Shown: one piece after another, positions 1 to 50,250 of the stretch | Layout of the letters: each line of letters starts with the position of its first letter | Numbering within the stretch: the stretch's first letter is position 1 | From: Leucobacter chromiiresistens | GTDB lineage: Bacteria > Actinomycetota > Actinomycetes > Actinomycetales > Microbacteriaceae | Assembly (NCBI RefSeq): GCF_001477055.1 | Contig: NZ_LDRK01000024.1 | Location: 1-50,250, forward strand | DNA length: 50,250 nucleotides | Direction: 5' to 3' | The notes under the pieces: generated by a model | What the model saw: the letters and a program-made list of their open reading frames with translations, nothing else | Database searches by the model: none | What the model was told of the DNA's origin: nothing | Made by a program: the position numbers and the translations under genes

Positions 1-64
1 AGCCGGAGGGGTGCGGGAGGAGAGGGGAGAGCGCGACGAGCGGAGATCTCGAGGGAACGCCGGA

Positions 65-631
65 TCACTCCCACTCGCTGAACGCGTCGACGCGCGTCGA
101 GGGGAGGCGCGACGAGCGGCCCCACGCGAGAACGTCGTCGGGCACCACGAGCGCGCTCGGGTCGGCGCCGCTCTTCTCGATGATCTCGGCCACGGGAACG
201 ACGCCGCCCGATCGGCGCAGAATGCGGGCGCGCACGACGGCTCGGGCGTGCAGATCGGGTCGGCGCTGCCCGTCGGGGCGCACGAACCGCTGCTCCATGT
301 AGACGGCCTGGTCGTCGAACCCGAGGATGCGCGACTCGATCCAGAACCGCTGCCAGGGGTTCAACGATTTGCGATACGAGATCGTCTGCCCGACGACGAC
401 GGGGTACCAGCGCTCTCGTGCGAAGAGCTCCCACACGCCGTTGCGCTGGATGAGGTCGAACCGCGCGACGTCCATGATCGACAGGTACTTGCCGTTGTTC
501 ATGTGCCGCAGAATGTCGAGGTCGGTGGGCCAGACGCGGAAGCGGGATCGGGAGACGCCCTCGAACCCCAGCTTCGGGCCCCGACGGCCGACGAACCACT
601 GGTGCCAGAGCGTGCGGAAGAGCATGTGCAT
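65..631 (-). CDS. Hotdog-fold acyl-CoA thioesterase-like protein
   Basis: The 188-residue protein resembles the YbgC/4-hydroxybenzoyl-CoA thioesterase branch of the hotdog superfamily, which hydrolyses acyl-CoA or acyl-ACP thioesters in the cytosol. The visible signature is [15 protein letters not shown] at about residues 36-50, with the acidic residue (D39), H43 and the N45-N46 pair where the family keeps its active-site loop and helix. An aromatic strand follows ([13 protein letters not shown]). There is no signal peptide or membrane segment. The ATG at 631 is chosen because a TAGGCT -10 box lies exactly 6 nt upstream, suggesting a leaderless mRNA. The gene is divergent from efp. The substrate cannot be told from sequence. 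Confidence 0.8.
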
Positions 632-637
632 GGGGAG

Positions 638-643
638 AGCCTA
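638..643 (-). promoter_or_regulatory. -10 box of a probable leaderless promoter (thioesterase gene)
   Basis: TAGGCT on the minus strand ends 6 nt before the ATG at 631, the spacing that places the transcription start on or next to the start codon. No Shine-Dalgarno sequence lies in the 6-nt gap. Inferred from spacing and consensus only. Confidence 0.5.
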
Positions 644-701
644 GGGGGATCGCCGCACCGGGCGGCCGCCGTTGTGCCGAACCTGCAAAACACCCGCCGT
701 G

Positions 702-707
702 TATGCT
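702..707 (+). promoter_or_regulatory. Candidate -10 box upstream of efp
   Basis: TATGCT lies about 54 nt upstream of the efp ATG in the divergent gap between the thioesterase gene and efp. No convincing -35 box is visible at 16-18 nt distance. Confidence 0.4.
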
Positions 708-760
708 GGTGCGGCGCGTATTCGGCGCCCGAACATTACAGAATCCTGGAGAACCACTGC

Positions 761-1324
761 ATGGCCAGCACGAATGACATCAAGAACGGCACCGTCATCA
801 AGGAGAACGGCCAGCTCTGGAGCGTGGTGGAGTTCCAGCACGTGAAGCCGGGCAAGGGCGGCGCCTTCGTCCGCACGAAGCAGAAGAACGTCGTCTCGGG
901 CAAGATCATCGACAAGACCTACAACGCGGGCGCGAAGATCGAGACCGCCAATGTCGATCGTCGCGACTACCAGTACCTCTACCAGGACGGCGCGGACTTC
1001 GTGTTCATGGACCAGTCCGATTACGACCAGCTCACCGTCTCCGGTGCAGTGGTGGGCGACGCGGCGAAGTTCATGCTCGAGAACCTCCAGGTGCAGATCG
1101 CCCTCCACGAGGGCGAGCCCCTCTACCTCGAGCTCCCCGCATCCGTGGTGCTCGAGGTGACCTACACCGAGCCGGGCCTGCAGGGCGACCGCTCGACCGG
1201 CGGCACGAAGCCCGCCACCGTCGAGACCGGCGCCGAGATCCAGGTTCCGCTCTTCCTCGAGACCGGCACGAAGGTCAAGGTCGACACCCGCACGGGTGAC
1301 TACCTCGGCCGCGTCAACGATTAA
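761..1324 (+). CDS. efp: Elongation factor P
   Basis: The 187-residue protein has the full length of bacterial EF-P, which binds between the P and E sites of the ribosome and relieves stalling at polyproline stretches. The domain I loop KPGKGGAF carries the tip lysine at K32, the position that is modified in some bacteria and is often unmodified in Actinobacteria. The OB-fold domains II and III follow and the C-terminus ends in the usual TGDYLGRVN. The frame is open far upstream, but the family length and a GGAG Shine-Dalgarno about 8 nt before the ATG at 761 fix the start. It is followed 6 nt later by nusB, a common actinobacterial pairing. Confidence 0.97.
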
Positions 1325-1330
1325 TCCTCG

Positions 1331-1747
1331 GTGTCGGCACGAACCAAGGCGCGCAAGCGCGCCCTCGACATGCTGTACCAGGCGGATCTCCGCGAAGTCC
1401 CGATCGCGACGATCGTGAACGCCGAGGCGCAGCGCGCCTCGAGCGAACCCGACCGCGCCGCGTCCTGGCTGTACGCGCGGGAGATCGTCGACGGGGTCAC
1501 CGATCACCGCGACCGCATCGACGAGCTCATCATGAGCTACGCGCAGGGCTGGACGCTCGAGCGCATGCCCCACGTGGATCGGGCGCTGCTGCGTCTCGCC
1601 TCGTGGGAGATCCTGTTCAACGACGAGGTGCCCGCCGCCGTCGCGATCGACGAGGCGGTGGAGCTCGCCAAGGAGTACTCGACCGATGATTCGGGTCGCT
1701 TCGTCAACGGGGTGCTGGGCAAGATCGCGGATCACGCCAGCGCGTGA
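1331..1747 (+). CDS. nusB: Transcription antitermination factor NusB
   Basis: The 138-residue all-alpha protein matches NusB, which pairs with NusE (ribosomal protein S10) in the rRNA antitermination complex. The N-terminal SARTKARKRALDMLYQAD stretch is the basic RNA-contacting segment of the family. The C-terminal EILFNDEVPAAVAIDEAVELAK, followed by FVNGVLGKIA, is its diagnostic signature. The GTG start at 1331 lies 6 nt after the efp stop, so the two genes are probably cotranscribed. Length and motifs are complete and nothing looks odd. Confidence 0.95.
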   Translation: MSARTKARKRALDMLYQADLREVPIATIVNAEAQRASSEPDRAASWLYAREIVDGVTDHRDRIDELIMSYAQGWTLERMPHVDRALLRLASWEILFNDEVPAAVAIDEAVELAKEYSTDDSGRFVNGVLGKIADHASA

Positions 1748-1827
1748 CGCTCCCCGGGCGTCGCGGCGGGTCGGTCGGATCCGCCGCGCGCGCCGGGGCT
1801 CGCGCACGCCGCGACCGCCGCATGCGA

Positions 1828-1833
1828 TAGACT
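1828..1833 (+). promoter_or_regulatory. Candidate -10 box for the pyr operon
   Basis: TAGACT lies about 62 nt upstream of the pyrR ATG. A start near 1840 would put the PyrR-type RNA loop at 1861-1887 inside the 5' leader. No clear -35 box is seen. Confidence 0.45.
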
Positions 1834-1860
1834 GGAGCGGTTGCAAGCTTTTCTTTTAAT

Positions 1861-1887
1861 TCCGTCCCGTGAGGCGGGGAAGGGGGG
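1861..1887 (+). promoter_or_regulatory. PyrR-binding RNA loop overlapping the pyrR ribosome binding site
   Basis: Positions 1865-1875 read TCCCGTGAGGC, which fits the classical PyrR loop consensus UCCNGNGAGGY. Flanking bases can pair (CCC with GGG, TTC with GAA) across an internal bulge. The purine-rich Shine-Dalgarno AGGGGGG at 1881-1887 directly follows, 7 nt before the pyrR ATG. No terminator-antiterminator pair is visible. This arrangement suggests translational repression by UMP-bound PyrR, as reported for mycobacteria, rather than the attenuation seen in Bacillus. The motif is seen directly; the mechanism is inferred. Confidence 0.72.
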
Positions 1888-1894
1888 CTCGGTT

Positions 1895-2521
1895 ATGGGA
1901 ACGCGAACAGTACTCGAACGTGCTGAGATCTCGCGCGCGCTGACCCGAATCTCGCACGAAATCATCGAAGCGAACAAGGGCGTCGACGGCCTCGTGCTCG
2001 TGGGCATTCCGACCCGCGGCAGTCTGCTGGCCCGGCGCATCGGCGACATCATCTCGCGCATCGAAGGCCGCGAGGTGCCCGTGGGCAGTCTCGACGTCAC
2101 CATGTATCGCGACGATCTCGCCCAGCATCCGACGCGTGCGCCGCAGCCCACCGACATGCCCGCGTCGGGCATCGACGGTGCGACCGTGGTGCTCGTCGAC
2201 GACGTGCTCTACTCGGGCCGCACGGTGCGGGCCGCGCTCGACGCGCTGAACGATCACGGCAGGCCGCAGGCGGTGCGCCTGGCCGCGCTCATCGATCGGG
2301 GCCACCGCGAGCTGCCCATCCGCGCCGACTACATCGGCAAGAATCTGCCGAGCGCGAAGCACGAGCGCATCGCGGTGCGTCTGGAGGAGCACGACGGCGC
2401 CGACGAGGTCACGATCACCTCGGAGCACGGCGACGCGGGCGGCGGGCGGCGGAGCACGTCCGCCCACGACGACGCGCACGCGAGCGCGGAGCCGGGCGCG
2501 AGCACGGAGCCCATCGCATGA
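1895..2521 (+). CDS. pyrR: Bifunctional pyr regulator / uracil phosphoribosyltransferase PyrR
   Basis: PyrR senses UMP/UTP and PRPP, binds pyr mRNA and has weak uracil phosphoribosyltransferase activity. The PRPP-binding motif [13 protein letters not shown] is at residues 98-110, and the N-terminal half has the usual GIPTRG and DVTMYRDDL blocks. The protein is 208 residues. About 30 low-complexity His/Ala/Ser residues at the C-terminus extend beyond the usual ~180. The frame is open 18 codons upstream, but those codons run through the RNA loop and Shine-Dalgarno, so the ATG at 1895 is chosen. The stop overlaps the pyrB start (ATGA), indicating translational coupling. Confidence 0.95.
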
Positions 2522-3501
2522 GGCACCTGCTCGACACGCGCAGCCTCTCGCGCGACGAGGCGATCCTCATCCTCGACACCGCCGAGGAGATGGCGGCGAC
2601 GCAGCAGCGCGAGATCAAGAAGCTGCCGACCCTGCGCGGCAAGACGGTCGTCAATCTCTTCTTCGAGGACTCGACGCGCACTCGCATCTCGTTCGAGGCG
2701 GCGGCGAAGCGCCTGAGCGCCGACGTCATCAACTTCAGCGCCAAGGGATCCTCAGTGTCGAAGGGCGAGTCGCTGAAGGACACGGCGCAGACCCTGCAGG
2801 CGATCGGCGCGGACGGCGTCGTGATCCGGCACCCGGCGTCGGGCGCTCCGGCGAAGCTCGCCGCGAGCAACTGGATCGACGCGGGGGTGCTGAACGCGGG
2901 CGACGGCACCCACGAGCACCCCACGCAGGCCCTGCTCGACGCGTTCACGATGCGCCGCCGACTCTTCGGCGGGTCGGGGAGCGCCGGGCAGAGCGGCGAT
3001 GCGAGTCGCGGCCGCGACCTCGACGGCGTGTCGGTGGTCATCGTGGGGGACATCGCGCACTCGCGCGTCGCCCGCTCGAACCTCTGGTTGCTGAACGCGC
3101 TGGGCGCGCATGTGACCTTCGTCGCTCCCGAGACGCTGCTGCCGTACGGGGCGCGCACCTGGCCGGTGACGGTGCATCACTCGTTCGACACCGCGCTCCG
3201 CGAGGAGCAGCCGGACGTCGTCATGATGCTCCGCATCCAGAGCGAGCGCATGCACGCCGCCTTCTTCCCGAACGAGCGCGAGTACGCGCGCGTCTGGGGT
3301 CTCGACGGGGCGCGACTGGCCGGCCTGGGGGATCGCGCGATCGTGATGCATCCCGGCCCGATGAACCGCGGGCTCGAGATCTCCTCGGGCGCCGCCGACT
3401 CCGATCGCTCGACGGTGCTCGAGCAGGTCGCGAACGGCGTCTCGGTGCGAATGGCGGCACTCTATCTTCTACTGTCGGGCGAGCGAACGGAGCAGGCATG
3501 A
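2518..3501 (+). CDS. pyrB: Aspartate carbamoyltransferase, catalytic subunit
   Basis: ATCase condenses carbamoyl phosphate with L-aspartate to N-carbamoyl-L-aspartate, the committed step of pyrimidine synthesis. The carbamoyl-phosphate motif STRTR is at residues 52-56, the HPTQ motif ([11 protein letters not shown]) is mid-protein, and MHPGPMNRG lies near the C-terminus. The length of 327 is slightly above the usual ~310. A short Gly/Ser-rich insert (about residues 158-168) interrupts the loop before the VVIVGD strand of the Asp-binding domain. No pyrI-type regulatory subunit gene is present. The start overlaps pyrR by 4 nt and the stop overlaps pyrC by 4 nt. Confidence 0.97.
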
Positions 3502-4898
3502 CGAACACGACGACCACGAACGGGCTCCTCATCCGCGGCGCCCGGCTCGCCGCTGCGCTGACCGAGCGGGGCCAGCAGGTGGCGGACGCCGCGGCGGTCG
3601 ACCTGCGCATCTCTGACGGCGTCGTCGTCGAGCGCGCCACGCAGGCGGCCGGCGGGCTGGAGCCGCGCGAGGGGGAGCGGATCATCGAGGCCGACGGCCT
3701 CGTCGCGATGACCGGGCTCGTCGACCTGCACACGCACCTGCGCGAGCCGGGCTTCGAGCAGTCGGAGACGGTGCTCACCGGCACGCGGGCCGCCGCAGCC
3801 GGCGGGTTCACGAGCGTGTTCGCGATGGCGAACACGCTGCCCGTGCAGGACACGGCCGGTGTGGTGGAGCAGGTGCAGGCCCTCGGCGATGCGGCGGGGT
3901 ACGCGACCGTGCGGCCCATCGGGGCGGTCACGGAGGATCTCGCGGGCGAGCGCCTCAGCGAGATCGGCGCAATGGCGGAGTCGCGGGCGGCGGTGCGCGT
4001 CTTCTCGGACGACGGCAAGTGCGTGCACGACGCCCTGCTCATGCGCCGGGCGCTCGAGTACGTCAAGACCTTCGACGGCGTCATCGCCCAGCACGCGCAG
4101 GATCCGCGGCTCACCGAGGGTGCGCAGATGAACGAGGGCGCGCTGTCGAGCGAGCTCGGACTGAAGGGGTGGCCCGCTGTGGCCGAGGAGTCGATCATCG
4201 CTCGCGATGTGCTCCTCGCGGAGCACGTCGGCGCCCGACTGCACATCTGCCACCTGTCGACCGCGGGCTCCGTCGAGGTGATCCGCTGGGCCAAGGCTCG
4301 CGGGGTGCAGGTGACGGCGGAGGTCACCCCGCACCACCTGATCCTCACCGAGGAGCTCGCGCGCACGTACGACGCGCGGTTCAAGGTGAACCCGCCGCTG
4401 CGCCGGGAGGACGATGTGCGCGCGCTGCGCGCCGCGGTCGCCGAGGGCGTCATCGACATCATCGCGACCGACCACGCGCCGCACCCGGTGGAGGCGAAGG
4501 ACTGCGAGTGGGATGCGGCGGCGTTCGGCATGGTCGGTCTCGAATCGGCGCTGCCCATCGCGCTGCTCACGCTCGTGCAGGAGGGGCACGCCAGCTGGGC
4601 GGAGCTCGAGTCGCTGCTCTCGCAGCGCCCCGCCGAGATCGGCCGCCTGTCGGGGCACCCGACGGCGATCGAGGCCGGCCAGCCGGCCGATCTGGTGCTC
4701 GTCGACCCGACCGGCACGAGCACGTTCTCGACCGACCGGCTGCGCGGCCGCAGCGCGAACTCGCCGTTCCTCGGCATGGAGCTGCCGGGCCGCGTGGCGT
4801 ACACCGTGCGACGCGGGTTCCTGACGGTGGACGACGGCGAGCTGGTCGCCCCCGAGACCGTCGCGGCGTCCGCACGGAGCGCGGGAGGCGCGCGATGA
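3498..4898 (+). CDS. pyrC: Dihydroorotase (class I)
   Basis: This amidohydrolase cyclises carbamoyl-aspartate to dihydroorotate. The metal-binding [10 protein letters not shown] (H78, H80), the [10 protein letters not shown] block, HICHLS and the later ATDHAPH aspartate-containing motif are all present, as expected for an active class I enzyme. Its length of 466 includes a ~15-residue loop before the first strand pair. It is an active-looking enzyme, not one of the inactive pseudo-dihydroorotases that pair with some ATCases. It overlaps pyrB and the next membrane-protein gene by ATGA junctions. Confidence 0.96.
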
Positions 4899-5446
4899 CG
4901 CGCACCGCCTTCGCGCTCGTCATGGTCGCCATCGCCGCAGTCGTGCTGCTCGCGATGTGGGTCGGCTGGCGCGGCCGGGCACGGCGCCACAGCGTCTTCG
5001 CGGAGCACGGCGACGCGCTCGTCGGCGCCGTGATCGCGGCCTTCCCGCGCGTCGGCTACGTGTCGACGACCCGCATCGGCGCCCCCCTCGACCGCCTGTC
5101 GATCCCCGGTCTGCAGTTCAAGGGCTTCGCCGATGTCACGCTGCGCGCCGACGGCGCGACGATCGCCGTGACGGGCGAACCCGAGATCCACCTGCCCGCC
5201 GGTCGGCTGCTCGGCACCGACGTCGCGAGCCGACGGGTGGGCAAGGCGGTCGAGCGCGACGGCCTCTCCGTGCTGCAGTGGCGGGCCGCCGACGGCTCAG
5301 CAGTCGAGTCGAGCTTCAGGTTCTCCCTGCCCGCCGATCAGCTGCGCTTCGCCGATGCGGTCGCGCAGATCATCCCCGCCGGAGCGGCGCACGCCCCCGG
5401 CCCGCAGACCCATTCCACTCCCCACACCACCCAGGAGGATGCGTGA
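4895..5446 (+). CDS. Membrane-anchored PH-like protein of the pyr operon (Rv1382-like position)
   Basis: The 183-residue protein has one N-terminal transmembrane helix (about residues 3-24, [21 protein letters not shown]). A soluble beta-rich domain follows, resembling bacterial PH-like domains, and the C-terminus is a Pro/His/Thr tail. An uncharacterised membrane protein occupies the same place between pyrC and carA in Mycobacterium tuberculosis (Rv1382), so the position is conserved although the role is unknown. The start overlaps the pyrC stop (ATGA) and the stop overlaps the carA GTG (GTGA). It is therefore translated as part of the operon. No catalytic motif is visible. Confidence 0.8.
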
Positions 5447-6687
5447 CTACGAACCCGACCGAAGAGACGGCGAACGACGCCGTGGCGCCGCAGGGCGTCA
5501 CCGCGCCCCCGGCCTCCGCTGTGCCCGCGGGCCGTGCGGTGCTGGTGCTCGAAGACGGACGACGATACGTCGGGCGCGCATACGGGGCGACTGGCCGAAC
5601 CCTCGGCGAGGTCGTCTTCTCGACGGGCATGACGGGCTACCAGGAGACCCTGACCGATCCGTCGTACGCCGGTCAGATCGTGCTCATGACGGCCCCGCAC
5701 ATCGGCAACACCGGTGCGAACGCCGACGACATGGAGTCGCGCAAGATCTGGGTGGCGGGCTTCATCGTGCGCGATCCCGCGCGCCGCGTATCGAACTTCC
5801 GCGCCCAGCGCTCGCTCGACGAGGATCTCGTCGCGGACGGCGTGGTCGGCATCTCCGGCGTCGACACGCGCGCCATCACCCGCCACATCCGCTCCGCCGG
5901 AGCGATGCGCGCCGGCGTGTTCTCGGGCGCCGACTTCGAGCTCTCCGATGAGGAGCAGCTCGCCCTCGTGCGCGCGCAGGAGCCGATGGCCGGGAAGAAC
6001 CTCTCCGAACTCGTGACGACCCCGGAGCGCTACGACGTGCCTGCCGCCGAGGGCGTCGAGCGCGTCGGCTCGATCGCCGTGCTCGATCTGGGCATCAAGC
6101 GCGCGACGGTGCACTACCTGTCGGAGCACGGGTTCGACGTCATCGTGCTGCCCGCGTCGACCCCGCTCGACGAGATCCGCGCCATCGCCCCCGACGCGCT
6201 CTTCTACTCGAACGGCCCCGGCGATCCGGCCGCGAGCGACCTGCAGGTCGACGTGCTCCGCGAGCTGCTGCGCGACGGGGTGCCCTACTTCGGCATCTGC
6301 TTCGGCAACCAGCTGCTCGGCCGCGCGCTCGGCTTCGGCACCTACAAGCTGCCCTTCGGGCACCGCGGCATCAACCAGCCGGTGCTCGACAAGCGCACGG
6401 GCCGCGTGGAGATCACCGCGCAGAACCACGGCTTCGCCGTCGACGCGCCCATCGAGGGCGAGATCGAGGCCCCCGAGGGCTTCGGCCGCGTGCAGGTGAG
6501 CCACTTCAGCCTGAACGATCAGGTGGTCGAGGGGCTCGAGTGCCTCGACATCCCCGCATTCTCGGTGCAGTACCACCCGGAGGCCGCAGCCGGGCCGCAC
6601 GACGCGTTCTACCTCTTCAACCGTTTCCGCGAGCTGGTCTCGAACCGCTCCACCCGTTCGACCGGCGCACACGCCCAGGAGGCCTGA
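5443..6687 (+). CDS. carA: Carbamoyl-phosphate synthase small subunit (glutaminase)
   Basis: CarA hydrolyses glutamine and passes ammonia to CarB for carbamoyl phosphate, which feeds both pyrimidine and arginine synthesis. The class I glutamine amidotransferase triad is complete: C286 in YFGICFGNQ, with H378 and E380 in [12 protein letters not shown]. The N-terminal small-subunit domain begins near residue 31 after a ~30-residue low-complexity extension. The GTG at 5443 has an AGGAGG Shine-Dalgarno about 6 nt upstream and overlaps the previous stop, so this start is preferred. carB follows after a 4-nt gap. Confidence 0.97.
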
Positions 6688-6691
6688 CCCG

Positions 6692-9978
<3,287 letters not shown>

Positions 9979-9982
<4 letters not shown>

Positions 9983-10845
9983 CCCGACCGGCTTTCGGGG
10001 CTCGGCTCGCGGCGGAGTTCGCCGCGGGCCGGCACCTCTGCGCGGGCATCGACCCGCACGGGCCGCTGCTCGCCGGCTGGGGGGTCGCGGATGACGCCGA
10101 TGGCGCCGAGCGGATGGGGCGCGACGTGGTCGCCGCCGCAGCGGGAGTCGCCGCCTGCGTCAAACCGCAGATCGCCTTCTTCGAGCGCTTCGGCGCCGCC
10201 GGGTTCGCCGCGCTCGAGCGGGTGCTCGCCGACGCGCGAGAGGCAGGGCTCCTCGTCGTCGCCGACGTGAAGCGCGGCGACATCGGCTCGAGCTTCGCGG
10301 CGTACGCCGACACCTGGCTGGCCCCGGGCTCCCCGCTCGAGGCGGACGCGATGACGGTCGTGGCCTACCAGGGCTTCGGCACGCTCGCGGGCGCGTTGGA
10401 GCGCGTGCAGCGCGACGGCAAGGGACTCTTCGTGCTCGCCGCGACGTCGAACCCCGAGGCGGCCGAGGTGCAGCAGGCGCGCCGCGCCGACGGCCGCACC
10501 GTCGCCGCCGCGATGGTGGAGGACGCGGCGGCGTGGAACGCCGCCCACGCGAGCGGGCCGGTCGGCGGCGTCGGCGTCGTGCTCGGCGCGACGCTCGATC
10601 TGTCGGCGTTCGGCATCGACGTCGCCGTGCGGCCCGACGGCCCCGCCCTGCCGGTGCTCGCGCCGGGATTCGGCCACCAGGGCGCCCGCATCGAGGATGC
10701 GGGCCGGGTGTTCGGCGGCATCGGTCACGCGCTGCTCGCGAACGAGTCCCGCAGCATTCTGAACGGCGGGCCCGCGGGGCTGAGCGACCGGATTCGGGAG
10801 CGCGCAGCAGCGGTTCGCTTCGCGTTGAGCGGCGAACCGGCCTAG
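9979..10845 (+). CDS. pyrF: Orotidine-5'-phosphate decarboxylase (type 2)
   Basis: OMP decarboxylase converts OMP to UMP, the last step of the pathway. The catalytic [10 protein letters not shown] motif supplies D96, K98 and D101, and the substrate/phosphate loops CAGIDPH and LAPGFGHQG are present. At 288 residues it belongs to the longer type 2 family typical of Actinobacteria, distinct from the ~230-residue E. coli type. It overlaps carB by 4 nt and ends 53 nt before the mIHF-gmk gene. pyrD and pyrE, needed between pyrC and pyrF in the pathway, are not encoded in this window. Confidence 0.96.
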
Positions 10846-10898
10846 GCTATGACGCATTGCGCACAGCTCGCGCACGGAGACCATGAAGGAGTGACACG

Positions 10899-11801
10899 GT
10901 GACGACTGCTCGGACGATGCCTGAGGTGGATCGTGTGGCGGCGAACCGCGCCGCGATCGCGGCGCGACAGGCGCGCGCGGATCTCAAGCGGCGTCTGCGA
11001 TCGGGCGAGGTGTCGCCATTCCGGGTGCTCGAGCAGTCGCGGCTGCCCGATACGCCCGCCGCATCGCTGAGGATCACCGATTTCCTCCTGTCGTTCCCCG
11101 CGATCGGCGCGGTGAAGGCGGAGCGCGTGCGCGAAGACCTCGGCATCTCCGAGCGCAAGCGTCTCGGCGGCCTCGGCAAGCTGCAGCGCGACCGGCTCGA
11201 GGCCTTCGTGCGCGAGCGCACCGGCGGCGGCCGAGTCGGCCCGCGCCCGCCGCTGACGGTGCTCGCCGGCCCGACCGCGGTGGGCAAGGGGACGGTCGCC
11301 ACGTACATCCGCGAGCACTACCCCGAGGTGCAGCTCTCGGTGTCGGCGACGACCCGCGCCCCGCGCCCGGGGGAGGAGCACGGCCGCCACTACTTCTTCG
11401 TCGACGACGAGGGCTTCGACCGCATGCTGGCGGCCGACGAGCTGCTGGAGTGGGCGACGGTGCACAACAAGTCCCGCTACGGCACGCCGCGTCGCCCGGT
11501 GCTCGAGGCTGCGGAGCGCGGCGCGCTCATGCTGCTCGAGATCGACCTCCAGGGGGCCCGTCAGGTGCGGGCGAGCATGCCGGAGGCGCGACTCGTGTTC
11601 CTCGCTCCGCCGAGCTGGGACGAACTCGTCGACCGCCTCGTGGGGCGCGGCACCGAGGATGAAGAAGAGCGCACGCGTCGTCTCGAGACCGCGAAGGTCG
11701 AACTCGCCGCCGCCGACGAGTTCGACGAGGTGATCGTGAACGACGAGGTGCCCCGTGCCGCTGCGCGACTCGTCGAGCTCATGCGCGGCGACGACGCGTG
11801 A
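10899..11801 (+). CDS. gmk: Guanylate kinase with N-terminal mIHF (H2TH DNA-binding) domain
   Basis: Residues ~115-300 are a complete guanylate kinase (GMP + ATP to GDP + ADP). The P-loop [11 protein letters not shown] is at about 122-132, the GMP site [12 protein letters not shown] and the RYGTP segment are intact. Residues ~10-108 match mycobacterial integration host factor (mIHF): a basic helix with [18 protein letters not shown], then [12 protein letters not shown] and the C-terminal [16 protein letters not shown]. In mycobacteria mihF and gmk are adjacent separate genes, so this is a gene fusion. The GTG at 10899 has an AAGGAG Shine-Dalgarno 7 nt upstream and is kept because it includes the whole mIHF domain. 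rpoZ, the usual next gene, is absent here. Confidence 0.93.
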
Positions 11802-11860
11802 CGACCGGGGCGCGAGCGGAGCGGGCGGGAGTTCGCCAGGGCTCCGCGCCCTCCACCCGC

Positions 11861-11866
11861 TAGGGT
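11861..11866 (+). promoter_or_regulatory. -10 box of a probable leaderless promoter (DMT transporter gene)
   Basis: TAGGGT ends exactly 6 nt before the GTG at 11873, and there is no Shine-Dalgarno between them. This is the geometry of a leaderless transcript. The -35 region shows no strong box. Confidence 0.5.
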
Positions 11867-11872
11867 GGTGCT

Positions 11873-12856
11873 GTGCATGCGAGCCTGATTGACGCCGCCC
11901 GGCTCACGGGAGACCTCGGTCTCTCCGAAGCGGTCACCGAGATGACCTCTCTCGACCCGAAGCAGTTCATCGGCATCCCGCTGGCTCTGATCGGAGCAGC
12001 GCTGCTCGCGTTCGGCGCGCAGTACCAGTCGCGCGGCCTCAACAAGGTCGAGCGCATCACGGGCCAGAGCGCCGGGGCCGGGCTGTCGGTCCGCCACATC
12101 GCGAGTCTGCTGCGGCGGCCCTCCTGGGTGGCCGGCACCCTCTTCCTCGGCCTCGCCGTCGTGTTCCAGATCGGATCGCTCTCGCTGTCGCCCCTCATCA
12201 TCGTGCAGCCGATCGGCGTCGTCGGGCTCGTGATCACCTCCATCCTGAACTCGCGCGTGAGCGGGGTGCGACTCGGCAAGCGCGTGCAATCATCCATCGG
12301 TCTCGCGGTGCTCGGCATCGTGGTGTTCGTGAGCGTGGCCGCGTTCACGGCGTCCGATCAGCCCGTCACCGATGCCAAGCTCATCGAGATCCTCATCACC
12401 TTCGGCGTCGTGTTCGCCGTCATCTCGGTGCTCACCCTCGTCTTCCGCCACCGCGGCGTCGCGCTCATATACATCATCGGCGCCGGCGTGCTCTACGGCT
12501 TCGTCGCGACGTTCGCGAAGTCGGTGATCGGGAGGTTGCAGCAGGGAGAGTTCGAGTGGCTCACCTGGGCGTGCGTCGCCGCACTCATCGCCGGTGCGCT
12601 CCTCGGGCTCGTCTTCGTGCAGAACGCCTACTCGTCGGGCCCGCCCGACCTCGTCGTGGCGGGGCTCACGGTGATCGACCCGATCGTCGCGGTGCTCATC
12701 GGCATCACGGTGCTCGACGAGGCCGCGGGCGCCCCCGCGTGGGCGATCCTCGCATTCGTCGCTTCGGGAGCCGTCGCCATCATCGGCGTCGTCGGGCTCG
12801 CGAAGTTCCACCCGCAGACCGGCGCATCGGCCCTCGCCGCGGAGGACGCGCGCTAA
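11873..12856 (+). CDS. DMT-superfamily (EamA/NIPA-like) membrane transporter
   Basis: The 327-residue protein has nine or ten predicted transmembrane helices in the drug/metabolite-transporter pattern, starting with FIGIPLALIGAALLAFGAQYQ. It includes the repeat-like QPIGVVGLVITS and the late DPIVAVLIGITVLDE motif typical of the NIPA/DMT group. The transported substrate is unknown; related eukaryotic NIPA proteins move Mg2+, but that cannot be extended here. The GTG start is preferred because of the leaderless-type -10 box at 11861. The gene overlaps the convergent glycosylase gene by 4 nt. Confidence 0.8.
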   Translation: MHASLIDAARLTGDLGLSEAVTEMTSLDPKQFIGIPLALIGAALLAFGAQYQSRGLNKVERITGQSAGAGLSVRHIASLLRRPSWVAGTLFLGLAVVFQIGSLSLSPLIIVQPIGVVGLVITSILNSRVSGVRLGKRVQSSIGLAVLGIVVFVSVAAFTASDQPVTDAKLIEILITFGVVFAVISVLTLVFRHRGVALIYIIGAGVLYGFVATFAKSVIGRLQQGEFEWLTWACVAALIAGALLGLVFVQNAYSSGPPDLVVAGLTVIDPIVAVLIGITVLDEAAGAPAWAILAFVASGAVAIIGVVGLAKFHPQTGASALAAEDAR

Positions 12857-13512
12857 CTTCGGCGCTCAGGGCGCGGCGCGCCCCGCCCCGGCCGGAACGC
12901 GGACACCGACGGCTCGCCCGGGATCCAGAAGCGCCACGGGAACTCGGGGCCGCCCGCGACGCCCGCCACGCCGACTCGGGGCCCGGAGGCGATCGCGGGC
13001 TCGACGCGTTCGGGGAGCTGCAGGGAGAACGGCTCCGCGAAGAGGGAGCGCCCGTCGTGCGTCTCGCGACGAATGCCGAGGGCCTGCGCGACGTTGCCCG
13101 GCCCTCGGGCGAGGTGAGCGGCCGGCAGGTCGGTGCCCGTTCGCCGCGCGCTGCGGCGCTCCCGCGCGATGCCGTCGCCGGCGACCACCTCGCCCGCGCG
13201 CACGAGTACACCGGAGGCCGAACCCTCGGGCGAGCATACGAGGTTCACCGCGAAGTGCATGCCGTAGCTGAAGTAGACGTAGGCGCGGCCCGGCGGGCCG
13301 AACATCGACGCGTTGCGCTCCGTGCGGCCGTTCCGGGCGTGGGACCCCGCATCGCGCACGCCGGGCACGCCGACGCCGTGATACGCCTCGACCTCGGTGA
13401 TGCGGATGGTCACGCGACCGCCGGCAGCATCGACCGACAGCAGAGAGCCGAGGAGCTGCGGAGCCACTTCGAGCGCCGGGCGGAGGAAGTCGTCGCGATG
13501 CATCGCCTCCAT
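12853..13512 (-). CDS. 3-methyladenine DNA glycosylase (AAG/MPG family)
   Basis: This family excises 3-methyladenine and other alkylated purines by base flipping. The 219-residue product carries the active-site RITEVEAYHG strand, whose glutamate is the general base, and SHARNGRTERNASMFGPPGRAYVYFSYGMH in two adjacent blocks, the conserved AAG core. The FWIPGEPSVSAF end is also typical. The frame is open to 13563. The ATG at 13512 (or 13503, MHRDDFL) fits the family's start better, and no good Shine-Dalgarno decides between them. The gene converges on the DMT transporter with a 4-nt overlap. Confidence 0.88.
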   Translation of the reverse strand: MEAMHRDDFLRPALEVAPQLLGSLLSVDAAGGRVTIRITEVEAYHGVGVPGVRDAGSHARNGRTERNASMFGPPGRAYVYFSYGMHFAVNLVCSPEGSASGVLVRAGEVVAGDGIARERRSARRTGTDLPAAHLARGPGNVAQALGIRRETHDGRSLFAEPFSLQLPERVEPAIASGPRVGVAGVAGGPEFPWRFWIPGEPSVSAFRPGRGAPRPERRS

Positions 13513-13676
13513 TGTGCCCGCGGCGACAGCCCGGGCGCGACGGGTTGCGCCGATGGCGATCATGCCCCGGGTTGCCGGTGAGTTCGAAGGCGGACGTCGT
13601 ACAGTAGCTGCACGGTCGCTCGAACGAACGCTCGGGCGACTCCCGTGCGATCCGTCTGCCGAACCCGGAGGTCTCC

Positions 13677-14246
13677 GTGTCCCAGCCCCACATGCCCGTC
13701 CCGATGCGCGGCGGCTCCGGCGGGGCCGGAGGCGCTCAGCGGGCCTTCCCGAAGGGCACGGTGATCGCGATCGGCGCGATCGTCGGCGTCATCGGAGTGG
13801 GCCTCGTCGTGTGGCCCTTCTTCTCGGCGAGCTGGATCCTCGTGGTGCTCTTCGCCTCGGCCCTCATCGCGAACGGCGCGGTGCTGCTCGCGCGCGGCCG
13901 ATCGATCGGCGGCATTCTGCTCGTCGTCGCGGGGGTCATCGCCCTGGCGTTCACCGGCGCCACCGCACGCGCGCTCGTGAGCTTCGTCGGGTTCGGTCTG
14001 ATCGCGTTCGGCGCACTCTGGCTCGCCGTCGGCCTGCGATTCGCGCGTCACCGGCCGAGCATCGGGATCGTGCCGGGTGCGGTGCTGCTCGCGGGCGGCA
14101 TCCTGGCGCTGCTCTGGCCGGGGGTGGCGCTGTCGATCGCGGCGGTCGTCGCGGGCCTCGTGCTCATCGCCGTCGGCGCAGCGATCATCTGGGGTGCCAC
14201 GCGGCCGCGTCGGGTCGATCCCGGCGCGACGACGATCATCATCTGA
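13677..14246 (+). CDS. HdeD/DUF308-like multi-pass membrane protein
   Basis: The 189-residue protein has about six short transmembrane helices separated by glycines and small turns. It is preceded by a ~25-residue Gly/Pro-rich cytoplasmic start (VSQPHMPVPMRGGSGG). The paired helices with repeated GIL..AGVIAL patterns resemble the HdeD/DUF308 family of small membrane proteins of unclear function. The GTG start at 13677 is supported by a GGAGG about 6 nt upstream. A symmetric TACAGTA at 13600-13606 could serve as -10 box for this gene and, on the other strand, for the glycosylase gene. Confidence 0.7.
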   Translation: MSQPHMPVPMRGGSGGAGGAQRAFPKGTVIAIGAIVGVIGVGLVVWPFFSASWILVVLFASALIANGAVLLARGRSIGGILLVVAGVIALAFTGATARALVSFVGFGLIAFGALWLAVGLRFARHRPSIGIVPGAVLLAGGILALLWPGVALSIAAVVAGLVLIAVGAAIIWGATRPRRVDPGATTIII

Positions 14247-14250
14247 TCCG

Positions 14251-14802
14251 CTACGCGCTCGGCTCCGAGATGCGGTGCTCCACGAGCGCGCCCGACAGGT
14301 TCGTCCCGTTCAGGTCGAGGTACAGCTGGCCCTCGGTGCGCGAGACGGAGAGCGCGTTCCGCCGCTCGAGGGCATCGGCTGCTCCGGCGACGAGGGCCGG
14401 ATCGACCGCGAGGAGCGGAATCTCCGACGCGCGATGGATCGTCTTGCCGCGCCAGTTCGCCAGCACCTTCTCAGGGTCGCGGTGGGTGTACACGACGGCG
14501 CGCTCCGCGGACTTGCTCCCGGAGTGCAGACGGGCGGCATCGGGGGCTCCGACCTCGATCCACGCCGAGAGCGAGCCGGTGAGATCGCGCACCATCACGG
14601 CGGGTTCATCGACCGTCGACACGCCGCCGCCGAACACGACGCCCTCGGTGTACTCGAGGCAAAAGGCGAGCACCCGCGTGACCATGAAGGGGGCCGTTTC
14701 GGAGGGGTGCCGGGCGACACGCAGCGTGAATTGCTCGTACACGCCGCGATCCACGTCGGCCAGGTCCACTTCGAAGGTGTGCATCGTCGATCCCATTGCC
14801 AT
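14251..14802 (-). CDS. YaeQ family protein
   Basis: The 183-residue product aligns in pattern with YaeQ, a small protein with a PD-(D/E)XK-nuclease-like fold whose cellular role is unsettled. Recognisable blocks are FEVDLADVDRGVYEQF at the N-terminus, RVLAFCLEYTEGVVF, and SAWIEVGAPDAARLHSGSK. The latter two contain the acidic and lysine residues of the fold. The frame extends 22 codons upstream into the ligD end. The ATG at 14802 is chosen to match the family start. It lies 11 nt after the ligD stop on the same strand, so readthrough from ligD is likely. Confidence 0.82.
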   Translation of the reverse strand: MAMGSTMHTFEVDLADVDRGVYEQFTLRVARHPSETAPFMVTRVLAFCLEYTEGVVFGGGVSTVDEPAVMVRDLTGSLSAWIEVGAPDAARLHSGSKSAERAVVYTHRDPEKVLANWRGKTIHRASEIPLLAVDPALVAGAADALERRNALSVSRTEGQLYLDLNGTNLSGALVEHRISEPSA

Positions 14803-14813
14803 GATGCACGAGT

Positions 14814-17435
14814 CTACGGCCCCCCGAGGAACTCGGAGACCTCCCGGTCGGGCCGCCATCCCCGCCACGCCGCGTGCCGGAGCCGCCCCTCCGGCGTGCG
14901 CTCGCGGAACGTCACCTCGCCCACGCGGCGCGGTGCGACCCAGTGCGCCTCGCGCCGGGCCTCGCTCGGCACGTCGACGGCCGGCTCCGGCCGCTCGTCA
15001 GCGGCGAGCAGGCGCCGCACGCGTCGCCGTACCGACGCAGTGAATCCGCTCGCGACGCGGCCGCCGTAGCGCAGTCCGTGCGCTCCGGGGATCGCGATGA
15101 GCAACGACGCGAACCCAGCCGGGTCGGCCTCGCTCTCCCGCCACCCGATCACCACCGCCTCAGTCGTCTCGGCGAGCGGCACCTTCAGCCAGTCCCGCGA
15201 ACGCGTGTCGGCTCGGTACGGGCTCGTGCGACGCTTCGCGACCACCCCCTCGAGGCCGAGCTCGCGGCTCGCCTCGAGTGCGGCTGCGGCGTCGCCCTCG
15301 AATGCCGGCGGCACCGCTACCGCGCGCCGCCCGGCGGCGGCTCCGTCGTCAGCGCCGCCGCCTGCTGCGCCGCTCCCGTCGTCGCTGTCGTCGCCGTCGT
15401 CGCTGTCGTCGAAGCTCTCGAGCAGCAGCTCGCGTCTCGCGTCGTAGGGCAGCGCGCGGCAGTCGGTGCCGTTGAGTGCGAGCACGTCGAAGGCGAAGAA
15501 GCGCACCGGGGTCGATCGCCGAGCGCGCGCGACCTCGCGAGCACCGGTGAGGCCCATGCGATCCTGCAGCCGCGAGAAGCTGGGGGTGCCGCCGGGCCCG
15601 AGCGCCACGATCTCGCCGTCGAGCACCGCGGAGTCGGCGACGACCGCCTGCGCTGTCTCGCGCAGCTCGGGGAAGCTCGCGGTGACGTCGCGCCCCGACC
15701 GGCTGGTGACCGTCACGCGGTCGCCGTCGAGCGCGACGATCGCGCGCATGCCGTCCCACTTCATCTCGAACGACCAGTCGCCGGCGTCGAGGTGCTCGAG
15801 GGCGGCCGCGGAGGATCGCGTCGCGAGCATGGGCCGCACGGCGTCGGGCAGCGGCTCGCCGGGCGACCTCTGCCCGGCGCGGGCTCCCGTCGACGCCGTC
15901 GGCTGCTCGGCCCCGTCGTGGAGCTCGGCCTGGTCGGCCCGGTCTGCCCGGTCCGCCCGGTCTGCCTTGAGGTGGATCATCCACTGCGGCGGATCCTCCT
16001 GCGTGCGGAAGAGCACGTAGGTGCGGGTGCCGCCGATGCCGCCGTCGACGGTGCCGGTGAGCGTCGCGATCACCTCGTCGTCGCGCCACTTCTCGAGTGC
16101 GAAGGTACCGGCATCCCAGATGCGCACGGTGCCCGCGCCGTACTCGCCCTTCGGGATCTCGCCCTCGAAGGTGCGGTACTCCATCGGATGATCCTCGGTG
16201 GGCACCGCGAGGTGATTGCGACGGGGATCGGTCGGCACCCCCTTCGGGAGCGCCCAGCTGACGAGCACCCCGTCGTGCTCGAGTCGGAAGTCGAAGTGCA
16301 GGCGGCGGGCCTCGTGCCGCTGGATCACGAACACGGGGGCCGTCGTCGCGTCGCCGTCGTGCGCGGCGTCCGCACGCCCGCGAGCCGCGGCGCCTCGCAG
16401 CCCGCCGGAGCGCCGGTGCGCCTCGGGCACCGGCTCGGGGGTGCGCCGCGCATCGCGCTTCGAGCGGTACACCTCCAGGCGCTCCGACGTGCGCGCGGCC
16501 GCACTCTCGCGGGTCAGCTCGGCCAGCGGATCGCCGCGATGCTCGACGCGCTCCAGCACCTCGCGGAACTCGAGGTGGCGCAGGTGCGGGGAGGCGAGCT
16601 CGCGCCAGGTGCGCGGCGCCGCAACGGTCGGACGCGCGCGACCGCGGAGCGAGTAGGGTGCGATCGTGGTCTTGCTGCCGTTGTTCTGGCTCCAGTCGAT
16701 GAAGACCTTGCCGGGGCGCAGACTCCGCTGCATGCTGCTGATGATCTCGTCGGGGTGATCCTGCTCCAACGCGCGGGCGAGCTCGCGCGCGACCGCGGAG
16801 ACCTGCTCGGACGACTGCCCGCCGTCGAGCGGGGCGTAGACGTGGATGCCCGCACTGCCGCTCGTCACCGGTACGGAGTCGAGGCCCATGCCGTCGAGGA
16901 GGTCGCGGACGAGGAAGGCGACGCGCGCGCACTGCCGCAGGTCGACCCCGGGGCCCGGATCGAGGTCGAGCACGAGGCGATCCGGCGCCCGTCTCGGATC
17001 TGCCGCCCCCGCGACCCCGCCGTGCTCGCCCGGCGGTTCGGGCGCCCCCCGATCGAACCGCCACTGCGGCACATGGATCTCGAGCGCCGCGAGCTGCGTG
17101 AGCCAGACGAGCGTCGACTCGTCGTTCACCATCGGGTACGCGTTGAGATGGTCGCGGTGGGCGATGCGACCGCGGGCGACCCATGACGGGGCATCATCTC
17201 CGATGTCCTTCTGGAAGAAGCTCGGGCCCTCGCCGTTCTCGCCCACGCCGTCGGGCCAGCGCTTGCGCGTGGCGGCGCGGTCGCGGCAGTGGGGGAGCAT
17301 GGTGTCGGCGATGGCACTCACGTAGCCGAGCACCTCGCCCTTCGTCGTTCCGGTTGCGGGGTACAGCACCTTGTCGAGGTTCGACAAACGGATGGCGCGC
17401 CCGTCGATGCGCACCGTGTGCTGTGCACCGGCCAT
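14814..17435 (-). CDS. ligD: Multifunctional NHEJ ligase LigD (polymerase-phosphoesterase-ligase)
   Basis: LigD is the bacterial non-homologous end-joining enzyme. Three domains are visible in the mycobacterial order. The primase-type polymerase is at about residues 5-300 with DLDPGPG at 157-163. The 3'-phosphoesterase is at about 365-490 (RHEARRLHFDFRLEHDG, GEIPKGEYGAG). The ATP-dependent ligase is at about 530-870, with the adenylated lysine K559 in EMKWDG and the nucleotidyl-transferase motifs DGEIV and EGVVAKR. The frame stays open across ku, but the ATG at 17435 gives the family start. Two 9-bp tandem repeats expand linkers inside the gene. It is divergent from ku by 69 bp. Confidence 0.95.
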   Translation of the reverse strand: MAGAQHTVRIDGRAIRLSNLDKVLYPATGTTKGEVLGYVSAIADTMLPHCRDRAATRKRWPDGVGENGEGPSFFQKDIGDDAPSWVARGRIAHRDHLNAYPMVNDESTLVWLTQLAALEIHVPQWRFDRGAPEPPGEHGGVAGAADPRRAPDRLVLDLDPGPGVDLRQCARVAFLVRDLLDGMGLDSVPVTSGSAGIHVYAPLDGGQSSEQVSAVARELARALEQDHPDEIISSMQRSLRPGKVFIDWSQNNGSKTTIAPYSLRGRARPTVAAPRTWRELASPHLRHLEFREVLERVEHRGDPLAELTRESAAARTSERLEVYRSKRDARRTPEPVPEAHRRSGGLRGAAARGRADAAHDGDATTAPVFVIQRHEARRLHFDFRLEHDGVLVSWALPKGVPTDPRRNHLAVPTEDHPMEYRTFEGEIPKGEYGAGTVRIWDAGTFALEKWRDDEVIATLTGTVDGGIGGTRTYVLFRTQEDPPQWMIHLKADRADRADRADQAELHDGAEQPTASTGARAGQRSPGEPLPDAVRPMLATRSSAAALEHLDAGDWSFEMKWDGMRAIVALDGDRVTVTSRSGRDVTASFPELRETAQAVVADSAVLDGEIVALGPGGTPSFSRLQDRMGLTGAREVARARRSTPVRFFAFDVLALNGTDCRALPYDARRELLLESFDDSDDGDDSDDGSGAAGGGADDGAAAGRRAVAVPPAFEGDAAAALEASRELGLEGVVAKRRTSPYRADTRSRDWLKVPLAETTEAVVIGWRESEADPAGFASLLIAIPGAHGLRYGGRVASGFTASVRRRVRRLLAADERPEPAVDVPSEARREAHWVAPRRVGEVTFRERTPEGRLRHAAWRGWRPDREVSEFLGGP
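15378..15413. repeat. 9-bp tandem repeat inside ligD encoding a DDSDDG tract
   Basis: Four tandem units of GTCGTCGCT/GTCGTCGCC/GTCGTCGAA occupy 15378-15413 on the plus strand. On the minus strand they encode an acidic DDSDDGDDSDDG tract at about LigD residues 676-687, inside the ligase domain. Confidence 0.8.
15932..15966. repeat. 9-bp tandem repeat inside ligD encoding (RAD)n
   Basis: Nearly four units of GGTCNGCCC run from 15932 to 15966. They encode RADRADRADQ in the linker between the phosphoesterase and ligase domains, near LigD residues 492-502. Confidence 0.8.
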
Positions 17436-17504
17436 GGCTACAGCATGTTCGCGCCGGTGCACAAGGCGTAGCCCGTTGACACCCCGTTCGGCTCTACTGT
17501 ACGT

Positions 17505-18515
17505 ATGAGAGCCATATGGACCGGGGCGATCACCTTCGGGCTCGTCAATGTGCCGGTGAAGCTGTTCAGCGCGACCGAGGACCACGACGTGGAGCTGCAC
17601 CAGGTGCACGCGCGCGACGGCGGGCGCATCCGGTACCAGCGGCGCTGCGAGGTGTGCGGCGAAGCCGTGGAGTACGCGGACATCGATCGCGCATACGTGG
17701 AGGACGACGAGACCGTCGTGCTCACGAAGGAGGAGCTCGAAGCCATTCCGCAGGAGCGCAACCGCGAGATCTCCGTGGTGGAGTTCGTACCCACCGATCA
17801 GCTCGACCCGATCATGTTCGAGAAGAGCTACTTCCTGCGCCCCGCGGGCAAGTCGGCGAAGGCGTACGTGCTGCTGCGGCGCACGCTCGAGCAGACCGAT
17901 CGGACGGCCATCGTGCAGTTCGCGCTGCGGCAGAAGACGCGGATCGCGGCTCTCCGCGTGCGCGACGACGTGCTCGTCGTGCAGAATCTGCTGTGGCCCG
18001 ACGAGGTGCGGGAAGCGGAGTTCCCCGAACTCGACGAGCGGGTGCGCATCACGGCGAAGGAGCTGCAGCTCTCGGCGGCGCTCGTGAAGAGCTTCAGCGG
18101 CGACTTCGACGCGACCGACTTCCACGACGAATACCAGGAGGAGCTGCGCCAGCTGGTGCGCGCCAAACTCGCAGCGGGTGATGCGCTCGACACGGAGGCC
18201 ACGTTCGGCGACGCCGAGGAGGAGGACGGGTCGGACGCCGAGGTGATCGACCTCATGGCGGCGCTGAAGGAGAGCGTGCAGCGTTCTCGGGCGGCGAAGA
18301 AGGCCGGCGGCAGGCGGGGAGCCGGGGGCGGGTCCGCGGCGAAGGGCGCCGCCCGCTCGGGCTCCGCGGGGAAGCGGACCGCCGCGAAGAAATCCTCGGC
18401 GAAGAAGCCCGCGGCGAAGAAGCCCGATGCGAAGAAGCCCGCGGCGAAGAAGCCCGCGGCGAAGCGCGCCTCCGCGAAGCGGAGCACGGCGAAGACGGAT
18501 CGCCGGGCCGGCTGA
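17505..18515 (+). CDS. ku: NHEJ end-binding protein Ku
   Basis: Ku threads onto broken DNA ends as a homodimer ring and recruits LigD. The N-terminal MRAIWTGAITFGLVNVPVKL is the invariant bacterial Ku start and fixes the ATG. The core domain runs to about residue 255 (YFLRPAGKSAKAYVLL, PDEVRE). A C-terminal tail from about residue 263 is rich in Lys and Ala, with five tandem (A)AKKP-type pentads. Such lysine tails in actinobacterial Ku are known to bind DNA and promote ring translocation. The gene is divergent from ligD. A TTGACA hexamer lies at 17476-17481, but its -10 partner is uncertain. Confidence 0.96.
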   Translation: MRAIWTGAITFGLVNVPVKLFSATEDHDVELHQVHARDGGRIRYQRRCEVCGEAVEYADIDRAYVEDDETVVLTKEELEAIPQERNREISVVEFVPTDQLDPIMFEKSYFLRPAGKSAKAYVLLRRTLEQTDRTAIVQFALRQKTRIAALRVRDDVLVVQNLLWPDEVREAEFPELDERVRITAKELQLSAALVKSFSGDFDATDFHDEYQEELRQLVRAKLAAGDALDTEATFGDAEEEDGSDAEVIDLMAALKESVQRSRAAKKAGGRRGAGGGSAAKGAARSGSAGKRTAAKKSSAKKPAAKKPDAKKPAAKKPAAKRASAKRSTAKTDRRAG

Positions 18516-18564
18516 CGGCGCCGGTCGCGCGCAGGCTCGCGATCCCCACCTATCGCTCAGGGTG

Positions 18565-18581
18565 TCGGCGTATATTGCCGA
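18565..18581 (+). promoter_or_regulatory. Palindrome around a TATATT box upstream of the PadR gene
   Basis: TCGGCGTATATTGCCGA is an inverted repeat with 5-bp arms enclosing TATATT, a plausible -10 box. It is flanked by two direct copies of CTATCGCTCA at 18550-18559 and 18582-18591, 32 nt apart. The site is 40 nt upstream of the PadR ATG and is a candidate autoregulatory operator. This is inference from symmetry and position. Confidence 0.5.
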
Positions 18582-18620
18582 CTATCGCTCACCAGTCGCT
18601 CGCGAGTCACGGAGGAAGCC

Positions 18621-19166
18621 ATGCATCAGTCGTTCAGTTCATTCGGGTTCGGTGCCGGCGCAGCCGGCGAGTCGCTGTGGGAGGCGGTGGACCAGCTGCG
18701 CACCGGCTTCGAGAAGCGGGCGGGATCGCGGATGGCGCGCGGCGACGTGCGCGCCGCGGTGCTGGCGCTGCTCGCCGAGGAGCCCATGCACGGGTATCAG
18801 ATCATCCGGGAGATCGAGCGCCGCAGCGGGGGCGAGTGGAAGCCGAGCGCGGGGTCGGTCTACCCGGCGCTCCAAATGCTCGCCGACGAGGGCCTCATCT
18901 CGGCGGAGGAGTCGAACGGGCGGAAGACCTACGCGCTCACCGACGCCGGTGGCGAGGCCGTGGCCGCCGGAGAGGCGAACGCCCCGTGGGAGTCCTCGGG
19001 CCAGCGTGCCCCGAAGCGGCACGGCGCCCTCGCGCAGGCAGGGTTCGAACTGGCGCAGGCCGCCGCGCAGGTCGGCCGGACGGGGAACGCGGAGCAGGTT
19101 GCCGAAGCGGTCGAGGTGCTGGAGGACGCCCGCCGTCGCCTGTACAGCATTCTCGCTCAGGGCTGA
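18621..19166 (+). CDS. PadR-family transcriptional regulator
   Basis: The 181-residue protein has the PadR winged-helix domain at about residues 38-110: DVRAAVLALLAEEPMHGYQIIREIERRSGGEWKPSAGSVYPAL in sequence blocks, then the wing GRKTYALTDAG. A ~37-residue N-terminal extension precedes it, and a C-terminal helix for dimerisation follows (AEQVAEAVEVLEDARRRLY). PadR proteins usually repress a neighbouring gene or their own gene. The ATG at 18621 follows a GGAGG Shine-Dalgarno. Five nucleotides separate it from the AarF-like gene, so the two form an operon. The palindrome at 18565 is the obvious candidate site. Confidence 0.9.
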   Translation: MHQSFSSFGFGAGAAGESLWEAVDQLRTGFEKRAGSRMARGDVRAAVLALLAEEPMHGYQIIREIERRSGGEWKPSAGSVYPALQMLADEGLISAEESNGRKTYALTDAGGEAVAAGEANAPWESSGQRAPKRHGALAQAGFELAQAAAQVGRTGNAEQVAEAVEVLEDARRRLYSILAQG

Positions 19167-19171
19167 GCCGG

Positions 19172-20872
19172 GTGTCGCCTGACGTCGCTTCGAGCGGCGC
19201 CCTTCCGACCGAGATCGACCGCGCGAGGTACCGGCGCATCCTCAGGTTCGCATCGCGGCACCTCGCGCACGCCTGGTGGTTCGAGCTCGTGCTGCCGAGG
19301 TTCGGGCTGCAGCGCATCACCGAGCGCACGCGCCCGCGGCGGATGCGGAGGTTCGCGCGGGCGTTCCACGGACTCGCCGTCGAGCTCGGCGGACTGATGA
19401 TCAAGGTGGGGCAGTTCATGTCGTCGCGCCTCGACGTGCTGCCGCCCGAGATCACCGCAGAACTTGAGGGCCTGCAGGACGAGGTGCCCCCGGAGCCGTT
19501 CGCCGACATCCGGCGCCTCGCGGAGGCGGAGCTCGGCGTGCCGCTCACGACCGTGTTCTCGCACGTCGACGAGGAGCCGCTCGCCGCCGCCTCGCTGGGC
19601 CAGGCGCACGCGGCGATCCTCACCCCGTCGCTGGCGGAGGACGTCGGCTTCTCGAACGCCGTGCTGAAGGTGCAGCGCCCCGGAATCGACGGAATCGTGG
19701 CGGTCGATCTCGCCGCGCTGCGCAAGGTGGGTCGCTGGCTGAGCCACGTACGCCTCGTGTCGCGCCGCGTCGACATGCCGTCGCTCGTCGAGGAGTTCGC
19801 GGTGACGAGCCTCGAGGAGATCGACTACCTGCAGGAGGCGGCCAATGCGGAGCGCTTCCGCGAGAACTTCGCGGGAAACGCGGGGGTCGCCGTGCCCGAA
19901 GTCGTCTGGGAGCGCACCAGCCGCCGCGTGCTCACGCTGCAAGACGTCTCGGCGATCAAAGTGACCGACATCGACGCCCTGCGGGCTGCAGGAGTCGAGC
20001 CGCACGACGTCGCGCTGCGGTTCGCGGCGGTCATGTTCGACCAGCTGTTCACCCATGCCTTCTTCCACGCCGACCCGCACCCCGGCAACGTCTTCGTCAC
20101 CCCCGACGACGACGCTCCGGAGGGGTGGCGGCTCACCTTCATCGACTTCGGGATGATGGGGGAGGTGCCTGCGGGCACCCGCGGAGCGCTCCGCTCCATG
20201 CTGATCGCCGCTGCGACGCGGGACGGCCGGGGCCTCGTCGCCGCGATGCGCGAGGTCGGCGTGCTGCTGCCCACCGCCGACGTCACTGAGCTCGAGCGGG
20301 CGATGACGCAGCTCTTCGCGCGCTTCGGGGGCATGGGGTTCGCCGACCTCCGGGAGGTCGACCCGCGCGAGTTCCGCGACTTCGGGCACGAGTTCAGCGA
20401 CGTGATCCGCACCCTCCCGTTCCAGCTGCCCGAGAACTTCCTGCTCATCATCCGGGCGATCTCCCTCACCTCCGGGGTGTGCAGCTCCCTCGACCCGAAG
20501 TTCAACCTGTGGGATGCGATCGAGCCCTACGCGCAGCAGCTCATCCGGGAGGAGCGCGGCAACGTCGTGGGTGACGCGGCTCGTCGCGCCCTCGACGCGG
20601 CTCGGGCCTTCGCGCTCCTGCCGGGGCGGATTGGATCGACGCTCGACCGCATCGACGGCGGTGAACTCGAGGTGCGCTCGCCGCAGCTCGAGCAGCGCGT
20701 GCGACGCGCCGAGGCGAGACGCCGGAATCAGACCCCCGCGATCCTCTTCGGGTCGCTGCTCATCAGCGGTGCGCTGATCCGCGACGCCGATGCGGCGCTC
20801 AGCACCGCCTTCATGCTCGGCTCGCTCGCCCCGCTCGGAGCGGTCGTGGTCAACGCCCTGCGGGGCCGGTAG
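19172..20872 (+). CDS. AarF/UbiB (ABC1) atypical kinase-like membrane protein
   Basis: The 566-residue protein has the UbiB/ADCK kinase-like core: the KxGQ motif (LMIKVGQFMSSR), the alanine-rich loop in place of the P-loop (AAASLGQAHAA), HADPHPGNVFV for the catalytic loop and FIDFGMMG for the metal-binding DFG. Two hydrophobic C-terminal segments (TPAILFGSLLISGALI, AFMLGSLAPLGAVVVNAL) anchor it in the membrane. UbiB-type proteins support quinone or lipid homeostasis; the substrate here is unknown. The open frame extends far upstream over the PadR gene. The GTG at 19172, just past the PadR stop, is chosen, although no strong Shine-Dalgarno is present. Confidence 0.88.
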   Translation: MSPDVASSGALPTEIDRARYRRILRFASRHLAHAWWFELVLPRFGLQRITERTRPRRMRRFARAFHGLAVELGGLMIKVGQFMSSRLDVLPPEITAELEGLQDEVPPEPFADIRRLAEAELGVPLTTVFSHVDEEPLAAASLGQAHAAILTPSLAEDVGFSNAVLKVQRPGIDGIVAVDLAALRKVGRWLSHVRLVSRRVDMPSLVEEFAVTSLEEIDYLQEAANAERFRENFAGNAGVAVPEVVWERTSRRVLTLQDVSAIKVTDIDALRAAGVEPHDVALRFAAVMFDQLFTHAFFHADPHPGNVFVTPDDDAPEGWRLTFIDFGMMGEVPAGTRGALRSMLIAAATRDGRGLVAAMREVGVLLPTADVTELERAMTQLFARFGGMGFADLREVDPREFRDFGHEFSDVIRTLPFQLPENFLLIIRAISLTSGVCSSLDPKFNLWDAIEPYAQQLIREERGNVVGDAARRALDAARAFALLPGRIGSTLDRIDGGELEVRSPQLEQRVRRAEARRRNQTPAILFGSLLISGALIRDADAALSTAFMLGSLAPLGAVVVNALRGR

Positions 20873-20938
20873 CGTCGCTGCGAGATCGGAGGTCGTGGGC
20901 TGTCGAGCGACCGGAGCCGGGTTGCTGACGAGTGCGCT

Positions 20939-22138
20939 TCACGCCGTCGGCGTCTCCTCCCGACGTTCGACGCTCCGCCGCTCGGCCACGCGGGGCGCGA
21001 GGAGGATCGCGACCGCCATGAGCGCGAGCGGTGCGAGCAGGGCGGTGCGGAGCCCGGCGTGCTCGCCGATGAACCCGAGCAGGGGCGGGCCCACGAGGAA
21101 CGCGACGTAGCCGACGGTGGCGACGATCGCCACTCGGGTGGCGGGATCCTGCCCCGATGCGCCCGCGACCGACAGGGCGACGGGGAAGCCCAGCGAGGCG
21201 CCGAGCCCCCAGAGAATCACCGCCGCACCTGCTGCGACCTGGTGATCGACGAAGATGACGATGGCGAGGCCGACGACACCCGAGACGGCGCTCGCGCAGA
21301 GCACGGCGGGACGGCCGAAGCGCTCGATGAACGGGCCGCCCGCGAACCGGCCGACCGTCATCGAGGCGGCGAACACCGCGTACACCGCCGAGCCGAAGGC
21401 CGGATCGAGGCCGTGCCCGTCGACCATGACGAGCGGCAGCCAGTCGTTCGCCGTTCCCTCGGCGAACGCCATGGCGAGCACGACGACGCCGATGAGGATC
21501 AGGCGTCCGTCCAGCGCCGAGCGCAGCCGGCCCCGCCCGCTCCGGGTGTCGGCATCGCGCTGGGCGATGCCGACACCCGGCGGGACATGCGGGATCGCAG
21601 CGATGAGCGCAGCTGTGGCGATCGCGCCGACGGCGCCGAGATGCCAGACCACCGGAACCGCGAGCGCGGTGAACCCGATGCCGGCTGTCGCGCCCACCAC
21701 CGTTCCCAGGCTGAAGAAGCCGTGCAGTGCGGGCAGCACCGGCCGGCCGAAGCCGCGCTCGATGTCGGCGCCCTCCACGTTCATCGCGATCTCGCTCCCG
21801 CCCATGCCGAGGCCGAACATGAACAGCCCGGCGGTGACCACGAGGGGTGCTCCGATCGCCGATCCCGAACCGATCGTGGGCATGCTGAGAATCACTCCGA
21901 GAGTGCCGACGAAGATGAGCGGGCGCGCCCCGAATCGAGCCACGAGCGGGCCCGACGAGAGGATGCCGATCATGGAGCCCGCCGACAGTCCGAAGAGCAC
22001 GAGCCCCATCTCCGCGGTCGAGAGCTGCAGCAGATCCCGGATCGCCGGGGTGCGCGTGACCCATGACGCGATGGTGACGCCGGGGATGAAGAAGAGCGCG
22101 AACAGCGCGAGGCGGCGGCGGGTGAGAGTAGCGTGCAC
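20939..22138 (-). CDS. MFS transporter
   Basis: The 399-residue protein has twelve hydrophobic segments in two six-helix bundles. The loop between TM2 and TM3 carries GPLVARFGARPLI, the RxxGRR/RFG-type motif A of the major facilitator superfamily, and its second-half counterpart GPFIERFGRPAVL is also present. It resembles YbjJ-like members. The GTG at 22138 has AGGAG 5 nt upstream. It is divergent from a TetR-family gene with a palindrome between them, the classical layout of a repressor-controlled exporter. The exported compound is not predictable. Confidence 0.88.
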   Translation of the reverse strand: MHATLTRRRLALFALFFIPGVTIASWVTRTPAIRDLLQLSTAEMGLVLFGLSAGSMIGILSSGPLVARFGARPLIFVGTLGVILSMPTIGSGSAIGAPLVVTAGLFMFGLGMGGSEIAMNVEGADIERGFGRPVLPALHGFFSLGTVVGATAGIGFTALAVPVVWHLGAVGAIATAALIAAIPHVPPGVGIAQRDADTRSGRGRLRSALDGRLILIGVVVLAMAFAEGTANDWLPLVMVDGHGLDPAFGSAVYAVFAASMTVGRFAGGPFIERFGRPAVLCASAVSGVVGLAIVIFVDHQVAAGAAVILWGLGASLGFPVALSVAGASGQDPATRVAIVATVGYVAFLVGPPLLGFIGEHAGLRTALLAPLALMAVAILLAPRVAERRSVERREETPTA

Positions 22139-22194
22139 GGAGGCTCCTGAATACGGGGATGCGGAGTGGCGCGCAACGCGCGCGGCTCACGGTG

Positions 22195-22208
22195 TGTACA
22201 AATGTACA
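22195..22208 (+). promoter_or_regulatory. Candidate TetR operator between the MFS and TetR genes
   Basis: TGTACAAATGTACA is a near-perfect palindrome (only the central AA/TT breaks symmetry). It lies in the divergent gap, 32 nt upstream of the tetR-type ATG and 57 nt upstream of the MFS GTG. Confidence 0.5.
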
Positions 22209-22239
22209 AGGACGTCTCTCAATCTACCCGAGGAGCACG

Positions 22240-22776
22240 ATGACCGGCGACACCCCCGATCGACGCTCGCAGATCGTGCGCGCCGCGATCGACGACATCA
22301 TTGAGCTCGGCGTGCACCGCGCTACGCACCGATCCATCGCCGCCCGCGCGGCGGTGCCGCCCGGTTCGCTGACCTACTACTTCGGAGGGCTGCACGAGAT
22401 CTTCGAGGCGGCGTTCCGCGCCATGTACACCGACATGTCGCAGGAGTACCGGGCGCGACTCGAGCGGGCGACGAACGTCGATGCGGCGATCGACGCCGTC
22501 GTCGACCTCATCGCCGGCGACTACGTGGACGATCGGCAGATGCGGGCGCTCTTCGAGATGTACTCCTTCGGCAGCGTCAACGCCACCGTGCGCGAGTACT
22601 GCCACGACTGGATGCGGCTCAGCCGATCCTCGCTCTCGATGCACTTCCCCGAGCGCACGGCCCGCGCTCTCGACGCGCTGATCGAGGGGTGGCCGATGCA
22701 TCGGTACTTCGAGCGCCGCGACCTCGACCGGGCGTACGTGCGCGACGTGGTGCAGGCCGTCGTGCGCCTCGGATGA
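22240..22776 (+). CDS. TetR-family transcriptional regulator
   Basis: The 178-residue protein begins with a TetR N-terminal HTH: RRSQIVRAAIDDIIELG, then HRSIAARAAVPPGSLTYYFGGLHEIFEAAF at about residues 30-60. The HTH recognition helix is followed by the usual YYF signature. The rest is an all-alpha ligand-binding domain containing FEMYSFGSVN. The ATG at 22240 follows GAGGAG and matches the family start; the upstream extension of the frame overlaps the operator region. It probably represses the divergent MFS gene through the palindrome at 22195. Confidence 0.92.
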   Translation: MTGDTPDRRSQIVRAAIDDIIELGVHRATHRSIAARAAVPPGSLTYYFGGLHEIFEAAFRAMYTDMSQEYRARLERATNVDAAIDAVVDLIAGDYVDDRQMRALFEMYSFGSVNATVREYCHDWMRLSRSSLSMHFPERTARALDALIEGWPMHRYFERRDLDRAYVRDVVQAVVRLG

Positions 22777-22806
22777 ACGGGCGCGAGCGATCCTCGCGGG
22801 ATGGCG

Positions 22807-23364
22807 TCACGCGCCCGATGCGCCACCGGTCGGCGGCGCGTCAGCACCGCTTCTGAGCGCGGCGTCGATCTCGCCCATCACCTGCGCGAGGCGCGTGCGC
22901 CCCTCCGGCGCGGGCGGATACCGGCGCAGGATCGCCGGTACCGGCTCCTCGGCGAGGGCGATCAGGGCGCGCACCTCGCTCCCGGGCTCAGCTCCCGGGC
23001 GCGACTCGTGCACGATCGCGGCGCACGCCGCGGCGCGCAGGATGTGGCCGACCTGCGACGCCCGCGCGATCGGATGGAGATAGGCCGCGGCCGCCGCGTC
23101 GCCGCAGGCGAGCGCCGCCAGCCGAGCTCGCTCGTCCGGGGCCTCCCGAGCAGCGCGGTGCGCCGCGAACGCCGCGGTGCGCTGCCGATTCGAGCGGGGA
23201 GCGCCCTCCGCGAAGACGCGCGCCGCGTCGAGCGCCTCCCGCGGTCGCGAGTCGTGCGGCGCGACGGCCTCGAAGTCGGGCAGCACGCGCGACGCGCACG
23301 AAGCGGCGAACCGGGCCACCGCGCGCAGCTCCTCGGGAGCGAGCACGAAGTCGTCTGCAGCCAT
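22807..23364 (-). CDS. Imm-5-like putative immunity-type protein
   Basis: The 185-residue alpha-helical protein resembles a widespread actinobacterial family labelled putative immunity protein (Imm-5-like). Conserved-looking blocks are LAPEELRAVARFAASCA, RPREALDAARVFAEGAPR, AHRAAREAP, and AAAAYLHPIARASQVGHILRAA. The family function is unverified, and no toxin gene is next to it, so immunity against a polymorphic toxin is only a name here. The ATG at 23364 (MAADDF) fits the start; an upstream ATG at 23409 would add a basic 15-residue stretch. It is convergent with the TetR gene. Confidence 0.65.
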   Translation of the reverse strand: MAADDFVLAPEELRAVARFAASCASRVLPDFEAVAPHDSRPREALDAARVFAEGAPRSNRQRTAAFAAHRAAREAPDERARLAALACGDAAAAAYLHPIARASQVGHILRAAACAAIVHESRPGAEPGSEVRALIALAEEPVPAILRRYPPAPEGRTRLAQVMGEIDAALRSGADAPPTGGASGA

Positions 23365-23458
23365 AGCGCTATTCTCGGCCACGGCTCGCGGTGAGCGCCA
23401 GCCGTACACCCCGGAGCGGGCCCGCCGCCACCCCGTGAGGCGGACGCCATGCGCCGCC

Positions 23459-23464
23459 TATGAT
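23459..23464 (+). promoter_or_regulatory. -10 box of the partner-switch operon
   Basis: TATGAT matches the -10 consensus and would start transcription near 23471. This lies after the first in-frame ATGs at 23460/23463, which supports translation from 23502. Confidence 0.5.
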
Positions 23465-23501
23465 GAAGGAACTTGGTCGAGAGGGCGGCGGAGGAGGAAG
23501 C

Positions 23502-24656
23502 ATGTTCACGGAGGAACGACGACTCGCAGCGCTCGAAGAGATGGGTGTGCTCGACACGCCCCCCGATGAGCGCGTGGACCGGGTGGCGCGGCTCGCGAAG
23601 GAGATGTTCGGCGTGCCGATGGTGAGCGTCTCGCTCGTCGACCGCGACCGCCAGTGGCGCAAATCCCAGATCGGTCTCGGCGCGGCCGAGGCTCCGCGCG
23701 AAGATTCGTTCTGCGACTACACGGTGCGTCAGAACCGCATGGTCGTCGTCGAAGACGCGAGCGCGGCGGAGGAGTTCGCCGACAACCCGTTCGTCGCGGG
23801 CGATCCGCACCTGCGGTTCTACGCGGGGCATCCGCTCTACGCGCCGGGCGGAGAGCCGGTGGGCACCCTCTGCGTGATCGACACGCAGCCGCGCGATTTC
23901 ACCGAGAGCCAGAGCGCGCTGCTGCGCGACCTCGCCGGATGGGTGCAGGCGGAACTCACGCGTGACGACGAACTCGACCACGCGGCGATCATCCAGCGCG
24001 CGCTCGAGCCCAAGCGGCTGCCCCGCGTGCCCGGACTCGAGATCGCCGCTGCCGCCGTCGCGCGAGGCCACCTGTCGGGCGACTTCTACGATCTCATGCC
24101 GCGGGAGGGCACGCTGCGGTTGACCCTGGCCGACGCCATGGGCAAGGGCGCCGGCCCGGCGATCGTCGCCGCGGGCGTGCGCGCCGCGCTGCGCACGGCC
24201 CCCGAGCGCGGGATCGCCGCGGCCATGGCCGGCGCCGACCGCCTCGTCGAAGAGGATCTCGGCGATACCGGCATGTTCGTCACCGCCGTGCACGCCGACA
24301 TCGACACCCGCACCGGGGCGATCGATCTCGTCGACGCCGGGCACGGTCTCGGCCTCGTGGTGCGCGCCGACGGCACCTGGGAGCACCTCCGCTCGGCCGG
24401 CCTGCCCCTCGGCATGGGCTTCGGCGATGAGGCCGAGCGCGAGCCGGTGCACACGGTGCTCGCGCCGGGCGACTGCTTCGCCTGCAGCAGCGACGGACTG
24501 CTCGATGTGCTCGACCCGGAGGCTCCGTTCGCGCAGTTCGCCCACATCGTCGGCGAGCACGGACCCGAGGGCGCGGTGCGCGCCGTACTCGACCTCGCGC
24601 GCGACGCGAAGGCGTCGGACGACATCACGGTGCTCGTCGTCAGGCGCACGGCATGA
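23502..24656 (+). CDS. GAF-PP2C serine phosphatase (RsbU-like)
   Basis: The 384-residue protein has a GAF sensor domain (about residues 18-150, with VSVSLVDRDRQW and REDSFCDYTV) and a SpoIIE-type PP2C phosphatase (about 180-384). PP2C metal ligands are visible in SGDFYD (D194, D197), LADAMGKG (D211), SSDGLLD (D331) and SDDITVL (D373-D374). RsbU/SpoIIE proteins dephosphorylate STAS antagonists, and a STAS gene lies two genes downstream. The ATG at 23502 follows GGAGGAGG. The -10 box at 23459 argues against the earlier ATGs. The gene starts a four-gene operon and overlaps the glycosyltransferase by ATGA. Confidence 0.9.
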   Translation: MFTEERRLAALEEMGVLDTPPDERVDRVARLAKEMFGVPMVSVSLVDRDRQWRKSQIGLGAAEAPREDSFCDYTVRQNRMVVVEDASAAEEFADNPFVAGDPHLRFYAGHPLYAPGGEPVGTLCVIDTQPRDFTESQSALLRDLAGWVQAELTRDDELDHAAIIQRALEPKRLPRVPGLEIAAAAVARGHLSGDFYDLMPREGTLRLTLADAMGKGAGPAIVAAGVRAALRTAPERGIAAAMAGADRLVEEDLGDTGMFVTAVHADIDTRTGAIDLVDAGHGLGLVVRADGTWEHLRSAGLPLGMGFGDEAEREPVHTVLAPGDCFACSSDGLLDVLDPEAPFAQFAHIVGEHGPEGAVRAVLDLARDAKASDDITVLVVRRTA

Positions 24657-26614
24657 CCGCCCGCTTCGCCGCCATTCGCATCCTCGCCGTGCTCTCGGTG
24701 CTGCTCGGCACGAACTACGTGGTGTGGCGCTGGCTCGACTCGATCAACTGGGCAGCCTGGTGGATCGCCGTGCCGCTCGTCATCGCCGAGACCTACAGCC
24801 TCATCGACACCTGGTTCTTCTGCCTGACGATGTGGCGGGCGCGTGAGCGGCCGGGCCCGGCCTCGCCGCCGCAGGGAACGGTCGACGTGCTGATCACGAC
24901 CTACAACGAGCCGATCGAGCTCGTCATGGAGACCGCGCTCGCCGCGCAGCGGATCGCCTATCCGCACGAGACCTGGATCCTCGACGACGGCGGGCGCGCC
25001 GACGTCGAGCGGGCGGCCCGCGAGGCGGGCATCGGCTACCTCACCCGCTCCGACGACTGGACGGGCAAGCCGCGGCACGCGAAGGCGGGCAACCTCAACA
25101 ACGCCCTCTTCCAGACCGACGGCGAGTTCCTGCTCATCCTCGACGCCGACCAGATTCCCGACCCGCTGATCCTCCACCGCACGCTCGGCTATTTCGCCGA
25201 TGACCCCGAGGTCGCGCTCGTGCAGACGCCGCAGTGGTTCTCGAACGTGGACGAGGCGGATCCGCTCGGCAGTCAGGCGCCGCTGTTCTACGGACCGATC
25301 CAGCAGGGCAAGGACGGCTGGAACGCGGCCTTCTTCTGCGGGTCGAACGCGGTGCTGCGGCGCGAGGCGCTCATGCAGCTCGGCATCGTCGGCTACGTGC
25401 GCGATATCGCCACGTCGACGAAGCGTGCGTTGCGCGTCGCCGAATCGCTCATCAGTCGCGAAGCCCGGCGCGCAGAGGACGCGGCGCTCGCGGCCGAACT
25501 CGTGGGTCTGCGCACCGCGATCCGGAGCGCGCGAGACGACATCGCCGCCGGCTCGCCCATCGCCGATGCGACCTTCGCGGTGCGCGACGCGGTGGATCGG
25601 GCCGCCCGCGCGCTCGTCGCCGACGATGTCGCCGCCATGCGCGCCGACCTCGAGATCATCGCCTCGGTGCCGATCGAGCGCGACGCGGAGCTCGACGGGG
25701 TCGTCGTCGACGAGGTGCGCCTCGACCGCCTGGCGACCGCCGAGCTCTCGCCGCTCGGCGCCGTCGAAGCCGTGCGCGGGCTGCTCGACGCGCTCCGCAT
25801 CGACCGCGGTCACGAGGCGCAGCCGCTGCAGCCGCTCGCGACGATCTCGGTGACCGAGGACATGGCGACGGCGATGCACCTGCACGCCCTCGGCTGGCGG
25901 AGCGTCTACCACCACGAGATTCTCGCGCGCGGCCTCGCCCCGGAGGATCTGCGGACCATGCTCACGCAGCGACTGCGCTGGGCGCAGGGCACCCTGCAGG
26001 TGATGCTGCGCGACAACCCGCTCGTCAAGCGCGGGTTGTCGGCCGGCCAGCGGCTGATGTACTTCGCCACCATGTGGAGCTACCTCTCCGGGTTCACGGC
26101 CGTCGTCTATCTGGCGGCGCCCGTCATCTACCTCGTCTTCGGCGTGATGCCGGTCACGGCGTGGAGCGTCGACTTCTTCGCCCGCTTCCTCCCGTACTTC
26201 CTCGTCAATCAGGCGCTCTTCCTCGTCGTCGCCCGCGGCATGCGCACGTGGCGCGGGCAGCAGTACTCGCTCGCGCTCTTCCCCGTCTGGATCCGTGCGT
26301 GCTGCACGGCGCTCGCGAACGTGTGGTTCGGCCGGTCGCTGAGCTTCGCCGTCACCCGCAAGGACGGGCGCGACCCCAGAGGGGTGCCGTGGCGGGAGAT
26401 CTGGCCTCAGCTGACCGCCATGGCGGTGCTCGCGGTCGGGCTGATCCTCGGCCTCGTGCGACTCGGCATCGGCACGGCCGACGGCACCGGCACGCTCGTC
26501 AACACCGCCTGGGTACTCTACGACCTCGTCGTGCTCAGCGTCATCATCCAAGCCGCCCGCTACCGCGGGCCGGCAAACAGACCCGTCGACACGACCCCTG
26601 AAGGAGCGGCATGA
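24653..26614 (+). CDS. Cellulose-synthase-like family 2 glycosyltransferase with large insert
   Basis: This 653-residue membrane enzyme has the BcsA-type processive GT2 plan. Two N-terminal TM helices (about 8-25, 36-60) come first. The GT-A domain carries LDDGG (110-114), DAD (164-166), FFCGSNAVLRR (227-237), TED (401-403) and QRLRW (439-443). Four or more C-terminal TM helices follow. All catalytic motifs are intact, so it should polymerise a nucleotide-sugar into a beta-glycan across the membrane. A helical insert of about 150 residues (247-397) lies between the acceptor segment and TED, which are normally only ~10-15 residues apart. No PilZ domain is present. It is flanked by ATGA overlaps to the phosphatase and STAS genes. 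Confidence 0.9.
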   Translation: MTARFAAIRILAVLSVLLGTNYVVWRWLDSINWAAWWIAVPLVIAETYSLIDTWFFCLTMWRARERPGPASPPQGTVDVLITTYNEPIELVMETALAAQRIAYPHETWILDDGGRADVERAAREAGIGYLTRSDDWTGKPRHAKAGNLNNALFQTDGEFLLILDADQIPDPLILHRTLGYFADDPEVALVQTPQWFSNVDEADPLGSQAPLFYGPIQQGKDGWNAAFFCGSNAVLRREALMQLGIVGYVRDIATSTKRALRVAESLISREARRAEDAALAAELVGLRTAIRSARDDIAAGSPIADATFAVRDAVDRAARALVADDVAAMRADLEIIASVPIERDAELDGVVVDEVRLDRLATAELSPLGAVEAVRGLLDALRIDRGHEAQPLQPLATISVTEDMATAMHLHALGWRSVYHHEILARGLAPEDLRTMLTQRLRWAQGTLQVMLRDNPLVKRGLSAGQRLMYFATMWSYLSGFTAVVYLAAPVIYLVFGVMPVTAWSVDFFARFLPYFLVNQALFLVVARGMRTWRGQQYSLALFPVWIRACCTALANVWFGRSLSFAVTRKDGRDPRGVPWREIWPQLTAMAVLAVGLILGLVRLGIGTADGTGTLVNTAWVLYDLVVLSVIIQAARYRGPANRPVDTTPEGAA

Positions 26615-26943
26615 ATCTCGCAACGACCGAACACGGCGACTACACGGTGATCTCGATCACGGGGCGTCTCACGGCGACCGGAGCGCCGCTGCTGCGCAAC
26701 GCGGTGAGCGATCTCGTCGATTCCGGTACCGCCCGCATCGTGGTCGACCTCGCGCACACCGAGTTCGTCGACTCGTCGGGCCTCGGCGCGCTCATCGGCG
26801 GCCTCAAGCGCGCGCGGGTCGCGGGCGGTGATCTGCGGATCGCCGCGGTTCCGGAGCAGGTGCACGCCGTGCTGCGGCTCACGAACCTCGATCGGGTGCT
26901 CAGCCTCCACTCGACGCCGGAGACGGCGTTCGATGGGCGCTGA
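26611..26943 (+). CDS. STAS-domain anti-sigma factor antagonist
   Basis: The 110-residue protein is a single STAS domain like SpoIIAA/RsbV. The phosphorylatable serine is S55 in FVDSSGLGAL, aligned with SpoIIAA S58, and ISITGRLTATGAPLLR is the first strand-helix unit. In known systems the unphosphorylated form sequesters the RsbW/SpoIIAB kinase; the kinase gene is immediately downstream with an 11-nt overlap. The start overlaps the glycosyltransferase stop (ATGA). The protein is full length, with no membrane segment. Confidence 0.92.
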   Translation: MNLATTEHGDYTVISITGRLTATGAPLLRNAVSDLVDSGTARIVVDLAHTEFVDSSGLGALIGGLKRARVAGGDLRIAAVPEQVHAVLRLTNLDRVLSLHSTPETAFDGR

Positions 26944-27445
26944 GCAGCCGGATGGCGGCGGGCCCGGCCTCGACATCAGGGGCCGCGCCGAGCTCGCGTT
27001 CGTCGAACGCGCGCTCGACGAGCTCGACGCATTCTGGGAGGGGCGCAGTCACGCCGTCGAGCCGCTCGATCGGACCCTGTTCACGCTCGCGATCAGCGAG
27101 GTGCTGACGAACATCGTGCAGCACGGAGCAGCGGGCGGGAGCGCGGCACCGTCGACGGGCGAGGGCGAGGGCGAGGGCGCGGGTGCGGGTGCGGCGGCCG
27201 GGCCGGTGGAGATCCGCATGACGATCTCGGCGAGCCGCGATGAGCTGCGAGTTGTGATCGCCGACACGGCTCCGCCCGCCGGCATCGACTGGGACGCGGT
27301 GGCGATGCCCGACGCCGACGCGGAATCCGGCCGGGGTCTCGCGCTCGCGCGGTCGTCGCTCGATGAGTTCGCACACGCGAGCGAGGACGGCGGCAACACG
27401 TGGACTCTGAGCCGCCGCATCGCGAGGGTCGACTCGGGGGAGTGA
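26933..27445 (+). CDS. RsbW/SpoIIAB-like serine kinase with Gly/Glu insert
   Basis: The 170-residue GHKL ATPase has the N-box SEVLTNIVQHG (E56, N60), the D111 region (VIADTAPPAG) and the G-rich ESGRGLALARS (G133, G135), all intact. In the known paradigm it phosphorylates the STAS partner and sequesters a sigma factor. No sigma gene lies in this window, so the output may be different. A 25-residue low-complexity insert, AAGGSAAPSTGEGEGEGAGA and onward (residues 66-90), sits right after the N-box, near the ATP lid. The ATG at 26933 lies inside the STAS gene end, so translation is coupled. Confidence 0.88.
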   Translation: MGAEQPDGGGPGLDIRGRAELAFVERALDELDAFWEGRSHAVEPLDRTLFTLAISEVLTNIVQHGAAGGSAAPSTGEGEGEGAGAGAAAGPVEIRMTISASRDELRVVIADTAPPAGIDWDAVAMPDADAESGRGLALARSSLDEFAHASEDGGNTWTLSRRIARVDSGE

Positions 27446-27472
27446 CTCGCGACGCGCGCACCTCGGCGCAGG

Positions 27473-28033
27473 CTACCCGAGTACTCGCACCATCTGGATG
27501 CGCGGTCCGTACCGATCGAGGCCGAGCCGCCGCTCCGATTCGGCCAGACGATGGTGGAACGGGGTCGCCGGGGCCTCCTCGGCGAACCCGAGGCGCGCGT
27601 AGAGAGGCGCGTTCCAGGGCACCGCAGCGTAGGTGCGGAGGGTGAGGCGGTCGTACCCCCGCTGCGCCGCCTCGGCCGCAGCAGCCTCGACGAGCGCGGA
27701 GCCGACGCCGCGCCGGCCGTGCTCCGGCAGCACCGACAGCTGCTCGAGGTGCGCGACCCCGCCCGCTTCGAGCACGTGCACGAAGCCGATCACTCGGCGG
27801 GCGGCGCCGCCCGGAGCGGCTTCGGCGGTGCGTTCCGCGGCGACCGCGTGCCCCTCGGCGACGAGCACGAACCCGGCGTCGGCGCGGCGCGCGTGCCCCG
27901 AGGGTGCCGGCTCCCACGTCGTCGGCTGAAAACGCTCGACGAGGAGCCGATCCGCGGCGTTTTCGATCGCCTCCAGGGCCTCCCATGCCGCATCGCCGTC
28001 GTCCGATCGCAGGGCCCGGATCCTCACCTCCAT
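27473..28033 (-). CDS. GNAT-family N-acetyltransferase
   Basis: The 186-residue protein has the GNAT fold. LEQLSVLPEHGRRGVGSALVEAA contains the acetyl-CoA-binding QxxGxG/A-type loop (split here as RRGVGSAL), followed by YDRLTLRTY and the C-terminal NAPLYARLGF. The substrate is unknown. The ATG at 28033 (MEVRIRALRSDDG) is the natural family start and overlaps the stop of the upstream gene by 10 nt, so the two are coupled. The frame stays open upstream, but that stretch is a shadow of the neighbouring gene. Confidence 0.85.
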   Translation of the reverse strand: MEVRIRALRSDDGDAAWEALEAIENAADRLLVERFQPTTWEPAPSGHARRADAGFVLVAEGHAVAAERTAEAAPGGAARRVIGFVHVLEAGGVAHLEQLSVLPEHGRRGVGSALVEAAAAEAAQRGYDRLTLRTYAAVPWNAPLYARLGFAEEAPATPFHHRLAESERRLGLDRYGPRIQMVRVLG

Positions 28034-28548
28034 CTCTCGAACCTCCGAGCCACGGCAGTCCTCGGGCGGACGTCGGAGGGGTGCGGGTGGGGGACCGACG
28101 AGAGGTGTCGTATGGTCGGACTCGAGGGCGTCTGCGCCTGCTGCTCTGCAGTGCCGGCCTCGATCATGATGGCCAGACTGCGCGGTGAACGAATACCGGC
28201 GGAGCGCGGCGTGGACAGCCAGTGCACCGGCTCGTCGGTGGCCACGAGCGCGCGCTCCCAGGCGTACCGGCGGATCGCACCGGGGCCCGAGGGGTCGGCC
28301 AGGTCGTTCACCACGATGGCGTCCGCGACGAGCTCCGGGGAGCTCCCGTCGAACTCCCTCGCCAGAGAGGGGTAGTGGAAGCAGTGGCCCGCGAGCCGTC
28401 CGCCGGCCTCCTCGCGATAGATGACGATCGCGTCGTCGTCGTCGGCCATCGCCGTGGCCTCCACCGGAAACGGAAAGTAGTCCTGCACCCCCGACAGGCG
28501 CACGATCTCCGTGAGGAACCGGGTGATGTCGCGCGCGTCGTCGATCAT
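28024..28548 (-). CDS. Uncharacterised protein coupled to the GNAT gene
   Basis: I do not recognise this 174-residue protein. It is soluble, with no signal or membrane segment. It starts with an Asp-rich helix (MIDDARDITRFLTEIVRL), has a strand-rich centre (AIVIYREEAGGRLAGHCFHYP) and ends in a Pro/His/Arg-rich tail that looks disordered. The ATG at 28548 has GAGAGG 9 nt upstream. The coupling to the acetyltransferase suggests a shared task, but codon use is ordinary and no motif identifies it. It could also be longer or shorter at its low-complexity end in relatives. Confidence 0.6.
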   Translation of the reverse strand: MIDDARDITRFLTEIVRLSGVQDYFPFPVEATAMADDDDAIVIYREEAGGRLAGHCFHYPSLAREFDGSSPELVADAIVVNDLADPSGPGAIRRYAWERALVATDEPVHWLSTPRSAGIRSPRSLAIMIEAGTAEQQAQTPSSPTIRHLSSVPHPHPSDVRPRTAVARRFERWR

Positions 28549-28672
28549 GTCTCCCAGTCCTCTCGCTGCTGCTCGTGCAGACGTTCAACCTATCGGGTTC
28601 TGCAGTCGGTGCGGAAGCGGAGCGGTCGTGCGATGATGCCCGGTGAGACCGGATCGCTGCAGACGGGAGCGC

Positions 28673-29296
28673 ATGAACGACACCGACGCGGTCGCATCGC
28701 GAACCGCGATGCTGGATCAGCGCATCCTCGCCGCGGGCGCGCTGATCTCGGCTGGTGTCATGGGCGATCTCCTCGCGCGGTGGAGCACGGACTCGGGAGG
28801 GCTCGTCGCACTGGCACTCACCAGTTCGGGGTACATCGTCTTGGCGGCGGCCGGGTTCGCGTCGTGCGGCCCCCTGGGACGGAGCCGGATCGCGGCGTGG
28901 TGCGCCCTTGTCGCCGGAGTGGTGTCATTCGGCTGGGGTCTTGTGGTGTATTCCACGGCGTACAGCGACGCTGAGAGCGTTCCCCTCTGGCTCAACACGG
29001 AAGCGCTGGTCGTCGTCGTGCTCGGCATCGGCGTCGCGTTGGCCGGATCGATCGCGGCCGCGCGCTCGCTGCAGGGCCTCAGCGCATGGGCCTGGCTGCT
29101 GGCGGCGGGATTCGCCGTTCAGGCGTGCCTCGTGCTCGCCCATCACGCGCTCCCAAGCCTCTTCCCGATCGACGGCGGTGCGAGCGTCGTCTGGGCTGCA
29201 TTCTTCTCGGTCTCGGCCGCGGCGGCGGTGCTGCCCTCGGCGAGCATCGGCGTGCTCAAGCTCGTCTACGCCGTCCGCATGCGCGGCGCGGAGTAG
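28673..29296 (+). CDS. Six-helix membrane protein of unknown function
   Basis: The 207-residue protein has about six hydrophobic segments (from ILAAGALISAGVMGDLLARW to AAFFSVSAAAAVLPSASIGVLKLVY) joined by short loops. The chain is almost entirely membrane embedded. I do not recognise a family. The ATG at 28673 follows GGGAG at good distance; the frame extends ten codons upstream without a better start. It is divergent from the unknown/GNAT pair, with 124 bp between, and sits 123 bp upstream of another small membrane protein gene. Confidence 0.6.
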   Translation: MNDTDAVASRTAMLDQRILAAGALISAGVMGDLLARWSTDSGGLVALALTSSGYIVLAAAGFASCGPLGRSRIAAWCALVAGVVSFGWGLVVYSTAYSDAESVPLWLNTEALVVVVLGIGVALAGSIAAARSLQGLSAWAWLLAAGFAVQACLVLAHHALPSLFPIDGGASVVWAAFFSVSAAAAVLPSASIGVLKLVYAVRMRGAE

Positions 29297-29419
29297 GGTC
29301 GCCGCGGCCGAAGGCGAGCACTGCACCGGCGCAGAATGCGCGGCGAACGTGCGTCATGATTCGCGGTCCAGCCCGTCCAACAGATGCAGGCGCACGCGAG
29401 CCCCTGCGAAGGGACCGGA

Positions 29420-29821
29420 ATGAGTGACGAATCGGCATTGGTCGAATACCTGCGCGGCATCGGGCACGACGAGCAGACGATCGAACGGCGCGTGCGCGAC
29501 GCGAGACACGAACTGCTGCGCGAGCGCGATCCCGACCTCGAAGCGCGAACCCGAATCCTCGCCAGCTGTCACAGCCGTGCCGAGGCGCCGGGCCGCGCTG
29601 GCGAACGATTCGCCATGGCTGGGCTCGCGGTCGCCACCGCGTGGCTCCTCGGCTGGGTGGCTGTTGGAATCGTGCGCACGGTGCTCCTGGATCACGAGCG
29701 GGCCCTGGGCGGCGTCATCACGGGCGGGCAGCTGATCACCGTGACCATCGCGATCATCACTCTCAGTGTCTCGATCGGAGCCGGGATCGATCTGATCGCT
29801 CACCGTCGCGGGCGCGTGTAG
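29420..29821 (+). CDS. Small two-helix membrane protein with acidic/basic N-terminal domain
   Basis: The 133-residue protein has a charged N-terminal helical region (DESALVEYLRGIGHDEQTIERRVRDARHE in two blocks). Two TM helices follow at about 67-87 and 101-123, then a short basic end. The ATG at 29420 follows AAGGGA. The layout resembles small DUF1700/DUF1129-like membrane regulators that lie near transcription regulators, but I cannot assign it. It converges with the ABC transporter operon. Confidence 0.55.
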   Translation: MSDESALVEYLRGIGHDEQTIERRVRDARHELLRERDPDLEARTRILASCHSRAEAPGRAGERFAMAGLAVATAWLLGWVAVGIVRTVLLDHERALGGVITGGQLITVTIAIITLSVSIGAGIDLIAHRRGRV

Positions 29822-29854
29822 CCACGTCGACGAGCGCGTCCGCCGCTCCGAACA

Positions 29855-30655
29855 TCACGCGTCCAGGGAGAACCCCGGCCCGCCCGGCACGGAGTCGAGC
29901 AGCAGACGCGTGTACGGCGCTCGCGGATCCCGGAAGATCTCCTCCGCGCTCCGGTGCTCCACCGTCTCGCCGTGCAGGAGGACGAGCACCGAATCGCTCA
30001 CCTCCTGCACCACCGCGAGATTGTGCGAGACGAAGAGCACCGTGATTCCGAGCCGCTTCTTGAGGTCCGCGAACAGCTTCAGCACCTCGGCCTGCGTCGA
30101 GAGGTCCAGCGCGGACGTGATCTCGTCGGCGATCACCAGCTCCGGGTCGACGGCGAGCGCGCGCGCGATCGCGATGCGCTGCCGCTGACCTCCCGAGAAC
30201 TCCCGCGGATAGCGCGCCGCGGCATCGCGGTCGAGCTGCACCAGGGCCAGGAGCTCGTCGACGCGCTCCCGGTGCCTCCCGACTCGGACGCGTGCAGGGT
30301 CGATCGCCTCGGCGAGCGTCTGGGCGATCGTGCGCCGCGGGTCGAGCGAGGAGTAGGGATCCTGGGGAATCATCTGGACCTCGCGCATGATCCCTCGACG
30401 CCTCCGCCCGCTTCGGTGCCCGATGTCTTCGCCGCGGAAACGAATGGCGCCGGAATGGGGGGCGTGGATGCCGACGATGGTCTTCGCCAGGGTCGACTTG
30501 CCCGATCCCGATTCTCCGACGATGCCGAGCGTGGTGCCGGGCGCCACGGAGAACGAGACATCGTTGAGGATCCGGGTGCGCTGCGAGCCGTGACCGAGGT
30601 GCACGTTCAGCCCCTCCACGTCGAGCAGTGGCGCGGAGCGATCTCCTTCATGCAT
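29855..30655 (-). CDS. Oligopeptide-type ABC transporter ATP-binding protein (OppF/DppF-like)
   Basis: The 266-residue ATPase has Walker A GESGSGKST, the Q-loop PQDPYSSLDPR, signature FSGGQRQRIAIARAL, Walker B LVIADEIT and an H-loop VSHN. The SSLDPR stretch and the C-terminal HGETVEHRSAEEIF...PYTRLLL pattern are typical of the OppF/DppF half of peptide/nickel importers. The ATG at 30655 is chosen; it overlaps the upstream fused gene by 8 nt and gives the usual length. It is the last gene of the amidase operon. Confidence 0.92.
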   Translation of the reverse strand: MHEGDRSAPLLDVEGLNVHLGHGSQRTRILNDVSFSVAPGTTLGIVGESGSGKSTLAKTIVGIHAPHSGAIRFRGEDIGHRSGRRRRGIMREVQMIPQDPYSSLDPRRTIAQTLAEAIDPARVRVGRHRERVDELLALVQLDRDAAARYPREFSGGQRQRIAIARALAVDPELVIADEITSALDLSTQAEVLKLFADLKKRLGITVLFVSHNLAVVQEVSDSVLVLLHGETVEHRSAEEIFRDPRAPYTRLLLDSVPGGPGFSLDA

Positions 30656-32336
30656 GGCGGTCTTCCTTCTGATCATTCGTACGTGCTCGCGCGATGGTGG
30701 GGGCCGACGCGAGGAGCTGCTTCGTGTACGGGTGCCGCACGTCGCCCGTCTTGAGCTGCGACCCGAGCACCTCCTCGATGTGCACGCCGCCGCGCATGAC
30801 GATGACGCGATCGCACAGCTCCTGCACCACTCCGATGTCGTGCGAGATGAAGAGCATCGCCGTGCCTGCGCGTCGGTTGATCGCCTTGAACTGCCGAAGC
30901 ACCTCGGCCTGCACGGTGACGTCGAGGGCGGTGGTGGCCTCGTCGGCGATGATGAGCTTCGGATCGGTCAGCATGGCGGAGGCGATCGACGCGCGTTGCA
31001 GCATGCCGCCCGACCACTGGTGGGGGTACTGCTTCACTCGCGTCTCGGCGTCTCGCACGCGGACTTCTCGGAGCGCTGCGGCGAGGCGCTCGTTCGCGGC
31101 GCGTCCGCGGATCCCGAGGTGCACCTTGAGCACCTCGGAGAGCTGCCCCTGCATGCGCAGCGACGGGTTGAATGTCGTGCCGGGATCCTGGAAGACGAGC
31201 CCGAGCTCCGTGGCGAGGCGCTGCGGGGGCACGGTTCCCCCGAGATCGAGGTCTCCGAGGCGGAGCCGTTCGGCCGTCGCGCTCACGCCGTCGGGGAGGA
31301 GCCCGGCGATCGCCATCGCCGTCATGGACTTCCCCGATCCCGACTCGCCGACGAGACCCAGGATCTCGCCGCGGCGCACCGTGAACGACACGCCGCGCAC
31401 GATCGGCGTGCCGCTCGGAGACTCGACGACCAGTCGATCGACCGCGAGCACGACGTCGGCGTCGGGTGCGACCGGTGACCCATCGGCACGCGGCGCGCTC
31501 CTCCGCGCCCGCCGCACCGGGTCGAGCGTCGAGGCGATGCCGTCGCCGATCAGCATGGCGGTCACGCCGGCGACGATCAGCATCGCGGCCGGCGCGACCG
31601 CGCCCCAGGGCTGCACGTAGATCGTTGCGAGCGATTCGCTGAGCACACGGCCGTAGTCGAAGTCGGGGCTCTGCACGCCGAGGCCGACGAACGAGAGGCT
31701 CGAGATCTCGAGGAGCGACAGCGCGAAACTGGAGGTGGTGAGCATGAGGAGGGGGCCCGAGATGTTCGGCAGCAGGTGCCGCGAGAAGATGGAGAACCCC
31801 CTGACCCCGAGCAGCCGAGCAGTGACGACGAAATCGCGATGCACCACGCCTCCCGTGAGGTTGGCCGCGATGCGCGCGAAGCTCGGGATGCCCGCGACGC
31901 CGATCGCGATGATCGCGGACACGGTTCCCGGCCCGAGGATCGCGGCGATGATCAGGGCGAGCACGAGCGCCGGGAAGGCGACGCAGGCGTCGATGATTCT
32001 GAGCACGATGTCGCGGAGCCGGGAGGGGATCAGCCAGACGACGCCGCCGACGAACACTCCGCATACGACGGAGATCGCGGTGGCGATCGCCGACATGATC
32101 AGGGTGAGTCGGGTGGCGACGAGGGCCCGTGCGAGGATGTCTCGACCGAGGTCGTCCGTGCCGAACCAGTGGGCCGCGCTGGGTCCCAGACGCCGGTCGC
32201 CGGTGAGCTGAGTGGCGCTGTCGGTGAGGAGGATCGGCGCCAGGACGGCGACGAGGACGAGGACTCCACCGAGGGCGAGTCCCACTCGGAGCGCGGGGGA
32301 GAAGCGCCGTCGCGCTCGTGATGCGGTGTCAGGCAT
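30648..32336 (-). CDS. Fused DppC-type permease and DppD-type ATPase
   Basis: The 562-residue protein joins two usually separate subunits. Residues ~10-275 are a DppC/OppC-type permease: HWFGTDDLGRD, the EAA-loop region ARLLGVRGFSIFSRHLLPN, and five or six TM helices. After a Pro/Ala/Asp linker (about 278-294) comes a full ATPase with Walker A GESGSGKS (330-337), Q-loop FQDPGTTFNP, signature WSGGMLQR, Walker B LIIADEA (461-467) and H-loop ISHD. Fusing a membrane and a nucleotide-binding subunit is seen in some actinobacterial peptide importers. The ATG at 32336 overlaps the DppB-type gene by 8 nt. Confidence 0.92.
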   Translation of the reverse strand: MPDTASRARRRFSPALRVGLALGGVLVLVAVLAPILLTDSATQLTGDRRLGPSAAHWFGTDDLGRDILARALVATRLTLIMSAIATAISVVCGVFVGGVVWLIPSRLRDIVLRIIDACVAFPALVLALIIAAILGPGTVSAIIAIGVAGIPSFARIAANLTGGVVHRDFVVTARLLGVRGFSIFSRHLLPNISGPLLMLTTSSFALSLLEISSLSFVGLGVQSPDFDYGRVLSESLATIYVQPWGAVAPAAMLIVAGVTAMLIGDGIASTLDPVRRARRSAPRADGSPVAPDADVVLAVDRLVVESPSGTPIVRGVSFTVRRGEILGLVGESGSGKSMTAMAIAGLLPDGVSATAERLRLGDLDLGGTVPPQRLATELGLVFQDPGTTFNPSLRMQGQLSEVLKVHLGIRGRAANERLAAALREVRVRDAETRVKQYPHQWSGGMLQRASIASAMLTDPKLIIADEATTALDVTVQAEVLRQFKAINRRAGTAMLFISHDIGVVQELCDRVIVMRGGVHIEEVLGSQLKTGDVRHPYTKQLLASAPTIARARTNDQKEDRHA

Positions 32337-33336
32337 GTCGTCCTCCGAGCGTCCTCGGGTCGATGAGACCCAGGACGATGTCGATGAGCAGATTGATGAG
32401 GATCGCGAGCGCTCCGACGACGAGGATGATGCCCTGCACCATCGGGTAGTCCTTGTAGATGATCGCCTGCACGATCTCGGCACCCAGACCGGGGTAGTTG
32501 AAGACGTTCTCGATGATGATGGTGGCGCCGATGATGCCGGCGAGGATGATCCCCGCGAGCGTGAGCGTGCTGGTCATCAGATTCGGGAGCGCGTGCACGA
32601 GGTACTTCCGTGCTGCGCTCAGGCGGCGGCTCTCCGCGGTGCGCATGTAGTCCTGCTGCACCACCGTCAGCGTCTCCTGCCGCACGACGCGCGCCACGGC
32701 GAACATCGGGCCGATCGCGAGGGCCAGTACGGGCAGGATCGAACTCATCGCGGTGTCGGCGCCGGCTGCGGGGAGCACGCGCAGCCAGATCGCGAAGACG
32801 ACGACGCAGATGGTGCCGAGCACGTACCCGGGAACCGATGCCAGGAATCCGGCGACGGCGCCGAAGGCCATCGCGAGCGCGGGGCGCCGGCCGCCGCGGG
32901 TGAGCACGCCGACGGTCATGCCGAGGGGCACCGCGACGATGAGGACGAGGGCGATCGCCGAGAGTGCAAGGTTCGCGGTGTACGGGAGCTTCACGGCGAT
33001 GGAGTCCATCACGGGCGTCGAGTAGCGGAACGACGTGCCGAGGTCGCCGCTCACCAGGCCGGAGATGAACCGTGCGAACTGCTCCCAGAGCGGGGCGTCG
33101 AGGTGCAGTCGCTCCCGGGTCTGCGCGATGGCCTCCGGTGTTGCGCTCGTGCCCAGCATCGCCGTGGCGGGGTCGCCGGGAAGCAGTGGGACGATGAGGA
33201 ATGCTCCGATCGTCAGCACGGCGAACGAGAGGAGCAGTCCTCCGAGGCGCCGCAGCAGGTAGCCCGGCCAACCGCTGGAGAGGCGGCGTCGCACCGACGA
33301 ACTCCGTCGGATCAGGATGGCATGTGTGGTGGTCAT
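32329..33336 (-). CDS. DppB-type ABC transporter permease
   Basis: The 335-residue permease has the DppB/OppB plan. The first TM is preceded by the RRLGGLLLSFAVLTIGAF block, followed by a periplasmic LPGDPATAM...LDAPLWEQF segment and a LGTSFRYSTPV signature. The EAA loop MRTAESRRLSAARKYLVHALPN is present and the final TMs end near DIVLGLIDPRT. The ATG at 33336 gives the natural start; the longer frame upstream has no Shine-Dalgarno. It lies 49 nt after the binding-protein gene and is coupled to the fused permease-ATPase. Confidence 0.93.
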   Translation of the reverse strand: MTTTHAILIRRSSSVRRRLSSGWPGYLLRRLGGLLLSFAVLTIGAFLIVPLLPGDPATAMLGTSATPEAIAQTRERLHLDAPLWEQFARFISGLVSGDLGTSFRYSTPVMDSIAVKLPYTANLALSAIALVLIVAVPLGMTVGVLTRGGRRPALAMAFGAVAGFLASVPGYVLGTICVVVFAIWLRVLPAAGADTAMSSILPVLALAIGPMFAVARVVRQETLTVVQQDYMRTAESRRLSAARKYLVHALPNLMTSTLTLAGIILAGIIGATIIIENVFNYPGLGAEIVQAIIYKDYPMVQGIILVVGALAILINLLIDIVLGLIDPRTLGGRHA

Positions 33337-33385
33337 GGTTCCTCGCTCCGGTGGGGCGAGCCATCGCCCGCCCCACCGTTCGGGT

Positions 33386-34948
33386 CTAGTCGGTGATCCG
33401 GAAGATGTGGTCGTCCAGCGAACCGCCCAGCATCGTGACCGAGTAGCCGGGGCGCTGCGCGTAGATGAAGGACTCGACGGTGAGCGGGATGGTGTGGAAG
33501 TCATCCGTCAGCGCCTGCACGGTCTGCGCGTCGAGAGCGCAGCGTTCCTCCTCAGTGGTTGCAGAGGGAACCCGATCGGCCAGCGCCTCCGCCTCGGGCG
33601 CATTCGTTCCGCCGATGTTTCCGCCGCCGTCGAGGATGTCGGGGCCGATGAAGTTGCCGATCCCCTGCGTGAGCGTTCCGGTGAAGTTCAGGTCGGGGTA
33701 GACCGTGAGGTCCCAGCTCTCGGGCTGGCCGAGCGCTCGCCCGGCCCAGCTGCCGATGTCGAGGTTCTCGAGCGTGACCTCGGCGCCGGCGTTGCGCAGC
33801 ACCTCCTCGACGTACACGTTGCCCGCACCGTTGGCGCCGACCACGTTCGCGCCGAGTACGCGGATCTTCACGCCCGCGAGAGCCTGCGCCGCGGCGTCGG
33901 GATCGGGCTCGACGAGCGTCGGCCGTGGAGGGGTCGTGGCGCACAGTGTGCTCTGCGAGCCGAAGGTGTCGGTCAGCTCGCCCGTTCCATCCGTGGTCGT
34001 GGAGTCGAAGGCCTCGCGGTCGATGGCCTGGGCGACGGCCTTCCGCTTCTCCCGGTCGGAAAACACCGCTCCTTCGCGCTCGTTGAACAGAATGTAGAAG
34101 TTGCCGAACGGGTTGCTGACGAGTTCGATGCTGTCGTCGCCTTCGAAACGTGCGCGCGAGTCGGGCATGATGCGCGCGAGGTCGAGCTCGCCGCTGAGCA
34201 CCTGGTTCGCCGAGGCGGAGGCGTCTTTCACGACCACGTACTCGACCTCTTGCGGAACGTCTCCGGCCACGTCCGACGTCCACTCGGGCCAGGCGTCGTA
34301 ATCGTCGCGCAACTGGTACTGGTAGCGGACGCCCGGTTCGAGCGTCGTCAGTCGGTAGGGGCCCGATTCCGCACCCTCGACCGGGCCGGAGTTCAGCGTC
34401 TCGAGGTCGGCGAGGCCGGCAGGGCAGATGATGCCGGTGCTCGCCGTCGCCATGCCGAAGAGCAGGTCGTTGTTGGGCGCCTCGGGGGTAATGGTGACGG
34501 TGCCGGCCTCATCATCCGCCGAGATGGTCGGATTCTGCCCGCCGAACGCGTCGATCACCCCCGAGGGGTTCCCGTTCCGGGCGAACGACTGCAGGGAGTC
34601 CGCGACGATGGTGGGCGTGATCTCCGTGCCGTCCGAGCAGGTGGCTCCCGCCCGGATGGTGAAGGTCAGGCTCGACGCGTCTCCCTCCCACGAGGCGGCG
34701 AGACCCGGCACCACCCCGTCCGCATCTTTGCGGACGAGCGTGTCGAACGCCAGACGGCTGCTCATGAAGTCGGGCAGCGTGAATGCCTGCTGAGGGTTGA
34801 GGGACTGCGGCGTGTCGACGCCGACGCGCACCGCGCTCGACGTCGGTGAGGCGGCGTCGCCACCGCCGCCTCCCGGGGTGCATCCTGCGAGGGCGAGTGC
34901 GCCCGCAGCAGCAGCGGCGCCCGCTGCGAGTAAGACGTTCCGGTTCAT
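33386..34948 (-). CDS. Extracellular solute-binding lipoprotein of peptide/nickel family (SBP_bac_5)
   Basis: The 520-residue protein starts with a lipoprotein signal ending LALAGC (lipidated C23), followed by a Gly/Ser linker. The body is a cluster C binding protein: SLNPQQAF, SRLAFDTLVRKDADGVVPGLAASWE, LTFTIRAGATCSDGTEIT and NPFGNFYILFN are characteristic. It should deliver peptide-like or amide substrates to the adjacent permeases. The ATG at 34948 follows AAAGGA. The amidase gene lies 44 nt upstream, suggesting that the imported compound may be an amide cleaved inside the cell. Confidence 0.92.
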   Translation of the reverse strand: MNRNVLLAAGAAAAAGALALAGCTPGGGGGDAASPTSSAVRVGVDTPQSLNPQQAFTLPDFMSSRLAFDTLVRKDADGVVPGLAASWEGDASSLTFTIRAGATCSDGTEITPTIVADSLQSFARNGNPSGVIDAFGGQNPTISADDEAGTVTITPEAPNNDLLFGMATASTGIICPAGLADLETLNSGPVEGAESGPYRLTTLEPGVRYQYQLRDDYDAWPEWTSDVAGDVPQEVEYVVVKDASASANQVLSGELDLARIMPDSRARFEGDDSIELVSNPFGNFYILFNEREGAVFSDREKRKAVAQAIDREAFDSTTTDGTGELTDTFGSQSTLCATTPPRPTLVEPDPDAAAQALAGVKIRVLGANVVGANGAGNVYVEEVLRNAGAEVTLENLDIGSWAGRALGQPESWDLTVYPDLNFTGTLTQGIGNFIGPDILDGGGNIGGTNAPEAEALADRVPSATTEEERCALDAQTVQALTDDFHTIPLTVESFIYAQRPGYSVTMLGGSLDDHIFRITD

Positions 34949-34992
34949 GGGGTCCTTTCGGGTGGGGTTCTCTGCGGAGCTGGAGGGGTGAT

Positions 34993-36384
34993 TCACGCGG
35001 CGGCGACGCCGGAGGGCGTCGCGATCTCCACGCGGGGCGCTCGGCGCTCGAATGCGCGACCGGCTGCGAGGATCGACATCTCGTCGTACTTGCGACCGAC
35101 GATCTGGATGCCGTTCGGCAGAGCGAGCGAGGGCAGGGCGAAGAGGTTCACCCAGGGCACGCTGCGCATGCGATCGAAGAGGGCGATCGAGGCCTCTCGG
35201 CCGATGTGATCGTCGAAGTCGATCGGCGGAGCGGGCATGCCCGCGAGGGGGGCGAGCACGAGGTCGTACGCGCTCATGGCCTCCGAGAAGCTGCGCTCGA
35301 GAAGGCTCCGCTCCTCCTGCGCTGCGAGATACGCGGCCACGTCGGGGCCGAGCTCGAACGCCCCGAACATGTCCTCGAGGTGCACCCGCTCGCTGTCGAT
35401 CACCGCATCGGCGACCTGGGGCAGGAGGTGCTGGATGAGCTCGGTGCCCATGATCTCGGCCCAGAGCTCCGGTGCCCGGCGGAGGTCGGGGAGCACGTGC
35501 TCATCCACGACGTACCCCTCCGCGCGAAGCCATTCGACGGTGGTGTCGAGATGCTCGACGACGCTCGCGTCGAGCACCGCTCCCGTCTCGTCGCGGAGCA
35601 CGGCGATGCGCGGACGATCGTCCGTGCTCGACAGCGCCAGCGGAATGCTCGTCGCATCGCGTCCGTCGTAACCGGACATCGCTCGGAAGGCCGCCTCGAT
35701 ATCGTCGACGCTGCGGGCGATCGGCCCGATCTGCGTCATCGACTGGGCAGCGAGCGAAGCCCCGCCGGGTGCATCGACGTGCACGTGGGGTATCCTCCCG
35801 GGTCCGGTGCGGAACCCGTACACCCCGCACCAGCTGGCGGGCACCCGAATCGATCCGCCGAGGTCGCCTCCGAGACCGATCGTCGCGAGCCCGGCCGCCA
35901 CGTTCGCCGCGTCGCCTCCCGAGGATCCGCCCGCCGTGAGCGACGCATCTCTCGGGTTGCGCACGGCGCCGTAGAGCCCGCTGATGGAGTTCCAGCGGAT
36001 GCAGAGATCCGGAATTCCCGCATGGCCGAGCACGAGCCCGCCCGCGGCGCGAAGTCTCGCCGTCGCAACATCGTCTGCATGGTCGACGACGTGCGCGTTC
36101 TGCGGAAGGCCGTTCGTGCGGTGCAAACCGGCGACGCCGTACGAGTCCTTGATCGACAGGGGAACACCGTCGAGTGCGCCGTGAATGCGGCGGCCGCGCT
36201 CCGCGTCGAGGCGGTGCGCTTCGGCGAGGACCTCGTCCGAACGCAGTTCGACGAAGCTGTTCGTGATCGGGTTGACCTCGGAGACCCGTGCGAGGTGCTC
36301 CTCGACGACCCGTTCTCGGCTCGTGCGGCCCGCGGCGATCGCCGCCTGGATTTCGGACGCGCTGGCTGATGTGCTGTGCTGCAT
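34993..36384 (-). CDS. Amidase-signature hydrolase
   Basis: The 463-residue protein has the amidase-signature Ser-cisSer-Lys triad: K79 in LSIKDSYGV, S154 in AGGSSGGDAA and nucleophile S178 in GGDLGGSIR. The S154-S178 spacing of 24 matches FAAH. Length and fold blocks are normal and no signal peptide is present, so it acts in the cytosol. It is first in an operon with a peptide-type importer, which suggests hydrolysis of an imported amide; the substrate is not predictable. The ATG at 36384 has only a weak AAAGAG upstream. The predicted promoter is ~320 nt farther up. Confidence 0.92.
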   Translation of the reverse strand: MQHSTSASASEIQAAIAAGRTSRERVVEEHLARVSEVNPITNSFVELRSDEVLAEAHRLDAERGRRIHGALDGVPLSIKDSYGVAGLHRTNGLPQNAHVVDHADDVATARLRAAGGLVLGHAGIPDLCIRWNSISGLYGAVRNPRDASLTAGGSSGGDAANVAAGLATIGLGGDLGGSIRVPASWCGVYGFRTGPGRIPHVHVDAPGGASLAAQSMTQIGPIARSVDDIEAAFRAMSGYDGRDATSIPLALSSTDDRPRIAVLRDETGAVLDASVVEHLDTTVEWLRAEGYVVDEHVLPDLRRAPELWAEIMGTELIQHLLPQVADAVIDSERVHLEDMFGAFELGPDVAAYLAAQEERSLLERSFSEAMSAYDLVLAPLAGMPAPPIDFDDHIGREASIALFDRMRSVPWVNLFALPSLALPNGIQIVGRKYDEMSILAAGRAFERRAPRVEIATPSGVAAA

Positions 36385-36521
36385 GCTGCTCTTTCTGTGG
36401 AGGCGGGAGGGGATGTGTGCCGTGGAGACGAGGACCCCATCGGCATCCGTCTCCGCGGGTGGAGCGCTCCCGGTGATACGGAGCGTCGCGGAGAGGCGAA
36501 GTGGCGGGAGTGACGGCGGGG

Positions 36522-36671
36522 TTACCCGCGGGGCCGGCGGATGAGAGAGCGTCGCCGAGTCCCGGCGGTGAGCAGCGCGGCGGGCTGCGGGCCGCGCGCT
36601 CGCCGCAGCGCGCGGAGTGCAGCGGTACTCGGAGATCGGAGGAGCGGGCGGAGCGGGTGCATCGTCTGCAT
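36522..36671 (-). CDS. Possible 49-codon leader peptide upstream of the amidase
   Basis: This small frame begins at an ATG preceded by AAGGA with 5-nt spacing, about 34 nt downstream of the predicted amidase-operon start site, and ends 137 nt before the amidase. The product is Arg/Leu/Pro-rich (MQTMHPLRPLLRSPS start), and the composition could simply reflect high GC. The good Shine-Dalgarno and leader position are the only support. Confidence 0.28.
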   Translation of the reverse strand: MQTMHPLRPLLRSPSTAALRALRRARGPQPAALLTAGTRRRSLIRRPRG

Positions 36672-36711
36672 GTGTGTCCTTGCCTTCGTCGTCGAAGCGG
36701 TGACGCCACTG

Positions 36712-36740
36712 AATGTAGACGCGCGCAATCTGATTGTCAA
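36712..36740 (-). promoter_or_regulatory. Near-consensus promoter of the amidase/ABC operon
   Basis: On the minus strand a perfect -35 TTGACA (36740-36735) is followed by a 17-bp spacer and a -10 TACATT (36717-36712). The start site should be near 36705, giving a ~320-nt leader before the amidase ATG at 36384. This is the best-matching promoter in the window. Confidence 0.7.
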
Positions 36741-36752
36741 TAGCGCTGACAA
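36734..36752. promoter_or_regulatory. TetR-type operator on the amidase promoter
   Basis: TTGTCA and TGACAA form an inverted repeat with a 7-nt spacer (ATAGCGC). It covers the -35 box of the minus-strand amidase promoter. A repressor bound here would block RNA polymerase. The divergent TetR gene at 36854 is the natural candidate. Confidence 0.55.
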
Positions 36753-36789
36753 GTGCGTTGCGAAGATGTGCTGCTAGGGCGGGAATTCT

Positions 36790-36812
36790 GCGACGCCGTG
36801 CCGCGGCGTCGC
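36790..36812. repeat. Inverted repeat with 8-bp arms upstream of the TetR gene
   Basis: GCGACGCC and GGCGTCGC flank a 7-nt spacer. The repeat lies 12 nt upstream of a TAAGAT box (36824-36829) that may be the -10 of the TetR gene, so it could be an operator. A transcribed hairpin is an alternative. Confidence 0.5.
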
Positions 36813-36853
36813 GTCCCAGAACCTAAGATTGGGAAGAACAGCGAAAGGAAGCC

Positions 36854-37576
36854 ATGCCAGGGACGCCTCGAGGACGCCGCGGTTCATCAGTGACGGCTCG
36901 ACCGAAACTCACAGCCGATGCGATCGTGCAGGCGGGGCTCGAGGTCGCCGCGGCATCGAGGTCGGGGGTCTTCTCCGCGAAGGAGCTGGGGGAGAAGATC
37001 GGTGCGGATCCGACATCGATCTACCGGCACTTCAAGAACAAGGGTCATCTGCTCCAGATGATGCTGGACGAGCTGACCGCCCGATGCGTCGCGTCGGTGA
37101 CTGCGCCGCCGGAGGAGTGGCGTGACCGACTCCGACAGCTCGCGAACACCACGCTCGACGAGTTCTGCGCGCACCCTTCAGTCATCATGGAGCTCACCAC
37201 GCTCACGACGCACGGGCCCGGGGAGGCGGATGCCGTCGAGCTGGTGCTCGACGCCTTCACTCGAGCGGGGCTGAGCTCATCGGAGATCGTGCAGCACTAC
37301 GCGCTCTTCTCGCTGCAGCTCATCTCGTCGGCCACGACCATCGCACGTCGACGGAGCGAGGAGCACGGCGCCGATCTTGCCGACGACACCGACGCGTTCC
37401 GCGCATGGTTCGATGCGCCCCACTCCTTGAACCTCTCGAAGCATCCGCGAACGGTCGAGCTCAGCGCACAGATCGCGAGATTGGACGAACGCGACCTCTT
37501 CCGGCGTGGCGTGGAAGCGGTGATCGAATCGGCCGAGAGCCGCGTGGTGCCGGACAGGGTGACCGGCGCTTCATGA
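36854..37576 (+). CDS. TetR-family transcriptional regulator
   Basis: The 240-residue protein has a TetR HTH at about residues 18-65: ADAIVQAGLEVAAA, then FSAKELGEKIGADPTSIYRHFKNKGHLL with the SIYRHF signature. The C-terminal domain resembles TetR_C-type effector domains, with conserved helix ELTTLTTHGPGEADAVEL. The ATG at 36854 follows AAAGGAAG. It is divergent from the amidase/ABC operon and probably controls it through the palindrome at 36734; the effector may be the transported compound. Its stop overlaps the VanZ gene (ATGA). Confidence 0.92.
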   Translation: MPGTPRGRRGSSVTARPKLTADAIVQAGLEVAAASRSGVFSAKELGEKIGADPTSIYRHFKNKGHLLQMMLDELTARCVASVTAPPEEWRDRLRQLANTTLDEFCAHPSVIMELTTLTTHGPGEADAVELVLDAFTRAGLSSSEIVQHYALFSLQLISSATTIARRRSEEHGADLADDTDAFRAWFDAPHSLNLSKHPRTVELSAQIARLDERDLFRRGVEAVIESAESRVVPDRVTGAS

Positions 37577-38187
37577 CGACGTCCGATGCGGTCCCTGTGC
37601 TTCCGGTGGCGGTTCCCCTCGGTGTCGCCGTGCTCGTGCTGCTGCTGCTCCGCCTGGGCCGACGGGGGAGACTCACCTGGCCGCGTGCAGCCGTCGCCGG
37701 CGCAGTCGCCCTGTACTCGGCAGGCGTATTCGCCAATACGGTGTTCCCCGTCCATCTGCACCCGGTGACCAGCGGTGCGCCGTGGACGCCGCATCTTGTG
37801 CTCGTCCCGTTCGTCGATTACGAGGTCGGCGACGCCCTCATGAACGCGGGCGTGTTCGCTCCGCTCGGCGTGCTGATCCCGCTCCTCATGCGACGGCCCT
37901 CCGGCTGGAGCGTGCTGCTGCTGGCGGCGGCGACGAGCCTCGGAATCGAGCTGACGCAGCTCGCCGCTCAGGCCTTCTTCGCGGGTGGCCACATCGCGGA
38001 CGTCAACGACCTCATCTGGAACGTGGCGGGCGGAATGGTCGGTTACGGAGCCTATGCGCTCGCGACGCGCGCTCCGAGCATCTCGAGACTGCTCGCGCGC
38101 TTCCGCTGGCACGACCCGGTGGTGGCGGGGCAGCCCGGCCCGCCACTGCAATTGGGGGTGCAGAGCAAGACCGGGCTGCACCTCTAA
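37573..38187 (+). CDS. VanZ-like family membrane protein
   Basis: The 204-residue protein has five hydrophobic segments and the VanZ-type core: FANTVFPVHLHP, then LVPFVDYEVGDALMNAGVFAPLGVLIPLL and GIELTQLAAQAFFAGGHIADVNDLIWNVAGG in consecutive blocks. The E-Q and DVNDLIWN motifs define the family. VanZ members can confer low-level glycopeptide tolerance or affect lipid-linked envelope steps, but most are uncharacterised. Translation is coupled to the TetR gene by an ATGA overlap. The frame extends upstream over the TetR gene, but that part is a shadow. Confidence 0.88.
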   Translation: MTTSDAVPVLPVAVPLGVAVLVLLLLRLGRRGRLTWPRAAVAGAVALYSAGVFANTVFPVHLHPVTSGAPWTPHLVLVPFVDYEVGDALMNAGVFAPLGVLIPLLMRRPSGWSVLLLAAATSLGIELTQLAAQAFFAGGHIADVNDLIWNVAGGMVGYGAYALATRAPSISRLLARFRWHDPVVAGQPGPPLQLGVQSKTGLHL

Positions 38188-38288
38188 GACGGAGTTCGAC
38201 GTCGATTCGTCACAAATCCCGCGTCGACCCACCGCGTTGTCCCACCGCATCGACTCTCCGCGTCGCGCACCGTCGGCTCGACTCGCAG

Positions 38289-38304
38289 GCCGCACAGCTG
38301 CGGC
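38289..38304. repeat. GCCGCA/TGCGGC inverted repeat upstream of the response regulator
   Basis: GCCGCACAGCTGCGGC is a perfect palindrome-like repeat (6-bp arms, 4-nt centre) ending 13 nt before the candidate -10 box. It may be an operator or simply a hairpin. Confidence 0.35.
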
Positions 38305-38317
38305 ATAGGCTCATTCG

Positions 38318-38323
38318 CATACT
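38318..38323 (+). promoter_or_regulatory. Candidate -10 box of a leaderless response-regulator mRNA
   Basis: CATACT ends exactly 6 nt before the ATG at 38330, with no Shine-Dalgarno in the gap. The first base is off consensus, so support is moderate. Confidence 0.4.
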
Positions 38324-38329
38324 GGGCAC

Positions 38330-39082
38330 ATGAGCTACGAGCACCGCAGGATCCCCGCTCCCGCGCAGCATCCGCTGCATCGCGCAGACGGGGCTCCGAT
38401 ACGAGCGGTCGTCGTGGATGACGAGGAGTCTCTCACCGAGGTGATCTCGATGGCGTTGCGCTACGAGGGATGGCAGGTGCGCGTCGCGCGCGACGGCCAG
38501 GAGGGCCTTGCGACGATCAGGGAGTTCCGCCCGGATGTGGTGGTGCTCGATGTGATGATGCCCTTCGTCGACGGACTCTCGGTCGTGTCGCGGATCCGTG
38601 CAGACGGCCTGTTCATGCCGGTTCTCCTGCTGACGGCTATGGATGCGGTCGAGGATCGCGTCATGGGGCTGGCCGTCGGCGGAGACGATTACCTCACGAA
38701 GCCGTTCAGTCTGGACGAGCTCGTGGCACGGCTGCGCGCACTGATCCGCCGCTCGAACCTCGCGCTCGCCGTCGTCGGTGATGCAGCGCTGTCGGTCGGG
38801 GATCTCGTGCTCGACGAAGCGACCTTCGAGTGCAGTCGCGGCGGAGAGCACATCAGTCTGACCGCGACCGAGCTCCGTCTGCTCGCCTTCCTGATGCGCA
38901 ATGCCGGGCAGGTGCTCAGCAAGGCCCACATCCTCGCGGAGGTGTGGGAGACCGGGTTCGACGAGCGCACGAGCATTGTCGAGCTCTACATCTCGTACCT
39001 GCGCAAGAAGATCGACGCACTCGGGCCCGCGATGATCCACACGATTCACGGCGTCGGCTACACGCTCAGGTCGGCCTCGTGA
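38330..39082 (+). CDS. OmpR/PhoB-family response regulator
   Basis: The 250-residue regulator has a receiver domain (about 24-140) with acidic pair D30-D31, phospho-acceptor D74 in VVLDVMMP and K124 in YLTKPFS. A winged-helix DNA-binding domain (about 152-248) contains LTATELRLLAFLMRNAGQVLSK and VELYISYLRKKID. It resembles TrcR-type regulators of Actinobacteria. A ~20-residue N-terminal extension precedes the receiver. The stop overlaps the GTG of the sensor kinase, forming a standard two-component operon. Its target may be the DUF4956-VTC-lipoprotein genes downstream; this is inferred from position only. Confidence 0.94.
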   Translation: MSYEHRRIPAPAQHPLHRADGAPIRAVVVDDEESLTEVISMALRYEGWQVRVARDGQEGLATIREFRPDVVVLDVMMPFVDGLSVVSRIRADGLFMPVLLLTAMDAVEDRVMGLAVGGDDYLTKPFSLDELVARLRALIRRSNLALAVVGDAALSVGDLVLDEATFECSRGGEHISLTATELRLLAFLMRNAGQVLSKAHILAEVWETGFDERTSIVELYISYLRKKIDALGPAMIHTIHGVGYTLRSAS

Positions 39083-40572
39083 GGCGCGCGCTCTCGCTTC
39101 GATGGACGCTCATCATCGGCATCGCTGCACTGGTCGCCGTGCTGACTACTGCCATCGGCTTGTTCAGCACGGTCTCGCTCCGCGATGACCTCGTGGCGAG
39201 ACTCGATGCACAGCTGGTGGAGGCGACGAATCGGAGTTTCGAACGGTTCGATTCCGAGGCCGTGAAGCCCCCGCCCGGGGCGGGGGACGAGCATGCTCCC
39301 GCTCCTCCTTCCGGCGCGGACGCGCTGGGCATTCCCGGCCAGCGGGCGGGCACGATTGCGGGAACGGTCGGCGCTGATGGGGAGGTGGCCGCCGCGCAGG
39401 TGATCACGGAGGAGGGTACGCTGCGCTCCCTCGCTGCTGACGAGTACGCACCGTTGAACGACATCTCGACCGACGGGGTGCCTCGCACCGTTCACCTGGA
39501 TGGGCTCGGCAGCTACCGGGTGATCGTGCGTTCTCCGGGCGCAGACGACGTCGGGTCGGCGAGCGCGCTGCTGATGGGCTTGCCGCTCGCCGATGCCGAT
39601 GCCACCGTGCTCCGACTGGCGCTGCTGATCGGCGTCGCCGGCGTCGTGGGCGTGGGTCTCGCGATCGTCGTGGGAACCGTCTTCGTGCGTGTCGCGCTTC
39701 GGCCGCTCGATCGCATTGCGAAGACGGCGGCAGCAGTATCGCGGTTGCCGCTCGACAGTGGCGCAGTGGCGCTCACCATGCGCGTCGCAGGCCGTGATGC
39801 CGACGCTTCGACCGAGGTCGGCAAGGTCGGCGGGGCGCTCAACGCTCTGCTCGATCACGTCGCCGCCGCGTTGGCCTCCCGACAGGCGAGCGAGGCGAAG
39901 CTGAGCCGCTTCGTCGCCGATGCCAGCCATGAGTTGCGCACTCCGCTCGCGTCGATTCGCGGCTACGCGGAGCTCAGCCGCCGGGCACCGGAGAAGCTGC
40001 CCGACAGTGCGGCGCATACGTTCGGCCGCATCGAAGCGGAGTCGGTGCGCATGAGCCGTCTCGTCGAAGATCTGCTGCTGCTCGCGCGCCTCGACGAGGG
40101 AGAGCAACTGCACCGTGGGCCAGTCGATCTCACGCAATTGCTCACGGACGCAGTCGGCGATGCTCGGGCCGCAGGTCAGCAGCATCGCTGGCGACTGCGC
40201 GTGCCGTCCGAACCGGTGATCGTCGACGGCGATGCGATGCGCCTGCACCAGGTGGTCGCGAACCTCCTCAGCAACGCGCGAGTGCACACTCCCGTCGGCA
40301 CCGCGGTGACCGCGTCGGTGCGCGCTGCAGGGCGGGTTGCGATCGTCGAGGTGCGCGACCTCGGCCCCGGGATCGACGAAGCCATCGCCGCGACGCTCTT
40401 CGAGCGCTTCGTGCGCGGGGATGTCGCACGCAATCGGAAGACGGGCAGCACCGGTCTGGGGCTCGCCATCACCTCCGCCATCGTCGAGGCTCACGGCGGC
40501 AGCATCGCTGTGTCGAGCGGACCTGGAAGCACCATCTTCACCGTGCGGTTGCCGGCCGCGCCCGCTGCGTGA
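39079..40572 (+). CDS. Membrane sensor histidine kinase
   Basis: The 497-residue kinase has TM1 (about 10-32) and an extracytoplasmic sensor region (about 34-175) with a Pro/Gly-rich loop. TM2 (about 178-203), a HAMP segment and HisKA follow, with phospho-acceptor H284 in DASHELRTPLASIRGY. HATPase_c has the N-box NLLSNARVHTP, G1 DLGPGID and G2 TGSTGLGLAI. All catalytic elements are intact. It resembles TrcS-type kinases. The GTG start overlaps the response-regulator stop (GTGA). The signal is unknown. Confidence 0.94.
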   Translation: MRRALSLRWTLIIGIAALVAVLTTAIGLFSTVSLRDDLVARLDAQLVEATNRSFERFDSEAVKPPPGAGDEHAPAPPSGADALGIPGQRAGTIAGTVGADGEVAAAQVITEEGTLRSLAADEYAPLNDISTDGVPRTVHLDGLGSYRVIVRSPGADDVGSASALLMGLPLADADATVLRLALLIGVAGVVGVGLAIVVGTVFVRVALRPLDRIAKTAAAVSRLPLDSGAVALTMRVAGRDADASTEVGKVGGALNALLDHVAAALASRQASEAKLSRFVADASHELRTPLASIRGYAELSRRAPEKLPDSAAHTFGRIEAESVRMSRLVEDLLLLARLDEGEQLHRGPVDLTQLLTDAVGDARAAGQQHRWRLRVPSEPVIVDGDAMRLHQVVANLLSNARVHTPVGTAVTASVRAAGRVAIVEVRDLGPGIDEAIAATLFERFVRGDVARNRKTGSTGLGLAITSAIVEAHGGSIAVSSGPGSTIFTVRLPAAPAA

Positions 40573-40825
40573 GTCGCCCCTCGGCGGTCACTCCAGTGCG
40601 GGCGTGCAGGGCGAGCGGCCCCGCACCGCGGTCGGCGTGATCGACGAGATCCATCTCGCACTCGTCGCGGACGGATGAGATGAGCGCTGCAGTCGCGGCG
40701 TCGCCGCGTCCGGCGTCCGCGCAGCGAGCGCATAGAACTCGCTTACATCTCGCCGCTGTACTCGTACGCACCAGAGATCGCGGCGATCCGCAGCCCGACC
40801 TCCCCGCTTACCGGAGGAACCTCTC

Positions 40826-41512
40826 ATGACCACCAGCAGTCTCATCCTCGCCGCCGTCGACCTCGTCGCCGCACTGATCCTCGCCTTCGGCCTCTACTAC
40901 CCGCGGCACCGGCGTCGCGATCTGGTGGTCGCGTTTCTCGGCCTGAACGTCGGAGTTCTCGCGGTCACAGCCGTGCTGGGAGGGGCGGAGATCGCCGCCG
41001 GGCTCGGGCTCGGGCTCTTCGGCGTCCTGTCCATCATCCGCCTCCGCTCATCTGAGATCTCGCAGCGCGAGGTCGCCTACTACTTCTCCGCACTCGCGAT
41101 GGGGCTGATCGGCGGGCTCGCCACGACCTCCGTGCTCCTGCCGTCCATTCTCATCGCGCTGATCCTCGCCGTCATGTGGCTGGCCGACCATCCGTCGGTG
41201 CTCGCGCGCAGCCGACACCAGGTGGTGCGCCTCGACCGGGCGATCACCGACGAGCACGAACTGCGCGCAGAGCTCGCTGAACGACTCGGCGGCGAGGTCG
41301 CCGTGGCGACCGTGCAGCAGCTCGACCTCGTGAATGACTCGACCCTCGTCGACGTGCGCTACCGCATCGCGCGAGAGTCGGAACGGCGCCGAGCTCGCGG
41401 TGCAGCGGTGGCGGCATCGCGACCGCTCGACGAACTGCCTTCCCGGAGCGAGCGGCGCGAAACCGTCGTCGCACTTCTGCCGCAGACGGCCGAACCCCGC
41501 GGGTCACGGTGA
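40826..41512 (+). CDS. DUF4956 membrane protein
   Basis: The 228-residue protein has an N-terminal membrane domain of about four helices (residues 6-125). It contains the DUF4956 signature GLGLGLFGVLSIIRLRSSEISQREVAYYF in consecutive blocks, followed by a cytoplasmic alpha/beta domain with charged C-terminal helices. DUF4956 proteins are commonly encoded next to VTC-domain and CotH or Cthe_2159-type proteins, as here. Their biochemical role is not known. The ATG at 40826 follows a GGAGG Shine-Dalgarno. The stop overlaps the VTC gene GTG. A 253-bp gap upstream separates it from the kinase gene; nothing clear was seen in that gap. Confidence 0.85.
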   Translation: MTTSSLILAAVDLVAALILAFGLYYPRHRRRDLVVAFLGLNVGVLAVTAVLGGAEIAAGLGLGLFGVLSIIRLRSSEISQREVAYYFSALAMGLIGGLATTSVLLPSILIALILAVMWLADHPSVLARSRHQVVRLDRAITDEHELRAELAERLGGEVAVATVQQLDLVNDSTLVDVRYRIARESERRRARGAAVAASRPLDELPSRSERRETVVALLPQTAEPRGSR

Positions 41513-42294
41513 AACTGCAGTCCATTCTCGCCCGCTGCGAGTCGGTCGCACTCGACGCGCTCGTCGCCGAGGCGGAACTCCTGACCCGGGTCGATCGCAA
41601 GTACCTGCTGCCCAGCGGCGCAGCGGAGGAGATCCTCGAATCGGCAAGCTCGCGGGCTCGGGTGCTCGAAATCTCCCGCCGGCGGGAATTCGGCTACGAC
41701 TCCGTCTACTTCGACACCGAGGATCACGTGAGCTACCGCCTCACCGCCCAGCGTCGGAGGCGCCGTTTCAAGCTCCGCACGCGATGCTACCTCGACACCG
41801 GAAGCGCCTTTCTCGAGCTGAAGACCAAGAGCGGCAGGGGGAGCACCGTCAAAAACCGGATCTCCTACGACCCGGTCGATCGGATGCGTGTGACCGATGC
41901 GGGGCGGGCGTACCTCCGGCCTCTGCTGCAGGCGCACGGCCATGACCCTCTGCTGGTCGACCGCATGCGGCCCTCGCTCGTGAGCCAGTACCGTCGCGCC
42001 ACGCTCCTCCTGCCGGATGGCAGCCGCGCAACGATCGACACGGAGCTGCGATGGAGCGACGCGCACGGTCGCACAGTCGCGCTGCACGACCAGGTGATTC
42101 TCGAATCGAAGTCCGCCGGCCCTCCGAGTCTGCTCGACCGGGCTCTCTGGCGCGCCGGCCACCGGCCCAGCGGCATCAGCAAGTTCGGAGTCGGCTCCGC
42201 CGCGCTCCACCCCGAACTCCCCAGCAACAAGTGGGCGCGCACGCTTCGCGGCCCCTTCTCGTCATCCGTCATCACGTCGAAGGAACCATCATGA
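41509..42294 (+). CDS. VTC-domain polyphosphate polymerase-like protein
   Basis: The 261-residue protein has the VTC tunnel-fold domain of yeast Vtc4, which makes polyphosphate from ATP. Basic and acidic tunnel residues are visible: LLTRVDRKYLL, YDSVYFDTEDHVSYR, KLRTRCYLDTG, FLELKTKSGRG, ATIDTELRW and ILESKS. No TM helix is present, so it would rely on the DUF4956 partner for membrane association. Whether it makes polyphosphate or another polymer is untested. The GTG start at 41509 overlaps the DUF4956 stop, and the stop overlaps the lipoprotein start (ATGA). Confidence 0.88.
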   Translation: MKLQSILARCESVALDALVAEAELLTRVDRKYLLPSGAAEEILESASSRARVLEISRRREFGYDSVYFDTEDHVSYRLTAQRRRRRFKLRTRCYLDTGSAFLELKTKSGRGSTVKNRISYDPVDRMRVTDAGRAYLRPLLQAHGHDPLLVDRMRPSLVSQYRRATLLLPDGSRATIDTELRWSDAHGRTVALHDQVILESKSAGPPSLLDRALWRAGHRPSGISKFGVGSAALHPELPSNKWARTLRGPFSSSVITSKEPS

Positions 42295-43682
42295 AACGAC
42301 CCCTCCTCATCACGTCTCTCGCCCTCGCGGGCATCCTGCTCGCAGGATGCACTGCGCTCGGCACGTCCGCGGGCACCGGCGCAGACGACACCGGCGCATC
42401 CGCATCCGCGTCCGCGACGAGCGCTGCGGAGCCGACGGCCTTCGAGGGAGACCTGAGCCCCGACGAAGTGCTCTCCGCGAACGCCGATTACACGACCGTG
42501 AAGCCCGACGAATGGTCGATGAACGATGCGGTCGACGTCGAGCTCTCTGGGTCTGCGGCGAGCTCCTCGGTCGGCGAGGGCGTCGACCTCGACGGCACCA
42601 CCGTCACCATCGCCGAGGCGGGCGTCTACCGTCTCTCGGGGTCGTTCGACGGTCGCGTCGTGGTCGCCGCCCCCGAGGACGCGCTCGTCGTGCTGGTGCT
42701 CGACGGAGCGGACATCACGAACTCGGCGGGCCCCGCGATCGAGGTGCAGAGCGCTGATGATGTCGCGATCCACCTCGCCGAGGGCAGCGAGAACAGCGTC
42801 TCCGATGCCGTCGCGTACACGGACGACGCGGGGGCCAACGCTGCGATCTATGCGGACAGCGATCTCACGGTGAGCGGCGAGGGCTCCCTCTCCGTCACCG
42901 GGAACGGCAACGACGGCATCACCAGTACGGACGATCTGGTGATCCTCGCGGGCGACATCGATGTCACCGCAGCAGACGACGCGCTGCGCGGGAAGGACGC
43001 GCTCGTGATCGAGGGCGGCCGCATGCAGCTCACGGCCACGGCCGGAGACGCGCTCAAGAGCGACCAGAGCGACGATGAGACCCAGGGGTACATTCTCGTC
43101 AGCGGCGGCACCATCGACCTCACCGCCGGAGACGATGGGTTGCAGGCGCACACCGACACCGTGATCACGGGCGGCACCATCACGGCTGCCGTTGCAGACG
43201 ACGGGGTGAAGGCCGAGAACATCGTGTCGATCGGGGGCGGCTCCCTTGCACTCACCGCGTCCACGGAAGGAGTCGAGGCGATCAACATCGCGATCGGCGC
43301 GGGCTCACTCGACATCACTGCGGAAGACGATGGAGTGAACGCATCCGGCCTGAACACCGGCGGACAGGATAGGGAGTCGGACACCGGCGAGCGCCTGGAG
43401 ATCTCCGGCGGCACCATCACCATCGAAGCGGCGTTCGACGGTCTCGACTCCAACGGCAGCATCACGATCAGCGGAGGGGAGCTCGACATCACCAGCGCCG
43501 CGAATGGGGGAGACGCCCCGATCGATGCGAACGGGGAGGCCTCGATCACCGGCGGCACCATCATGGCCAATGGAGCCGAATACGATCCTTCGACCGCGAA
43601 TGCGGGACCCGGCGGGGGCATGGGGAGGCCCCAGGGCGAACGACCGGAGGGCGCTCCCGACGGGAGTCTCCCGCAGCCGTAG
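42291..43682 (+). CDS. Cthe_2159-like right-handed beta-helix lipoprotein
   Basis: The 463-residue protein begins with a lipoprotein signal (ITSLALAGILLAGC, lipidation at C20). After a Ser/Ala/Thr linker comes a long series of ~20-22-residue beta-helix rungs with recurring (S)GG(T/S/R)(I/L/M) turns and acidic DDG/DDA patterns (TAGDDGLQAHTD, VADDGVKAEN, AEDDGVNASG). This is the Cthe_2159/DUF4353 family, whose founding member binds cellulose-like and acidic polysaccharides and calcium. The C-terminus is Gly/Pro-rich. It is the third gene of the DUF4956-VTC operon and is the only exported part, so it may be the surface product or scaffold. Confidence 0.88.
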   Translation: MKRPLLITSLALAGILLAGCTALGTSAGTGADDTGASASASATSAAEPTAFEGDLSPDEVLSANADYTTVKPDEWSMNDAVDVELSGSAASSSVGEGVDLDGTTVTIAEAGVYRLSGSFDGRVVVAAPEDALVVLVLDGADITNSAGPAIEVQSADDVAIHLAEGSENSVSDAVAYTDDAGANAAIYADSDLTVSGEGSLSVTGNGNDGITSTDDLVILAGDIDVTAADDALRGKDALVIEGGRMQLTATAGDALKSDQSDDETQGYILVSGGTIDLTAGDDGLQAHTDTVITGGTITAAVADDGVKAENIVSIGGGSLALTASTEGVEAINIAIGAGSLDITAEDDGVNASGLNTGGQDRESDTGERLEISGGTITIEAAFDGLDSNGSITISGGELDITSAANGGDAPIDANGEASITGGTIMANGAEYDPSTANAGPGGGMGRPQGERPEGAPDGSLPQP

Positions 43683-43739
43683 GAGGCCGGTCGAGCGGAG
43701 CTCGCCGAACGCGCGAGAAGTCGAGCTCCGTGAGATCAC

Positions 43740-44066
43740 GGGGCGGCAGCGATCATGGTGCCGGACGCGTGCGGCTTGACGAGGTTCACCCGCGATCTGC
43801 TCGCATCTCGAGATCTCCCGGTGAGAACCTATCCGGGAGAAGCGTTGAGTTACCGTGTGCTCGAAGAATGGTCGATGCTGGGTCTCGGTGCAGCGCTGCT
43901 CCCGATCTCGCGTGTGACGGAGCCGATGCATCGGCCCGTCATCGATGAGGGAATCGAGGTCGAGATCTTCTCCGAGGCGGTATGGGATCCCGCATCCGGA
44001 CTCGCGAGGGAGCTGAGCGCTCTGATTGCTCTCATGACGGAATCGAGTGCCAGAATGATGGCATGA
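43740..44066 (+). pseudogene. Truncated LysR-type regulator, C-terminal lobe only
   Basis: The frame reading VPDACGLTRFTRDLLASRDLPV, with WSMLGLGAALLP and a long C-terminal helix, is the second half of a LysR substrate-binding domain. The HTH and first lobe are missing. Just upstream, VELREIT lies in a different frame, so a frameshift near a GGGG run (about 43738-43743) may split the remnant further. An ATG at 43755 would give a 103-residue protein, but without DNA-binding domain it cannot act as a regulator. The stop overlaps the next gene by ATGA. Confidence 0.6.
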
Positions 44067-44686
44067 CCTCCTCGCGCGCCGGCATTGCGGTGCGCGGTGT
44101 CGCCGCAGCGGCGCTGGCGACGTTCGTCGCGCTGCTCTCCCATGTGGCAGGGGGAGGCGATCCTCCCGGAATCATCGGCCTCGCGGCTCCGCTCATTCTG
44201 TCCGCCTTCGTGTGCGTGGGGCTCGCGGGGCGCAAGCCGTCTCTGCTGCGACTCGCGATCGGGGTCGCGATCAGCCAGTTCCTGTTCCACGCCCTCTTCG
44301 TTCTGGGCGCCCCGCATTCCCCGAGCTCCGCTGCGCTCGCGCAACCACACCATGCGCACGCACTGGCGCCCGGCTGGGACCTCTCGGGCGCGCAGAGCGT
44401 GCATCTCGCCCAGGCGAGCTCCGACATGTGGGTCGCCCACGCGCTCGCCTGCGCGCTGACGGTGGTCGCTCTGCACCGTGCTGAGACCGTGCTGGCCTCG
44501 CTGGCGAATCTCGCGCAGTTGCTCCTCGCCCGAATCATCCCCGCAGCTCCGATCGCGGCCCTCTGCACGCCACCCGCGACGGGCGACACCGTTCCCCCTC
44601 GTGTCGACGTGCCGACGCTGCCCATCGGTGTCTACGCCTCCGTCACCGCGCATCGGGGGCCGCCCGCCCTCGGACCGTTCTCGTAA
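44063..44686 (+). CDS. His-rich multi-pass membrane protein of the copper module
   Basis: The 207-residue protein has about four TM helices and a His-rich loop (FLFHALFVLGAPH, then AQPHHAHALAPGWD and SVHLAQ), which could bind copper. It is followed by WVAHALACALTVVALHRAE. The C-terminal ~60 residues are Pro/Thr-rich and probably extracytoplasmic. I do not know a named family for it. Placement 231 bp upstream of copC and the His content suggest a role in metal handling. The ATG at 44063 overlaps the LysR-remnant stop. A strong hairpin 17 nt downstream (44704-44729) may terminate its transcript. Confidence 0.65.
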   Translation: MTSSRAGIAVRGVAAAALATFVALLSHVAGGGDPPGIIGLAAPLILSAFVCVGLAGRKPSLLRLAIGVAISQFLFHALFVLGAPHSPSSAALAQPHHAHALAPGWDLSGAQSVHLAQASSDMWVAHALACALTVVALHRAETVLASLANLAQLLLARIIPAAPIAALCTPPATGDTVPPRVDVPTLPIGVYASVTAHRGPPALGPFS

Positions 44687-44703
44687 CGTCTCCCGTCTCC
44701 GCG

Positions 44704-44729
44704 GAGCGCTCGCGCCCGAGTGAGCGCTC
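44704..44729 (+). terminator. Candidate hairpin terminator after the His-rich membrane protein gene
   Basis: GAGCGCTC is repeated after a 10-nt loop. Each arm is itself palindromic, so a stable 8-bp stem can form. No T-run follows, which is common for high-GC hairpin terminators. Confidence 0.45.
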
Positions 44730-44917
44730 GGTCGCGCGCATTCCGCCATCGGAGGAGGGAGCGCCGCGCCTGTCTGCATCCCCGTTGCTCGGAACCCCCG
44801 ATGCGCGCGGGGGAGACGTGCGCGCTCTCGCACCAGCGCCCGCGCACGGAGCACTCTGCGCCGAGCGAGCAACGCTGATGCCTTCGATGATCCGGATTCT
44901 CCTGAGAGGCCAACATC

Positions 44918-45559
44918 ATGGGGCGACCTCTGCCCACCCCTGCATCCGCATACCCACTTCGTCTCACCGCAGTCCTGATCGGGGCGAGCGCTCTCGTGCT
45001 GGGACCGGCACACCCTGCATTCGCGCACGATCAGCTGCTCTCGAGCGAGCCGGCGGCGTCTGCCGAGCTCTCCGCGTCACCGTCGGAGGTCTCGCTCGAG
45101 TTCTCCGACACGGTGCTGGCGGTCGGGGCCGTCATCCTGCTCGTCGACGAGAGCAATACCGAGTGGATCTCCGCCGAGCCCACGCTCGACGGGCCGACCG
45201 TGACCGCGCCGACCGATGCCGAACTCCCGGACGGCTCGTACGAGGTGCGCTGGCGAGTCGTGTCATCGGACGGACACCCGATCAGCGGGATCATTCCATT
45301 CGCCGTCGGCGATGCCGCCCCTGTCGGGGAGGCGTCAGCGGCAGGTGATGCACCCGTGTCGGCGCAAGATCCAGAAGAGGCTGCCGAGACCGGCGCAATC
45401 GCTGCCGCGCGCGGTGCAGCGGACGATGCGGCTGGTGGCTCCGATCTCTGGAGAACGGTCGCGATCGGCGCTGCCGGAGCTTCGGGTGCGCTGCTGCTCT
45501 TCATCGCCTGGTCCTTCAGAAAGCGCAACCCGAAACAAGCGCCGAACTCATCGAGGTGA
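44918..45559 (+). CDS. CopC-domain copper-binding protein with C-terminal anchor
   Basis: The 213-residue protein has a Sec signal cleaved after PAFA, exposing H37 as the mature N-terminus. This residue supplies the amino-terminal His Cu(II) ligand of CopC. The remaining ligands D118 and H120 are in SSDGHPISG. The beta-barrel ends near residue 135. An Ala/Gly/Asp-rich linker and a TM helix (about 185-202, AIGAAGASGALLLFIAWSF) anchor it in the membrane, ending in a basic tail. It should scavenge or pass copper outside the cell. A PCuAC lipoprotein follows after 46 nt, and the two are probably cotranscribed. Confidence 0.92.
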   Translation: MGRPLPTPASAYPLRLTAVLIGASALVLGPAHPAFAHDQLLSSEPAASAELSASPSEVSLEFSDTVLAVGAVILLVDESNTEWISAEPTLDGPTVTAPTDAELPDGSYEVRWRVVSSDGHPISGIIPFAVGDAAPVGEASAAGDAPVSAQDPEEAAETGAIAAARGAADDAAGGSDLWRTVAIGAAGASGALLLFIAWSFRKRNPKQAPNSSR

Positions 45560-45605
45560 ACCGATGCGAAACACCACACATTGTGAATTCTTGAAAGGCA
45601 ACACC

Positions 45606-46163
45606 ATGAACGTACGTACCACCGCAATTCCCTCCCTTGCCCTGACCGCTATCGCGGCGCTCGCGCTCGCAGGATGCAGCACGCCCGCATCCGGCCCGGA
45701 GGCCACCGCTGCACCCGCCGGCGACTCCGTCGAGATGGAGAACGGCTGGGTGAAGGCGGCAGAGAGCGGCATGTCAGCAGCGTTCGGCGAGCTCGAGAAC
45801 TCGGGCTCGAACGAGATCACCGTCGTCTCCGTCGAGACAGAGGCGTCGAGTGCACTCGAACTGCATGAAACCGTCGAGAACGAAGCCGGTGAGATGATGA
45901 TGCGCGAGAAGACCGGAGGGTTCACGATTCCCGCGGGCGACAGCCTCGTGCTCGAGCCGGGCGGCAACCACATCATGCTCATGGACCTCACGAACCCGAT
46001 CGCAGCGGGCGACGAGATCACGTTCACGCTGACCTTCTCCGACGACTCGACCTACGAGTTCACCGTACCGGCCAAGGACTACGCCGGAGCGAACGAGAAC
46101 TACGCAGACGGCGACGACATGCACATGAGCGAAGACATGGATATGGGCGGCCACTCAGAATGA
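45606..46163 (+). CDS. PCuAC-type copper chaperone lipoprotein
   Basis: The 185-residue lipoprotein (LALAGC, C24) has the PCuAC fold. Copper ligands are visible as H87 in LELHETV, M98/M99 in EMMMRE, then H122 and M124 in GGNHIMLMDL. The classical pattern is H-X10-M-X21-H-X-M; here the third spacing is about two residues longer. The C-terminus is a Met/His/Asp-rich tail (DDMHMSEDMDMGGHS), possibly a second metal site. PCuAC proteins deliver Cu(I) to cytochrome oxidase CuA. The ATG at 45606 has AAAGG upstream; an in-frame ATG at 45564 is less likely. It overlaps the peroxidase gene by ATGA. Confidence 0.92.
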   Translation: MNVRTTAIPSLALTAIAALALAGCSTPASGPEATAAPAGDSVEMENGWVKAAESGMSAAFGELENSGSNEITVVSVETEASSALELHETVENEAGEMMMREKTGGFTIPAGDSLVLEPGGNHIMLMDLTNPIAAGDEITFTLTFSDDSTYEFTVPAKDYAGANENYADGDDMHMSEDMDMGGHSE

Positions 46164-47407
46164 CATCCGAGCAGACCCACCCATCGGGACGGTCTGGCGT
46201 CAGCCGGCGAGGGCTCCTCTTCGGGGGAGCCGTCGCCGGTCTCGGCGCGGCCGCCGCAGTCGGCGCAGACGTGCTCCTGAATCGTCTGCAACCCGGCACC
46301 GCGACCGAGCGGGGCGGCGAAGCGATGCCCGCGCTCCACGGATCCGACACCGTCCCCTTCTACGGCACCCACCAGGCGGGGATCGCGACGACGCCGCAGG
46401 CGCATGCCACCTTCATCGCGCTCGATCTGCGCGCCGAGATCGATCGGTCAGCACTGCGGCGCATGATGCGGGTGCTCACCGACGACGCCGCCAGGCTCAC
46501 CCAGGGCGAGCCCGCGCTCGCGGATTCCGAGCCCGAACTCGGCACCGTGCCCGCGAGACTGACGGTGACGTTCGGTTTCGGGCCCGAATTCGTGATGCGT
46601 GCGGCCGGGCCGAGCGCCCTGCCCGACTGGCTGGGGCCACTGCCCGCGTTCTCGATCGACCGTCTCGACCCCGCTTGGAGCGACGGAGACCTGCTGTTCC
46701 AGATCGCATCCGACGACGCGTTCACCGTCGCCCACGCAACCCGAATGCTCCTCAAGGACGCGCGGAGCTTCGCCACCGTGCGATGGACGCAGCACGGGTT
46801 CCGCCGCGCACTGGGGTCGGAGAAGCCGGGCACGACGATGCGCAACCTCTTCGGGCAGGTCGACGGAACGACCAACCCCTCACCGGAGGACGAGGACTTC
46901 GCGCGTGTGGTCTGGGCGGCCGACGGCTGGTTGGCGGGCGGGACGAGCTTCGTGCTGCGCCGCACCCGCATGGACCTCGACAAGTGGGATCGACTCGATC
47001 GGAGCGGGCGTGAGCAGTCGGTCGGACGCACACTGGCGAACGGTGCCCCGCTGACCGGAGTGAACGAGCACGACGAACCCGATTTCGACGCCAAGACGAG
47101 CATCGGGTTCCCCGTGATTCCGGAGTTCTCGCACATTCGACGGGCCCGATCGGAGAACACCGACGAACGCATCTTCCGGCGGGCCTACAACTACGATCAT
47201 CCGCCGTCCGGCGCCGAGATCTCCGACAGCGGGCTGCTCTTCGTGTCCTTCCAGGCCGATGCGCTGCAGCAGTTCGTTCCGATCCAGCGCCGCCTCGATG
47301 AACTCGACCTGCTCAATGAGTGGACGACACCCATCGGTTCCGCGGTGTTCGCGATACCGCCGGGGTGCGTCGCAGGCGGCTACATCGGCGACACCCTCCT
47401 CGTCTGA
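46160..47407 (+). CDS. Tat-exported DyP-type heme peroxidase
   Basis: The 415-residue enzyme has a twin-arginine signal (VSRRGLLFGGAVAGLGAAAA). The dye-decolorising peroxidase signature is present as GQVDG (232-236, distal D235). A proximal heme-ligand H325 is in SHIRRAR and a distal R341 in FRRAYNYD. The EfeB-like length and TNPSPEDEDFARV motif suggest a periplasm-like location outside the cell. It follows CopC and PCuAC, an arrangement found in Actinobacteria where DyP is linked to copper or iron supply. The gene is coupled to the PCuAC gene. The iron-transport partners efeU/efeO are not in the window. Confidence 0.94.
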   Translation: MTSEQTHPSGRSGVSRRGLLFGGAVAGLGAAAAVGADVLLNRLQPGTATERGGEAMPALHGSDTVPFYGTHQAGIATTPQAHATFIALDLRAEIDRSALRRMMRVLTDDAARLTQGEPALADSEPELGTVPARLTVTFGFGPEFVMRAAGPSALPDWLGPLPAFSIDRLDPAWSDGDLLFQIASDDAFTVAHATRMLLKDARSFATVRWTQHGFRRALGSEKPGTTMRNLFGQVDGTTNPSPEDEDFARVVWAADGWLAGGTSFVLRRTRMDLDKWDRLDRSGREQSVGRTLANGAPLTGVNEHDEPDFDAKTSIGFPVIPEFSHIRRARSENTDERIFRRAYNYDHPPSGAEISDSGLLFVSFQADALQQFVPIQRRLDELDLLNEWTTPIGSAVFAIPPGCVAGGYIGDTLLV

Positions 47408-47446
47408 CGCTCGGTCGGAGGGGAGAGCAGAGCACAGCCGTGCGAT

Positions 47447-47487
47447 GAGAGCGCGGGGGAGCACCCGGTGCCCGACGGGGCGCTCTC
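47447..47487. terminator. Bidirectional hairpin terminator between the DyP and META genes
   Basis: GAGAGCG and CGCTCTC form a 7-bp outer stem, and GCACCCGGTGC forms a second inner hairpin. The site lies between two convergent genes, where a shared terminator is expected. Confidence 0.55.
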
Positions 47488-47502
47488 CCGTGCGTCATCG
47501 GG

Positions 47503-47928
47503 TCACGATCGATGCAACGTTCCGATCTGGGTCTCCGCTTCGTCGAAGATGGTCAGCGTGTCGCCTGACAGGGTCGCCTCGTCGAGTCGCCCGAGCCACG
47601 GCTCGATCCCGATGCACTCCTTCTGCGTGATCGCGACGTCGTCGAACTCGATCCGCGTCTCGTCGGCTTCCCAGCGGCCCGTGAGGGTGTTGCATCCGTC
47701 GGAGCCCGAAAGCGCCCCGCCGCTCTCGAACGTGAGCTCTGCAGCGACGTCCCCGGCTTCCTCGGCCTTCCACGTGCCGACCACCTCTGATGCGATCGTC
47801 GTTTCGGCTGCGTCGTCCCGAGCATCCTCCGCCGCGTCCATCGACACGCAACCGGAGAGCGCGGTCGCGATCGCCCCGGCGATCACGAGCCCGATGGCGC
47901 TCCGACCGATCCTCCCGACTGTCCGCAT
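47503..47928 (-). CDS. META-domain lipoprotein
   Basis: The 141-residue protein has a lipoprotein signal ending IATALSGC and an acidic linker (AAEDARDDAAE). It then has a META-like domain with the typical SGSDGCNTLTGRW turn and IEFDDVAITQKECI strand pair. META proteins are small envelope proteins linked to heat or antibiotic tolerance in some bacteria (HslJ), but most are uncharacterised. The ATG at 47928 follows AGGGGGC. It converges on the DyP gene. Confidence 0.85.
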   Translation of the reverse strand: MRTVGRIGRSAIGLVIAGAIATALSGCVSMDAAEDARDDAAETTIASEVVGTWKAEEAGDVAAELTFESGGALSGSDGCNTLTGRWEADETRIEFDDVAITQKECIGIEPWLGRLDEATLSGDTLTIFDEAETQIGTLHRS

Positions 47929-47952
47929 GCTGCCCCCTAGCTCATGTGACAC

Positions 47953-48321
47953 CTGGTCTCGCGATCAGCGTACGTGCAGCGTGGGGCCTCCGCAATGGTG
48001 CACGAGCGCCCGCTGACGGAATCAGGGGCTTTCGAGGTCTTCCGAGTCCGGTGCCGGGGGAGCGGCGCCGCTATCGACGACGCTCAGTTCGTACGCTCGG
48101 CTGTCCTGCCCGAAACCGACGGTCACCGTGAGTACGAAGGTGCCGGGCGCGCCAGGTGTACCCGACAACGTCGCGGTCGTAGCGTCGATTCGGAGACCGT
48201 CGGGGAGCGCCCCTGCAGTGATGCCTTCCTCACCCGCCTACATGGGGAGCGCACAGTGCGGGTCTCGCGCGCGCGGGAGGGCGGCGACTCGACGGGGACT
48301 CGCGAGCGCGGAGCGCTGCGC
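47953..48321. other. 369-bp region holding a surface-protein relic
   Basis: No intact gene is visible. On the minus strand, 48022-48240 contains a degenerate Ig-like repeat (listed separately). The remainder (47953-48021 and 48241-48321) shows no clear feature. Confidence 0.7.
48022..48240 (-). pseudogene. Relic of a putative Ig-domain (He_PIG) surface protein
   Basis: The minus-strand frame ends at a TGA (48022-48024) and is closed upstream by a TAG at 48238-48240. It has no start codon and no Shine-Dalgarno. It reads GALPDGLRIDATTATLSGTP followed by APGTFVLTVTV, a near-perfect He_PIG-type Ig repeat (LPxGLxIDxxTGxLSGTPTxxGTYxxTVT). A Pro/Ala/Asp C-terminal tail without LPxTG anchor follows. 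It is most simply the C-terminal end of a once larger cell-surface protein. Confidence 0.6.
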
Positions 48322-49257
48322 TCACGCCCCCGTGAGGCGCAGGCCCTCCAAGGCCGCGAGTTCGCCCGGTCCGATGAGCGCATCCATGGTGATTGCGCCG
48401 CGCAGGCCCCGATCGACGAGACGTTCTGCAGCGACCGCTGCGATCCGACCGGTTGCCCGCGACTGCCCTCGTCCCGAGGCGGAGAGTGTGCGACCTGAAC
48501 CGCGGTGGGTGGCGGTCACGCTCCATGCGTCAGCACCGATGTGCGGTGCTCGGCTGAGTGCCGGAGCGAGCGCAGGCACGGCCCCCACGGCGCGGAGCGC
48601 CCACGTCGCCATTCGGCTGTCGAGAGCCAGCCAGCTGCGCACCGATGCGCCGGTCGACCGACCGACGAGGAGGTCGTCTGGAAAGTCGGCGCGCAAGAAC
48701 CACCGATCGGCTCCCGAGGGGGAGGGGAGGCGCCGGACCGATCGGAGATTCATGACCGGCCAGCTTTCAGGGGCGCAGTGCACCGGGGTTCCGGCGAGAC
48801 CCGTGGTCCAGCGCACGGCCGCCGCGCCGTGGGCCTCGCCTGCTCCCAGCATGACGCCGATGTCGACCTCGTCGCCCGGCGCGGGGCCGAGGGCGCGCGC
48901 GAGCACGGTGCTCACGCCGGGAGCGATCCCGGCTCCGAGCAGCACCGCGCCCCCTCGGGGGACGTGCATCGCGAGGTGCTCCAGGTGCGTGCTGCTGGCG
49001 GAGACGTCGACGAGCGGAGTGGTGCCGGCGGCTCGCTGCACCTCAGCGCGTTCGAGCCCGCTCAGATCGAGGACCACGTCCGCCCAGCGGGAGACCTCGG
49101 CGAGGCGGGAGAGTCCGGTCCGGGTCGCCGCATCGAGCACGATTCCCTGAGCGACGGCTCGTCTGCCGGCGACCAGCACTTCGTGGCCGCGTTCACGGAG
49201 CGCCTCAACTGCAGCGGTTCCGACCGCTCCGGTGCCGCCGAGCACGAGTGTCTTCAT
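48322..49257 (-). CDS. NAD(P)-binding saccharopine-dehydrogenase-like protein
   Basis: The 311-residue protein starts with a Rossmann nucleotide-binding loop (LVLGGTGAVGTAAVEAL, residues 4-20). Its overall plan resembles the saccharopine dehydrogenase-like/trans-acting enoyl-reductase family: DVVLDLSGLER, LVDVSASSTHLE and GAGIAPGVSTVLAR are recognisable blocks. No TM helix is seen. The substrate is unknown. It is cotranscribed with the small membrane protein upstream (4-nt ATGA overlap), and the pair is probably controlled by the divergent TetR gene through the 20-bp palindromes at 49601-49655. Confidence 0.8.
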   Translation of the reverse strand: MKTLVLGGTGAVGTAAVEALRERGHEVLVAGRRAVAQGIVLDAATRTGLSRLAEVSRWADVVLDLSGLERAEVQRAAGTTPLVDVSASSTHLEHLAMHVPRGGAVLLGAGIAPGVSTVLARALGPAPGDEVDIGVMLGAGEAHGAAAVRWTTGLAGTPVHCAPESWPVMNLRSVRRLPSPSGADRWFLRADFPDDLLVGRSTGASVRSWLALDSRMATWALRAVGAVPALAPALSRAPHIGADAWSVTATHRGSGRTLSASGRGQSRATGRIAAVAAERLVDRGLRGAITMDALIGPGELAALEGLRLTGA

Positions 49258-49595
49258 CGCGACTCCCCGCGACCCTCAGTGCTGCTGGGAGGAGTCGGCG
49301 GGTTCGCGGTGCACGTCCGGAGTGAGTCATCGTGCATGTTTCCAAGGCCGGGCGCCGGGCATGCGTCTGCGATCACCGTCGCCGGCGTGCCTCGCAACCG
49401 ATGGATGATGCGGGCGAGCATCGGCACGGCCGCGAAAACGGCGACGGGCACCACGATGGTGATCACCAGTGCGGTGCGCACTGGGTCGGGCCATCCTGGG
49501 GTGAGTGGCTCGACTGCGGCCGAAGTGCCGAGTACGAGCGGAAGAATCGCCACCCAGGTGGCGAGTGCTTGCAATGGGCGGGGGAGTGGGCGCAT
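49254..49595 (-). CDS. Small two-helix membrane protein
   Basis: The 113-residue protein has two hydrophobic segments (about residues 8-28 and 38-62) separated by a Pro/Trp-containing loop (VEPLTPGWPDP). A basic stretch RIIHRLRG and a polar Cys-containing tail follow. It is not recognised, though similar two-helix proteins accompany TetR genes elsewhere. The ATG at 49595 has GGAG five nucleotides upstream, and that GGAG belongs to operator O1. The longer frame upstream covers the TetR gene and is a shadow. Confidence 0.65.
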   Translation of the reverse strand: MRPLPRPLQALATWVAILPLVLGTSAAVEPLTPGWPDPVRTALVITIVVPVAVFAAVPMLARIIHRLRGTPATVIADACPAPGLGNMHDDSLRTCTANPPTPPSSTEGRGESR

Positions 49596-49600
49596 CAAAT

Positions 49601-49620
49601 CTCCAAACGTTCGGTTGGAG
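49601..49620. promoter_or_regulatory. Palindromic operator O1 (imperfect)
   Basis: CTCCAAACGTTCGGTTGGAG is a 20-bp inverted repeat that differs from O2 in one arm position and the centre. Its minus-strand end supplies the Shine-Dalgarno (GGAG) of the small membrane protein gene at 49595. Confidence 0.7.
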
Positions 49621-49635
49621 TTTAAATGTACCACT

Positions 49636-49655
49636 CTCCAACCGAAAGGTTGGAG
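49636..49655. promoter_or_regulatory. Palindromic operator O2 (perfect)
   Basis: CTCCAACCGAAAGGTTGGAG has perfect 8-bp arms and a GAAA centre. It abuts the TATGAT box of the TetR gene. O1 and O2 centres are 35 bp apart. The site is a strong candidate for the TetR protein encoded at 49668. Confidence 0.75.
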
Positions 49656-49661
49656 TATGAT
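49656..49661 (+). promoter_or_regulatory. -10 box of a leaderless TetR promoter
   Basis: TATGAT immediately follows operator O2 and ends 6 nt before the GTG at 49668, with no Shine-Dalgarno upstream of that codon. A repressor on O2 would overlap the region between -35 and -10. Confidence 0.6.
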
Positions 49662-49667
49662 CCTCCT

Positions 49668-50225
49668 GTGGCTTGGAACACGCAGGAGACCCGGCAGAAA
49701 CTGCTCGCGGCGGCCTCGACGCACTTCTCGAGGTCGGGTTTCGCCGGCGGGCGGGTCGAGGCGATCGCTCGCGAGGCGGGCATCAACAAAGAGCGCATCT
49801 ATCAGTACTTCGGGAACAAAGAAGGGCTGTTCGCGGCCGTGCTCGAAAGCGAAGTCGAGCGGCTGCTCGACGGGATCGACATCACAGGCGCAGGAGCCGA
49901 CGCTCTCGGAACCCTCGCCGGAGATCTCTTCGATCGAGCAGCTCAGCATCCTCGCCTCGTGCGCCTCCTGCTCTGGGAGAGCCTGGAACTCGCCGAACCG
50001 GTATCGGCCTCCACTCGCGGGGCCGGCTGCGCCCGGATGGTCGCCGCACTGGAGCAGGCGGTGCCGCGCAGCGATGCCCGAGGGGGAGCGGATACACTCC
50101 TCAGCGTCATCGGGATCGCTTTCGCCGACACCTGCCTGCCGCATCTGAGCCGGCTCATCTCGGGCAGTGATTCCCCGGAAGATCGCCGGAGCGCAGTCGT
50201 GCAGCAGGCGCGGCGTCTTGCATGA
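49668..50225 (+). CDS. TetR-family transcriptional regulator
   Basis: The 185-residue protein opens with a TetR HTH: TRQKLLAAASTHFSRSGFAG, then VEAIAREAGINKERIYQYFGNKEGLFAAVL with the IYQYFGNKEGL signature. The remainder is a helical effector domain (LVRLLLWESLEL). The GTG at 49668 is chosen because the leaderless -10 box at 49656 lies just before it. The earlier ATG at 49626 would have to be translated from within the operators. It is divergent from the dehydrogenase pair, with O1 and O2 between, so it probably represses both directions. Confidence 0.92.
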   Translation: MAWNTQETRQKLLAAASTHFSRSGFAGGRVEAIAREAGINKERIYQYFGNKEGLFAAVLESEVERLLDGIDITGAGADALGTLAGDLFDRAAQHPRLVRLLLWESLELAEPVSASTRGAGCARMVAALEQAVPRSDARGGADTLLSVIGIAFADTCLPHLSRLISGSDSPEDRRSAVVQQARRLA

Positions 50226-50250
50226 GCAGCCGGCTGGGCCCGACCGCCGC

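Follow-up and report, generated by a model that had tools for sequence, protein, structure and literature searches.

Partner switches made up of a PP2C phosphatase, a STAS protein and an RsbW-type kinase normally turn genes on, as in the RsbU-RsbV-RsbW/sigma-B and SpoIIAA-SpoIIAB/sigma-F systems. A module of the partner-switch type that acts directly on an enzyme is SiaABCD of Pseudomonas aeruginosa, in which SiaA is the phosphatase and SiaB the kinase. There, the diguanylate cyclase SiaD is bound at its stalk and activated by SiaC (PMC8457831), and polysaccharide is reached by way of c-di-GMP. In SypE-SypA of Vibrio fischeri and HmpUVW of Nostoc punctiforme, phosphatase, kinase and STAS proteins govern biofilm or motility and polysaccharide traits; PMC8256260 and PMC4517449 give no shown sigma target and name no enzyme target for them, and describe unphosphorylated SypA as active on an unknown target. 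Several STAS proteins that act via unknown targets, some of them tied to polysaccharide or biofilm traits, are listed in a review (PMC8256260). Like SiaABCD, the operon described here is proposed to act directly on an enzyme, but it co-encodes the synthase itself and, unlike SypE-SypA and HmpUVW, packs the switch together with one synthase gene.

The window, a 50,250-nucleotide stretch from Leucobacter chromiiresistens, carries on its + strand at 23502-27445 four overlapping genes for a GAF-PP2C phosphatase, a GT2 synthase, a STAS protein and an RsbW-like kinase. All four reading frames are present, with overlaps of ATGA, ATGA and 11 nt, in gene order, as the initial annotation had reported. 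The first gene (23502..24656, + strand) is preceded by a Shine-Dalgarno-like sequence, GGAGGAGG, read at 23490..23497 on the + strand, and encodes a SpoIIE/RsbU-type serine phosphatase of 384 aa with a GAF domain at residues 21-149 (2e-17) and a PP2C domain at residues 202-382 (SpoIIE/PP2C, 1e-32). The N-terminal domain is instead a response-regulator receiver in Arthrobacter-type relatives. An in-frame ATG is also present at 23460. A promoter scan of the region returned no promoter-like site, and a terminator scan returned a single terminator-like site that lies within the GT2 gene and is not above chance.

The third gene (26611..26943, + strand) encodes a single-domain, RsbV/SpoIIAA-like STAS protein of 110 aa (Pfam STAS, 8e-18; TIGR00377, 71 bits against a cut-off of 53) with the sequence DSSG at residues 54-57. 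The fourth (26933..27445, + strand) encodes an RsbW-like kinase of 170 aa (HATPase_c_2, 2.5e-12) with an N-box containing E56 and N60 and a G133-R134-G135 motif. The textbook G1 box of such kinases is DxGxG; here it is atypical and reads D-T-A-P-P. The protein also carries a Gly/Glu/Ala-rich insertion, and hexamer repeats lie within its gene at 27157-27194. The catalytic residues that had been called intact in all four proteins (the PP2C Asp set, the GT2 motifs, STAS S55 and the kinase N-box) were found in the translations, and those of the phosphatase, the STAS protein and the kinase are kept in relatives: D194 of the phosphatase in 79/81, D331 and D373 in 80/81 each and D374 in 81/81; each of D54, S55, S56 and G57 of the STAS protein in 90/90; and each of E56, N60, G133, R134 and G135 of the kinase in 88/88. 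Of a sigma-releasing switch of the RsbUVW/sigma-B type, the locus contains a SpoIIE-type PP2C, a single-domain STAS protein with a phosphorylatable Ser and an N-box kinase, and it shares protein families and key residues with the sigma-B and sigma-F systems.

The second gene (24653..26614, + strand) encodes a BcsA-like processive GT2 synthase of 653 aa, assigned by Pfam (Cellulose_synt, 2e-20; Glycos_transf_2, 1e-15), by NCBIfam and by alignment to BcsA. The BcsA-type DD, DxD, TED and QxxRW motifs are all present, with DDG starting at residue 111, DAD at 164, TED at 401 (25853..25861, + strand; T401, E402 and D403 invariant in 66 alignment rows) and QRLRW at 439. The sequence FAVTRK at residues 565-570 (26345..26362, + strand) corresponds to FxVTxK, the gating loop motif of BcsA named in PMC6821405, and its F565, V567, T568 and K570 are invariant in the 66 rows. 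Against the CelA equivalog model TIGR03030 the protein scored 366 bits, below the cut-off of 699. Although the motifs and gating loop are shared with BcsA (E. coli 7lby, to which it was aligned, and Rhodobacter sphaeroides 4hg6), the GT2 differs in having partner-switch genes adjoining it, in an insert of about 150 residues before TED, and in the lack of a PilZ domain, which was found in 0 of 66 sequences examined, the window GT2 being among the proteins without one.

E. coli BcsA (7lby) aligns to GT2 residues 10-244 and 395-632, the alignment reaching only as far as residue 632, and the stretch between is absent from BcsA. This candidate regulatory or docking insert (residues 245-394; 25385..25834, + strand) lies inside the catalytic domain between FFCGSN and TED. 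The operon GT2s measured carry it at full length (178 residues in the window by the stretch measure), against 28-29 residues by the same measure in five distant GT2s whose flanks contain no STAS or kinase gene. The insert is also shortened in one clade of GT2 paralogues, from four genomes, that have no adjacent switch; no cognate STAS could be detected in two of these genomes, and two of the four paralogues share a genome with the full operon, so insert length is not sorted by genome alone. Seven full-insert GT2s do not have an adjacent STAS gene (L076, L079, L083, L084, L090, L098 and L121); the genomes of the first six have a cognate STAS elsewhere or nearby, and that of L121 carries the operon as well. 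The insert is less conserved than the catalytic parts on either side (mean column majority of 57% versus 85-88%) and could be structural. Searches of the insert against Pfam and the PDB gave no convincing match to any known fold, and a profile built from the insert alone matched none of the PDB's CesA chains at E<=1. In plants, the CSR insertion of CesA/Csl sits after the second motif and before the third, and the GT2 resembles these enzymes in also having an insertion in its catalytic region. The Cellulose_synt model spans GT2 residues 138-574 in one stretch, insert included, which makes a distant kinship with the plant CesA/Csl insertion possible; such plant insertions are thought to affect oligomerization (PMC6821405).

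We compared the window with related loci, among them a set of 80 that were the best of 456 by GT2 likeness and are not independent. A STAS gene directly follows GT2 in 90 of the 107 GT2 loci counted, a kinase gene comes next in all 90 GT2-STAS loci (86 by script and 4 by reading frames), and PP2C lies directly upstream of GT2 in 81 of the 90. The four-gene order is shared across actinobacteria, as the initial annotation had anticipated, and the GT2-STAS order in 90/107 loci ruled out chance clustering. With start codons chosen by the script, the gap was zero or less at 73/90 GT2-STAS junctions and 83/86 STAS-kinase junctions. The GT2 tree mixes families, with Tessaracoccus, Brevibacterium, Nesterenkonia and an Arthrobacter placed amid Microbacteriaceae, all with the operon, although several such forks are weakly supported; the four-gene unit appears as if it travels whole among actinobacteria. 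Plasmid carriage was ruled out, since all 243 matches in plasmid records were below 60% identity and only other GT2s and BcsA were among the matches listed. As to export, which the initial annotation offered as an alternative to synthesis, BcsA-type synthases move their own product. A survey of clusters of at least 9 loci drew on open frames with a GC bias and on flanks that differed in length. Once clusters lying on the four genes or antisense to them were set aside, none near GT2 was seen at more than 12 of 81 loci, and no exporter, BcsB or additional gene of another kind came out as a widely kept cluster. A literature search by titles and abstract openings, with subscription papers mostly outside its reach, found no account of this operon.

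Taken together, these comparisons suggest that the operon probably forms a partner switch complete in itself, with the synthase encoded alongside it as its post-translationally controlled output. A signal would reach the N-terminal domain of the phosphatase and activate its PP2C domain, which would remove the phosphate from the conserved DSSG Ser of the STAS protein, and the kinase would put it back, going by the chemistry known for these families. The phosphorylation state of the STAS protein would leave either it or the kinase free to set the activity of the membrane GT2, most likely by direct contact with its cytosolic catalytic domain, with the insert before TED as the candidate docking site. 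By analogy to SiaC-SiaD, unphosphorylated STAS would be the activator. The phospho-switch would then stand in for the c-di-GMP/PilZ control of classical BcsA. Seven of 21 carriers gave no GGDEF match at E<=1e-10, and four of the seven (G130, G121, G217 and G243) have the full operon. From the gene order, key residues, missing PilZ, insert and carriers without a SigB/F/G sigma, we infer that the comparative data are best read as direct control of the synthase by the switch, perhaps via the insert and replacing c-di-GMP/PilZ. The fuller proposal, that an RsbV/RsbW-type switch gates a processive membrane glycan synthase via a clade-specific insert, independently of c-di-GMP, and that the unit spreads horizontally in actinobacteria, is close to an even call that leans slightly against it.

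The initial annotation described the switch as lacking a sigma factor. In searches restricted to the SigB/F/G and RpoD kinds, the window contained no such gene, and no SigB/F/G sigma lay beside the operon in 83 stretches (82 loci plus the window), where the searches hit just three genes for RpoD and, weakly, L044 (18 bits). This sets the operon apart from the sigma-B and sigma-F systems. The premise was nevertheless too weak as argued, because the window is not the genome and a SigB/F/G-type sigma is encoded on another contig of this genome (C140). In Leucobacter, such a sigma is present in 4/4 operon carriers versus 3/33 others (p 5e-4, uncorrected for kinship). The operon could therefore be an ordinary sigma switch acting in trans, whose kinase sequesters a SigB/F/G-type sigma encoded elsewhere and whose GT2 is merely co-transcribed, perhaps as that sigma's output. 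Each of G000, G016 and G030 has one SigB/F/G-type sigma and no HATPase_c_2 match in a frame of <300 aa other than the operon kinase, so this kinase could also hold that sigma (flagellar FliA was ruled out for the G016 copy, which scored 221 bits with SigBFG and 101 with FliA/WhiG). Streptomyces coelicolor rsbV and rsbW likewise lie at loci apart from their sigma (PMC3999984). We consider this explanation unlikely. Across the order-wide sample a SigB/F/G sigma was found in 7/18 GT2 carriers, the window's genome among them, versus 68/279 others (p 0.17), which shows no association, and 9 of the 11 carriers without one have the adjacent STAS-kinase pair, so the operon does not generally depend on that sigma. 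In addition, none of 14 loci holding a SigB/F/G-type sigma (9.5-20 kb each) contained a STAS, kinase or PP2C gene of the operon kind.

Both the genus-level link and the absence of the sigma from 11/18 carriers would be accommodated by a dual output, in which the STAS/kinase pair controls sigma and synthase where a SigB/F/G sigma exists, coupling stress transcription to polymer, and the synthase only elsewhere. We regard this as improbable; in G028, a second PP2C-STAS-kinase set without GT2 could serve its sigma instead. Least probable is that the switch acts on some other unlinked, non-sigma protein and that GT2 is linked by chance or shared regulon. Sigma-independent STAS proteins with unknown targets are known (SypA, RbaV and HmpV; PMC8256260), and small RsbW-like kinases occur in sigma-less non-carriers (G134, G160, G167 and G293), but the GT2-STAS-kinase order is kept across many families and no other partner gene is widely conserved. 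In favor of the synthase as output, the operon kinase was the sole HATPase_c_2 match (E<=1e-6, frame of <300 aa) in four sigma-less carriers (G130, G217, G121 and G205), while 7/11 sigma-less non-carriers had no small match. The other seven sigma-less carriers had additional small HATPase_c_2 proteins, and 4/11 sigma-less non-carriers had some. Small kinases are thus not everywhere tied to the operon.

If the synthase is indeed the output of the switch, these bacteria have a c-di-GMP-independent, phosphorylation-based on/off control of a BcsA-like synthase. Phospho-switch binding would then be a second control principle for such enzymes beside c-di-GMP/PilZ, and a switch normally used on gene expression may control an enzyme itself instead. 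In dozens of genomes, including some that lack any match to a SigB/F/G sigma or to GGDEF, the operon itself carries a candidate target for a STAS switch, which reduces the question to two purified proteins.

The polymer made by the GT2 is perhaps a beta-glucan or mannan. A GH26-like hydrolase gene was looked for in the window and not found. A secreted hydrolase of this kind was the only recurrent polysaccharide-type neighbor gene, near 11/81 loci and confirmed by Pfam in three, and GH26 was present in the genomes of 13/21 carriers versus 2/15 non-carriers.

All four genes are arranged in tandem on the forward strand of a 2.79-Mb draft genome that is 94% complete (23502-27445; overlaps of ATGA, ATGA, and 11 nt). 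According to Pfam and NCBIfam, they encode a GAF plus SpoIIE-type PP2C phosphatase (23502-24656), a BcsA-like GT2 synthase (24653-26614), a STAS protein of the anti-sigma factor antagonist superfamily that scores above the family cut-off (26611-26943), and a HATPase_c_2 kinase (26933-27445). The coordinates, overlaps, and motifs reported in the initial annotation were all confirmed when the sequence was reread. STAS residues D54, S55, S56, and G57 were present in 90 of 90 relatives, kinase residues E56, N60, G133, R134, and G135 in 88 of 88, and the PP2C aspartates in 79 to 81 of 81, and the parts of the switch appear from their sequences to be functional. The input domain of the phosphatase is exchangeable: it is a GAF domain in the window, and of five further phosphatases that were scanned, three likewise have GAF and two (loci L007 and L081) have a response-regulator receiver. 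Within the kinase gene, tandem GGGCGA/GGGTGC hexamers at 27157-27194 code for a Gly/Glu/Ala-rich stretch whose columns are a gap in 82 to 88 of 88 relatives, and this tract is possibly a length-variable site. Upstream of and divergent from the operon, 22807-23409 on the reverse strand scored 62.5 bits as an Imm5-like putative immunity protein.

Scanning a single genome for each species gave 456 relatives of the GT2, of which the best 80 were retained; the scan loci plus those from whole-genome searches, minus duplicates, fragments, and unrelated loci, made up 107 GT2 loci. The four-gene order proved to be conserved in Actinobacteria, with PP2C, GT2, STAS, and kinase genes in the same direction at 77 of these loci. 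Nine had GT2, STAS, and kinase genes without a PP2C gene directly upstream, and 17 had no adjacent STAS gene. At the remaining four, PP2C-GT2-STAS loci where our script missed the kinase, it could be read in the frames that follow STAS, except in L041, where it shares the open frame of STAS. The clustering of the four genes is more than chance. In three Kocuria/Arthrobacter loci the operon is broken and the neighborhood kept: the switch genes (L083 and L090) or STAS alone (L084) lie a few kilobases from the GT2 gene on the opposite strand. Individual loci showed further peculiarities. The single frame spanning STAS and kinase in Microbacterium ureisolvens (L041, 7956-8690) is either a natural fusion or a sequencing artefact, and an internal stop in the GT2 frame of Nesterenkonia haasae (L042, 6001-7968) marks a broken copy or a sequencing error. 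In Leucobacter genome G030 (L105, contig C14, about 13880-14944), the GT2 gene is interrupted ahead of residue ~475 by sequence that looks, by eye, like a transposase, with the STAS and kinase genes still there. Genome G028, of the window's genus and with match figures equal to those of Leucobacter massiliensis (L005 and L019), carries on contig C5 another PP2C-STAS-kinase set that lacks a GT2 gene (L104, 3001-5084), and no SigB/F/G sigma gene was found in the 7 kb read there.

By record titles, the hosts belong to Microbacteriaceae, Micrococcaceae, Brevibacteriaceae, Cellulomonadaceae, Promicromonosporaceae, Propionibacteriaceae, Nocardioidaceae, Intrasporangiaceae, Nocardiaceae, Pseudonocardiaceae, and Geodermatophilaceae; L065, titled Sphaerisporangium, has match figures near those of Cellulosimicrobium L067 and may be misnamed. 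Carriage of the GT2 is patchy: among 297 genomes from the order, 18 had it, the window's own included (E<=1e-100). The GT2 tree, in which 24 of 56 inner branches are well supported, places Tessaracoccus, Brevibacterium, Nesterenkonia, and an Arthrobacter among Microbacteriaceae, and this mixing of families suggests that the operon was transferred horizontally as a whole unit.

GT2 residues 10-244 and 395-632 align with Escherichia coli BcsA (PDB 7lby) as two blocks that only a single BcsA residue separates, and the ~150 residues from 245 to 394, between FFCGSN and TED, are therefore an insert. It had no convincing match in Pfam or the PDB. The BcsA gating loop FxVTxK has its counterpart in FAVTRK. 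From CGSN through TED, related GT2s measured 173 to 194 residues (178 in the window; L106-L118 were left out of this one-by-one measurement), and five distant GT2s of the order (L009, L010, and L012-L014; the sixth, L011, is a fragment and was left out) measured 28 to 29, with no STAS or kinase gene in the ~1.5-kb flanks examined. A short-insert paralogue clade (L119, L120, L122, and L123; support 100/100) has 132 to 139 residues from CGSN to TED, versus 172 in the window, and no adjacent STAS gene; two of its four genomes (G248 and G288) had no STAS resembling the operon's at E<=1e-5, and the other two (G118 and G226) carry the full operon too. Six full-insert GT2s also lack an adjacent STAS gene (L076, L079, L083, L084, L090, and L098). 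Since each of their genomes has a cognate STAS gene with an adjoining kinase gene, elsewhere or nearby, and a second GT2 gene beside it in four of the six, presence of the full insert correlates with that of a cognate switch in the same genome.

As regards c-di-GMP, four GGDEF matches occur in the window's genome. No PilZ domain was found in 66 GT2 members scanned, and no GGDEF match at E<=1e-10 in 7 of 21 carriers, four of them with the full operon (G130, G121, G217, and G243) and three with an interrupted GT2 (G030) or a short-insert GT2 alone (G248 and G288); c-di-GMP is thus unlikely as a common control. The textbook target of such a switch is a sigma factor. From one window, the initial annotation had proposed a sigma-free switch, and its expectation that relatives would have no adjacent sigma gene held for SigB/F/G-type sigmas: a search for SigB/F/G- and RpoD-type genes, not ECF ones, across 82 loci plus the window returned three RpoD genes, one weak match of 18 bits, and no SigB/F/G sigma. 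Among the 297 genomes, a SigB/F/G sigma (TIGR02980, E<=1e-50; RpoD gives about 1e-36 to 1e-40) was present in 7 of 18 GT2 carriers versus 68 of 279 non-carriers (p 0.17). Nine of the 11 sigma-less carriers have the STAS-kinase pair adjacent, the other two (G248 and G288) having the short-insert GT2 only, so the operon persists where its textbook target is absent from the genome. Four of these nine (G130, G217, G121, and G205) have the operon kinase as their sole HATPase_c_2 match in a frame of <300 aa (E<=1e-6); the other sigma-less carriers have additional small matches, and the G316 operon kinase itself falls below this threshold. Such a match was absent in 7 and present in 4 of 11 sigma-less non-carriers.

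The window's genome itself speaks against a sigma-free reading, having on another contig a SigB/F/G-type sigma (223 bits; cut-off 234; RpoD ~131). In Leucobacter the operon may have a second, sigma-directed role. Such a sigma occurs in four of four Leucobacter operon carriers, counting G030 despite its interrupted GT2, versus 3 of 33 others (p 5e-4, uncorrected for kinship; three of the 33, the incomplete genomes G002, G007, and G026, yielded nothing, not even RpoD). For G000, G016, and G030, the sole HATPase_c_2 match in a frame of <300 aa is the operon kinase, which makes it the one obvious candidate for an anti-sigma factor there. Fourteen sigma loci (twelve of ~20 kb and two of ~10 kb) contained no STAS, kinase, or PP2C of the operon kind. 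In two Leucobacter genomes the sigma gene (L100, 4822-5868; L102, 4924-5856; both reverse strand) adjoins what by eye is a heptosyltransferase-like gene. We counted the genus-level link between operon and sigma against post-translational control of the synthase by the partner switch; we nonetheless consider such control probable, given that the unit is transferable, that no other partner is widely conserved, and that some carriers have no such sigma. Direct contact at the insert is a more tentative proposal, slightly short of probable: a switch protein would contact the GT2 there and set synthase activity post-translationally. The proposed pattern follows SiaC-SiaD, where binding of a switch protein turns an enzyme on (PMC8457831). 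Partner switches that act on enzymes, or whose targets are unknown, have likewise been described (PMC8256260 and PMC3999984). The switch proteins and the synthase family were all previously known; among the papers listed by text searches of the literature, none showed a partner switch packed together with its own BcsA-like synthase.

One or two GH26-like hydrolase genes lie near the GT2 gene in 11 of 81 loci (L063, L072, L076, L079, L081, L083, L084, L090, L091, L092, and L098), six of them with no STAS gene adjacent to the GT2 gene; Pfam confirmed GH26 in the three scanned, with matches covering only part of the profile. No GH26 match at E<=1e-5 was found in eight Leucobacter genomes searched. 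By genome, GH26 matches occurred in 13 of 21 carriers versus 2 of 15 non-carriers, where both hits were strong ones that differ in kind (E about 1e-43 to 1e-47), and eight of the carrier matches lie within about 3 kb of a GT2 gene, four of these beside short-insert paralogues. Because mannans and some beta-glucans are substrates of GH26 enzymes, a fair guess is that the polymer is a beta-glucan or mannan.
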